40,417 bases of DNA. Origin: Chloroflexota bacterium (GTDB taxonomy: Bacteria; Chloroflexota; Limnocylindria; P2-11E; CF-107). The position numbers were made by a program, and so were the translations under genes. Below, in pieces: positions 1 through 40,417 of this stretch. The first letter of the stretch is position 1. Each line of letters begins with the position of its first letter. The stretch covers positions 1 through 40,417 of the forward strand of contig VBHP01000087.1 in the NCBI GenBank assembly GCA_005881435.1, read 5' to 3'. The notes under the pieces were generated by a model that was given only the letters and a program-made list of their open reading frames with translations, was not told where the DNA came from and made no database searches.

Positions 1-1
1 G

Positions 2-361
2 CTCGATCGCGTCGTCGCGCCGGAGACGAATTCGATCGCGGTCCTGGTCGCCCACACCACCGGCTCGCAGCTCGGCTGGCTGCACCTCGCCGCAGGTCGT
101 GACTTCAAGCGCGACCGCGACGCCGAGTTCCGCACCCGGCAGCAGAGCGCGGCGGACCTTCGGGCGCTGATCGATCGCGCCGCTGCCGCGACCCCTGGGC
201 TGGTGCGTGCCGCGATCGACGGCGGTCTCGAGACGGTGCGCCGCCGCCGCGACGACAACGAGGAGCTGACCGCGGGCTATTCGCTGATCCATGCGCTCGA
301 GCACGTGGCCGAGCATGTCGGCCAGATCGAGCTGACTCGGCAGCTCGTGACCCGCGGCTAA
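2..361 (+). CDS. DinB-family protein, C-terminal part (5' end outside window)
   Basis: The reading frame is open from base 2 and ends in TAA, giving about 119 residues. The stretch LVAHTTGSQLGWLH near the start and SLIHALEHVAEHVGQIELTR near the end show the spaced histidines of the DinB-like four-helix bundle, whose members bind a metal and often act as thiol-dependent transferases. The spacing of these two helices is what I would expect for helices 2 and 4. The stop shares one base with the ATG of the DUF429 gene, so the two are probably co-transcribed. The substrate cannot be told from sequence. Confidence 0.72.
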   Translation, partial: LDRVVAPETNSIAVLVAHTTGSQLGWLHLAAGRDFKRDRDAEFRTRQQSAADLRALIDRAAAATPGLVRAAIDGGLETVRRRRDDNEELTAGYSLIHALEHVAEHVGQIELTRQLVTRG

Positions 362-1152
362 TGGACCAACGGGAGCTCGACGATCTGCTCGAGTTCCTGC
401 TCGACCCTCTCGTCGTCCGTGACGAGAAACTGCGCGCCACGCTCCGCGCTCGCTGGCGCGAATGGCAGCTGCGTCATGCCGAGCCGGCGCGCCTGCCGCA
501 GCGGCCGGATCGGGTCGTCCTCGGAATCGACGTCTCGGCGTCCCATGGCCTCGACGTCGTGCTGCTGGGCGTGGATCTGCGACCGACGAAGATCGCGAAC
601 CTCCGCGTCGACGCGCTGGAGCGATTCATCTCCGAGCACTCGCCCGAGGCGGTCGCAATCGACTCGCCGCCGGCGTGGGCGCGGGCCGGCCGCTCGCGCG
701 TCGCCGAACGCCAGCTGGCGCGGCTCGGCGTTGCGGCGTACGCGGTTCCGTCGGATGGCCTGCAGACGCGCTTTCACGCCTGGATGCGCGTCGGCTTCGA
801 GGCGTTCCTCGCGGCCGAGCGCGCGGGCTATCCGCGCTACGTCGACGGCGCCGCGCAGCACACCGCGCTCGAGGTCTTCCCCTACGGCAGCGCCGTCGCG
901 GTCGCCGGTTACCGCCCGAAATTGGCGAAGGCCCGCGAACGATCGGACTGGCGCCGGGGGATCCTGGCTCAAGCCGGGGTCGACATCTCGTTGCTGCGTA
1001 CGACCGACCAGGTCGATGCCGCGCTCGCGGCGCTCACGGCGCTGCGCTCGCTCAACGGCGACCGCGTCGCGGTCGGCGATCCCGATGAAGGCGTGATCGT
1101 GCTGCCGGTCGCGGAGCTGCCTGACGGCGGTTGGCCGTTACGCGCGGCCTAG
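361..1152 (+). CDS. DUF429 family protein (predicted RNase H-fold nuclease)
   Basis: A protein of 263 residues. After a charged helical N-terminus of about 50 residues comes the core with GIDVSASHGLD (about residues 55-65) and AVAIDSPPAW (about 97-106). These are the acidic beta-strand motifs of DUF429, a family with an RNase H-like fold and no firmly established role. The motif TALEVFPYGSA, also typical of the family, lies near residue 175. The ATG overlaps the upstream TAA, indicating translational coupling with the DinB-like gene. The N-terminal helical extension is longer than in minimal family members. The function is unknown; a nuclease activity is only inferred from the fold. Confidence 0.75.
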   Translation: MDQRELDDLLEFLLDPLVVRDEKLRATLRARWREWQLRHAEPARLPQRPDRVVLGIDVSASHGLDVVLLGVDLRPTKIANLRVDALERFISEHSPEAVAIDSPPAWARAGRSRVAERQLARLGVAAYAVPSDGLQTRFHAWMRVGFEAFLAAERAGYPRYVDGAAQHTALEVFPYGSAVAVAGYRPKLAKARERSDWRRGILAQAGVDISLLRTTDQVDAALAALTALRSLNGDRVAVGDPDEGVIVLPVAELPDGGWPLRAA

Positions 1153-1548
1153 CTATTTGCCGCCCTCGAGCTCTTTCTCGGTGCCGGGCTTGATACCCAT
1201 CCGCTGACCGAACGAATCCGCGCGATACGAGTCCATCTCCGCCCCGGTATCGGGCCGAAGGGCGAAAGGCGCGAGGGCGAAGAGCAGCGACTGCAACGTC
1301 GCGGTGTCGCTGGTCCAGCCCTCCGCCAACCGCGCGAAGCGGTCGCCGAAGAACGTCAGAAAGCCGTTCGGCCACGCCAGCCAGCGGCCCTCGCGTTTGG
1401 CGTTCGCCCCGGCGGGAGCGTGCGCCAGGTGCGTGAGCGCGAAGGCCATCTCTCTTTTCGCCACCGGATCCTCGCGCCACGACAGGAGCGCCTCGTGCGG
1501 CGGCATGCTCTCGCCGCACACGTCGCACACGAGGTCGTACTCGGCCAT
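1153..1548 (-). CDS. Small hypothetical protein with N-terminal CxxC zinc-ribbon-like motif
   Basis: A protein of 131 residues that starts MAEYDLVCDVCGESMP. The CxxC pair at residues 8-11 suggests half of a zinc site, but no second pair follows, so a complete zinc finger is not assured. The rest is rich in aromatic residues and arginine (REGRWLAWPNGFLTFFGDRF) and has no family I recognise. It converges with the DUF429 gene: its TAG begins at the base after that gene's stop. Its 5' side faces the repeat region at 1554-1663. Confidence 0.6.
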   Translation of the reverse strand: MAEYDLVCDVCGESMPPHEALLSWREDPVAKREMAFALTHLAHAPAGANAKREGRWLAWPNGFLTFFGDRFARLAEGWTSDTATLQSLLFALAPFALRPDTGAEMDSYRADSFGQRMGIKPGTEKELEGGK

Positions 1549-1553
1549 CTCTT

Positions 1554-1663
1554 GGGCTAAAAGTAGGTCAAATCGAAAAGGGAAAGGGTCTGGGCAGATC
1601 CTTTCGATTTGTCTTCTGGGTCAAAAACTAGGTCAAATCGAAAGGGTCAAGGGTCTGGGACAA
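1554..1663. repeat. Direct and inverted repeat cluster upstream of the AOR gene
   Basis: Two imperfect direct copies, at 1565-1595 and 1630-1661, share AGGTCAAATCGAAA, a G-rich spacer and AAGGGTCTGGG. Between them an inverted copy (CTTTCGATTTG, 1601-1611) can pair with either the first copy (10 bp, 1569-1578) or the second (11 bp, 1634-1644). The two hairpins exclude each other. The element fills the space between the divergent small hypothetical gene and the AOR gene. It could be a REP-like mobile repeat or a switchable leader. No similar copy was noticed elsewhere in the window. Confidence 0.7.
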
Positions 1664-1672
1664 TCGATCGCG

Positions 1673-3430
1673 ATGAGCGAACTGCGTTTCGGGTCGTGGG
1701 GCAAGCTGCTCCGCATCGATCTGACGTCGCGGAGCGTCACGACGCAGGAGCTGGGCGACGAGTTCTTCCGCCGCTACCCCGGCGGCCGGAGTCTTATCGC
1801 CTACGTCCTGCTGCGCGAGACCGAGCCTGGCCTCGAGCCACTGTCGCCGGCGAACCCGCTCATCTTCGCCCCCGGCGTGCTGACCGGCACCCCGCTGTCC
1901 GGCGCGTCGCGCCATAGCGTCGGCGCCAAGTCGCCGGCATCGGGTGGCTTCGGCGAAGCCGAGGTCGGAGGGTTCTGGGGCGCGGAGCTGAAGCGGGCAG
2001 GTTGGGACGGCATCGTCGTCACCGGCGCATCGCCGACACCGGTCTATGTCTGGATCAAGGACGACCAGGTCGAGATCCGCGATGCGGCACACCTGTGGGG
2101 GTTGGAGACCGGCGAGACCGAGGAGGCGCTGAAGCTCGAAGTCGGCGAGCGCCTGTCGCGGGTCTGCGAGATCGGGCCGGCCGGAGAGAACCTCGTCCGC
2201 TTCGCCGGGATCGTGAACGACTACAAGGACATCGCCGGTCGGGCGGGCATGGGCGCGGTGATGGGCTCGAAGAAGCTGAAGGCCATCGTCGTGCGCGGCA
2301 CGAAGCAGGTGCCGATGGCGGACAAGGCCACGGTGCTGAAGAACGGCCGCTGGGTCGCGGACACGCTTCAGGAGAACCATTGGCCGTTCCACAACTACGG
2401 CACGGGCATGGGTCTCGAGGGCTACACGAAGGTCGGTGGCATGGCCGTCCGCAACTACGACGGCGGCCCGTTCGAGCAGGCCAAGGACATCAGCGCCGAA
2501 GCGCTGGTGGACAAGGGCTACCGCATCAAGATGGAGGCCTGCTGGGCGTGCTCGGTGCGCTGCAAGAAGGTCGTCAAGCTCGAAGATCCGTACCCGGTCG
2601 ACCCCAAGTACGGCGGGATCGAATACGAATCCGTGGCGGCCATGGGCGCGGACTGCGGCGTGGGGGATCTGGCGCTGCTGTCGAAGGCGAACGAGCGCTG
2701 CAACGCGCTGGGCATGGACACCATCTCGCTCGGCGCGGTCATCGCCTGGGTCATGGAGCTGCGGCGTTCAGGTGTTCTGCCGCAGGCCGAGTTCGATGGC
2801 GAGCCGGTCGAGTTCGGGCGCGGGAAAGCCTTGCTCGCGGGGATCGAGGCCATCGCGCGCCGCCGCGGTCTCGGCGACGTCCTGGCCGAAGGCTCGCGCC
2901 GCGCCGCGGAGAAGCTCGGTGGCAAGGACGTGACCATCGAGACGAAGGGTCTGGAGCTGGCGATGCACGACCCGCGGCAGCGCACCGAATACGGCCGCAG
3001 CGTGCGTGTCTCGTACATGACGAGCCCGACAGGCGGCGATCACATGCTCTCGAATCTGCGGCCGCGATCGATGCGCAACAGCGTCGGGATGTGCTTCTTC
3101 TTGAAGTACAACGACTCGCAGATGCTCGAGATCGTCAACGCCACGACCGGCTGGGGTCTGACGCTCGACGAGCTGATGGCGTTCGGCCAGCGCGGCGCGA
3201 CGCTGGCCCGCCTGTACAACCTTCGCGAGGGCCTCGGCGCGGCGGACGACGTGCTGCCGAAGAAGCTGCTCCAGCCGCAGGTCGCGGGGCCGCTGTCGAA
3301 GGTCCGGCTCGATCCGGACGAGCTACGCGCGCAGGTCCGCGCGTATTACAAGGACATGGGGTGGTCGGAGGACGAAGGCCGCCCCACCCCCGAGACGCTC
3401 TCGCAGCTCGGCATCGCCGTCATCGCCTGA
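1673..3430 (+). CDS. aor: Aldehyde:ferredoxin oxidoreductase family protein
   Basis: A protein of 585 residues, normal for the family (about 600). These enzymes oxidise aldehydes to acids using a tungsten bis-pyranopterin and one [4Fe-4S] cluster, passing electrons to ferredoxin. The cluster ligands are visible as C290-x2-C293-x3-C297 and C474. The pterin-binding signature AGRAGMGAVMGSKKLKAI lies near residues 188-205. I chose ATG 1673 (MSELRFGSWGKLLRIDL), which matches the usual N-terminus; longer in-frame versions run through the repeat region. No clear ribosome site precedes it. The stop overlaps the ATG of the hydrolase gene. No dedicated ferredoxin or MoaD-like partner gene is adjacent. 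The true aldehyde substrate is unknown. Confidence 0.93.
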   Translation: MSELRFGSWGKLLRIDLTSRSVTTQELGDEFFRRYPGGRSLIAYVLLRETEPGLEPLSPANPLIFAPGVLTGTPLSGASRHSVGAKSPASGGFGEAEVGGFWGAELKRAGWDGIVVTGASPTPVYVWIKDDQVEIRDAAHLWGLETGETEEALKLEVGERLSRVCEIGPAGENLVRFAGIVNDYKDIAGRAGMGAVMGSKKLKAIVVRGTKQVPMADKATVLKNGRWVADTLQENHWPFHNYGTGMGLEGYTKVGGMAVRNYDGGPFEQAKDISAEALVDKGYRIKMEACWACSVRCKKVVKLEDPYPVDPKYGGIEYESVAAMGADCGVGDLALLSKANERCNALGMDTISLGAVIAWVMELRRSGVLPQAEFDGEPVEFGRGKALLAGIEAIARRRGLGDVLAEGSRRAAEKLGGKDVTIETKGLELAMHDPRQRTEYGRSVRVSYMTSPTGGDHMLSNLRPRSMRNSVGMCFFLKYNDSQMLEIVNATTGWGLTLDELMAFGQRGATLARLYNLREGLGAADDVLPKKLLQPQVAGPLSKVRLDPDELRAQVRAYYKDMGWSEDEGRPTPETLSQLGIAVIA

Positions 3431-4758
3431 TGGCGGACCGGCGCTTCGGCGAGCTGGTCGCGCTCGCCGAGGAGCGGATGCGCGAGCTCCAGGTACCGGG
3501 CGTCGCCGTTGGCCTCATCGACGGCGAACGCGAAGATCGCACCTGCCTGGGCGTGGTGAACGTCGAGCGCGGGCGCAGGGTCGACGCCGACTCGGTGTTC
3601 CGCATCGCCTCGATCACGAAGACGTTCACGGCCACCGCTCTCGTCGCATTGCAGGAGCGCGGCACGCTGGACCTCGACGCGCCCGTCCGGCGCTATGTGC
3701 CCGAGTTCAGACTGCGTGACGCGGACGCGACAGCTCGCGTCACGCTGCGCCATCTGCTCGCGCATACCGGAGGTTGGATCGGCGAAGATCCCCCGGACCA
3801 CGACGGTCCTGATGCCCTCGGCCGCGTTGCCGCGTCGTGCGCCGAGGCGCAAGGGCTCGGCGCCCCGGGCGAATTCTTCTCGTACAACAACGCCGGCTAC
3901 ACGGTGGCCGGCAGAGCGCTCGAAGCTGTTACCGGCCTGCCCTACGAGGCCGCGCTGGACGACCTGGTACTGGTGCCGCTCGGCCTGCGACAGTCCTCCT
4001 TCGGGACGCAGACGGGCGAGAACGTCGCAGCCGAGCACACCATTCGCGACGGTTCGCCCGCGATCGTGCGCGACGACAGCACCGCCGTGCGTTCTTCGTT
4101 TCCTGGCGGCGGGTTGCGCTCGACTCTGACCGATCTGCTTCGCTACGCGCGCTGTCAGCTCGGTGAGGGACCCCAGGTGCTGTCGGTTCGCGCCGCCGCA
4201 TCGATGTGGGAGAAGCAGGTCGCGACCGGGATCCCCAACAGCTGGAAGGCGATCTCCTGGTTCGTCGATGAGCGCCAAGGTGTTCGACTCTTGCACCACG
4301 GCGGGGCGACCGTGACGCACATGTCGCTCCTCGCGTTCGTGCCCGAGCGGCGTCTGGCCGTGGCCGTTCTCACCAACGGTGTGAACGGGACAGCCCTGAC
4401 GTGGGCCGTGGCGCGGCGCGCCGTCGAGCTCTACGGCGGGGCGCGGCCGCAATCCGAGCCGCGACCAATCGACATCTCCGCCGCGGCCCTGGCCCAGTAC
4501 GCGGGCACGTACGAGTGGCCGACGTCGGACGTGCGGCTCGCCGCAGCCGGCAACTCGCTCGAGCTGCGCATGACCTGGAAGGGATACGTCTCGGATCGGC
4601 CACCGCTGCCCCCGATGCGTCTCGCGTTCTACGCGCCGGATGCGGTGTTGTGCGTCGACGGACCCCTCGCCGGTCAGCACGGGGATTTTCTGCGCGACGA
4701 TCGCGGCGCGGTCCGATTCTTCCGCTGGAACCTGCGTGCCCGGCCGCGCGCTGGTTGA
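3430..4758 (+). CDS. Serine hydrolase, beta-lactamase class C / penicillin-binding-protein-like
   Basis: A protein of 442 residues in the beta-lactamase (Pfam Beta-lactamase) superfamily. The three active-site motifs are present: SITK (S61 nucleophile, K64), YNN (Y152) and HHGG (289-292) in place of KTG. It has no signal peptide, so it is probably a cytoplasmic esterase or peptidase rather than a resistance enzyme. A C-terminal beta domain (roughly 360-442, with YAGTYEW) is typical of family members acting on D-amino-acid peptides or esters. The ATG overlaps the AOR stop (TGATG), so the two genes are translationally coupled, although a biochemical link is not obvious. Confidence 0.88.
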   Translation: MADRRFGELVALAEERMRELQVPGVAVGLIDGEREDRTCLGVVNVERGRRVDADSVFRIASITKTFTATALVALQERGTLDLDAPVRRYVPEFRLRDADATARVTLRHLLAHTGGWIGEDPPDHDGPDALGRVAASCAEAQGLGAPGEFFSYNNAGYTVAGRALEAVTGLPYEAALDDLVLVPLGLRQSSFGTQTGENVAAEHTIRDGSPAIVRDDSTAVRSSFPGGGLRSTLTDLLRYARCQLGEGPQVLSVRAAASMWEKQVATGIPNSWKAISWFVDERQGVRLLHHGGATVTHMSLLAFVPERRLAVAVLTNGVNGTALTWAVARRAVELYGGARPQSEPRPIDISAAALAQYAGTYEWPTSDVRLAAAGNSLELRMTWKGYVSDRPPLPPMRLAFYAPDAVLCVDGPLAGQHGDFLRDDRGAVRFFRWNLRARPRAG

Positions 4759-4803
4759 CGACGCGTTCCGACCGCACCGTCGCGTTGTAGGATTTCTGAT
4801 CGC

Positions 4804-5370
4804 ATGCCCAGGGGGAGCTTGTCAACGATGCCGCGCGCGCTGCTGGCGTGGTGGACGCAGGATCTGCATGCACTGGTCTTTGGCCTCGCCGCGGGAATCG
4901 CCTGGGGTCTGCTGGCCGCCGGCAGTTCGGTGCCGCGCGGCTATCTCGCGAGCGACGGAGGCACAGAGGTCGCCTATCTCTACGGACCGAACGTCACGAC
5001 CATCCCGGCGGCGATTTTCCTCGAGCAGCATTACGACACGACGGTCAAGGTCTTCATCGCCTACCTCCTCTTCGTCGGCCTCGCCGGCTGGGTGACCTGG
5101 CAATGGGTGCGCGACCTGCGAGGAGCCGGTCCGCTTCCGCGGCTGGTACAGGGGCTGGATCGGTACGCGCTGGCGCTGCTTCTCGGTGGCGCTCTGGGCG
5201 CCTCGCTGTTCGGTCTGGCCCGGTTGGAAGCGTTCTTCAATGACGCGTACCCGACGACCGCCGACCTCATCGTCGGCCTGCTCTTCGTGTTCCTCCCGGC
5301 CTACGGCGGTGTCGGTTTCTTCCTGCTCTGGGCGCGGCGGAAGCGGTTGAGCCGGAAGCAAGGTTCCTAG
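4804..5370 (+). CDS. Four-helix integral membrane protein of unknown function
   Basis: A protein of 188 residues with hydrophobic segments near residues 22-42, 80-100, 118-140 and 155-178, separated by short polar loops, and a basic C-terminus (ARRKRLSRKQGS). I do not recognise the family. ATG 4804 is used; a second ATG at 4828 would remove eight residues and is equally plausible. A TAGGAT hexamer lies 10 bases before ATG 4804, suggesting a very short leader. It sits between the serine hydrolase and the GntR gene, with no clear tie to either. Confidence 0.7.
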   Translation: MPRGSLSTMPRALLAWWTQDLHALVFGLAAGIAWGLLAAGSSVPRGYLASDGGTEVAYLYGPNVTTIPAAIFLEQHYDTTVKVFIAYLLFVGLAGWVTWQWVRDLRGAGPLPRLVQGLDRYALALLLGGALGASLFGLARLEAFFNDAYPTTADLIVGLLFVFLPAYGGVGFFLLWARRKRLSRKQGS

Positions 5371-5374
5371 GCCT

Positions 5375-5404
5375 TTGACCCTGGCGCCGCCCGTCTGCTA
5401 ACTT
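5375..5404 (+). promoter_or_regulatory. Candidate promoter of the GntR gene
   Basis: TTGACC (5375-5380) is separated by 18 bases from TAACTT (5399-5404), which is preceded by TGC, an extended -10 arrangement. A start near 5411 would give a leader of about 15 bases holding the strong purine-rich ribosome site AGGGGGAG before ATG 5426. TTCCCC and GGGGGA (about 5403-5424) form an imperfect inverted repeat over the expected start point, a possible autoregulatory operator. Confidence 0.5.
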
Positions 5405-5425
5405 CCCCGCCAACGCGAGGGGGAG

Positions 5426-6196
5426 ATGTCTGACATCGGACATGTTGCGTCGGTGGTGGCGCAGCTGGCGCATGGGGAGCCGCTTCCGCAAGCGGTAGCG
5501 GATTCGCTCCGCCAGGCCATCGAAACCGGGGGGCTAGCGCCGAACGAGCAACTGCCTTCCGAGCCCGATCTCGGCGCGAGACTTCGAGTGAGCCGCGCCA
5601 CGGTGAGAGACGCGATCCGCATCCTCACCGTCGAAGGTCTGGTCACGCGACGACGGGGGATCGGGACCTTCGTCTCCGGGGTGACGAGCGGATTGCTCGG
5701 CGCGAGTTTGACCAAGCTCACGAGCACCACAGACCTTATCCGCCAGCACGGATACCGGCCCGGCAGCGCGGGCTGCCGGGTCGCGACCGGCGTCGTCGAC
5801 GCTCGGGTCGCGGAGATCTTCGATCTCGAGCCCGAGGCTCGTTTCGTACACGTCTCGCGTACGCGGCTGGCGAACGGCAGGCCGGTGATCCACTGCGAGG
5901 AGTTCGTGCCGGAGGACGTGCTCGGTGTCACCGGCGGCGCGCTGCGGAAGCGTGCCGGCGACTGGTCGCTCTACGACGAGCTGCGACGAGATGGCATTCG
6001 CATCAGCACCGCGCTGTGCAAGGTCGCGTCGGTCGTCGCTTCGCCGGAGCTCGCCGAGCGCCTTGGCGTAGCGCCCGGTCATCCACTGCTGCTGCTGAAG
6101 CAACTGCACCACACCAAAGAGGGCCGGCGAGTCCTCTACTGCGAGAACTTCCACAACAGTGAGCGGATCGAGCTTCACGTCGTCCGCCGGGCATGA
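5426..6196 (+). CDS. GntR/HutC-family transcriptional regulator (wHTH + UTRA)
   Basis: A protein of 256 residues. The N-terminal winged helix (about residues 20-85) has the GntR signature LPSEPDLGARLRVSRATVRDAI and the wing RRRGIGTFV. The C-terminal UTRA effector domain (about 100-250) belongs to the HutC/FrlR/NagR-type sensors, which bind small sugars, sugar phosphates or amino-acid derivatives. It has its own promoter and lies directly upstream of the ECF transporter and catabolic genes on the same strand. Local control of that cluster is the natural inference. FrlR, the fructosamine regulator, belongs to the same subfamily. Confidence 0.9.
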   Translation: MSDIGHVASVVAQLAHGEPLPQAVADSLRQAIETGGLAPNEQLPSEPDLGARLRVSRATVRDAIRILTVEGLVTRRRGIGTFVSGVTSGLLGASLTKLTSTTDLIRQHGYRPGSAGCRVATGVVDARVAEIFDLEPEARFVHVSRTRLANGRPVIHCEEFVPEDVLGVTGGALRKRAGDWSLYDELRRDGIRISTALCKVASVVASPELAERLGVAPGHPLLLLKQLHHTKEGRRVLYCENFHNSERIELHVVRRA

Positions 6197-6368
6197 CCGG
6201 GACGTCATCGCTCGAAAAAAATGGAGCCAATGGATCGGGGGTGAGGAAAGCGGAAAAACGGCATCCGCGGCGCGCTTGCCGGGGCTGAGCAACCGACGGT
6301 GGCGCGCGTAGGACTTCGTGCGCTCAATCCATAGCCGGCGGGAGGCCGGGAAGGCGGCGGTCAAACAA
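6197..6368 (+). promoter_or_regulatory. Spacer/leader between the GntR gene and the ECF S gene
   Basis: These 172 bases hold no gene. Local pairings are visible: GCGGA/TCCGC, CGGCA/TGCCG, and a 7-bp arm GCGCGCG (6302-6308) with CGTGCGC (6317-6323) around an 8-base loop. A purine stretch GGGAGGCCGGGAAGG precedes the start at 6369. This is where an operator for the GntR protein or a structured leader would be expected. I could not match it to a known riboswitch consensus (TPP and cobalamin were considered). Confidence 0.35.
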
Positions 6369-7088
6369 ATGCAGATCGATTTTCTAGCGACGCTGTTCGG
6401 CGAGGGACCACTACATCCGGTCCTCATCGGGCTCGCCCTGCTGGGCATGGTCCTCGCCGTCGGCATATGGATCCTCGAATTCTCCGGTCGCACCATCAGT
6501 AGGGAAGGCATCGTTCCCAACAACGTGCCGTGGAACGCGACGAGCGTCGCGCTCCTGGCGGTCGCGGCGGCCGTGTACATCGCCGGCCGTCCAATTCAGC
6601 TCCAGTTCATCCCCGGGATCGGTGGCTTCAATCCGACGTTGTCTCTGGCCCCGATCTTTGCCGTGCTGTTCGGACTACCTGGCGCGATCGGCGTGACGTT
6701 CTCGATGCCGATCGGCGACGCGATCTCTGGTGCTCTGACTCTCGGATCGGTGGCTGGCTTCCTGTCCCACACTTACGTGACCTGGCTGCCATACAAGATG
6801 GTTCGTGAGCCGAACTTCAAGGTTCCGGCAGCCATCGCCAGCTATTTCCTGTGGGGCATCATCATCGGGCCGATCATCCACTCCATCGTCATCCCGGGAT
6901 GGCTCGACTTCACGCACGTCTTGCCACCTGCTGTCGCCTGGGGTGCCGTGACGCCCGCGATCCTCATCAACCACGGCCTCACCGCGGTCGTGGTCGCGCC
7001 GATCCTGATCTCGATCCTGTACCCCTTGGTAAAGGCGCGTGGCCTCTACTGGAAGGACCGGTATCAGCCCGGTCGGCACGCCGCGTAA
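6369..7088 (+). CDS. ECF transporter S component (substrate-binding membrane subunit)
   Basis: A protein of 239 residues with about six hydrophobic segments. The region FNPTLSLAPIFAVLFGLPGA followed by SMPIGDAISGALTLGS matches the architecture of S components, which carry the substrate pocket of energy-coupling factor importers. Start ATG 6369 (MQIDFLATLF) is preferred over 6318, whose extra residues are basic and outside the fold. The gene is followed by two EcfA ATPases and EcfT, so this is a dedicated (group I) transporter. Being placed in a catabolic operon, it probably imports that pathway's substrate. S components usually serve vitamins or metals, which makes this context less common. 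Confidence 0.75.
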   Translation: MQIDFLATLFGEGPLHPVLIGLALLGMVLAVGIWILEFSGRTISREGIVPNNVPWNATSVALLAVAAAVYIAGRPIQLQFIPGIGGFNPTLSLAPIFAVLFGLPGAIGVTFSMPIGDAISGALTLGSVAGFLSHTYVTWLPYKMVREPNFKVPAAIASYFLWGIIIGPIIHSIVIPGWLDFTHVLPPAVAWGAVTPAILINHGLTAVVVAPILISILYPLVKARGLYWKDRYQPGRHAA

Positions 7089-7119
7089 CGCGGACGGATG
7101 GTGATCCGGAATTCGTCGG

Positions 7120-7149
7120 GACGGGGACCGCGACGACGCGGTCCCCGTC
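7120..7149 (+). terminator. Perfect 12-bp hairpin between the S gene and the first ATPase gene
   Basis: GACGGGGACCGC (7120-7131) pairs perfectly with GCGGTCCCCGTC (7138-7149) around the loop GACGAC. No T-run follows, so it may be a partial terminator, an RNA-processing or stability element, or a barrier that keeps expression of the S subunit above that of the ATPases. It lies 32 bases after the S stop and 30 bases before the EcfA start. Confidence 0.6.
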
Positions 7150-7179
7150 GCCGCTGTCGGACCTGCTGGAGCTCAGCAC

Positions 7180-8067
7180 ATGGCCAGTGAACCGTCGGCG
7201 GGAGATGTCATCGCCGTAGAGGGGCTGACCTTTCGCTACCCCGTCGGAAAAGAGGATGTGCTCGCGGGGATCGATCTCCGTGTGCGAAACGGTGAGTTCC
7301 TCGGCATCACCGGCTCCTCCGGAGCCGGAAAATCGACCCTCTGTCTGTGTCTGCGAGGGCTGATACCGCATTCGCTCGGCGGGCAGATGAAAGGAGCCGT
7401 GACCGTCGCCGGCCGCCGCACGACGGAGGTTTCGCCGGCACAGCTCGGCGAGAGCGTCGGACTCGTATTCCAGGACCCGGAGGCGCAGATCATCGGCCTG
7501 AGCGTCGAGGAGGACCTCGCGTTCGGTCCGGAGAACTACGCCTGGCCGAGAGACCGGATCCGCGAGCGTATCCGCGAGGTGCTCGCGATGGTGCGGCTCG
7601 AGGGTTTGGAAACGCGTGAGACCTACAGTCTTTCCGGCGGCCAGAAGCAACGTGTCGCGATCGCCGCCGCGCTGATGATGCTGCCGCAGGTCCTCATCCT
7701 CGACGAACCGACCTCGGAGCTCGACCCGATCGGCAAGGAAGAGGTCTTCGCCACGATCCGCCGGCTGAAAGAGGAGCGAGACATCACCATCGTCATGGTC
7801 GAGCACGCCGTGGAGCAGCTGGCGCAGTTCGCCGACCGGATCATCGTCATGGACAAGGGCCACATCGTCGCGGAGGATCCGCCGCGCGCTCTGTTTCGGA
7901 ACGTCGAGCTGTTCCACCACCTCGACGGCGAGCGGGTGCCGCAGGTCGCCGAGGTCCTCTTCGCCCTGGAGCGCGACGGTCTGCTGCAGCCCGATCAGTT
8001 CACGCCGCTCGAAGATGAGGCCGTAAGGGTGCTCGCCGCCGGTCTCGAGGGACGACATGGCTACTGA
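7180..8067 (+). CDS. ecfA1: ECF transporter ATPase, first subunit
   Basis: A protein of 295 residues and a complete ABC ATPase. Walker A is GSSGAGKST (about residues 46-54), the signature is SLSGGQKQRVAIA, Walker B is VLILDEPTSELDP and the switch histidine is in MVEHAVEQ. It should heterodimerise with the next gene product to power the S/T membrane pair. Its 3' end overlaps the start of the next gene by 11 bases. The C-terminal extension of about 60 residues after the switch region is typical of EcfA proteins. Confidence 0.92.
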   Translation: MASEPSAGDVIAVEGLTFRYPVGKEDVLAGIDLRVRNGEFLGITGSSGAGKSTLCLCLRGLIPHSLGGQMKGAVTVAGRRTTEVSPAQLGESVGLVFQDPEAQIIGLSVEEDLAFGPENYAWPRDRIRERIREVLAMVRLEGLETRETYSLSGGQKQRVAIAAALMMLPQVLILDEPTSELDPIGKEEVFATIRRLKEERDITIVMVEHAVEQLAQFADRIIVMDKGHIVAEDPPRALFRNVELFHHLDGERVPQVAEVLFALERDGLLQPDQFTPLEDEAVRVLAAGLEGRHGY

Positions 8068-8944
8068 CCGCGATCCGATCGTCGCGGCGCATGGCGTGTC
8101 GTTCCGCTACGCCGGGAGTGACGCGAACGCTCTCGAGTCGGTCGATCTCGCGATCGCCCGCGGCGAGTTCCTGGCGTTCGTGGGTCAGAACGGCGCCGGC
8201 AAGACGACCCTCGCGAAACTCTTCAACGGCCTGCTCACGCCGACGACCGGTGACGTCGTCGTCGACGGGAGCTCGACGCACAAAGTCGGCATCGACTTCC
8301 TGTCGAAGATCGTCGGCTACTGCTACCAGAATCCCGATCACCAGATCTTCTCCAACACCGTGCGAGAGGAAGTCGCCTTCGGGCTCAAGCACCACGGCGT
8401 CCCGGCCGCTGCCGCGGCCGAGAGCGTCACCGAGGCGCTGCGACTGGTCGGGCTCGAGCATCAGGCGGACCGGTATCCGTTCCTGCTCGGAAGAGGCGAG
8501 CGACAGAAGCTCGCGGTCGCTTCGATCCTGGCGCTCGGTCCACCGGTCCTGGTGATCGATGAGCCAACGACGGGTCTCGATCTTGGCGGGACTCGCAGCA
8601 TCATGCGGCTGCTGCGTCAGCTCAATGAGTCCGGCCGCACCGTGATCATCATCACGCACGACATGAACGTCGTCGCGGAATATGCGCCGCGGACCGTCGT
8701 CATCAGTAAGGGCCGCGTCATCCGCGACGGTTCGACGCGCGACGTGCTGACGAACGAAGCTGCACTACGAGAGGCCTTCCTGCGGCCGCCGCAGATCACC
8801 CGGGTCGCGCTTCGGCTCCACGAACGCTGCGGCTTTCCCGCCGGCATTCTCACCGTCGATGAGTTCCTGACCGCGTACCGTTCGCGCGCCGCGAACACGA
8901 CGACGCGCGCCGCGGCCCGACCGGCGAGCAGAGGTCAGGGCTGA
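8057..8944 (+). CDS. ecfA2: ECF transporter ATPase, second subunit with variant signature motif
   Basis: A protein of 295 residues with Walker A GQNGAGKTT, Walker B VLVIDEPTTGLD and switch histidine IITHDMN. The ABC signature is altered: LLGRGERQKLAVAS instead of LSGGQ. In a heterodimer this would make one of the two composite ATP sites atypical, as occurs in other asymmetric ABC pairs. It overlaps the preceding ATPase gene by 11 bases, and its stop overlaps the EcfT start (TGATG), so the three are translationally coupled. Confidence 0.92.
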   Translation: MATDRDPIVAAHGVSFRYAGSDANALESVDLAIARGEFLAFVGQNGAGKTTLAKLFNGLLTPTTGDVVVDGSSTHKVGIDFLSKIVGYCYQNPDHQIFSNTVREEVAFGLKHHGVPAAAAAESVTEALRLVGLEHQADRYPFLLGRGERQKLAVASILALGPPVLVIDEPTTGLDLGGTRSIMRLLRQLNESGRTVIIITHDMNVVAEYAPRTVVISKGRVIRDGSTRDVLTNEAALREAFLRPPQITRVALRLHERCGFPAGILTVDEFLTAYRSRAANTTTRAAARPASRGQG

Positions 8945-9747
8945 TGCCGGTCGGTTACAGCATCTATCAGGAGCGCGATTCCGTCCTGCACCAGCGCATC
9001 GACCCGCGAACGAAATTCGCGCTGCTCGTCACCAGTTTCGTCCTCGCCCTCGCGTACAACCATCCCGCGGTCCTCGGACTCCTGACGGCGACGGTGATCG
9101 GCGCGGCGTGGTGGTCGAGGCTCGACTTCCGGCGCTTCCTGCCGATCCTGCTCGCGGCGGGTTGGTTCCTGGTGCTGGGCATCCTGGTCTGGCCGTTCTA
9201 CATCCAGGTCGGTCCGCCGCTCTTCTTTATCTTTGGCAGCGCCATCACGATCACCGGTCTGCTGTTCGGCCTCGCCATGGGGCTTCGCGTTTCGTTGATG
9301 GTCGCGGCGGCCGGAGTGTGGATGATGACCACCTCACCGCAGAAAATGACCCTCGGCCTGGTGCGCATGGGACTCCCGCAGAAGGCCGGCATCGCGATGT
9401 CCACGGCCATTCGCCTCGTGCCGCTGCTGAACGCGAAGCGGGCGACCATAGTCGAGGCCCAACGGGCGCGCGGACTACGCCTTGACACCGGGAACCCGCT
9501 GGCGCGGGCGCGGAAATCCGTTTCCGTCCTCGGACCGCTCCTCCTGAGCGCGATCGACCTCGCGCAGGCGATCGCCATCGCCATGGATGCGCGCGGGTTT
9601 GGCGCGCGAGCGGAGCGGACGAGTCTGGTACAGATCGAGCTCACGCGACTCGACCGCATCATCCTCGCCGCCTGCGGCATGGCCATCGTGGCCAGCGTGG
9701 TGCTCCGCTTGCTCGGGATCGGCGTGATCGTGCAGGGATACCTGTAA
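8944..9747 (+). CDS. ecfT: ECF transporter transmembrane subunit EcfT
   Basis: A protein of 267 residues with an N-terminal and a C-terminal group of hydrophobic helices and a cytoplasmic coupling region between them. Two Ala-Arg-Gly motifs are visible, in QRARGLRLD and DARGFGARAE; in EcfT these sit at the ends of the coupling helices that dock into the two ATPases. The opening LHQRIDPRTKFALLV is the usual EcfT N-terminus. Together with the S subunit and two ATPases it completes the importer. Confidence 0.92.
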   Translation: MPVGYSIYQERDSVLHQRIDPRTKFALLVTSFVLALAYNHPAVLGLLTATVIGAAWWSRLDFRRFLPILLAAGWFLVLGILVWPFYIQVGPPLFFIFGSAITITGLLFGLAMGLRVSLMVAAAGVWMMTTSPQKMTLGLVRMGLPQKAGIAMSTAIRLVPLLNAKRATIVEAQRARGLRLDTGNPLARARKSVSVLGPLLLSAIDLAQAIAIAMDARGFGARAERTSLVQIELTRLDRIILAACGMAIVASVVLRLLGIGVIVQGYL

Positions 9748-9750
9748 CCG

Positions 9751-10662
9751 GTGCCTCGGCTCTACGTGCTCGGCAACTTCACGATCGACGACGTCATCTA
9801 CCACGGCTCGAGCGCGTGGTGGGACGTTCCGGGCGGGAACGTTCTGTATTCGGCGGCAGGCGCCAGGACCTGGCTGTCCGAAGTCGGCCTCCTCGCGCGG
9901 CTGGGCCGCGATTATCCCGACGCGCACCTGCGCACGCTCGCCGATAGCGGGTTCGTCCTCGGGCTGCGCCGTGTCGACAGACCGAACATCCACACCTGGG
10001 CCCTGTACGAGGCAGGCGCCAGCCGCTTCGTCAACCACATCGATTCCGGCGGGCATCACGACATGTCCATCCGCCAGGAGGAGATCGATGAGAGCCATCG
10101 CCGCGCGGAGGCGTATCACCTCGCATCGATGCCGACCGACATTCAACTCGATCTGGTGCGCGCCCTGAAACGGCCGGACAATCTCGTCTCGCTCGACCCG
10201 CATGTCGACTACCTGCATCGAGGAGATGCCGCTCTCGAGGGCATTCTCCGTATCGTCGACTGCTTCCTTCCAAGTCGCGAGGAAGCACGGCTCGCGTACG
10301 GCGCCGACCGTCCCGAGGAGGCGGCCCGGAGCTTTGCTGCGGCGGGCCCGCGAGCGGTCGCGATCAAGCTCGCCGATGAAGGCTCGCTGGTGTACGACCG
10401 TGGCGCGGCGCGCCTGGTCTACGTTCCGGCGATCGACGTGGCCGTCACCGATGTCACGGGTGCGGGCGATGCGTATTGCGGCGGCTTCCTGGCTGGCATG
10501 CTGCTCACGGGCGATCCGGTCGAGGCGGCGCTGTACGGAACGGTGTCGGCCTCCTACACCGTCGAGAGCCGCGGTGCGCTCGGCGTCGCGATCGCACCGG
10601 CCGAGGCATCACGCTCCCGCCTCGCCGCGCTCCGCGCCACGGTCTCGGTCCAGCAGCACTGA
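9751..10662 (+). CDS. PfkB-family carbohydrate kinase
   Basis: A protein of 303 residues starting with GTG, three bases after the EcfT stop. PfkB signature 1 is represented by PGGNVLYSAAGARTW near residue 30. The catalytic and anion-hole motif DVTGAGDAYCGGF, with its base Asp, is near residues 230-242. These kinases phosphorylate the primary alcohol of sugars, nucleosides or sugar-amino-acid conjugates (ribokinase, FrlD). The following double-SIS protein suggests that the phosphorylated product is then isomerised or deglycated, as FrlD and FrlB do. The exact substrate is not readable from sequence. Confidence 0.88.
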   Translation: MPRLYVLGNFTIDDVIYHGSSAWWDVPGGNVLYSAAGARTWLSEVGLLARLGRDYPDAHLRTLADSGFVLGLRRVDRPNIHTWALYEAGASRFVNHIDSGGHHDMSIRQEEIDESHRRAEAYHLASMPTDIQLDLVRALKRPDNLVSLDPHVDYLHRGDAALEGILRIVDCFLPSREEARLAYGADRPEEAARSFAAAGPRAVAIKLADEGSLVYDRGAARLVYVPAIDVAVTDVTGAGDAYCGGFLAGMLLTGDPVEAALYGTVSASYTVESRGALGVAIAPAEASRSRLAALRATVSVQQH

Positions 10663-10691
10663 CGAAGAGCGATCGCCGGAGGGATCACCAC

Positions 10692-11816
10692 ATGAACATG
10701 GACGAGCTGGAGCTGGCATGGGCGAGCATGGCCGCGGGCATCGAGGGCCAGGTCCCTTTTCTCAAGGATGCGCCGGGAACCCTATACGAACAGCTCCAGC
10801 AGCTCCCTCTGCGAGTGCCGTCGCGCGTCTACCTCACCGGCTGCGGCGACTCCTGGTACTGCGGCCTCTCATCACGCTTTGCGTTCGAGGAGTGGGCCGG
10901 CCTCGCCACCGAGGCGCCACAGGCCATGGAGTTCTCGCGCTATCTGGTGCGCCATGCGCCGGGCGACGCGCTCGTCGTGGGCATTTCCAACTCCGGTCGT
11001 GTGTCGCGGACGATCGAAGCCATCCAGCGCGCGAAGCAGCGTGGCCTCGCGACGCTCGCGGGGACCGGCGATCGACTCAGCCCGATCGGCCGCGCCGCCG
11101 ACGTAGTGCTGGACCTCGCCTACGCCGAGCGACGATTCGCGCCGGGAACGAGCTCGTATCTCGCCTCGCTGGTGCTGCTCTATTGCCTGGCGCTCCGACT
11201 GGCGGAGCTCGGTGGCCGGCTCGGGCCGACGGAGGTGCGGGCGAAGCTGACGGAGATGGCCGCACTGTCGGACGCGATGCGGCGCAGCATCGACGCACAG
11301 AAGCCGCTGCTGGAAGAGCTCGGAGCGCGCGTCCAGCTCGGCGACAAGGTGATGTTCCTCGGCGCCGGTCCGAACTACGGGACGGCGTTTTTCAGCATGG
11401 CGAAGGTCATCGAGGCCGCTCGCCACAACGCGGTTGGGCAGGAGCTCGAGGAGTGGGCGCACGAGCAGTATTTCGTCACCGATCCGAGCTCCTTCGTGTT
11501 CGTGTTGGCCCCGCCGGGAGCGGGTCTGGACCGCGCGCGGGAGCAGCTCCGCGCCCTGCGTGATATCGGCGCCGTCGGAATCGCGGTCTGCGACGCCGAC
11601 GACGACATCACCGCTGCGCTCGCGGCGGTGTCGCTTCCGGTGTACGGAGGTCCAGCAGAAACCCTCTCGCCCCTGCTGTACTGCGTCGCCGGTGAGCTGT
11701 TCGGCTATTACTTCGCCGTCTCGAAGGAACTCACCATGCTCGGATTCGACGACGAGCAGCGAAAGCTCGTCAACTTCCGGCAGATCTTCGACAGTCAGAT
11801 CGTGCGGCTGGAGTAG
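10692..11816 (+). CDS. Double-SIS-domain sugar-phosphate isomerase/deglycase (GlmS-C/FrlB-like)
   Basis: A protein of 374 residues with a GGAGG ribosome site before ATG 10692. Two SIS domains are seen. The first has YLTGCGDSWYCGL and VGISNSGRVSRTI; the second has FLGAGPNYGTAFFSMAKV followed by ELEEWAHEQYF, which stands where GlmS and FrlB have their catalytic glutamate/histidine stretch. The family isomerises aminosugar phosphates or cleaves fructosamine 6-phosphates to glucose 6-phosphate and an amine. With a PfkB kinase just upstream and a GntR/UTRA regulator, a fructosamine-like route is the most economical reading. Confidence 0.85.
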   Translation: MNMDELELAWASMAAGIEGQVPFLKDAPGTLYEQLQQLPLRVPSRVYLTGCGDSWYCGLSSRFAFEEWAGLATEAPQAMEFSRYLVRHAPGDALVVGISNSGRVSRTIEAIQRAKQRGLATLAGTGDRLSPIGRAADVVLDLAYAERRFAPGTSSYLASLVLLYCLALRLAELGGRLGPTEVRAKLTEMAALSDAMRRSIDAQKPLLEELGARVQLGDKVMFLGAGPNYGTAFFSMAKVIEAARHNAVGQELEEWAHEQYFVTDPSSFVFVLAPPGAGLDRAREQLRALRDIGAVGIAVCDADDDITAALAAVSLPVYGGPAETLSPLLYCVAGELFGYYFAVSKELTMLGFDDEQRKLVNFRQIFDSQIVRLE

Positions 11817-11820
11817 GCCT

Positions 11821-13248
11821 TTGGCGGGGAGCGGCTACGACCTGGTCATCAACGACGGGCTCGTGGTGAACCCGTGGGGTCGCATGCGCGGCAGCATCGG
11901 CGTCCGCGACGAGGTCATCGCCGCGGTCACGCGCCAGGAGCTGCGCGGCGACCGAGAGATCGACGCTGGCGGCAGGGCTGTGATCCCCGGGGTGGTCGAC
12001 GTGCACTGTCATTACCGCATCGCCCAGGGGCACGGCCCAGAAGCGGTGGTGAGCAGCGACGACTACGTCATCGGCCCGCGTGCCGCCGCGTTCGGCGGTG
12101 TGACCACGTTCATCGATTTCGCGATCCAGGAGCGCGGACGAACGGCCCGCGAAATGGTCGAGGCGCGAATCGCCGAAGCCGCGGCCGGATCGATCATCGA
12201 CTTCGCCTTCCACGCCAGCCTGACCGACCCGCGACCCGAGGTGCTGGACGAGATCGAGCCACTGATGGACCGCGGGATCGCGTCGTTCAAGTTCTTCATG
12301 GCGTACGCGAAGTGGGGCTTTTACGTCGACAATGGATTTCTGCACGGCGCGATGCAGCGTATCGGGGCTCGGGATGGCGTCGTCGCGGTCCACGCCGAGG
12401 ACGACGAGATCCTTGAGTTCTGGCGCGCGCACTACGCGCGCACCGCCGCCGCGGACATGCTGAGTCATTCGCTGAGCCGCCCAGAGCTCGCCGAGGAGGT
12501 CGCGATCCGCAGCGCCGCAAGCCTTGCCAGAGAGACCGGCGCGACGCTTTACATCGTCCATCTCTCGACCGCCCGAGGTTTGCGCGCGATCGAGGACGGC
12601 CGCGCGAACGGCGCGACGATCATCGCGGAGACCTGTCCGCACTATCTTGCGTTCACCCATGATGTCTACCGCCAGCCCACCGGCCGTTATTTCACGATGA
12701 CGCCACCACTCCGCGCCGATGGCAACCGCCAGGCGCTGTGGCGGGGGGTCGGCGACGGCCGGATCGAGGTAGTGGCTTCCGATCACAACAGCTTCACCCG
12801 GGCTCAAAAGGACCGCGCCACCGGTTTCCTCGACGTGCCTCCGGGCCTGGCCGGAAGCGAGATGTTGCTGCCGTATGTCCTGTCCGACGGCGTCGCTGCC
12901 GGCGCGATCACGCTGGAGCGTGCGGTCGCACTCCTCTGCGCCAACCCGGCTCGGATCTACAAGCTACCGGCGAAGGGCACCGTCGAGGTGGGCAAGGATG
13001 CCGACCTCGTGCTGCTCGATCTGGACGACGAGCGCGTGATGTCAGACGAGGCGCTGCACGACCCGAAGGCCTACTCAGTGTTCGCGGGCCGGCGGATGCG
13101 GGGATGGCCGGTCGCCACCATTTCGCGCGGCGAAGTCATCGTCGAAGCGAACGAGTGCCGCGCCAAGACGGGACGTGGCCGGTTCATCGCGCGTGGCACC
13201 AGTCCCACGGCACGATTGCAGCCGTCGGCGGCGAGGGTGCGGCCGTGA
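11821..13248 (+). CDS. Dihydropyrimidinase/D-hydantoinase-like amidohydrolase
   Basis: A protein of 475 residues from TTG 11821, four bases after the SIS stop; no ATG or GTG lies nearer the conserved N-terminus. It is a metal-dependent amidohydrolase. The HxH ligands are in VDVHCHYR. The lysine that becomes carboxylated is in ASFKFFMAY. Further ligands are in VHAED and VHLST, and the catalytic Asp is in ASDHN. The SFKFFMAY motif and length place it with dihydropyrimidinases, hydantoinases and allantoinases, which open cyclic amides. It probably acts on the non-sugar moiety of the imported compound, but that is inference. Confidence 0.88.
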   Translation: MAGSGYDLVINDGLVVNPWGRMRGSIGVRDEVIAAVTRQELRGDREIDAGGRAVIPGVVDVHCHYRIAQGHGPEAVVSSDDYVIGPRAAAFGGVTTFIDFAIQERGRTAREMVEARIAEAAAGSIIDFAFHASLTDPRPEVLDEIEPLMDRGIASFKFFMAYAKWGFYVDNGFLHGAMQRIGARDGVVAVHAEDDEILEFWRAHYARTAAADMLSHSLSRPELAEEVAIRSAASLARETGATLYIVHLSTARGLRAIEDGRANGATIIAETCPHYLAFTHDVYRQPTGRYFTMTPPLRADGNRQALWRGVGDGRIEVVASDHNSFTRAQKDRATGFLDVPPGLAGSEMLLPYVLSDGVAAGAITLERAVALLCANPARIYKLPAKGTVEVGKDADLVLLDLDDERVMSDEALHDPKAYSVFAGRRMRGWPVATISRGEVIVEANECRAKTGRGRFIARGTSPTARLQPSAARVRP

Positions 13249-14330
13249 GCGACGCGACGAGCCGCGCCGTCGTACTCGAACGGCCCGGCCGCTTCGTCGA
13301 GCGCACGTTCCCGCTGCCGCGGATCGGCGCGGACGAGTTCCTGCTTCGCGTGGAGCTGGTCACGATCTGCGGCGGCGACCCGATCGAGTACGAAGGCCGG
13401 AATCGGAAGACGCATTACCCACTGGTGCTGGGCCACGAGGTCGTCGGCCGGATCGCGGACATCGGTGCGGCCGCCGCCGTTCGCCACGGCGTACAGGTGG
13501 GGTCGCGGGTCATCGTCGAGCCGTACATCGCCTGCCGCGCGTGCGACCGTTGCCTCGCCGGCGCCTACCACTTTTGCCGCGAGGGCCTGGTCTACGGCGT
13601 CACGGTCTCGTCCGATCGGCCGCCGCACTTGTGGGGAGCGTACGGGGAGTACCTCTATGGTCCGCCGGGGGCGCGCGTCCACCGCATCCGCGATGAGGTC
13701 CCTGCCGCCGCGGCGTGTCTCACCTCGGTCGTCGGGAACGCCGTGCGGTGGATCCGCACCCGCGGACGCGGACGGGTGGGCGAGGCCGTCGTCGTCCTCG
13801 GGGCCGGCGTGCAGGCGCTCGCGACCGTTCTCGTGTCTAAGGATTCAGGGCTTGCGCCAGTGGTCGTCATCGCCCGCGGCACCAACCCGCGCAAGCTCGA
13901 CCTCGCCCGACGCTACGGCGCGGATGTCGTGATCGATGTGGAGCACGACGACGTGATGGACGTGGTGCAGGGCGCGCTGGGCGGCCGGGACCTCGACCTG
14001 GCGGTGGAATGCACCGGCGCCGAAACGATGCTCGCGCTCGGGATCCGACTCCTCGGACCCGCGGGACGGTTGGTCCTCGCCGGCACCCGCGGGGGTCTGC
14101 CGGCAGCGATGGACATCGACGGCATCGTGTTCAAGGAGCTTGACCTGCTGGGCGGGCTCGGCCAGGCGCACGACACCGAGCTCGCCGCGGACATCGTCAA
14201 CAGCCGGCGCTACCCCATCGAGGAGATGGTCACGCACGTCTTTCCGCTGTCGGCGACGCCGCAGGCCTTCGAGCTGTTCATGGGCCGACGCGACGGCGTG
14301 ATCCATGTCGGCCTCGATCCGAATCACTAG
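13245..14330 (+). CDS. Zinc-dependent alcohol dehydrogenase (MDR family)
   Basis: A protein of 361 residues from GTG 13245, overlapping the amidohydrolase stop. Catalytic zinc ligands are in TICGGD and GHEVVG. The structural-zinc lobe has the four-cysteine pattern CRACDRCLAGAYHFC. The Rossmann motif is VLGAGVQALA. The closest style is that of threonine or sorbitol dehydrogenase-like MDR enzymes, which oxidise a polyol or hydroxyacid with NAD(P). It forms a tightly packed pair with the SDR gene (six bases apart), so two successive oxidations may occur in the pathway. Confidence 0.88.
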   Translation: MSDATSRAVVLERPGRFVERTFPLPRIGADEFLLRVELVTICGGDPIEYEGRNRKTHYPLVLGHEVVGRIADIGAAAAVRHGVQVGSRVIVEPYIACRACDRCLAGAYHFCREGLVYGVTVSSDRPPHLWGAYGEYLYGPPGARVHRIRDEVPAAAACLTSVVGNAVRWIRTRGRGRVGEAVVVLGAGVQALATVLVSKDSGLAPVVVIARGTNPRKLDLARRYGADVVIDVEHDDVMDVVQGALGGRDLDLAVECTGAETMLALGIRLLGPAGRLVLAGTRGGLPAAMDIDGIVFKELDLLGGLGQAHDTELAADIVNSRRYPIEEMVTHVFPLSATPQAFELFMGRRDGVIHVGLDPNH

Positions 14331-14336
14331 AGCGCC

Positions 14337-15107
14337 GTGGGCACGCGTCTCGCCGGTCGCGTCGCTCTGATCACCGGGAGCAGCTCGGGCATCGGCCGGG
14401 CGATCGCGGTCCTGTTCGCTGAAGAAGGCTCCGACTTGCTCCTCCTCGACCTGCAGCCGACATCTCGGCTGGAGGACGAGATCCCGACGACGCTCGAGCT
14501 CGTGGCCGCGACGGGGCGGCGGGCCGAATTCGTCCGCGGCGACGTCGCGCGTTCCGCCGACGTCGCGGAGGCGTTCGCCGTGTGCGCAGAGACCGTGGGC
14601 CCCATCGACGTCCTGGTCAACTCCGCCGGCGTGTTCCTCCGCAACCGGGTCGAGGACGTGTCCGAGGCCGAGTGGGACCGCGTGCTCGCGGTGAACCTAT
14701 CGGGCTACTTCCACACCATCCGCCTCGCCGTGCCATTGATGCGAAGTGCCGGCCACGGGTCGATCGTCAACATCTCGTCGATCCACGGGCGCGTCGGCAC
14801 GCGCTCGGCTGCGACCTACGCCGCGACGAAGGGCGCCGTCGAGAATCTGACGCGACAGGTCGCCGTCGATAACGGGAGATTTGGGATCCGCTGCAACGCC
14901 ATCGCGCCGGGGACGATCGAGACCGCGATGTCCAAGCCGTTCCGCGAGACGCCGGAGCTCCTCCGCGAATATCGCTCCCGGACGCTTCTGCCGCGGCTGG
15001 GCACGCCGCGCGACGTCGCGTATGCCGCGTTGTATCTCGCCGGCGACGAATCCTCGTTCGTGACCGGCCACTCGCTCGTCGTCGATGGCGGCTGGACGGC
15101 GTGGTAG
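14337..15107 (+). CDS. Short-chain dehydrogenase/reductase (SDR)
   Basis: A protein of 256 residues from GTG 14337. It has the classical SDR cofactor motif TGSSSGIG (about residues 14-21), the NSAG motif, the catalytic serine in NISSIHG and the YAATK catalytic Tyr/Lys. The C-terminus DGGWTAW is family-typical. It is the last gene of the ECF-catabolic unit and is followed at once by two hairpins. It may be a sugar or hydroxyacid dehydrogenase; the substrate is unknown. Confidence 0.9.
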   Translation: MGTRLAGRVALITGSSSGIGRAIAVLFAEEGSDLLLLDLQPTSRLEDEIPTTLELVAATGRRAEFVRGDVARSADVAEAFAVCAETVGPIDVLVNSAGVFLRNRVEDVSEAEWDRVLAVNLSGYFHTIRLAVPLMRSAGHGSIVNISSIHGRVGTRSAATYAATKGAVENLTRQVAVDNGRFGIRCNAIAPGTIETAMSKPFRETPELLREYRSRTLLPRLGTPRDVAYAALYLAGDESSFVTGHSLVVDGGWTAW

Positions 15108-15154
15108 GTCGCGGGACCCCGCGACCATGCGCTTTTCAGTCGGGACCTGAAAGG
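15107..15154 (+). terminator. Double hairpin terminating the ECF-catabolic unit
   Basis: GGTCGCGG (15107-15114) pairs with CCGCGACC (15119-15126) around GACC, starting within the SDR stop codon. A second stem, CTTTTCAG (15132-15139) with CTGAAAGG (15147-15154), one G-T pair, loop TCGGGAC, follows at once. The TTTT inside the second arm directly follows the first stem and could serve as its U-tract, so the two structures may be alternatives. Confidence 0.65.
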
Positions 15155-15179
15155 CACGCGACGTGCTACCCCTCACCGC

Positions 15180-15305
15180 GTGCGAAAGCTTGTCGCAGTG
15201 CTCTTGGCCTGTCTGATCGCCACGAGTTGTGGTTCCGCGGGCTCGCCCTCGCCGGGATCTTCCGCGGCGCCGGGCGGTGGCGCCAGCCCGAGTTCCGGCT
15301 ACTGA
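15180..15305 (+). CDS. Very small predicted lipoprotein (41 residues)
   Basis: From GTG 15180, the 41-residue product starts VRKLVAVLLACLIATSC. This is a short basic n-region, a hydrophobic core and a lipobox-like ATSC, followed by a Gly/Ser/Pro/Ala-rich tail. It resembles a complete signal peptide with a stub of a mature lipoprotein. It could be a real tiny lipoprotein or the remnant of a longer one. Its last seven bases overlap the end of the oppositely oriented rhodanese gene. Confidence 0.5.
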   Translation: MRKLVAVLLACLIATSCGSAGSPSPGSSAAPGGGASPSSGY

Positions 15306-15679
15306 GTCTGCGGGTCCTCGCGATCCACCGGTAGGCCTTCGCGCTCCCACCCCGCGAGTCCGTTCTTCAGGACGCGGATCTTCGCGGCGTCGTAGCCGTC
15401 GGCGATCAGCTGTGCCGCCAGACCGGCGGCGCTCTCATCGGCGACTCAGGTTCAGTAGAGGACCAGCAGCTTATCGCGCGGCAGCTCGCCCTTCCGTTCC
15501 GGGTACTCGCGCCTCGGATACAGGATGTCGTTTGCGATGTGCACGCGCCGATGCGCGACCGCCCGGCGAACGTCGACGATGAGCAGCGGCTCGCCGCGCT
15601 GCATCCGCTCCCACGTTTCACGCGCGCTGATGCGCGGCAGTCGCTCGAGTGCCGCGGCGTCGTCCCCATGCGCGGTCAT
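15299..15679 (-). CDS. Rhodanese-like selenoprotein with UxU active site (two in-frame TGA)
   Basis: Read through two TGA codons, this gives 126 residues. The N-terminal half ends in RDKLLVLY; then come TGA (15452-15454), Thr, TGA (15446-15448), then VADESAAGLAAQLIADGY, ending GWEREGLPVDREDPQTQ and TAG. Many rhodanese-like domains have the active loop LYCxC followed by an Asn/Asp-Glu-x-Ser-Ala stretch. Here both cysteines are exactly replaced by TGA, and the fold continues intact to a WxxxGxP end. Rhodaneses move sulfane sulfur (or selenium) through the active-site residue. A SECIS-like hairpin follows. ATG 15679 is used; GTG 15715 would add 12 residues. The alternative, a pseudogene with two stops, is much less likely because no other damage is seen. 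Confidence 0.87.
15414..15430 (-). promoter_or_regulatory. Predicted bacterial SECIS element of the rhodanese gene
   Basis: On the minus strand GCCGCC (15430-15425) pairs perfectly with GGCGGC (15419-15414) around the loop GGTCT (15424-15420). The loop begins 28 bases after the first TGA and 22 after the second. GGUCU is the apical loop sequence recognised by SelB in E. coli fdhF, and a G among the first two loop bases is the general bacterial SECIS rule. One hairpin appears to serve both TGA codons. Confidence 0.8.
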
Positions 15680-15747
15680 CACCGATAGCGTAGCGAGCCC
15701 GACATCGCTGCACACGGCGTGCAGTCAACCATGCGTAGGGAGTCGAC

Positions 15748-15753
15748 TACCAT
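15748..15753 (+). promoter_or_regulatory. Candidate -10 element of a leaderless promoter for fabI
   Basis: TACCAT ends seven bases before ATG 15761, so transcription would begin at or next to the start codon. No Shine-Dalgarno sequence is present. The same string TACCATTCGCC precedes the class V aminotransferase start at 19016. The -35 match is weak. Confidence 0.45.
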
Positions 15754-15760
15754 TCGCCAC

Positions 15761-16567
15761 ATGCTGATCGAAGGCAAGAAATTGCTCATCACCGGCGTTC
15801 TGAATCCCGACTCCATTGCGTTCGCGGTCGCGCGCGAAGCACAGGCGAACGGCGCGGAGATCTTGCTCACCAGCTTCGGCCGCGTGCGGTCGATCACGGA
15901 GAAGACCGCGAAGCGGCTGCCGAAGCCGGTCGAGGTGCTCGAGCTCGACGTGAACAAGCCCGAGGACATCGACAACGTCCGCGAGCGGCTCGCGCAGCGG
16001 TGGGGACGGGTCGATGGCGTCCTCCACGCGATCGCGTACGCGCCACCGGACGCGCTGGGCGGCAACTTCTTGGCGACGCCGTACGAATCGGCGGCCACCG
16101 CGTTCCAGACCTCGGCCTATTCCTTCAAGTCAATCGTGGTCGGACTGCTGCCGCTCCTCGAGGGCCACGACGGCTCCGCCGTCACCCTCGATTTCGACAA
16201 CAGCCACGTCGCGTGGCCGGCCTATGACTGGATGGGCGTGGCGAAGGCCGCGCTCGAATCGGTCACGCGTTACCTGGCGCGAGATCTCGGTCCGAAGCGC
16301 GTGCGCGTCAACGCGGTCAGCGCAGGTTTCGTGCGCACGATGGCGGCGAAAGGGATACCAGGCTCCAAGATCTTCGGCGAGCTGTTCTCCACACGCGCGC
16401 CGCTCGGCTGGGACCCGACCGACGCCACGCCGGTCGCGCAGGCTGTCCTGTTCCTGTTCTCCGACTGGTCGCGCGGCATCACCGGCGAGATCATTCACGT
16501 CGACGGCGGTTTCCACGCTATGGGCGCTCAGATGTACAGCCCCGCGGAGCAGCAGGCCGGCGAGTAG
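15761..16567 (+). CDS. fabI: Enoyl-[acyl-carrier-protein] reductase (FabI/InhA-like)
   Basis: A protein of 268 residues. It reduces trans-2-enoyl-ACP with NADH in the last step of fatty-acid elongation. The glycine-poor cofactor motif ITGVLNPDSIAFAVA is characteristic of FabI-type SDRs. The catalytic Tyr/Lys pair lies in PAYDWMGVAKAALES, which mirrors PAYNWMTVAKSALES of mycobacterial InhA, and APLGW and DATPVAQ also match InhA. ATG 15761 gives the expected N-terminus MLIEGKKLLITG. The gene has its own likely leaderless promoter and converges with the MBL gene four bases beyond its stop. Confidence 0.93.
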   Translation: MLIEGKKLLITGVLNPDSIAFAVAREAQANGAEILLTSFGRVRSITEKTAKRLPKPVEVLELDVNKPEDIDNVRERLAQRWGRVDGVLHAIAYAPPDALGGNFLATPYESAATAFQTSAYSFKSIVVGLLPLLEGHDGSAVTLDFDNSHVAWPAYDWMGVAKAALESVTRYLARDLGPKRVRVNAVSAGFVRTMAAKGIPGSKIFGELFSTRAPLGWDPTDATPVAQAVLFLFSDWSRGITGEIIHVDGGFHAMGAQMYSPAEQQAGE

Positions 16568-16571
16568 CCGC

Positions 16572-17210
16572 TCACGCGATCAACCCCTCCGCGGTGAGCG
16601 GCTCGACCCACGAACGCTCGGCCCCGATCGTGGTCCGCGGTCCGTGACCGGGATAGACCACGGTCGCGTCGGGTAGCGTCAGCAAGCGGTGCAGGCTGGC
16701 GACGATCGCGTGCGGATCGCCGCCCGGCAGATCGGTACGGCCGAGACCCGAGCTGAAGAGCGTGTCGCCGCTGAAGAGCGCGCTCTCCTCCGGCACGTGA
16801 AAGCAGACCGAGCCCTGGGTGTGACCGGGCGTGTGCAGCACCACCAGACGCAGGTCGGCAAGTCGCATCTCATCGCCCTCGTCGAGGGTGCGCTCCGCCT
16901 CCACCCGCGGTTGCCGTGTCGGAAAGAACGGCGACCCCGCGCTGGCGTTCTCGCTCAAGCGATAGGCGTCGAGATGATGGATCGCCAACGGCGCCTGCGT
17001 CGCGGCTTTGACCGCAGCGTCGGCATAGGTGTGATCGATGTGTCCGTGGGTATTCAGGATCTCCAGGACGCGCAGGCCGTTCGCGCGAAGGGTCCGCAGC
17101 ACCTCCTGCTCGCCGAACGACGGATCGATCACGAGGGCATCACCGCGCGCGTCGGCGACGACGTACACGGCGTTGTCGATCGGCGGAACGCGATACGCGA
17201 ACAGGCGCAC
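16572..17210 (-). CDS. MBL-fold metallohydrolase (glyoxalase II-like)
   Basis: A protein of 212 residues from GTG 17210. The zinc ligands are complete: THGHIDHT, the His in HTPGHTQGS, the Asp in FSGDTLF and the His in YPGHGP. The fold and the motif FSSGLGRTDLPGGD match the hydroxyacylglutathione hydrolase-like group, which cleave thioesters or related substrates. Longer in-frame starts exist up to 17306, but they would overlap the divergent gamma-glutamyltransferase gene. Only 19 bases separate the two preferred starts. Confidence 0.88.
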   Translation of the reverse strand: MRLFAYRVPPIDNAVYVVADARGDALVIDPSFGEQEVLRTLRANGLRVLEILNTHGHIDHTYADAAVKAATQAPLAIHHLDAYRLSENASAGSPFFPTRQPRVEAERTLDEGDEMRLADLRLVVLHTPGHTQGSVCFHVPEESALFSGDTLFSSGLGRTDLPGGDPHAIVASLHRLLTLPDATVVYPGHGPRTTIGAERSWVEPLTAEGLIA

Positions 17211-17229
17211 CTTCGCTAGCGTATAGACC

Positions 17230-18978
17230 GTGCAGCGGCAGTCGGATTCGGCGCCACCGGTCGCGATCACGCAGGGGCGACCGGCGGTCCTCGGCAAGCG
17301 GCACATGGTCTCGTCTTGTCATTACCTCGCCTCGCTCGCCGGGCTGCGCATGTTCCCGCGTGGCGGCAACGCCATCGACGCCGGCGTCGCGGCGGGGATC
17401 GCGCTGAACGTCGTCGAGCCGAACCTCACCAGCCTCGGCGGCGTCGCACCGATCATGGTCTTCACTCCCGGCATGCCGCGCCCGGTGACCATCGATGGTG
17501 TCGGCCGAGCGCCTGCCGCCGCGACACTTGCGACGCAGCTGGGGCGTTTCGGCGGCGACATGGACGGCTGGGTGCCGCGCGTCGTGGTACCCGCCGCGCT
17601 CGACGCCTGGCTAACGGCTCTGGCGCGATTCGGCCGCCTGACTCTCGCCGAGGTGCTCACCCCCGCGATCGAGCTCGCCGACGGCTTTCCCGTGCATCCG
17701 CGTCTCTCGCTGGCGATCGCGCGCGCGACCGAGCGCCTTCGCGACTGGCCGTCGAGCGCCGCGACGTTCCTCGCGCGCGGCCGGCCGCCGGACCCGGGCG
17801 AGCTATTGGTGCAGCGCGATCTCTCCGCTTTGTTGCGGCGGCTGGTCGCGATCGAGCACGCGCATGCCTCGCGCGGCCGTGAGGCCGCGATCCTGGCGCC
17901 GCGTGAGGCGTTCTATCGCGGCGAGATCGCGCGCGAGCTGGCCGAGTTCGTCGGTCGCGCCGGCGGTCTCCTGAGCTACGACGACATCGCTTCGTACCGC
18001 GTCTCCTTCGAAGAGCCGGCGCGAACGACCTATCGGGGCTACGACGTGTTCGCCACCGGCGCGTGGTCGCAAGGACCGGTCGTGCCGATGGCGCTGAACC
18101 TCCTCGAGGGCTTCGATCTCGTCTCCCTGCGTCATTCGAGCGCCGACCACCTGCACGTCATCGCCGAGGCGTTGAAGCTCGCCTTCGCCGACCGCGAGGC
18201 CTACGTCGGAGATCCCGAGCAGGTCGACGTTCCGCTTCGCGGCATGCTCAGCAAGGAGTACGCACTGGAACGGCGCGGGCGGATCGATCTCTCACGCGCA
18301 GCCCAAGGTCTGCCGGTCGCGGGTGATCCCTGGCGCTTCGAGGGGCGGAGCGGCCGCGTTCCGCGTGCGCCCCAGCCGGTCGCCGGCGGATCGTCGGACG
18401 ACACGTCGTACGTCTGCGCGATAGATCACGACGGGAACGCGTTCTCCGCGACGCCGTCGGATCCCGCGCTCGGCGCGCCGCTGGTCCCGGGTCTCGGCAT
18501 CATCGCCTCGACACGCGGTGCGCAATTCTGGCTCGATGCGGACCATCCCTCGGTCATCGCGCCGCGCAAGCGTCCGCGCCTCACGCCGAATCCGGCGATG
18601 GCGCTCAAGGACGGCAAGGTCTACATGACCTTCGGCTGTCCGGGCGAGGACGCGCAGCCGCAGGGGATGGTGCAGGTGTTGTCCAACGTGGTCGACTTCG
18701 GCATGAACGTCCAGGAGGCCATCGAGGCGCCGCGCGCGATCAGCTGGTCCTTCCCGCGGTCGTTCTGGCCGCACGAGTACCGGCCCGGTTTCCTCGGCGT
18801 CGAGTCGCGCGTGCCGAAGGACGTTCGCGAGGAGCTGCGTGCACGCGGCCACGACGTGCACGACTACCCCGAATTCACCCCGGCCGCGTCCGGCGTCTGC
18901 GCCATCACCGTCGACAGCAGGGGCACGCTCGCGGGCGGCGCAGATCCGCGGCGGGAATCGCTGGCGGTGGGCTGGTAG
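17230..18978 (+). CDS. ggt: Gamma-glutamyltransferase family protein
   Basis: A protein of 582 residues from GTG 17230, the normal length of a GGT proenzyme. GGTs cleave themselves at a catalytic Thr and then hydrolyse or transfer gamma-glutamyl groups. Family hallmarks are GGNAIDAGVAAGIALNVVEP near residue 45 and the processing site SSDDTSYVCAIDHDGNA near residue 387, with the Thr nucleophile. No signal peptide is evident, so this is likely a cytoplasmic member. The conserved GGxRI-type end of classical GGTs is altered (SGVCAITV then GGADPRRES), as in many GGT-like proteins whose substrate is not glutathione. Confidence 0.9.
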   Translation: MQRQSDSAPPVAITQGRPAVLGKRHMVSSCHYLASLAGLRMFPRGGNAIDAGVAAGIALNVVEPNLTSLGGVAPIMVFTPGMPRPVTIDGVGRAPAAATLATQLGRFGGDMDGWVPRVVVPAALDAWLTALARFGRLTLAEVLTPAIELADGFPVHPRLSLAIARATERLRDWPSSAATFLARGRPPDPGELLVQRDLSALLRRLVAIEHAHASRGREAAILAPREAFYRGEIARELAEFVGRAGGLLSYDDIASYRVSFEEPARTTYRGYDVFATGAWSQGPVVPMALNLLEGFDLVSLRHSSADHLHVIAEALKLAFADREAYVGDPEQVDVPLRGMLSKEYALERRGRIDLSRAAQGLPVAGDPWRFEGRSGRVPRAPQPVAGGSSDDTSYVCAIDHDGNAFSATPSDPALGAPLVPGLGIIASTRGAQFWLDADHPSVIAPRKRPRLTPNPAMALKDGKVYMTFGCPGEDAQPQGMVQVLSNVVDFGMNVQEAIEAPRAISWSFPRSFWPHEYRPGFLGVESRVPKDVREELRARGHDVHDYPEFTPAASGVCAITVDSRGTLAGGADPRRESLAVGW

Positions 18979-19003
18979 CGGAACGGAGCCCAGTAGCGGG
19001 CCG

Positions 19004-19009
19004 TACCAT
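19004..19009 (+). promoter_or_regulatory. Candidate -10 element of a leaderless promoter for the aminotransferase
   Basis: TACCAT ends six bases before GTG 19016, with the 11-base string TACCATTCGCC also found before fabI. No ribosome site lies between. The arrangement predicts a leaderless mRNA. Confidence 0.45.
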
Positions 19010-19015
19010 TCGCCC

Positions 19016-20161
19016 GTGAGCGACGGCGGCATTTTTCGTGACGAATTCCCGATCACCGAACGGCTGAACTACCTCAATAACTGCTCCTTGACGCCGATGC
19101 CGCGGCGCGCGCAGGCCGCGCTCGACGAGTACGCGCGGCTCTGGAGCGAGTGGGGCGGGCGCGCCTGGTACAGCCATTGGATGAACGAGCTCGAGGCGCT
19201 GCGGGCCGATTTCGCGACGGTGCTGGGGGCCGACACGGACGAGATCGCGCTGCAGCCCGGCGTGTCGACGGCGCTCGTGGCGGTGGCGTCCGCGATCGAC
19301 TACTCCGAACGCGACACCGTCGTAGTGGCGGACATCGATTTCCCGACCGACGGCCACGTGTTCCTTGCGCGCGAGCATCAGGGGCTCAAGGTCCGCTTCG
19401 TCCACAGTCCGGATGGCGTGAGCGTCCCGCTCGAAGCGTTCGCCGAGGCCATCGACGAGCGCACCGCCCTGGTCTGCACCGGCCACGTGTACTACGCCAG
19501 CGGCGCGCTGCAGGACGTCGCCGCCCTGGCCAGGATCGCGCATGCGAAGGGAGCACTCCTCCTCGTCGACGCGTACCAGTCGATCGGCGCCTTTCCCTTC
19601 GACGTGCACGCCTCAGGGGTCGACTTCCTCGCCGGCGGGACGCTCAAGTGGCTGATGGGCGGCCCGGGCATGGCGTTCCTCTACGTCCGCCGCGAGCTGT
19701 CGCCGCGGCTGCGGCCGACCGCGCTGGGCTGGTGGTCGCAGACCGATCCATTCAGCTTCGACGTCCAGCACCTCGCTCTGCCGGATACCGCGCGACGCTT
19801 CGAGTACGGGACGCCGTCGGTGCCGACCGCGTACGCGGCTCGCGCCGGCCTGTCGCTGCTGCGCGAAGTCGGCATCGACCGGGTCCGCGCCAGCCACAAG
19901 CGTCTGTCGCAGGGTCTGGTCGACGGTGCGCTGTCGCATGGTCTGCGCGTGCGTTGCCCCACCGATGCGGAGCGGCGCACTTCGATCGTCACCATCGTGC
20001 ATCCCGATCCGCATCGCGCCGTGGACGCCCTGCGCGCGCGCGGTGTCATCGTCGACTCGCGTCCGGGCGTGGTGCGATTTTCACCGCACTTCTTCAACAC
20101 CGCGGACGAGATCGACGCCGCCGTGACGGCAATGGTCGAGGTCAGCGCGGCGCGCGTCTGA
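19016..20161 (+). CDS. Class V aminotransferase (PLP-dependent)
   Basis: A protein of 381 residues from GTG 19016, which gives the usual N-terminus FRDEFPITERLNYLNNCSLT. The PLP-binding Lys is in GGTLKWLMGGPG and the pyridine-nitrogen Asp in VDAYQSIG. The C-terminal region VDSRPGVVRFSPHFFNT matches the kynureninase/isopenicillin-epimerase branch. It lacks the loop cysteine of cysteine desulfurases and SufS-like selenocysteine lyases. It should therefore not be labelled a sulfur or selenium supplier, despite the selenoprotein genes nearby. It overlaps the opposite HRDC-like gene by 20 bases. Confidence 0.88.
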   Translation: MSDGGIFRDEFPITERLNYLNNCSLTPMPRRAQAALDEYARLWSEWGGRAWYSHWMNELEALRADFATVLGADTDEIALQPGVSTALVAVASAIDYSERDTVVVADIDFPTDGHVFLAREHQGLKVRFVHSPDGVSVPLEAFAEAIDERTALVCTGHVYYASGALQDVAALARIAHAKGALLLVDAYQSIGAFPFDVHASGVDFLAGGTLKWLMGGPGMAFLYVRRELSPRLRPTALGWWSQTDPFSFDVQHLALPDTARRFEYGTPSVPTAYAARAGLSLLREVGIDRVRASHKRLSQGLVDGALSHGLRVRCPTDAERRTSIVTIVHPDPHRAVDALRARGVIVDSRPGVVRFSPHFFNTADEIDAAVTAMVEVSAARV

Positions 20162-20510
20162 TCTCGCGGACGATCGCGGGCAGGCCCTCGCTGTAGGCGC
20201 GCTCGACCAGGGCGGCGCCATCTACGGCGATACCAGTGGCCGCGATCTCGCCCTCGACCACTAGGGCGCGCAGTCGCGCCTCGGGGATCAGCGGGTCGGC
20301 GAGGTTGGCGCGGTCCGCGTCGACGGCGTCGTCGCGATGGATCCGCCGCCGGGCCTCGGCCCAGCGCACGATCGCGTCGCGTTGCGGCTCGGGCAGCGCC
20401 GCGTAACCCGCCGGGTTCTGCAGGGCGCCGCGAACCGGCAGCAAAGTGCGCCGCTCCGTGCCGCGTGGATGCTCACGCGCGAGCGCGATGAGGGCGTCGT
20501 CGGGGATCAC
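20142..20510 (-). CDS. Small protein with HRDC-like N-terminal region
   Basis: A protein of 122 residues from GTG 20510, whose start overlaps the stop of the AhpD-like gene (GTGA). The opening IPDDALIALAREHPRGTERR resembles the HRDC domain of RNase D and RecQ helicases (DxxLxxLAxxxP), but no catalytic domain accompanies it. The rest (LIPEARLRALVVEGEIAATG) may be a second helical HRDC-like unit. A role as a small nucleic-acid-binding protein is possible but unproven. It is coupled to an AhpD-type selenoprotein, an unexpected partner. Confidence 0.5.
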   Translation of the reverse strand: MIPDDALIALAREHPRGTERRTLLPVRGALQNPAGYAALPEPQRDAIVRWAEARRRIHRDDAVDADRANLADPLIPEARLRALVVEGEIAATGIAVDGAALVERAYSEGLPAIVREIRRAPR

Positions 20511-20998
20511 GTCTCGTGCTCTGCCCAGAACGACTCGCTGACGCGGTTGTTGACGTTCGCGACGCCCACGTTGACCACGAGCTCGACCAGCTGTCGCTCA
20601 TCGAAGTGCGCTGCGGCCCGCTCGAACGTCGCGCGCGACAGCGTCGCCGTTTTGGTGAGCTCGATTGCCAGCGCGATCGCCGCCTTTTCCGCCTCGCTGA
20701 AGAGGTCGGAGGTATCCGCTCGCGGGATCGTCGCGACCATCTCGCCGGTGATGCCGAGCTCACGGCCGGCGGCGGTGTGCGAGCGGATTCAGTAGCGGCA
20801 CCCGTTGGTCAGATCGCTGCCGAGGAACGCGAGCATGCGGATCCGGGCCGGGACGACGCCATCGTTCAGCGCCTTGCGTAGCGCCCAGTACGCCGCCGAA
20901 ACCTCCGGTGAGTGATTCAGGATGCGTCGGAAGGCATCACCTTCGCCGGCATACGAGATACGCGCCACGACGCCATTGTGCGCGGTGCGCGATCCCAT
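20507..20998 (-). CDS. AhpD/carboxymuconolactone-decarboxylase-like selenoprotein (CxxU)
   Basis: Read through TGA at 20789-20791, this gives 163 residues. The family active site CxxCxxxH appears as C67-R-Y-U70-I-R-S-H74, with TGA at the second cysteine. The flanks fit the family without a break: upstream RIRMLAFLGSDLTNG, downstream TAAGRELGITGEMV and FSEAEKAAIALAIELT, then HFDERQLVELVVNVGVANV. AhpD-like proteins are peroxidase or peroxidase-reducing thiol enzymes; selenocysteine would increase reactivity. Se-containing AhpD-like proteins are an established bacterial family. A SECIS-like hairpin follows the TGA. The gene is divergent from the 21031 gene, 32 bases apart. Confidence 0.88.
20743..20771 (-). 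promoter_or_regulatory. Predicted bacterial SECIS element of the AhpD-like gene
   Basis: On the minus strand, counting from the base after TGA, CGCCGG (+18 to +23) pairs with CCGGCG (+41 to +46). The inner CCG (+24 to +26) pairs with CGG (+33 to +35), leaving a bulge of five on the 3' side and an apical loop TGAGCT (+27 to +32). G28 is the second loop base, meeting the bacterial rule of a G among the first two. A simpler alternative stem GCCG/CGGC with a 10-base loop starting with G23 is also possible. Confidence 0.6.
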
Positions 20999-21030
20999 TA
21001 GCCGGCGCGGCGAGAGATATCGTCGAACCG

Positions 21031-21738
21031 GTGAGTGACACGCTGGACCTTCTGGTCATCGCGAAGACAGTCGCGACGACGCGATTCCCGATCGAGCAGA
21101 CCGGCCTCGGCGGCGTCGATCGCGCCAGCGGGCGCTGGGTGCGGGTGGTCCCGTTCCCGTTCGGCGAGCGCGACAGCGAGCCCCCGGTGCGCAAGTGGTC
21201 GTGGCTCCAACTCGCCGGCGACCGGCAAGCGAGCGACCCGCGACCGGAGTCGGTCCGGCCGGAGGGTGAGGTCCACGAGGTCGGTTACGTCGAGGCCAAA
21301 GACGGTTGGAAGCTGCGCTGGCCATTCGTCCGGCCGCATCTGCGCGAATCGATCGAGCTCCTGACGGAGCTTGCGCGCGGTGGCGTCGCCACCGCGGGAT
21401 TCGTTCGTCCGGCGCCTGGCGCGTCGATCGCTCTCGATTCGATGACGCTGCGGATGCGTTGCCTCTCCGACGGCTGCCGCGAAGAACATGCGCTGCCAAT
21501 ACTGGATTGGGAGATACGCGAGACGACCCGTGCGCTTCACGAGCGCGAACCACTGCGCTGGCGCGCTAAGGCCGAAGCGATGTGGGGCGGGTCGTTCTTC
21601 GATCGCTTCGACGTGCACGTCCTGCTGTCGACGTTCGCGCAGGCGGCGACACGCTTCTACGTCGCCGGGCTGTTCTACCCGCCGAAAAAGGCGGAAAGCA
21701 TCGAGCAGCATGCCGCGCACGCGCACGGCGCGTCATGA
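21031..21738 (+). CDS. Conserved hypothetical protein
   Basis: A protein of 235 residues from GTG 21031. Notable segments are VIAKTVATTRFPIEQTGLGG at the start and ASGRWVRVVPFPFGE, then SDPRPESVRPEG. From memory this resembles a widespread uncharacterised family with a conserved tryptophan-arginine strand followed by a DPRPES-type motif. No catalytic motif is clear. A GATATC element just upstream may contain a -10 for this gene and, on the other strand, for the AhpD-like gene. The stop overlaps the GNAT start (ATGA). Confidence 0.65.
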   Translation: MSDTLDLLVIAKTVATTRFPIEQTGLGGVDRASGRWVRVVPFPFGERDSEPPVRKWSWLQLAGDRQASDPRPESVRPEGEVHEVGYVEAKDGWKLRWPFVRPHLRESIELLTELARGGVATAGFVRPAPGASIALDSMTLRMRCLSDGCREEHALPILDWEIRETTRALHEREPLRWRAKAEAMWGGSFFDRFDVHVLLSTFAQAATRFYVAGLFYPPKKAESIEQHAAHAHGAS

Positions 21739-22244
21739 CGCTTCGTGCGCGGCCGGCCCGCGTGGAGGACGCCTCCGGCATCGCGCGCATCTACAACCAG
21801 GGGATCGGCGAACGGATCGCGACCTTCGAGACGCGGCCGCGCACGACGGCTGAGATCGCGGATGCGCTGCGTCAGAAAGCGGATCGCTTTCCGACCGTGG
21901 TGGTGGAGCTCGACGGCCACCTGGTGGGCTGGGCGGGCGCCAGCGAGTACCGCGCCCGCGACTGCTACGCCGGCATCGCGGAGTTCTCCGTCTATGTCGA
22001 CCGCGAGGCGCGGCGGCACGGCGTGGGACGTGCCGCGATGGAGGCGCTCGTCGTGGCGTGCGAGGCGCGGGGCCTCTGGAAGCTCGTGTCGCGGGTGTTC
22101 GTCGAAAACGAACCGAGCCTGGTGCTGCTGCGCGGCTGCGGGTTCCGCGAGGTCGGCGTGTACCGGCGTCACGCCAAGCTCGACGGCGTCTGGCGCGACG
22201 TCGTCATCGTGGAGCGACTCCTGGGCGAGGCAAGCGGCCCTTGA
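21735..22244 (+). CDS. GNAT N-acetyltransferase, phosphinothricin/arsinothricin type
   Basis: A protein of 169 residues. It begins with the PAT-like TLRARPARVEDASGIARIYN. The acetyl-CoA loop is in REARRHGVGRAAMEAL. It ends with the diagnostic RRHAKLDGVWRDVVIVERLL shared by phosphinothricin N-acetyltransferases and the arsinothricin-resistance ArsN1 group. It would acetylate the amino group of glutamate-like toxic analogues, or another small amine. The family match is secure; the actual substrate is not. It is coupled to the upstream gene by a four-base overlap. Confidence 0.85.
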   Translation: MTLRARPARVEDASGIARIYNQGIGERIATFETRPRTTAEIADALRQKADRFPTVVVELDGHLVGWAGASEYRARDCYAGIAEFSVYVDREARRHGVGRAAMEALVVACEARGLWKLVSRVFVENEPSLVLLRGCGFREVGVYRRHAKLDGVWRDVVIVERLLGEASGP

Positions 22245-22302
22245 CTTCCGGAGTAGGCTGCCAGGGTCGCTAGGGGAGCGGCGGCAAAAGGGGAGGGTGC
22301 CT

Positions 22303-22722
22303 ATGGCCACAGCCATCGCGCCGGAGCGCAAGACCGACACATCCGTTCTCGCCGAAGAGCGGCCGTTCACCAGAGGTTCTGTCTGGATCGTGGAGTTCAT
22401 CCGCGTGAAGCCCGGACACGACCTCGAGTACTGGAAGGTGCTGTCGAACACCTGGAAGAAGATCCTCGACGAGGAGAAGAAGGAGGGGACCGTCCTGTCC
22501 TACAAGATCCTCTCCGGCTATCCGTCGAGCCGCGACGACTTCAACGTGATCCTCATGGTGGAGTCGCCCAACTACGCGGCCCTCGATCAGCAGGACAAGA
22601 TGGACGCAGTCATCAAGAAGGTCCACGGGTCGCTCGGGGCCGCCCAGGAGAGCTTCCGCATGCGCGAAGAGATCCGCGAGAGCCTCGGCGGTCGATTGAT
22701 GCGGGAGATCCAGCTGAAGTAA
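22303..22722 (+). CDS. Hypothetical protein, possible dimeric alpha/beta-barrel (NIPSNAP-like)
   Basis: A protein of 139 residues with a good GGGGAGGG ribosome site seven bases before ATG 22303. After a disordered N-terminus of about 25 residues, the pattern SVWIVEFIRVKPGHDLEYWK, then FNVILMVESPNYAALDQ, alternates strand-helix-strand as in ferredoxin-like dimeric barrels. Such proteins are small monooxygenases, dismutases or binding proteins. The family is not certain. It converges with the 22806 gene across a strong inverted repeat. Confidence 0.65.
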   Translation: MATAIAPERKTDTSVLAEERPFTRGSVWIVEFIRVKPGHDLEYWKVLSNTWKKILDEEKKEGTVLSYKILSGYPSSRDDFNVILMVESPNYAALDQQDKMDAVIKKVHGSLGAAQESFRMREEIRESLGGRLMREIQLK

Positions 22723-22731
22723 TTCGCATCG

Positions 22732-22781
22732 ACGGCGCGCCGCAAACTCTCGCAGCTCCTTCGAGATGTCCGGCGCGCCGT
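22732..22781. terminator. Bidirectional terminator-like inverted repeat between convergent genes
   Basis: ACGGCGCGCCG (22732-22742) and CGGCGCGCCGT (22771-22781) are perfect reverse complements of 11 bp. They flank a smaller internal pairing (TCTCG/CGAGA). There is no U-tract on either side. It lies between the ends of two converging genes (22722 and 22806), the expected place for a shared terminator. Confidence 0.55.
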
Positions 22782-22805
22782 TCGCGATCGAGACCGCCGC
22801 GGATC

Positions 22806-23240
22806 TTAGACCGCGCCGTGCAGCTCCTTCGGCACGTCCGGTCGCGCGGTGCCGATCTCGCCGGGCTTGCCCTCGTAGCGGTGGGCATACACACGGAGCA
22901 GCAGGTATGTGCCCACCTCCGGATCGTCGTCGCGCTCCAGCACCAGCGACGGGCCCCACGGCGAATCCCACCGCTCGCCGATGTCAGGCTTTCGTTCGTC
23001 CAGCGGGAAGCCGTGCGCGTCCCACTGCAGCACCGCGAAATAGCGGCACACCCGCTCCTCCGCGCCACCCTCATCGGGACGCCAGCGGTGGGCATCCGCA
23101 TGCGGCTGCTGACAGATCGCGGGCGAGCCTGAGTACATCGTCACCCACTTGTAGACGTCGGCCTCTTTGCTCTGCGCCCCGTTCGGATATTTCTCGTTCT
23201 GGAGCTTCTCCCCGACCGTGCAGAGGTAATAAAACAGCAC
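22806..23240 (-). CDS. Hypothetical protein (about 144 residues)
   Basis: From GTG 23240 to TAA, this reads as a soluble, tryptophan- and tyrosine-rich protein. Segments include GSPAICQQPHADAHRWRP, RYFAVLQWDAHGFPLDERKP and TYLLLRVYAHRYEGKPGEIG. No family is recognised. The start is uncertain, since the first residues (LFYYLCTVGEKLQ) could equally belong to a shorter version beginning further in. It is divergent from the alpha/beta hydrolase gene. Confidence 0.55.
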   Translation of the reverse strand: MLFYYLCTVGEKLQNEKYPNGAQSKEADVYKWVTMYSGSPAICQQPHADAHRWRPDEGGAEERVCRYFAVLQWDAHGFPLDERKPDIGERWDSPWGPSLVLERDDDPEVGTYLLLRVYAHRYEGKPGEIGTARPDVPKELHGAV

Positions 23241-23269
23241 GACGCGATAGTAAGGAGCATCATCATGTC

Positions 23270-24160
23270 GTGCCGACGGAACGGTTCGTCACGGCCGGCG
23301 ACGTGCGCACGCGCCTTCTCGAGGAAGGCGACGGCGAACCGGTCCTGCTCGTTCACGGCGTCGCGGCGTGGGCCGAGAACTGGGCGCTGGCGATGCCCGC
23401 GCTCGCGAGCGCGGGATATCGCGCGATCGCGGTCGACCTTCCCGGTTTCGGCAAGAGCGCCCGGGCGCGCGGGGCGCGGTACTTCGACGCGCCCGACGCG
23501 TACTACGTGCGTTTCGTACGCGACGTCCTCGATGCGCTCGAGCTGCAGCGCGTGCATCTGGTCGGGCACTCCATGGGCGGAGCCATCGCCGCGGTCGCGG
23601 CCGGCGTCATGCCGGAGCGGTTCGCATCCCTGTCGCTCGTGGCACCGGGAGCGTTCGGGACGTCGGTGCCGCTCTCGTTCCGGCTGTCGTCGCTTCGGCT
23701 CGCGACGCTGTTCGCTCGTCTGGCGCCGACGGCCCTGGTGCGCACGAGCGTGCAGGCCTGCTTCTTCGATCCGACCCTCGTGCCGGACTGGTTCTACGAA
23801 CACGCGTACCGGTACGCTCGGGCCGGGGGCGCGGCTGAGTTCACCCGCGTCATGCACTACGGCGTCACGCTCCGCGGGCTGCGTCCGCGGCTGCGCGACA
23901 ACTGGGAAGGCGCCATCCGCGGCATCCGCCTGCCGGCGCTGGTGGTGTGGGGCAAGCAGGACGCGATCGTGGCCCTGGCGCAGCTCGACGACGTGCGGGC
24001 GCGGATACCCCACGCGCAGGTCGTCCTCTTCGATCGGGCTGGGCATCTGGTGCAGATCGAACGCGCGACGGAATTCAACGACGCGCTCGTCGCATTTCTG
24101 AATACGTGCCGCAGCTCGTCAACCACTACAGCTACGCGATCGCCGGCGCACTCGCGCTGA
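23270..24160 (+). CDS. Alpha/beta hydrolase
   Basis: A protein of 296 residues. It has the oxyanion-hole loop VLLVHGVAAWAENW, the nucleophile elbow GHSMGGA, an acidic residue in WGKQDAIV and the catalytic His in AGHLVQIE. This is the complete triad of a Ser hydrolase (esterase, lipase or C-C hydrolase). GTG 23270 is the in-frame start. A better-spaced ATG at 23265 after TAAGGAG is in another frame and yields only a non-protein-like translation. The last 55 bases overlap the thioredoxin gene. Confidence 0.85.
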   Translation: MPTERFVTAGDVRTRLLEEGDGEPVLLVHGVAAWAENWALAMPALASAGYRAIAVDLPGFGKSARARGARYFDAPDAYYVRFVRDVLDALELQRVHLVGHSMGGAIAAVAAGVMPERFASLSLVAPGAFGTSVPLSFRLSSLRLATLFARLAPTALVRTSVQACFFDPTLVPDWFYEHAYRYARAGGAAEFTRVMHYGVTLRGLRPRLRDNWEGAIRGIRLPALVVWGKQDAIVALAQLDDVRARIPHAQVVLFDRAGHLVQIERATEFNDALVAFLNTCRSSSTTTATRSPAHSR

Positions 24161-24591
24161 TCGCGGTCGGCTGGTGGGCCGCTTCGCGGCGCACCGTCCG
24201 CGCGCTGGCGCTGTTCATCGCCGCCGCGGCGCTCATCGTTGGCGCGGATCTCATCTTCCGTCCCGGAGCGTCGTCGCTCGCGAGCGTCGCCGAGTTCGAT
24301 CGCGCGCTTGGTGACGGCAAGCCCGCGCTTGTCGAGTTCTACTCCAACTACTGACTCGCGTGCATGCAAGCAAAACCCGTCGTGGACGGGATCGAACAGG
24401 ACCTGGCCGGGCGGGCCACGGTCCTGCGTGTCGACCTCCTGACGGAAGCCGGGACCGCCCTGGCGAGACGTTTCGGCGTCGAATTCACGCCGACGTTCGT
24501 GCTGCTCGACCGGCGCGGCGCGGTCGTCGACACGGTTCGCGCCGTCGACCGCGACAACACGGTGTCGCGCCTTCTCGAGCTCGGCGGGTGA
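24106..24591 (+). CDS. Membrane-anchored thioredoxin-like selenoprotein (UxxC)
   Basis: Read through TGA at 24352-24354, this gives 161 residues from GTG 24106. Two N-terminal hydrophobic segments (about 10-25 and 30-50) anchor the protein. A thioredoxin domain follows: PALVEFYSNY, then U83-L-A-C86, then MQAKPVVDGIEQDL, and the cis-Pro strand FGVEFTPTFVLLD. TGA replaces exactly the attacking N-terminal cysteine of CxxC. The downstream part is in the same frame and complete, ending at TGA 24589. It is likely a thiol-disulfide/selenosulfide exchange protein facing the outside, like TxlA or HCF164. Its end overlaps the EamA gene start. Confidence 0.9.
24376..24390 (+). promoter_or_regulatory. 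Predicted bacterial SECIS element of the thioredoxin gene
   Basis: CCCGTC (24376-24381) pairs perfectly with GACGGG (24385-24390) around the loop GTG. If the closing C-G pair opens, the loop becomes CGTGG. The first loop G is 28 bases after the TGA, within the known 16-37 window, and meets the rule of a G among the first two loop bases. Confidence 0.75.
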
Positions 24592-25448
24592 CCCCGGTCG
24601 CGCTCGGCCTGGTCCTCGCCTCCGCGCTGGCGCACGCGACCTGGAACCTGTTGGCCAAGCGCGCCCAAGGCGGCGTCGGATTCCTGTGGCTGCTCTTCAT
24701 CCTGACCACGGTGCTCTGGGCGCCCGTCGCGGCGGTCGTGCTGCTGCTGACCCGGCCGGTAGTGAGTCTCACGACCATCGCGCTCATCGCCGGGACTGCG
24801 GTGCTGAACACGCTGTACTTCGTCCTGCTCACCGCGGGCTACCGCGCCGGCGATCTGTCGCTGGTCTATCCGCTGGCGCGCGCGACCGGCCCGCTGCTGG
24901 CGACCATCGCGGCAGTCTCGATCTTCGGTGAACGTCCCACCGCGCTCGCGCTGGCCGGTGCGATCGCGATCGTCGGCGGCGCGCTCATCCTCACCGGCGA
25001 TCCCCGCGCGCTGCGGGCCCGAGGCGCGGGACGGGCGGCGCTCTTCGCCATCGCGACCGGCGTCGTCATCGCGGCCTACACGCTCTGGGACAAGCAAGCG
25101 GTCTCGACGTTCGCGATCCCACCAGTGGTGTACGACTGGGGCCGGAATTTCGGGCAGGTGCTGCTCATCTCGCCCCTGGCGGCGCCGCGCCGCGCGGACA
25201 TTGCACGTCAATGGAGCGAACACCGCCTGGAGGTGCTCGGGATCGCCCTGCTCGGTCCGCTCGCGTACATCCTCGTGCTGACCGCGCTGACGATGAGCCC
25301 GGTGAGCTACGTCGCGCCGGCACGCGAAATCGGCATCCTCGTCGGCGCGATCATGGGGACGCGTCTTTTGGGCGAACCCGACATGGCGCGACGGCTCGCT
25401 GGCGCCGCCGCCATGGTTGTCGGCGTCATCGCGCTCGCGCTGGGATGA
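24588..25448 (+). CDS. EamA/DMT-family permease
   Basis: A protein of 286 residues from GTG 24588, overlapping the thioredoxin stop. It has about ten hydrophobic helices in two repeats. The first repeat starts LGLVLASALAHATWNLLAK, and DLSLVYPLARATGPLLA is the EamA helix 3-4 signature. The second repeat carries YTLWDKQAV and SPVSYVAPARE. DMT transporters export or exchange metabolites such as amino acids. The substrate is unknown. Confidence 0.87.
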   Translation: MTPVALGLVLASALAHATWNLLAKRAQGGVGFLWLLFILTTVLWAPVAAVVLLLTRPVVSLTTIALIAGTAVLNTLYFVLLTAGYRAGDLSLVYPLARATGPLLATIAAVSIFGERPTALALAGAIAIVGGALILTGDPRALRARGAGRAALFAIATGVVIAAYTLWDKQAVSTFAIPPVVYDWGRNFGQVLLISPLAAPRRADIARQWSEHRLEVLGIALLGPLAYILVLTALTMSPVSYVAPAREIGILVGAIMGTRLLGEPDMARRLAGAAAMVVGVIALALG

Positions 25449-25455
25449 TGGCGCG

Positions 25456-26196
25456 GTGATCCGGCTGCGTCCGCTCCGCTCCCTGTTCCACGCCCAGGGA
25501 GGCTGGTTCAGCGCGAACTGGCACTTCAGCTTCGATCAGTACCACGACCCGGACTGGATGGGTCTGGGCGCGCTGCGTGTGTTCAACGACGATCGGCTCG
25601 TGCCGGGTGGCGTCTGGCCGATGCATCCGCACCGCGACGTCGAGGGCATCACGTATGTCGCGGAGGGTGAGTTCGAGCATGCCGACTCGGTTGGGAACGA
25701 CGGCGTGCTGCATCCCGGTGGCGTGCAGCGCATGACCCTTGGTCGGGGCGCGGAGCATTCCGAGCGTAATCACTCCAAGGCCGAACCGATGCGGTTCGTC
25801 CAGCTGTGGATCATCCCGGCCAGGCGCGGCCTCGAGCCTGACGTCGAGCAGAGAGAGTTCCCCGCCGAAGAGCGGCAGAACCGACTCCGTCCAGTGCTGG
25901 TACCGGCCGAGGGGTATGCCGGTCCTGGCGCGCCGGCGGCGGACGACGCGGTCCGCGTGCATCAGGACGCGTCGCTCTACGCCGGCCTTCTCGATCCGGC
26001 CGTCTCGGTGACACAGCGGCTGCGCGACCGTTTCGGCGGTTATCTCTTCGTGGTGCACGGCGGCGCCACGCTGTCGCGCGCCGGGGAGATGGAGGAGGGA
26101 AGTGCGGCAGTCCTGCAGGACGAGCCGGAATTCATCGTGAGAGCCGGGCCGCGCGGTGCTGAGCTGCTGTTCGTCGAGGTCCCGCTGGCGCCGTGA
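25456..26196 (+). CDS. Pirin family protein (YhaK-like bicupin)
   Basis: A protein of 246 residues from GTG 25456. The pirin cupin motif is clear: GGVWPMHPHRDVEGITYVAEGEF, with a His-His-Glu metal set, then HPGGVQRMTLGRGAEHSERN. A second, degenerate cupin occupies the C-terminal half. Bacterial pirins are iron-binding, redox-sensitive proteins, and some act as quercetin dioxygenases. The stop overlaps the GTG of the channel gene. Confidence 0.9.
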   Translation: MIRLRPLRSLFHAQGGWFSANWHFSFDQYHDPDWMGLGALRVFNDDRLVPGGVWPMHPHRDVEGITYVAEGEFEHADSVGNDGVLHPGGVQRMTLGRGAEHSERNHSKAEPMRFVQLWIIPARRGLEPDVEQREFPAEERQNRLRPVLVPAEGYAGPGAPAADDAVRVHQDASLYAGLLDPAVSVTQRLRDRFGGYLFVVHGGATLSRAGEMEEGSAAVLQDEPEFIVRAGPRGAELLFVEVPLAP

Positions 26197-27263
26197 TCGA
26201 TGCGATGGAGCTCGCGCTCGGGCTTCTTCTGGTGGTGTGGATCCTGAACGACGTCTTCCAGTCGGTCGTCGTACCGCGTCCCACACCGGGCATCCGCCCG
26301 ACCACGATCCTCACTCGGCTGACCTGGCCGGGTTGGCGCGCGATCGGCCTGGCGCGCGCCGGCGACGCGCGCGAACGATTCCTCGGTCAGTACGCCTCGC
26401 TGCTGCTGATGACGATTCTGGCGGTGTGGATCCTCGGCTTGATGGTCGGGTACGGTCTCGTGCTCGGCGCGTTACACAGCGAGCTCCGCCCCGAGCCCGC
26501 CGACGTGCTCTCGGCAATCTATTTCGCGGCGACATCACTACTGACGATCGGCTTCGGCGACATCGTGGCCATGGAAGCGCCGGCGCGGATCATCGCCGTC
26601 CTCTCGGGCGCGACCGGCCTCGGCGTTGTGGCGCTGGCGATCTCCTTTCTGTTCTCGCTTTTCGCGTCCTTCCAGCGGCGCGAGGCGCTCGTCGTGACCC
26701 TCGATCAACGCGCGGGCGCACCGCCGTCCGGGGTCCAGCTGCTCGAAACCATGGCGTTCAAACGGATGCGCGATGGTCTCGGCCCGATGTTCGCGGAATG
26801 GGAGCGCTGGGCGGCGGAGGTGCTCGACAGTCACGTGTCGTATCCGATCCTGGCGTACTTCCGCTCGACGCACGACAACGAGTCCTGGGTCAGCGCGATC
26901 GGCGCGGTGCTCGATGCCGCGACGCTCGTGGTGACCGCGATCGAGGACGGTCCGTACGGCCCGGCGCGGATGCTCGTCGGCGCGGGGAACCATCTGGTCG
27001 AGGACCTGACGCGGTTCTTCCGTCTGCCATACCAGCACGACTGCGGCGTCGAACGCGCCGAGTTCGATGAGGCGCGCGCGCGGCTGGCCTCCGCCGGCTA
27101 TCGGCTGAAGGGCGCGGACGAATCCTGGCGCGATTTCAGCACGACCCGAGCGCAATATGCCGGCGGCCTCAACGAGCTCGCCAAGCACTGGGCGGTCCCG
27201 CCGGCGCTCTGGGTCGGCGACCGCTCTTATCTGCCACACGATGTCCACGCTCTGGCTCGCTGA
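26193..27263 (+). CDS. Potassium-channel-like membrane protein with large cytosolic domain
   Basis: A protein of 356 residues. Hydrophobic segments lie near residues 5-24, 68-90 and 128-150. A pore loop AATSLLTIGFGDIVAME sits between the last two and contains the TIGFGD selectivity filter typical of potassium channels. About 200 soluble residues follow, without an obvious RCK Rossmann motif. The extra N-terminal helix with WILNDVFQSVVVPRP is characteristic of a group of uncharacterised bacterial two-pore-helix channels. It overlaps pirin at the start and the oxidoreductase at the end. Confidence 0.8.
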   Translation: MIDAMELALGLLLVVWILNDVFQSVVVPRPTPGIRPTTILTRLTWPGWRAIGLARAGDARERFLGQYASLLLMTILAVWILGLMVGYGLVLGALHSELRPEPADVLSAIYFAATSLLTIGFGDIVAMEAPARIIAVLSGATGLGVVALAISFLFSLFASFQRREALVVTLDQRAGAPPSGVQLLETMAFKRMRDGLGPMFAEWERWAAEVLDSHVSYPILAYFRSTHDNESWVSAIGAVLDAATLVVTAIEDGPYGPARMLVGAGNHLVEDLTRFFRLPYQHDCGVERAEFDEARARLASAGYRLKGADESWRDFSTTRAQYAGGLNELAKHWAVPPALWVGDRSYLPHDVHALAR

Positions 27264-28356
27264 TCCCGCGCCCGCGAGGCCGGCCCTGCCCGGTGATACC
27301 GGCGCGGACGTCGCCGTCATCGGCGGCGGCATCGCCGGCGTGGCGACGGCCTATTTTCTGGCGCGACGAGGTGCGAGCGTCGTGGTCCTGGAGCGCGCGT
27401 CCCTCGGCAGCGGCGCCACCGGCCGCAATGCCGGGTTTCTGCTGGCCGGGGTCGCGGAAAATTTCGTCGCGGCCTCCCGTCGTTACGGCGAGCCCGCTGC
27501 CGAGCGAGTGTGGCGGGTCACGCGACGGAACCAGGATCTGGTCCGCGAGGTTGTGGCGCGTCACGCGATCGCGTGCGATATCGAATGGAACGGCTCGTTG
27601 CAGATTGCCGGCGACGATGAGGAGTGGACGGAGCTGCTGGCGTCGGCGGTGGCGCTCCTGCGGCGCGGCTACAAGCTGGAGATCGACGAGTCTTCGCAGT
27701 GCGTCTTCGTCCCGAGCGACGGCGCACTGCACCCGATCCGTCTGCTGCGCGGTCTGGCGGCGGCCGCGGAAGCCGCAGGCGCACGCATCTACGAGGGTGC
27801 GGACGTCGTGCAGGTCGCCCCCGACGCCGTGCGGCTGGCGACAGCGAGGGTGACGGCGAAGTCCGTCGTCATTTGCAACAACGCATACGCCTCGCACCTC
27901 GTCGAGGCGCGCATCCGACCGGTGCGCGGCCAGATGCTGGCGACCGCGCCGCTGTCACAGCGGATCCTGGCGCGGCCGGTCTACGCCCATCGTGGGATGC
28001 GGTACTGGCGTCAGACGCCGGACCTACGGATCCTCGTTGGCGGCTGGCGCGACGTCGCGGCCGACGAAGAAGTCGGCGAAGAGGAACGCCTGAACGAACG
28101 CGTGCAGGGTTTCCTCGACGGGTTCCTGCACGAGTCGGGGATCACCGCGCCGGTGACGCAGCGGTGGGCGGGGATCATGGGCTTCTCGCACGATGGCTTG
28201 CCCTACGTCGGACGTCTTCGCGCCGGCGTCTTCGTGAACGCGGGCTTCACCGGGCACGGCATGGGATTCGCCCTCGCCACCAGCGAGCTCGTTGCGGCCC
28301 TGGTGTGTGGCGAAGCCTCGCCGGAGGCCCAGCTGTTCGATCCCGCTCGCGCGTAG
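27241..28356 (+). CDS. FAD-dependent amine/amino-acid oxidoreductase (DAO family)
   Basis: A protein of 371 residues. The dinucleotide-binding motif DVAVIGGGIAGVATAYFLA starts near residue 22, with the acidic end of the Rossmann fold at VVLERASLGSGATGRNAGF. The C-terminal FAD/substrate stretch is MGFSHDGLPYVG and NAGFTGHGMGFA. This pattern is that of glycine oxidase and gamma-glutamylputrescine oxidase-like enzymes, which oxidise secondary or primary amines. ATG 27241 overlaps the channel gene by 23 bases. Confidence 0.9.
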   Translation: MSTLWLADPAPARPALPGDTGADVAVIGGGIAGVATAYFLARRGASVVVLERASLGSGATGRNAGFLLAGVAENFVAASRRYGEPAAERVWRVTRRNQDLVREVVARHAIACDIEWNGSLQIAGDDEEWTELLASAVALLRRGYKLEIDESSQCVFVPSDGALHPIRLLRGLAAAAEAAGARIYEGADVVQVAPDAVRLATARVTAKSVVICNNAYASHLVEARIRPVRGQMLATAPLSQRILARPVYAHRGMRYWRQTPDLRILVGGWRDVAADEEVGEEERLNERVQGFLDGFLHESGITAPVTQRWAGIMGFSHDGLPYVGRLRAGVFVNAGFTGHGMGFALATSELVAALVCGEASPEAQLFDPARA

Positions 28357-28414
28357 CTTCAAACCGGACGTCGATTGCACGCGGACGCAATGGATCAACA
28401 CGGGATCGGTAGCG

Positions 28415-28489
28415 GACCGCACGCTGTCCGGTCAACGCATCATTGGATGCCCTCCCGATGGGCCGACGTTCTCAGTCCCGCTTGGGACT
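28415..28489. repeat. Series of short perfect inverted repeats upstream of the Tad-like operon
   Basis: In the 178-base gap before the operon four palindromic arms follow each other: GACCG/CGGTC (28415-28433), GCATC/GATGC (28437-28450, loop ATTG), GCCC/GGGC (28449-28463) and AGTCCC/GGGACT (28474-28489, loop GCTT). They lie upstream of the likely -10 at 28522. They may be regulator-binding palindromes, or a terminator group for the oxidoreductase gene that ends at 28356. Confidence 0.45.
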
Positions 28490-28521
28490 TAGGTACTGCA
28501 TTCCGCACTCTTCGACCACGG

Positions 28522-28527
28522 TTTAAT
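28522..28527 (+). promoter_or_regulatory. Candidate -10 of a leaderless promoter for the Tad-like operon
   Basis: TTTAAT, or the overlapping TAATAC, lies in the most AT-rich spot of the gap, five to seven bases before ATG 28535. No ribosome site is present, so translation would begin at the first base or bases of the mRNA. No convincing -35 was found. Confidence 0.45.
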
Positions 28528-28534
28528 ACCAAGC

Positions 28535-29122
28535 ATGTCCGGTGGACCACCACACCGGGACCACGGGGAGAGCGGGCAGGCGCTCGTGGAGTTCGCCCTC
28601 ATCCTCCCCATCCTGGTGCTCGTCATTTTCGGTTTGTTCGAGTTCTCGTTCGTAATGAACACCTCGAGCAGCGTGAACTACGCCAGTCGGGACGGCGCGA
28701 TGATCGCGGCCGAGGGCGGAGCGAACCCCGGCACGGATTGCGTCGTGCTCCAGGTGATCGAGCGAGACCTCGTCGCGCCGGCCGTGCCACCTCGCGTCCA
28801 GCGCGTTGAGATCTACTGGTCCGATCTGAACGGCGCCCAGCGTGGCGCGGCGGTGAACGTGTATGACCGTGTCGGCTCGACGACCTGCAACTACGCCGAT
28901 GGCTCCAGTGTCACCGTTCCGTACACACTGACCACGCCCGGCTATCTCGAGCCCGACCGGTGTGACGTGCTGGCGGGTTGTGACGTGTCGCATCCGAGCG
29001 TCGACACCGTCGGCGTGCGGATCACGTACCAGCATCAGTGGGCGACCTCCTTCGGCCGATACATCGCCCCGACCGTCATCTTCCGGAAGAGCACAGCCAT
29101 CCGGATGGAGCCGCAGCTGTGA
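28535..29122 (+). CDS. TadE-like pseudopilin protein
   Basis: A protein of 195 residues. The short polar leader and the motif ESGQALVEFALILPILVLVI, starting near residue 12, are the TadE signature: a Glu in a single N-terminal membrane helix, exposed after cleavage by a TadV-type peptidase. The remainder is an extracytoplasmic domain with three cysteine-containing segments. TadE-like proteins are minor pilins of tight-adherence (Flp) pili. The stop overlaps the start of the second TadE-like gene. Confidence 0.87.
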   Translation: MSGGPPHRDHGESGQALVEFALILPILVLVIFGLFEFSFVMNTSSSVNYASRDGAMIAAEGGANPGTDCVVLQVIERDLVAPAVPPRVQRVEIYWSDLNGAQRGAAVNVYDRVGSTTCNYADGSSVTVPYTLTTPGYLEPDRCDVLAGCDVSHPSVDTVGVRITYQHQWATSFGRYIAPTVIFRKSTAIRMEPQL

Positions 29123-29727
29123 GGCCGCTATTGCAAATCGCTCGGCACGAGCGCGGACAAGCTGTGGTCGAGTTCGCTCTGGTGCTGCCGGTGCTCCTGT
29201 TGCTGGTGTTCGGCGTCGTCGAAGTGACGCAGGCCTACAGCGAGTCGCTCACGATCGGGGCGGCCACCCGCGAAGGCGCGCGTGTGGCGGGTGCGCTGGT
29301 GAACGGTGGCGGCACGCTGGGTTGCGGCGGAGGTCAATCGCCGAACGCCGCGTCGGTCGATCCACAGGTGGTCGCGGCGGTGGAACGCGTCCTGACCGCG
29401 TCCGGCACGTCCATCACGCTCTCTGACATCGCCGAGATCCGCATCTACAAGGCCACTTCCACCGGCGCCGAGGTCTCGGGCGCGGTGGATCAGTGGACCT
29501 ACCAGTGGAACGGCGGGCCGACGGTCGATGGTGATCGGCTGGACTTCGTGCAGCAGAGCAGCGGCTGGCCGGCGTGCGGCCGAAGCAACGTCACGCCCGC
29601 GGATTCGGCCGGAGTCAGCATCCGTTACACCTACCGCGGCACCACGCCCCTCCGCTACCTCGTACAGACCTTCATCGCGCTGGCCATCTCGGACCGAACA
29701 GTGATGTCGCTGAATGCGATCCGTTAG
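29119..29727 (+). CDS. Second TadE/TadF-like pseudopilin protein
   Basis: A protein of 202 residues from GTG 29119. ERGQAVVEFALVLPVLLLLV near residue 12 repeats the TadE signature of the preceding gene, followed by EVTQAYSESLTIGAATREGAR, the usual continuation. The outer domain holds further cysteines (LGCGGG and WPACGRSN). It overlaps both neighbouring genes, so the three proteins are probably made in fixed proportion. Confidence 0.87.
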   Translation: MRPLLQIARHERGQAVVEFALVLPVLLLLVFGVVEVTQAYSESLTIGAATREGARVAGALVNGGGTLGCGGGQSPNAASVDPQVVAAVERVLTASGTSITLSDIAEIRIYKATSTGAEVSGAVDQWTYQWNGGPTVDGDRLDFVQQSSGWPACGRSNVTPADSAGVSIRYTYRGTTPLRYLVQTFIALAISDRTVMSLNAIR

Positions 29728-31300
29728 CCGCGTCGTCATTGACGAAAGCGCGCAGGCCGTCGTCATGGTCGGCCTATTTCTGTCGCTGCTGATGGCGGTG
29801 GTCGGCCTGGCTATCGACGTCGCGTGGTACCAGGTGAACGTCGACCGGATGCAGCGCGCGGCTGACGCCGCCGCGCTCGCAGGAGTGGTCTATCTGCCGG
29901 CCAATGCGAGTGGCGCTCGGACCGCCGCCCTAAATGAGGCGGCCAAGAATGGATACACCAACGGCACGGGCGGCGTGGTCGTCACCGCCGCCGCCGGTGC
30001 GATAAACAACAAGATCCTCGACGTCACCGTGAGCGGACCTGTGCGCACGTTCTTCGCTCGGCTCCTGGGGATCTCGATCTTCAATGGATCGCGCGACGCG
30101 CACGCCGAGTTCATTCTCCCGGTGCCAATGGGCAGTCCCCAGGACTACTACGGCATCTACAAGCTGTGCGATTCCACCGGTTCGTGCAGCTCGGTGCGGG
30201 ACGCCCGCGAGTCCGAGGACTCGCTCGCGTCGCAGGGCTTCTGGGGTGGCGTGATCACCAGAGGCGGACAGCACTCGAACGGAGATGCGTACTCGCCGTT
30301 CTTCAACGGCGGCAGCACCCAGAACACGGAGTACGACGCGAACGGCTACAGCTACGACGTGGAGATCCCCAGAGGCGTCACCAACGGGGCCGTCTGGATC
30401 TTCGACGCGACTTTTTGCGCGGTCGGGCACGGCTCCACCGGGACGTACCTCGGCACGGGCGACCACTGGATCGGCCCGGGTGGCCAGCCGGTGACGCTGC
30501 AGTACCGCCTCTGGGACACGCTGGCTACCCCCTACACCACGGCCGACGACGTTCTGGTCACGGACTCGGGTTCGACGTTCTTCAACTTGAATCAGGTCGA
30601 TAAGGGCTCGCGCTTCCGTGGTGATGGGAACTACGCCGACGGCGCCGGGTACGGTGGTGGCACTTCCGCCGACTGCCAGAGCGATCCCTACCACAACAGG
30701 TGGTACCGGCTCGCGAGCGGTCTCGGCGAAGGCACCTATCGGATCCAGGTGACGACGAGCGACCCGAGCAACAGCAACACCAGCGCGGAAAACATGTTCG
30801 GCCTCGAGGTCACCGGCAGCGGCAACGAACGCGTCTACGGGCAAAGCCGCATGGTCGCCTACGCGAACGTCGCCAGCGGCTCGTCGGTGTTCTATCTCGC
30901 CCAGGTCGACCCGGTGCACGCCGGCAAGACGCTCGAGATCCGGCTGTTCGATCCCGGCGACGTCGGCGGAGATGCGACGCTACGGATCAAACGGCCGACG
31001 CCGACGGGGTACGTCTACGCGACGTTTAGCTTCGCCGCGAACGGTGGCACGGGACCGCAAAGCGGCAGCAACGTGACGCTGCTGCAGACGGCCAGCGGCG
31101 GCAGCACGTTATATAACAACGCCTGGGTCACGATCAGCATCCCGCTGCCGACGAACTACGGTCAGGGCGGGCTCACGCCTCCCGGCGAGACAGAGCCCGG
31201 GTGGTGGAAGATCGAATATCAGATCACCGCGGCGGGGAACGACACGACGACCTGGGAAGTGAACATCCGCGGCAACCCCGTGCACCTCGTCCTGCAATAG
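29714..31300 (+). CDS. TadG-like protein with large extracellular domain
   Basis: A protein of 528 residues. The N-terminus ESAQAVVMVGLFLSLLMAVV, then DRMQRAADAAALAG, is the TadG/Flp_N signature (a membrane helix followed by the QxAADAAALAG motif). A long Gly/Asn/Thr-rich extracellular region follows, with no von Willebrand factor motif that I can see. It may be the adhesive tip of the pilus. It is the last gene of the operon and ends five bases from the converging dehydrogenase gene. Confidence 0.83.
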   Translation: MRSVSRVVIDESAQAVVMVGLFLSLLMAVVGLAIDVAWYQVNVDRMQRAADAAALAGVVYLPANASGARTAALNEAAKNGYTNGTGGVVVTAAAGAINNKILDVTVSGPVRTFFARLLGISIFNGSRDAHAEFILPVPMGSPQDYYGIYKLCDSTGSCSSVRDARESEDSLASQGFWGGVITRGGQHSNGDAYSPFFNGGSTQNTEYDANGYSYDVEIPRGVTNGAVWIFDATFCAVGHGSTGTYLGTGDHWIGPGGQPVTLQYRLWDTLATPYTTADDVLVTDSGSTFFNLNQVDKGSRFRGDGNYADGAGYGGGTSADCQSDPYHNRWYRLASGLGEGTYRIQVTTSDPSNSNTSAENMFGLEVTGSGNERVYGQSRMVAYANVASGSSVFYLAQVDPVHAGKTLEIRLFDPGDVGGDATLRIKRPTPTGYVYATFSFAANGGTGPQSGSNVTLLQTASGGSTLYNNAWVTISIPLPTNYGQGGLTPPGETEPGWWKIEYQITAAGNDTTTWEVNIRGNPVHLVLQ

Positions 31301-31305
31301 CGCGC

Positions 31306-32082
31306 CTACTTCTCGGTCGAGCTGAGCTTCCGGTAGCGCTCGTTCGCTGACAGCGTCGTCGTCAAGAGCGAGGGATCGAACCCTGCGGCTTTGCTCAGAG
31401 CCACGAAGGCCTGCAGGTCCTTAGGCAGACATCTGCCGCCGAAGCCTCTGTCGTCGGGATACACGAACGTGTGGCTCCGCCCGACGCGCGGATCCAAGAG
31501 CCACAGTTCGCGCACTTCCTCGTACGCGAGACCAACGGCGCGGGCGATCTCGTAGACCTCGTTGCAGAAGGTGACCTTCACCGCGAGGTACGCGTTCTCG
31601 ACGTACTTGGTGAACTCGGCAAGCTCCCACGTCGTGTAGGCGATCGTCACATCGCTGCTGTACACGAGCTGCCACGCACGCGCGGCCAGAAGGCACGCCG
31701 CACGCTCGCCCCCAAGGATCAGCCAGCGGATCTGGCGCAGATCGGAGTAGGGATGCTCTACGGACTCGCCGGGACCGAATTCAGGTTGGAACACGATCGC
31801 CTTGTGATAGGTCTCGGCCAGACGTCGGGTAGTGCCGACGCTGACTGTGGAACGAACGACGATCACTCCGGCGTCGAGCCAGCGCACGACCGACTCCACC
31901 GCCGAAACATCCGCGGCGCCGCCGACGCCCAACGGGGTGGGCACGCAGACGAACGCGACGGCGACACCACGCACGTCTTCACGGCGGCCGATGCCGAGCG
32001 GCTCGTCGTAGACCGCGGCCGCCGGAAAGAGATCGCGTAGAGCGGAGCCGACCGCTCCCAGGCCGACGATGCCGATCTTCAT
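31306..32082 (-). CDS. UDP-glucose/GDP-mannose dehydrogenase-like protein, C-terminally short
   Basis: A protein of 258 residues. It has the N-terminal NAD fold (MKIGIVGLGAVGSALRD) and the central helix ELAEFTKYVENAYLAVKVTF of UDP-sugar dehydrogenases. The catalytic cysteine is at about residue 217 in FGGRCLPKDLQAF. Only about 41 residues follow, while normal enzymes have about 170 more, including the UDP-binding C-terminal domain. It may be a real short lineage, as it ends in a proper stop with no frame debris, or a truncated gene. It shares orientation with the glycosyltransferase gene 18 bases upstream. Confidence 0.82.
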   Translation of the reverse strand: MKIGIVGLGAVGSALRDLFPAAAVYDEPLGIGRREDVRGVAVAFVCVPTPLGVGGAADVSAVESVVRWLDAGVIVVRSTVSVGTTRRLAETYHKAIVFQPEFGPGESVEHPYSDLRQIRWLILGGERAACLLAARAWQLVYSSDVTIAYTTWELAEFTKYVENAYLAVKVTFCNEVYEIARAVGLAYEEVRELWLLDPRVGRSHTFVYPDDRGFGGRCLPKDLQAFVALSKAAGFDPSLLTTTLSANERYRKLSSTEK

Positions 32083-32100
32083 ATGACCGTCCTTTCGCTG

Positions 32101-33363
32101 CTAGCGCCGGAATGTTCGGAGGACCGCGCGCAGCACCGCCGAGGCACGAAGCGCCAGTCGTACTGATCGTCCCTGTAGCCGCCGCCGAAGCTCGGCTTCA
32201 CGCGCCTCGGCCGCGTCGGCGCGTGACCGCTCCGCGCCGAGCTCGTTCCGTGCTTCACCGAGGTCTTGGATAGCGCGCGCCGTCTCCTCGAGGCGCGCGC
32301 GATAGAGACGCGCCGCGTCGCGGCCAATCGCGCCGCGCGCGCCGCGCGCCGGATCCACTCCCGTGTCGGCCAGGACCATTGATACGCGCCTCACGTATGC
32401 GCCCCAATCGGTCTGATCGCGTGACGATCGCATCGCGTTCTGCGAGAGCGTCGCCAGCCGACCTGGGTCGGCGAGGAGCCGCTCGATCGCAAACGGCATC
32501 TCGTCGACCGTCTCGACGACCACCGCGCCACCGTCCGTGTCCAATCCCTCGGCGTAGGGGTTCGACGCTAGCGCCACCGGAACGGCGCCGACGAGTCGGG
32601 CTTCGCACTGGACGCGCGAGTGGCCCTCGACCCGTGACGGCCAAACGAGGACACGTGCAGTACTAAGCATTGCGAGCATCGCGTCGTTGTCGACGTCTTC
32701 GATGAACAGGACGGACGCGCGAGTACGCGCCGCGATCTCCCGCGCGATGGGCGCCCAGCGGTTGCTCAGAACGACGGCGATGTCATGCATTCGTCCGTTG
32801 GCGACCGGGACGGCGCCAGGCCGCCCCGTGCCGAGCCACTCGCAGGGAACCCCGGCGGCGTGAGCTGCCGCCGCGAGAGGACGCGAGTGCGTCCAGAGCT
32901 CGAAGCCCAGGGCGCGGGCGGCTTGGAAATGCTCCGGCCGAGCCAGCGATTCAAGCGGCACGGTCGACGGATCAGGCAGCTCCCAGGCAGCCGTGAACGG
33001 CCAACCGAACAGGCCAGGCGGAGCGAGCATCAACAAGATTGGCCGCGCGCCCGACAGCGCGACGCTGGCATATGCGTGGGACTCGACGATGCCCTCGGGA
33101 AGGATTACGACGTCGTCGGGCTCGGGGTCGCGCGGCTCTGCCGCCACCTCCGGTGCAACGCTCGTGGCGTCCACGAACGAACGAAACGTGGGGCCATGCA
33201 CGAGGCCCCTCAGCTCGACGCGATGGCCCGCGGCAGTGGCGGCGAAGGCCAGCTCGTGCATGGTGCGGCAACCTCCGGGGATCCACGCACGCTCGTAGAA
33301 GGTCGAAGCTGGCAGTTGCCATGGCGGCCATGGAGCCGGCAAACAGACGACCACCCGGTGCAT
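32101..33363 (-). CDS. Glycosyltransferase (GT-B, group-1-like) with C-terminal coiled coil
   Basis: A protein of 420 residues. The N-terminal half begins VVVCLPAPWPPWQLPASTFY and contains a Gly-rich loop before MHELAFAATAAGHRVE. The donor-binding region includes VLVWPSRVEGHSRVQCEARLVGAVPVA, equivalent to the EGFG/E-x7-E motif of GT4-type enzymes. Residues from about 360 on (Ala/Glu/Arg-rich heptads) form a coiled coil and a basic tail, suggesting membrane or partner binding. It probably acts in surface glycan assembly with the adjacent dehydrogenase. Confidence 0.75.
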   Translation of the reverse strand: MHRVVVCLPAPWPPWQLPASTFYERAWIPGGCRTMHELAFAATAAGHRVELRGLVHGPTFRSFVDATSVAPEVAAEPRDPEPDDVVILPEGIVESHAYASVALSGARPILLMLAPPGLFGWPFTAAWELPDPSTVPLESLARPEHFQAARALGFELWTHSRPLAAAAHAAGVPCEWLGTGRPGAVPVANGRMHDIAVVLSNRWAPIAREIAARTRASVLFIEDVDNDAMLAMLSTARVLVWPSRVEGHSRVQCEARLVGAVPVALASNPYAEGLDTDGGAVVVETVDEMPFAIERLLADPGRLATLSQNAMRSSRDQTDWGAYVRRVSMVLADTGVDPARGARGAIGRDAARLYRARLEETARAIQDLGEARNELGAERSRADAAEAREAELRRRLQGRSVRLALRASAVLRAVLRTFRR

Positions 33364-33660
33364 CCCAGAATGCTACGCACGAACGCCGCAGCGATGCGTC
33401 GGTAGGTCGCCAGGTACGAAAGGCTCGACTCGCCGTGGTCGCGGTCGCCATCGATACCGAGGTGACGCGATTTCCTGTTCGCTTACCGCTCGGTCATAGG
33501 ACTTCTCTCTCTCGGTTGACGGTGCCGTTTTCGTCATCGCGCTCCGAGCGCCATGGGAGCAACGTTGTACAGCGAGGCGGGAGGTCGTCCCGCGAAGCTG
33601 AACCAAGCTCTCGCACCACCAATTCTCGGCGAGAGCGGGGTTCTGAGGGAAGGGAAGCGA
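33364..33660. promoter_or_regulatory. Divergent intergenic region with structured leader before the beta-helix gene
   Basis: These 297 bases hold no gene that I can support. Close to the beta-helix start are two hairpins: GCGGGA/TCCCGC (33577-33593, loop GGTCG) and the 8-bp GCTCTCGC/GCGAGAGC (33607-33636). The ribosome site GGGAAGGGAAG precedes ATG 33661. A TTGACG at 33516-33521 is the only -35-like hexamer noticed, without a good -10. A structured 5' leader is possible, but I cannot match it to a known riboswitch. Confidence 0.4.
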
Positions 33661-35949
33661 ATGTCCTTGCATTACGCGCGCGACCTATCCGAGTTCAACG
33701 CGCCGCTCGCACGCCCGCACTCCCTCCTGAGGTTCACCACGACGCTCGCCCTGGTTGGCGCGGTGCTGATCAGCGTCGACGTGGTCAGCCCCGTCGATGC
33801 GATGGTCGCGCCCGCGGTACGCAGTGCGGTCACCTTCGTTCGCACCACCACCGCCTCGATCGGTAAACCTGCCGCCAGCGCAGAGCAAAGCGTGTCGCTG
33901 CTGAGCGCCAACTCCGGACCGACCACGTCGATTGCCGGCGCGCCGCGGCTCGTGATCACGCCGACGACGGGCCTGCCGGGCGCCGTCGTCCGGATCACGG
34001 CGCTGAATTTCCCGAATCAGAAGATCCAGTTCCTCTGGGACGGCGACAAGCGTGACATGCCCACCGCCGTGGCAAACGCGAACGGCACGTTCAACGTCTC
34101 GCTGACGGTCCCCTCGAGCGGCGGCACGGGCTACCACGTGATCAGCGCCGCCCCGATGGGAGGCGGCAACGCTTCGTCGAAGACCGCGCTCGCGACGATC
34201 GTCTTCAGCGTCTCTGCCACGAATTCGGGTGCGACTTCGGCGCCACTGACCAGTAAGGCACCGACGGGGCAGCGACCCGCGCCGTCACCGTCGGCGTCAG
34301 TTCAACCAGTGGTCGCACCGCCGAGCCCATCCACCCCCCAGCCGACGCAACCAACGTCGGCGCCGACCGCACCACCGACACCGACGCAGCCCGGTGCGAC
34401 AGCGACCCAGCCACCGGCGACCACGAACCCACCGGCGACCACGAACCCGCCGTCAACGGCGACGGCGACACCCGTCGTGATCCTGTTCCCCGCGGATCCC
34501 GTCGGCTTCATCGATACCCCGGCGGGCAACGCGAACGTTTCCGGGGCCTTGCAGATCGTGGGGTGGGCCGCCGACCGCAACGCCGCGGGGAGCGGCACCG
34601 GCGTCGACAGCGTCACGGTCTACCGCGACGGCCTGCCGGGCACGGGAGCGCTCCTTGGGGCCGCGACTTATGGTCTTTCCCGGCCCGATGTCGCAGCCAA
34701 CCTCGGAAACAACCGCTGGACCAACTCCGGATGGAGCGTGAACTGGACGGTCGGGTCGCTGAGCGCCGGCGCTCACACGATTTACGCGCTGGCGCACTCG
34801 ACGATCACCGGCGCCACCACCAGCATGGCCCAGACGGTCAACGTTGCAGGTGTGGCGACACCAACGCCCGCGGCAACGACGGCCCCGGCGACCGGCGGTG
34901 TGGCCGCGCCGCCGCGAGCGCCGTCGGCCTATGCGATCCCGGCGGGCGCAGTGTCCGTCTCGAATAGCGCAGGGCTGATCGCGGCCCTTGCCGCAGGGAG
35001 CCCGCAGGACATCGTGCTCGCGGCCGGTGTGTATGACAACCCCGCTCCGTTCCAAGACAACAACGGGCACCGGCTTTACTCGGCCACCCTTGGCGGCGCG
35101 GTGTTTCACACGGGGATCGTCATGGGCGGCAACTGGCCACCGGGTCATCCCCTGGTTCAAGGCATCACCTTCGATCTGACCGATCCCTCGAAGATCTTCG
35201 GAGGCGGGATCGTGTACACGTGGGGTCCCGGTGGAGTCGGAGCGCGCGTCCTGGACTCGACCTTCTATGGCCACAGCGTCATCGGCACCGGGGTCATGAT
35301 GCGCCAGCCCGAGGGAGCTGTGGTGCAGCGGGTTAAGGTGCGGGATTTCACCGACTACGGCGTGCTCGTCGACGCGAACGTTCAAGGGCTAGTCCTGACG
35401 ACGCCGGTCCTGCTGGAGGACCTCGACGTCGCGCACGTGATTCGTCCGGCGGGGCAGAACTCCGCCGGAACCGCTGAACAGTGCGTCTGGATGGGCAACA
35501 CCGGCATCCTGCGCCGAGCCCTCATCCGTACGTGCCCCAGCGGCCTGAATGCGATCACCGCGGATAACGGCTCGATCCACGAAGACCTCGACATAGATGA
35601 CACGGAGGTCGGCGTCTACATCGAGCACTTCACCACGGGGTCGACGTTCCAACGGATGCGGATCGGTCCGAACGTGAACATCGGCGTCAATTGCGAGTGG
35701 GACTATGGAATCGGCCAACCGGCGTCGGTCGATAACGTCATCCAGGACAGCACGATCCAGAGCCGAGTGGCCGGAGTGAACATGGATGACGGCACGACCC
35801 GAACGACCGTGCGCAGGGTCAAGTTCATCGGACAGAACTGGGCTGCAATCGGTAACTACCATGGCGTCAACAACGCCTACTACGACAACGACTACAGCGG
35901 GATCCTCCCTGGCGCGGTGCCTGTGTCGCTCAACCACCTGCCGAACTAG
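33661..35949 (+). CDS. Secreted Ig-domain/Pro-Thr linker/beta-helix protein (long paralogue)
   Basis: A protein of 762 residues. A hydrophobic N-terminal segment (about 24-48) acts as signal or anchor. An Ig-like domain (about 100-190, PRLVITPTTGLPGAVVRITA) follows, then a Pro/Thr-rich linker (about 205-275), then a second Ig-type module (GFIDTPAGNANVSGALQIVG to about 400), and a C-terminal right-handed beta-helix domain (about 420-762). It resembles surface adhesins or polysaccharide lyases, but no catalytic motif is evident. The beta-helix half is highly similar to the protein at 37410. Confidence 0.78.
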   Translation: MSLHYARDLSEFNAPLARPHSLLRFTTTLALVGAVLISVDVVSPVDAMVAPAVRSAVTFVRTTTASIGKPAASAEQSVSLLSANSGPTTSIAGAPRLVITPTTGLPGAVVRITALNFPNQKIQFLWDGDKRDMPTAVANANGTFNVSLTVPSSGGTGYHVISAAPMGGGNASSKTALATIVFSVSATNSGATSAPLTSKAPTGQRPAPSPSASVQPVVAPPSPSTPQPTQPTSAPTAPPTPTQPGATATQPPATTNPPATTNPPSTATATPVVILFPADPVGFIDTPAGNANVSGALQIVGWAADRNAAGSGTGVDSVTVYRDGLPGTGALLGAATYGLSRPDVAANLGNNRWTNSGWSVNWTVGSLSAGAHTIYALAHSTITGATTSMAQTVNVAGVATPTPAATTAPATGGVAAPPRAPSAYAIPAGAVSVSNSAGLIAALAAGSPQDIVLAAGVYDNPAPFQDNNGHRLYSATLGGAVFHTGIVMGGNWPPGHPLVQGITFDLTDPSKIFGGGIVYTWGPGGVGARVLDSTFYGHSVIGTGVMMRQPEGAVVQRVKVRDFTDYGVLVDANVQGLVLTTPVLLEDLDVAHVIRPAGQNSAGTAEQCVWMGNTGILRRALIRTCPSGLNAITADNGSIHEDLDIDDTEVGVYIEHFTTGSTFQRMRIGPNVNIGVNCEWDYGIGQPASVDNVIQDSTIQSRVAGVNMDDGTTRTTVRRVKFIGQNWAAIGNYHGVNNAYYDNDYSGILPGAVPVSLNHLPN

Positions 35950-36013
35950 GCCCTCGTCCGTGCGACACGCCCGAATGTGACCGCAGAGACTGATGGATCC
36001 CCGTTTTAGAGTG

Positions 36014-36047
36014 CTCCCCGCGCGAGCGTGTTCGCTCGCGCGGGGAG
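36014..36047. terminator. Perfect 15-bp hairpin, bidirectional terminator
   Basis: CTCCCCGCGCGAGCG (36014-36028) and CGCTCGCGCGGGGAG (36033-36047) pair without mismatch around the loop TGTT. It lies between the ends of the converging genes at 35949 and 36068. There is no U-run on either side, common in high-GC genomes; a TTTT occurs only 5' of the stem on the plus strand. Confidence 0.75.
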
Positions 36048-36067
36048 TGAGCGACGCGGCGGTCAGA

Positions 36068-37057
36068 TCAGGGGTTCGGGTCTGGCGTGAAGGTTATGTC
36101 GATGCCGCCATGCGCGAGCAGGTGACCGGCACCGCCGAAGGTCTGCGAATTCAAATAGAAGGTCGTGGTGCTTCCTGCCAGGACGCTGGCGACGCGGCGG
36201 ACCGGAATGCTGAAGAAGCTTGCGCCGCTGGGTAGGGTGCTAGCGAGAATCATGAACGAGTCATGACCGTAGTTGCCTGGGCAATCGCTGGTTGACGTCC
36301 CGATAAAGAGGTCGACCTCGCTGGTGGTCGCGTTGGAGTGGTTGATGCGCACGTCGCCAGTAGCTTCGACGACAACTTTTCCGGCGACAGGAGCGGTGAC
36401 CGAGAGGGAAATGGCGCCGTAGTTTCCACAGCTCGTGCCGATCGGTGCGAAGACGAAGGATCCGTCTCTTGTCACAACGAAGCTCTTCACTAGGTCCTTG
36501 GGAAACTTGTGGTAGTAGCCTTGGAGGTCGCCGATGACATGCACGGCATTACCCTCGGCCAGGATAGTTATATCGGTTGGACATGTCACTGTGTTTCCGA
36601 CGCAGATCGGGATAACGATGCCGTTGGCCACGTTTGCGATCTGGCCCGGGATCATGAAGTAGTTCATCGCAGCGGTCGTTGGCTGCGATCTGTCAGTGGC
36701 CCAGGCACGCAGGTCGCCGAATCCGTTCGCATCGACGGCGACGAGGTTGATGAACACAGCGGTCGCGTCTGCGGGCACCACGCAGCCGGCATCGCCGCCC
36801 TGACCCGGAACCAGAGCAGCGTTCTTGAGGGAGAAATTCCTCGTCGTTCCCGGCTGGATCTTTCCCGGCGAGGTCCCGCCTCGGGTGTCGAACGCGCGGC
36901 ATGTCGCTGCCAGATTCGAATAGCTGATGTCGGTGTTGTTATCCAATGGTGCTAAGAGCGGGGCTCGCGGACCGGCGCCTGAAACGAGGATCACGCTTGT
37001 GATTACGAGTGACAGGGTCGCAAGCAGGACAAGTAGGACTTTCCCCCACGAAGTCAT
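36068..37057 (-). CDS. Secreted protein of the 'CRxxDTR' surface-repeat type
   Basis: A protein of 329 residues. The N-terminus MTSWGKVLLVLLATLSLVITSV is a signal sequence or anchor. The first half shows ATCRAFDTRGGTSPGKIQPG, then VPADATAVFINLVAVDANGFG and NAVHVIGDLQGYYH. This is a module common in exported proteins of Actinomycetota and Chloroflexota, usually with no assigned activity. The second half looks like a beta-rich binding domain. The gene is inserted in opposite orientation between the two beta-helix paralogues. ATG 37057 is preceded by GGGGAAGGGGAAG, a strong ribosome site. Confidence 0.75.
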   Translation of the reverse strand: MTSWGKVLLVLLATLSLVITSVILVSGAGPRAPLLAPLDNNTDISYSNLAATCRAFDTRGGTSPGKIQPGTTRNFSLKNAALVPGQGGDAGCVVPADATAVFINLVAVDANGFGDLRAWATDRSQPTTAAMNYFMIPGQIANVANGIVIPICVGNTVTCPTDITILAEGNAVHVIGDLQGYYHKFPKDLVKSFVVTRDGSFVFAPIGTSCGNYGAISLSVTAPVAGKVVVEATGDVRINHSNATTSEVDLFIGTSTSDCPGNYGHDSFMILASTLPSGASFFSIPVRRVASVLAGSTTTFYLNSQTFGGAGHLLAHGGIDITFTPDPNP

Positions 37058-37409
37058 GGCTCTTCCCCTTCCCCCCAGCTGAGCCTATTTGGTGATCCCT
37101 CACTCTCAGCTGGACAGCCGACTAGGCGCTGGGAGTTTTACCAGCAGTGATGCCTGCCGTGAAAGCCGTGTCTGCTCGCACGCCGTTCATGCAATCGCCC
37201 GCATCAACGGCGCTCAATGACTGATCGCTGCACACACGCACTGGCGTCTTCGCAGTCCATGAGCCACGACTTACGCCACCGGGACCGAGCCACGTTTTTC
37301 GGGTGATTGCCGTATGGCTTCGACGCGGACGGCATCGATAGCCTGGTCAGGGTCCTGCTGGATTTGGGGAAATGCGATTCAAAGCTGAAGCGGCACGTGG
37401 GTCAACGTA
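37058..37409. promoter_or_regulatory. Divergent intergenic region between the two secreted-protein genes
   Basis: These 352 bases have no supported gene. The minus side starts with the strong ribosome site for the 36068 gene. The composition is slightly less GC-rich than the genes around it. I see no convincing promoter, riboswitch or long repeat; promoters for both divergent genes must lie here. Confidence 0.4.
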
Positions 37410-38936
37410 GTGCGAACCCGGGCGCGAGTGGGCGCCGGAATCGCGTCGGCGTTTTTCACGATCTTGCTGACCGCGGGCACGCTGTTACCGATCGCAGCGG
37501 CCCCCGCTACGGACTCCAGCGAGCCGATCGGCTTCATCGATGTGCCCGCCGCGAAAGCGAGTGTCTCCGGGACGGTGCGACTGCAGGGTTGGTCCATCGA
37601 TCGCAATGCGACCGAAGGGACCGGCGTCGACGCAGTCACGATATACCTCGACGGTGGTCCCGGACTGGGAACACTTCTGGGCAGTGCGGCGTATGGCCTC
37701 TCTCGCCCCGACGTGGGGACGTACTTCGGCGATCCCAACTTCAACGACTCCGGCTGGACCTTCACCTGGAACCCAGGCACATTGAGTCCGGGATCGCACA
37801 CGCTATATGCGGCGATGCACTCCAGCGCCACCGGTGCGACGAAGATCGTGATGCAAATAATCAGCGGCCCACCGATCCCCGACGTACATGTCGCTCCGCC
37901 CCAAGCGCCGTCCGCATACACGACTCCAGCCAGCGCGGTCAACGTTTTCGATTCGGAGGGATTGATAGCGGCGCTACAGGCCACGGCGCCCCAGGACATC
38001 GTTCTGGCATCTGGTAGCTATGACAACGCGGGGCCATTCCAGAACTCGAACGGCCACCGTATCTACTCGGCGACGCTTGGTGGCGCTGTCCTCCACGCCG
38101 GAATCGTGATGGGGGCCAACTGGGGACCCGGTCATGGCCTAGTTCAGGGCGTCACTTTCGACTTGACAGATCCCGCGAAGACTTTTGGCGGTGGAATCGT
38201 CTACACGTGGGGCGCGGGCACCGTCGGGACGTCGGTCTTGGACTCGACTTTCTACGGCCACAAGCTCATTCCCGCGGGGATCGTCGTACGCCAACCGGAG
38301 GGCGCTGTGGTACAGCGGGTGAAGTTGCGCGACTTCACGGACTACGGCGTGCTCGTCGATGCGAACGTTCGCGGGTTAACGCTGACGAAGCCCGTGTTAC
38401 TTGAGGACCTCGACGTCGCGAACGTGAATCGCCCGCCCGGGCAGCCTTCGTACGGGACCGCCGAGCAATGTGTGTGGCTGGGGAATACCGGCGTCCTGCG
38501 GCGTGCGCTCATCCGCTCTTGTCCAACTGGACTCAATGCGATCACGGCGGACGCCGGCTCGATTCACGAGGACCTCGACATCGATGACGCGGGGGTCGGC
38601 GTCGAAATCGAGCATTTCACCACTGGGTCTATTTTCCAGCGGATGCGCATCGGTCCGAACGTCACCGCCGGGGTCAATTGCGAGTGGGACTATGGGACCG
38701 GGACGCCGGGATCAGTCGACAACATCATCCAGGACAGCGTGATCCAGAGCCGTGTTGCCGGAGTGAACATGGATGACGGCACCATCCGGACGACCGTACG
38801 TCGGGTCAAGTTTATCGGACAGAGTTGGGCCGCGATCGGCAACTACAGAGGCGTCAATAACGCGTACTACGACCTCGACTACAGCGGGATCGCTGCCGGC
38901 GCAGTGCCGGTCTCCCTCGATCACTATCCAAACTAG
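37410..38936 (+). CDS. Secreted Ig/beta-helix protein (short paralogue)
   Basis: A protein of 508 residues from GTG 37410. A signal peptide (about 1-32, ending near AAAPATDSS), one Ig-type module (GFIDVPAAKASVSGTVRLQG, about 40-150) and a beta-helix domain (about 165-508) align end to end with the C-terminal part of the 33661 protein. It lacks that protein's first Ig-like domain and Pro/Thr linker. Shared strings such as DGSRVAGVNMDD-type turns and VKFIGQ-WAAIGNY run to the end. Its stop overlaps that of the converging aminotransferase gene. Confidence 0.78.
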   Translation: MRTRARVGAGIASAFFTILLTAGTLLPIAAAPATDSSEPIGFIDVPAAKASVSGTVRLQGWSIDRNATEGTGVDAVTIYLDGGPGLGTLLGSAAYGLSRPDVGTYFGDPNFNDSGWTFTWNPGTLSPGSHTLYAAMHSSATGATKIVMQIISGPPIPDVHVAPPQAPSAYTTPASAVNVFDSEGLIAALQATAPQDIVLASGSYDNAGPFQNSNGHRIYSATLGGAVLHAGIVMGANWGPGHGLVQGVTFDLTDPAKTFGGGIVYTWGAGTVGTSVLDSTFYGHKLIPAGIVVRQPEGAVVQRVKLRDFTDYGVLVDANVRGLTLTKPVLLEDLDVANVNRPPGQPSYGTAEQCVWLGNTGVLRRALIRSCPTGLNAITADAGSIHEDLDIDDAGVGVEIEHFTTGSIFQRMRIGPNVTAGVNCEWDYGTGTPGSVDNIIQDSVIQSRVAGVNMDDGTIRTTVRRVKFIGQSWAAIGNYRGVNNAYYDLDYSGIAAGAVPVSLDHYPN

Positions 38937-40021
38937 ACCGCCGCGCGGTACTCGTCCCGAAAGATCGCGACGATCAGCTGCAGGTCGCTACTGCGCAGCT
39001 CCTGATGCACCGGAAGGCCGATGATCGAGGCTCGTAGTGCCGCGGCGCCCGGGAATTCGTCAACCGGCAACGCCGGGTGGGGGATCGACCAGAAGTCGAG
39101 TGGCCGGATTCCGCGAGCGCGAAGACGCCGCAGCATCTCTGGCTTCTCGATAGTTGCGATGGGCAGGACGAACGGCGAGGCCCCGGCGGGGATTCGCCGA
39201 AAGGCCGACGGGACCAGGGCGCTCATGACACGAAGCAGCTGTCCGTAGTTGTATCGGCGTTGTGCCGCGGCTTCGGCGCACGCCACGCGCGGCAGCGCAA
39301 GCAGGGTCGCGGTGGACGGGGTGCTCGCGGGCTCGCCGAGTGCGAAGTCGCGCGCCGCCGAGTACCGCTGTTCGCGAGGTACTCGCTTCGCGATCTGGCT
39401 CAAGAGCGAGGAGCGCGCCAAAAGCCACGCGGCGTGTTCGAGCCCGAGCGACCCAGCCGCCAGACGGCGGCGCGCCCCGCGTGTGGTCAGCGGCAGACGC
39501 GATAAGAGCGCTGCCCCGTCCGGCAGACCGAATGTCTTGTAAAGACAGTAGATCGCGAGGTCCCCGTCCGAGCCGACCGGCCGACCGTCGCGCTCCGCGA
39601 GCCAAGCTTGCGCCGCGTCTTCGATAAGGAGCAGTCCTCGCTCGTCGCACCAGGCGCGCCAGCGCGCCGCATCTTGGGGGAAACCGAGAAAATGCGTCAG
39701 GTGGAGCGCCCGAGTGCGCCGCTCAAGCAGGCGTCCGAGCTCGGCTTCATCGGGCTCCAACGTTTCGTTCGCTTCGTAGAAGCGGCACCGCGCCCCGGCG
39801 CGAACAAGCGCTTCGATCTCGGATCCGTGGTGGTACGCCGGCACAAGTACCTCATCGCCTGGCTTTAAACTCGCAGCCATCAGACCGTGCCACAGACCGT
39901 GACGCGCCCGTGCGAACAAGCGGCACCCGGGTTCTCGGAGCGGAAATGGCAAGGGGCGGGACGCATCGCGTATCCAGATCGATAGCGGCAGCGGTGCCAT
40001 CGCGGTGACGATCGCGTTCAC
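38933..40021 (-). CDS. DegT/DnrJ/EryC1-like aminotransferase
   Basis: A protein of 362 residues from GTG 40021, overlapping the stop of the upstream acetyltransferase (GTGA). The order of blocks matches the family: RARHGLWHGLMAASLKPGDEVLVPAYHHGSE, then LLLIEDAAQAW (the PLP-contacting Asp) and, after GDLAIYCLYKTFGLPDGAAL, the PLP Lys in YKTFG. Members make amino sugars or act on lipid-linked sugars. The more usual SFSxxK motif is replaced by CLYK, so this is a divergent member. It belongs to the surface-glycan neighbourhood. Confidence 0.8.
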   Translation of the reverse strand: MNAIVTAMAPLPLSIWIRDASRPLPFPLREPGCRLFARARHGLWHGLMAASLKPGDEVLVPAYHHGSEIEALVRAGARCRFYEANETLEPDEAELGRLLERRTRALHLTHFLGFPQDAARWRAWCDERGLLLIEDAAQAWLAERDGRPVGSDGDLAIYCLYKTFGLPDGAALLSRLPLTTRGARRRLAAGSLGLEHAAWLLARSSLLSQIAKRVPREQRYSAARDFALGEPASTPSTATLLALPRVACAEAAAQRRYNYGQLLRVMSALVPSAFRRIPAGASPFVLPIATIEKPEMLRRLRARGIRPLDFWSIPHPALPVDEFPGAAALRASIIGLPVHQELRSSDLQLIVAIFRDEYRAAV

Positions 40022-40417
40022 CGAACGCCGACCAGAACGCGTTTTGCCGCCATCCTGCCAGCGAAGAACAGTTTCCGTCCAACTAAGTTGAGGAGCCCGG
40101 CAGGTGACGTTGCAAAGGACTCGACGAGGATGCGTTCGCGCACGCTGGTCGTCCATTCGAGCTTCCATGGCTCAGCGGCCCCGAGGAACTCGAAACTCTC
40201 CAACCCCGTCGAACGCGCGTATCCCATCGTGAAGTCGACCAGCAACTTTCCTGGGGCGAAGCGCGCGTACTCAGTCGCGTACCCGCCCTTCAAGAAGTAG
40301 TAGCTGCGACGGTCCTCCAGCGCGAACTGGAATGCAACGGCGCGGCCGTCAAGACGCAGAAACGCGAGTCTGAGCGACCCGCGCAGCGCCGCCCACCGTG
40401 CGATATCTGTGTAGTGA
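40018..40417 (-). CDS. CelD/FemAB-type GNAT acetyltransferase, C-terminal part (start outside window)
   Basis: The frame is open at the window end and runs to TGA at 40018, giving 132 residues. RLDGRAVAFQFALEDRRSYYF followed by KGGYATEYARFAPGKLL is the conserved core of the Acetyltransf_6 domain found in CelD/BcsL-like exopolysaccharide enzymes. This protein may acylate a cell-surface or lipid-linked sugar. It is translationally coupled to the aminotransferase, suggesting that an amino sugar is made and then acylated. Confidence 0.78.
   Translation of the reverse strand, partial: HYTDIARWAALRGSLRLAFLRLDGRAVAFQFALEDRRSYYFLKGGYATEYARFAPGKLLVDFTMGYARSTGLESFEFLGAAEPWKLEWTTSVRERILVESFATSPAGLLNLVGRKLFFAGRMAAKRVLVGVR

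Follow-up and report, generated by a model that had tools for sequence, protein, structure and literature searches.

A rhodanese gene interrupted by two TGA codons

The window, that is, the whole 40,417-nt stretch of DNA analysed here, contains on its minus strand an open reading frame of 127 codons, including the stop, whose sole interruptions are found in the triplets TGA-ACC-TGA at positions 15454–15446. The first-pass annotation had reported two TGA codons one Thr codon apart in an otherwise intact rhodanese frame, and this arrangement was confirmed. The features of the locus are as follows:

15299–15679, minus strand: putative rhodanese selenoprotein gene of 126 amino acids with two in-frame TGA codons, from ATG at 15679 to TAG at 15299
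15680–15715, minus strand: possible N-terminal extension if translation begins at the alternative GTG, 15715; the start is not settled
15452–15454, minus strand: first TGA, putative Sec76 (ATG numbering), aligned with the Cys that is catalytic in ordinary rhodaneses
15446–15448, minus strand: second TGA, putative Sec78 (ATG numbering), aligned with the Sec of CxU rhodaneses
15414–15430, minus strand: SECIS-like hairpin GCCGCC-GGTCT-GGCGGC with a 6-bp stem and the loop GGUCU, 16–32 nt past the second UGA

If both TGA codons are read through as selenocysteine (Sec), the motif appears in the context ...DKLLVLY-U-T-U-VADESAAGLAAQL..., where the single Thr codon (ACC) between them encodes residue 77. 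The GC content at the three codon positions was 0.77/0.44/0.85 upstream of the TGA codons and 0.81/0.46/0.83 downstream, near that of the real neighbour genes. A plus-strand gene of the short-chain dehydrogenase type flanks this lone gene on each side, and a hydrophobic N-terminal stretch is not evident in the rhodanese product.

Elsewhere in the window, two A-rich 45-nt direct repeats, 84% alike (1550–1659), precede an ORF resembling aldehyde:ferredoxin oxidoreductase. Two secreted-looking paralogues (33553–35949 and 37410–38936) are similar in their C-terminal halves, with a 300-nt stretch that is 72% identical.

The Pfam Rhodanese profile (PF00581) matched the protein at 5.7e-10 and 40 bits, above the gathering cut-off of 22.2. 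The match spans residues 31–125 of the GTG-start form and covers both sides of the TGA codons, so the homology runs across both of them. The structure predicted from a 24-member alignment had a mean pLDDT of 95.2, and its top PDB matches were rhodaneses. Judged by its sequence and this model, the protein is a single-domain rhodanese, for which sulfurtransferase activity is only inferred. The ordinary one-cysteine rhodaneses BH2092 (3nhv/3o3w) and YgaP (5hbo) have the same fold and carry Cys at the first TGA; the active-site Cys of 3nhv/3o3w was aligned to this codon, the second TGA following two residues later. Unlike the window gene, they have no Sec codon, and their identity to the window protein is about 23%–28%.

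Selenocysteine machinery and the SECIS-like hairpin

A search for the sel genes found all of selA, selB, selC, and selD in the genome from which the window comes. SelB scored 335.6 bits against a cut-off of 242, and a SelA-like ORF, identified by sequence rather than by profile search, adjoins its gene. The tRNA-Sec (selC) with anticodon TCA scored 72.5 bits; ARAGORN did not find it on the contig carrying selB and selA, and it is located on another contig of the genome. SelD (G000:C54:6740-7669) scored 361 bits and is probably itself a selenoprotein, since its gene contains one in-frame TGA.

The same genome encodes a paralogous rhodanese of this family with the motif F-C-T-U-P-H-E, corresponding to CxU at the same site. 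The gene of this paralogue (FCTUPHEETS; L039 6605-6979; G000:C74:13604-13918) lies downstream of a PHP-domain-like ORF, and its product has CPYC at the C-terminus. A third match, on contig C51, was rejected as a family member, being an ordinary rhodanese with a TGA upstream of the domain.

The 6-bp hairpin with the loop GGTCT that had been noticed downstream of the TGA codons was found again at 15430–15414, its loop lying 22–26 nt past the second UGA and 28 nt past the first. The two strands of the window contain 823 TGA triplets, and a 6-bp stem with G23 in exact register comes after just one of them, the one preceded by TGA-NNN. The hairpin keeps the family register with the pair 16–32 added, pairs swapped, and the loop GGUCU, in which a Gly codon (GGT) occupies the place where the family usually has an Arg codon. 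It was the minimum-energy fold when 54–60 nt of sequence were used, while a 49-nt segment folded in isolation favoured another structure (z −0.27). Synonymous recodings of the window protein produced an equally long stem in 18% of samples (P 0.18). The family SECIS covariance model, constructed with the window excluded, placed the hairpin rightly, with 6.1 bits, an E of 2.9, and fifth place in the list, but this model is too sequence-specific to be decisive. Taken alone, the window hairpin thus has only weakly significant statistical support, and for this reason it is persuasive mainly through the register it has in common with the family.

This register was counted without gaps, with the first nucleotide past the second UGA as position 1. 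Every one of the 48 UxU sites, the window among them, has positions 17–21 paired with positions 27–31 and a G as the second loop base. Nearly all CxU sites have the hairpin in the same register, with one or two single mismatches. With the window left out, pairing held for 99.5% of the cells in 84 distinct sequences, compared with at most 61% when the partners were slid; both partners vary in four of the five stem pairs, and the observed covariation values were not reached in any of 500 shuffles. Against synonymous recodings, the mean z was −2.6 in UxU and −2.8 in CxU sequences. The four CTC genes have kept from two to five of the five hairpin pairs.

CxC, CxU, and UxU forms of one rhodanese family

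Querying 400 genomes of the phylum Chloroflexota with both proteins of the window's genome revealed many one-TGA rhodaneses and several with two TGA codons, the forms read at the one site being C-T-U, C-A-U, C-T-C, U-T-U, and U-A-U. Scanning 84,980 species genomes with the pattern Y-U-x-U-P-x-E-x-[ST][ST]-[AV]-R yielded 46 loci, all of which have a rhodanese around the motif Y-U-[T/A]-U-P-x-E. Eighteen belong to Chloroflexota, 25 to Deltaproteobacteria/Desulfobacterota, one to Nitrospiraceae, and one to Planctomycetota, so that nearly all come from two phyla; 41 of these 46 genomes have SelB above the cut-off. A second scan, in which TGA, TGC, or TGT was permitted at both positions, covered 795 genomes of the two phyla and returned 89 sites (72 CxU, 17 UxU, and no UxC or CxC); the reversed pattern matched once. 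Since the motif pattern misses some members, such as the window gene and the CTC forms, these counts are valid within one motif only. No order of events was inferred from the lack of UxC; this argument was abandoned because, within this motif, the second position is nearly always Sec.

In the family alignment both active-site columns are invariantly Cys or Sec, and the first position was Cys or Sec in 90 of the 90 family sites read. Homologues carry C-x-C, C-x-U, or U-x-U at the two TGA positions; C-x-C or U-x-U homologues had been named by the first-pass annotation as support for its claim. Its "CxC" subgroup would be more aptly called a family in which CxU is the common form. At the level of sequence, the comparison showed that the window site corresponds by homology to the site at which one rhodanese subfamily has C-x-C or C-x-U; the putative first Sec replaces the canonical catalytic Cys of rhodaneses, and the second corresponds to the Sec known from the CxU forms.

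Among 177 genomes of the class, two TGA codons were found only in that of the window, and the class loci read were ordinary one-Cys rhodaneses. A tblastn search of plasmids with the window protein gave no match. In another genome of the same order, a rhodanese with the sequence YCWDFQ-U-DLAP (L025 1501-1815; G004:C28:53845-54159) is a candidate selenoprotein of the C-x4-U type, with one in-frame TGA five residues past the active-site Cys.

A tree built from 94 domains requires 19 changes for the UxU state, at least six of them forced by well-supported branches, which indicates that Cys and Sec have repeatedly replaced each other at the first position; this tree is based on 125 columns and leaves many forks unresolved. 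A hydrophobic N-terminal stretch is present in 30 of the 46 UxU proteins, some of which also have a lipobox-like Cys. This suggests that most UxU rhodaneses, unlike the window copy, may be exported or anchored, acting outside the cytoplasm. The neighbour genes of the UxU loci are scattered, with no common partner and no conserved neighbour. Because of this, and because the window gene is a lone one, genomic context names no substrate, and function by association was dropped.

Most known selenoproteins contain one Sec. A 2026 review of the prokaryotic selenoproteome comprises 119 families or subfamilies, among which are rhodanese form 3 (NF041203, CxU, one Sec) and form 5 (TsoB, UxxxxU, two Sec); a UxU rhodanese is absent from this catalogue (PMC13188914). 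No described UxU rhodanese was known to the first-pass annotation, and none was found in the literature searched, although an earlier mention is not excluded. Of the NCBIfam profiles, NF041203 (rhodanese_LYCAU, CxU) matched the window protein best, with 58.2 bits, below the curated cut-off of 115; the other UxU domains scored 69.5–86.3 bits as trimmed domains. Form 3 agrees with the window gene in domain, active-site position, second-position Sec, and SECIS register, but it has one Sec preceded by Cys (PMC13188914), whereas the window gene has Sec codons at both positions and the catalytic Cys is replaced. TsoB (NF045694, rhodanese/DsbD fusion-like) likewise has a rhodanese-type domain with two Sec, but it differs in its UxxxxU spacing, 572-position profile, and fusion architecture from the single-domain UxU protein, which scored 24.8 bits and did not meet the TsoB cut-off of 805. 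Two Sec in one redox motif also occur in Prx-like thiol:disulfide oxidoreductases (UxxC/UxxU), which, unlike the UxU rhodanese, have a thioredoxin-type fold and a two-residue spacer (PMC13188914); this likeness makes a diselenide conceivable. Since UxU is missing from the catalogue and the literature and NF041203 is the best match, we consider UxU to be a new form, with two Sec, among the CxU rhodanese selenoproteins, and the window gene to be a divergent example of this form.

Two probable selenocysteines and their possible chemistry

The sel genes, the 46 further UxU loci, and the conserved in-register hairpin support the earlier proposal that both positions are selenocysteine served by one shared SECIS. 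Both active-site residues of U76-T77-U78 are very probably Sec, although translation of the gene and the presence of selenium in its product are only inferred.

The UxU rhodaneses may be real and the window copy nevertheless decaying and no longer usefully translated. It is the most divergent member of the family, with the longest branch of the tree (end branch 2.13) and at most 34% identity to any other member, and it has lost the conserved Pro and the Ser-Ala-Arg usual after the motif. On the other hand, its 126 codons are free of TAA and TAG, the codon-position GC is the same on both sides of the TGA codons and close to that of real neighbours, the fold residues are kept (model confidence 95), and the hairpin is retained in register with swapped pairs, so decay appears improbable. 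A sequencing or assembly error hiding a true CxC or CxU gene could be suspected in a fragmented assembly of 151 contigs, but errors would have had to arise independently at precisely the two Cys/Sec columns, which is unlikely, and the UxU state recurs in 46 other assemblies; this possibility is negligible.

It could also be supposed that Sec is inserted at the second UGA only, the first being a stop or read by a near-cognate tRNA, so that no functional two-Sec protein is made. The SECIS register is indeed fixed to the second UGA in CxU and UxU genes alike, and the loop is 28 nt away from the first. However, the second UGA can be reached only by a ribosome that has passed the first, the first position is Cys or Sec at every family site read, and UxU accounts for 17 of the 89 motif sites in 795 genomes, which leaves very little room for this explanation. 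Less readily set aside, though still unlikely, is the case in which both Sec are present and the pair mainly binds or senses a metal or metalloid instead of performing redox chemistry or chalcogen transfer. Sec has been proposed as a metal ligand in other proteins (PMC13188914), and the N-terminal stretch of 30 of the 46 UxU proteins suggests export or anchoring; against a metal site are the rhodanese fold, with the motif within the active-site loop, and the scattered neighbours, which form no metal-resistance cluster.

For a redox-active two-Sec rhodanese, the following mechanism can be inferred. SelB and tRNA-Sec would decode both UGA codons in one ribosome passage by means of one hairpin. 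Sec76 could act as the attacking selenolate on sulfane sulfur or another electrophilic substrate, Sec78 would resolve the intermediate, and an internal diselenide or Se-S intermediate would be re-reduced by a thiol system. The enzyme would then be a redox-active persulfide/polysulfide reductase or a chalcogen carrier, not a one-Cys rhodanese. The chemistry proposed for Sec76, Sec78, and the diselenide is tentative, and we regard it as somewhat doubtful. Transfer of selenium or sulfur by way of a diselenide, which the first-pass annotation had suggested, may likewise occur.

More broadly, UxU rhodaneses could represent a recurrent class of diselenide enzymes, in which the catalytic residue has alternated many times between Cys and Sec in proteins with a Sec already present two positions further along, one SECIS serves UGA codons 6 nt apart, and the two selenols join in a diselenide or jointly hold a chalcogen atom. 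To our knowledge, such paired-selenol chemistry has not been described for rhodaneses, and we consider the arguments for and against this class evenly balanced. The finding also points to an annotation gap, as UxU genes are split in two by gene callers reading TGA as a stop, and the 2026 catalogue has only the one-Sec form of the CxU/UxU rhodanese. Natural CxC, CxU, and UxU forms share one fold and one RNA element in a single family, and therefore the gain from a second selenium and the capacity of one SECIS to serve two UGA codons could be tested by single-codon swaps.
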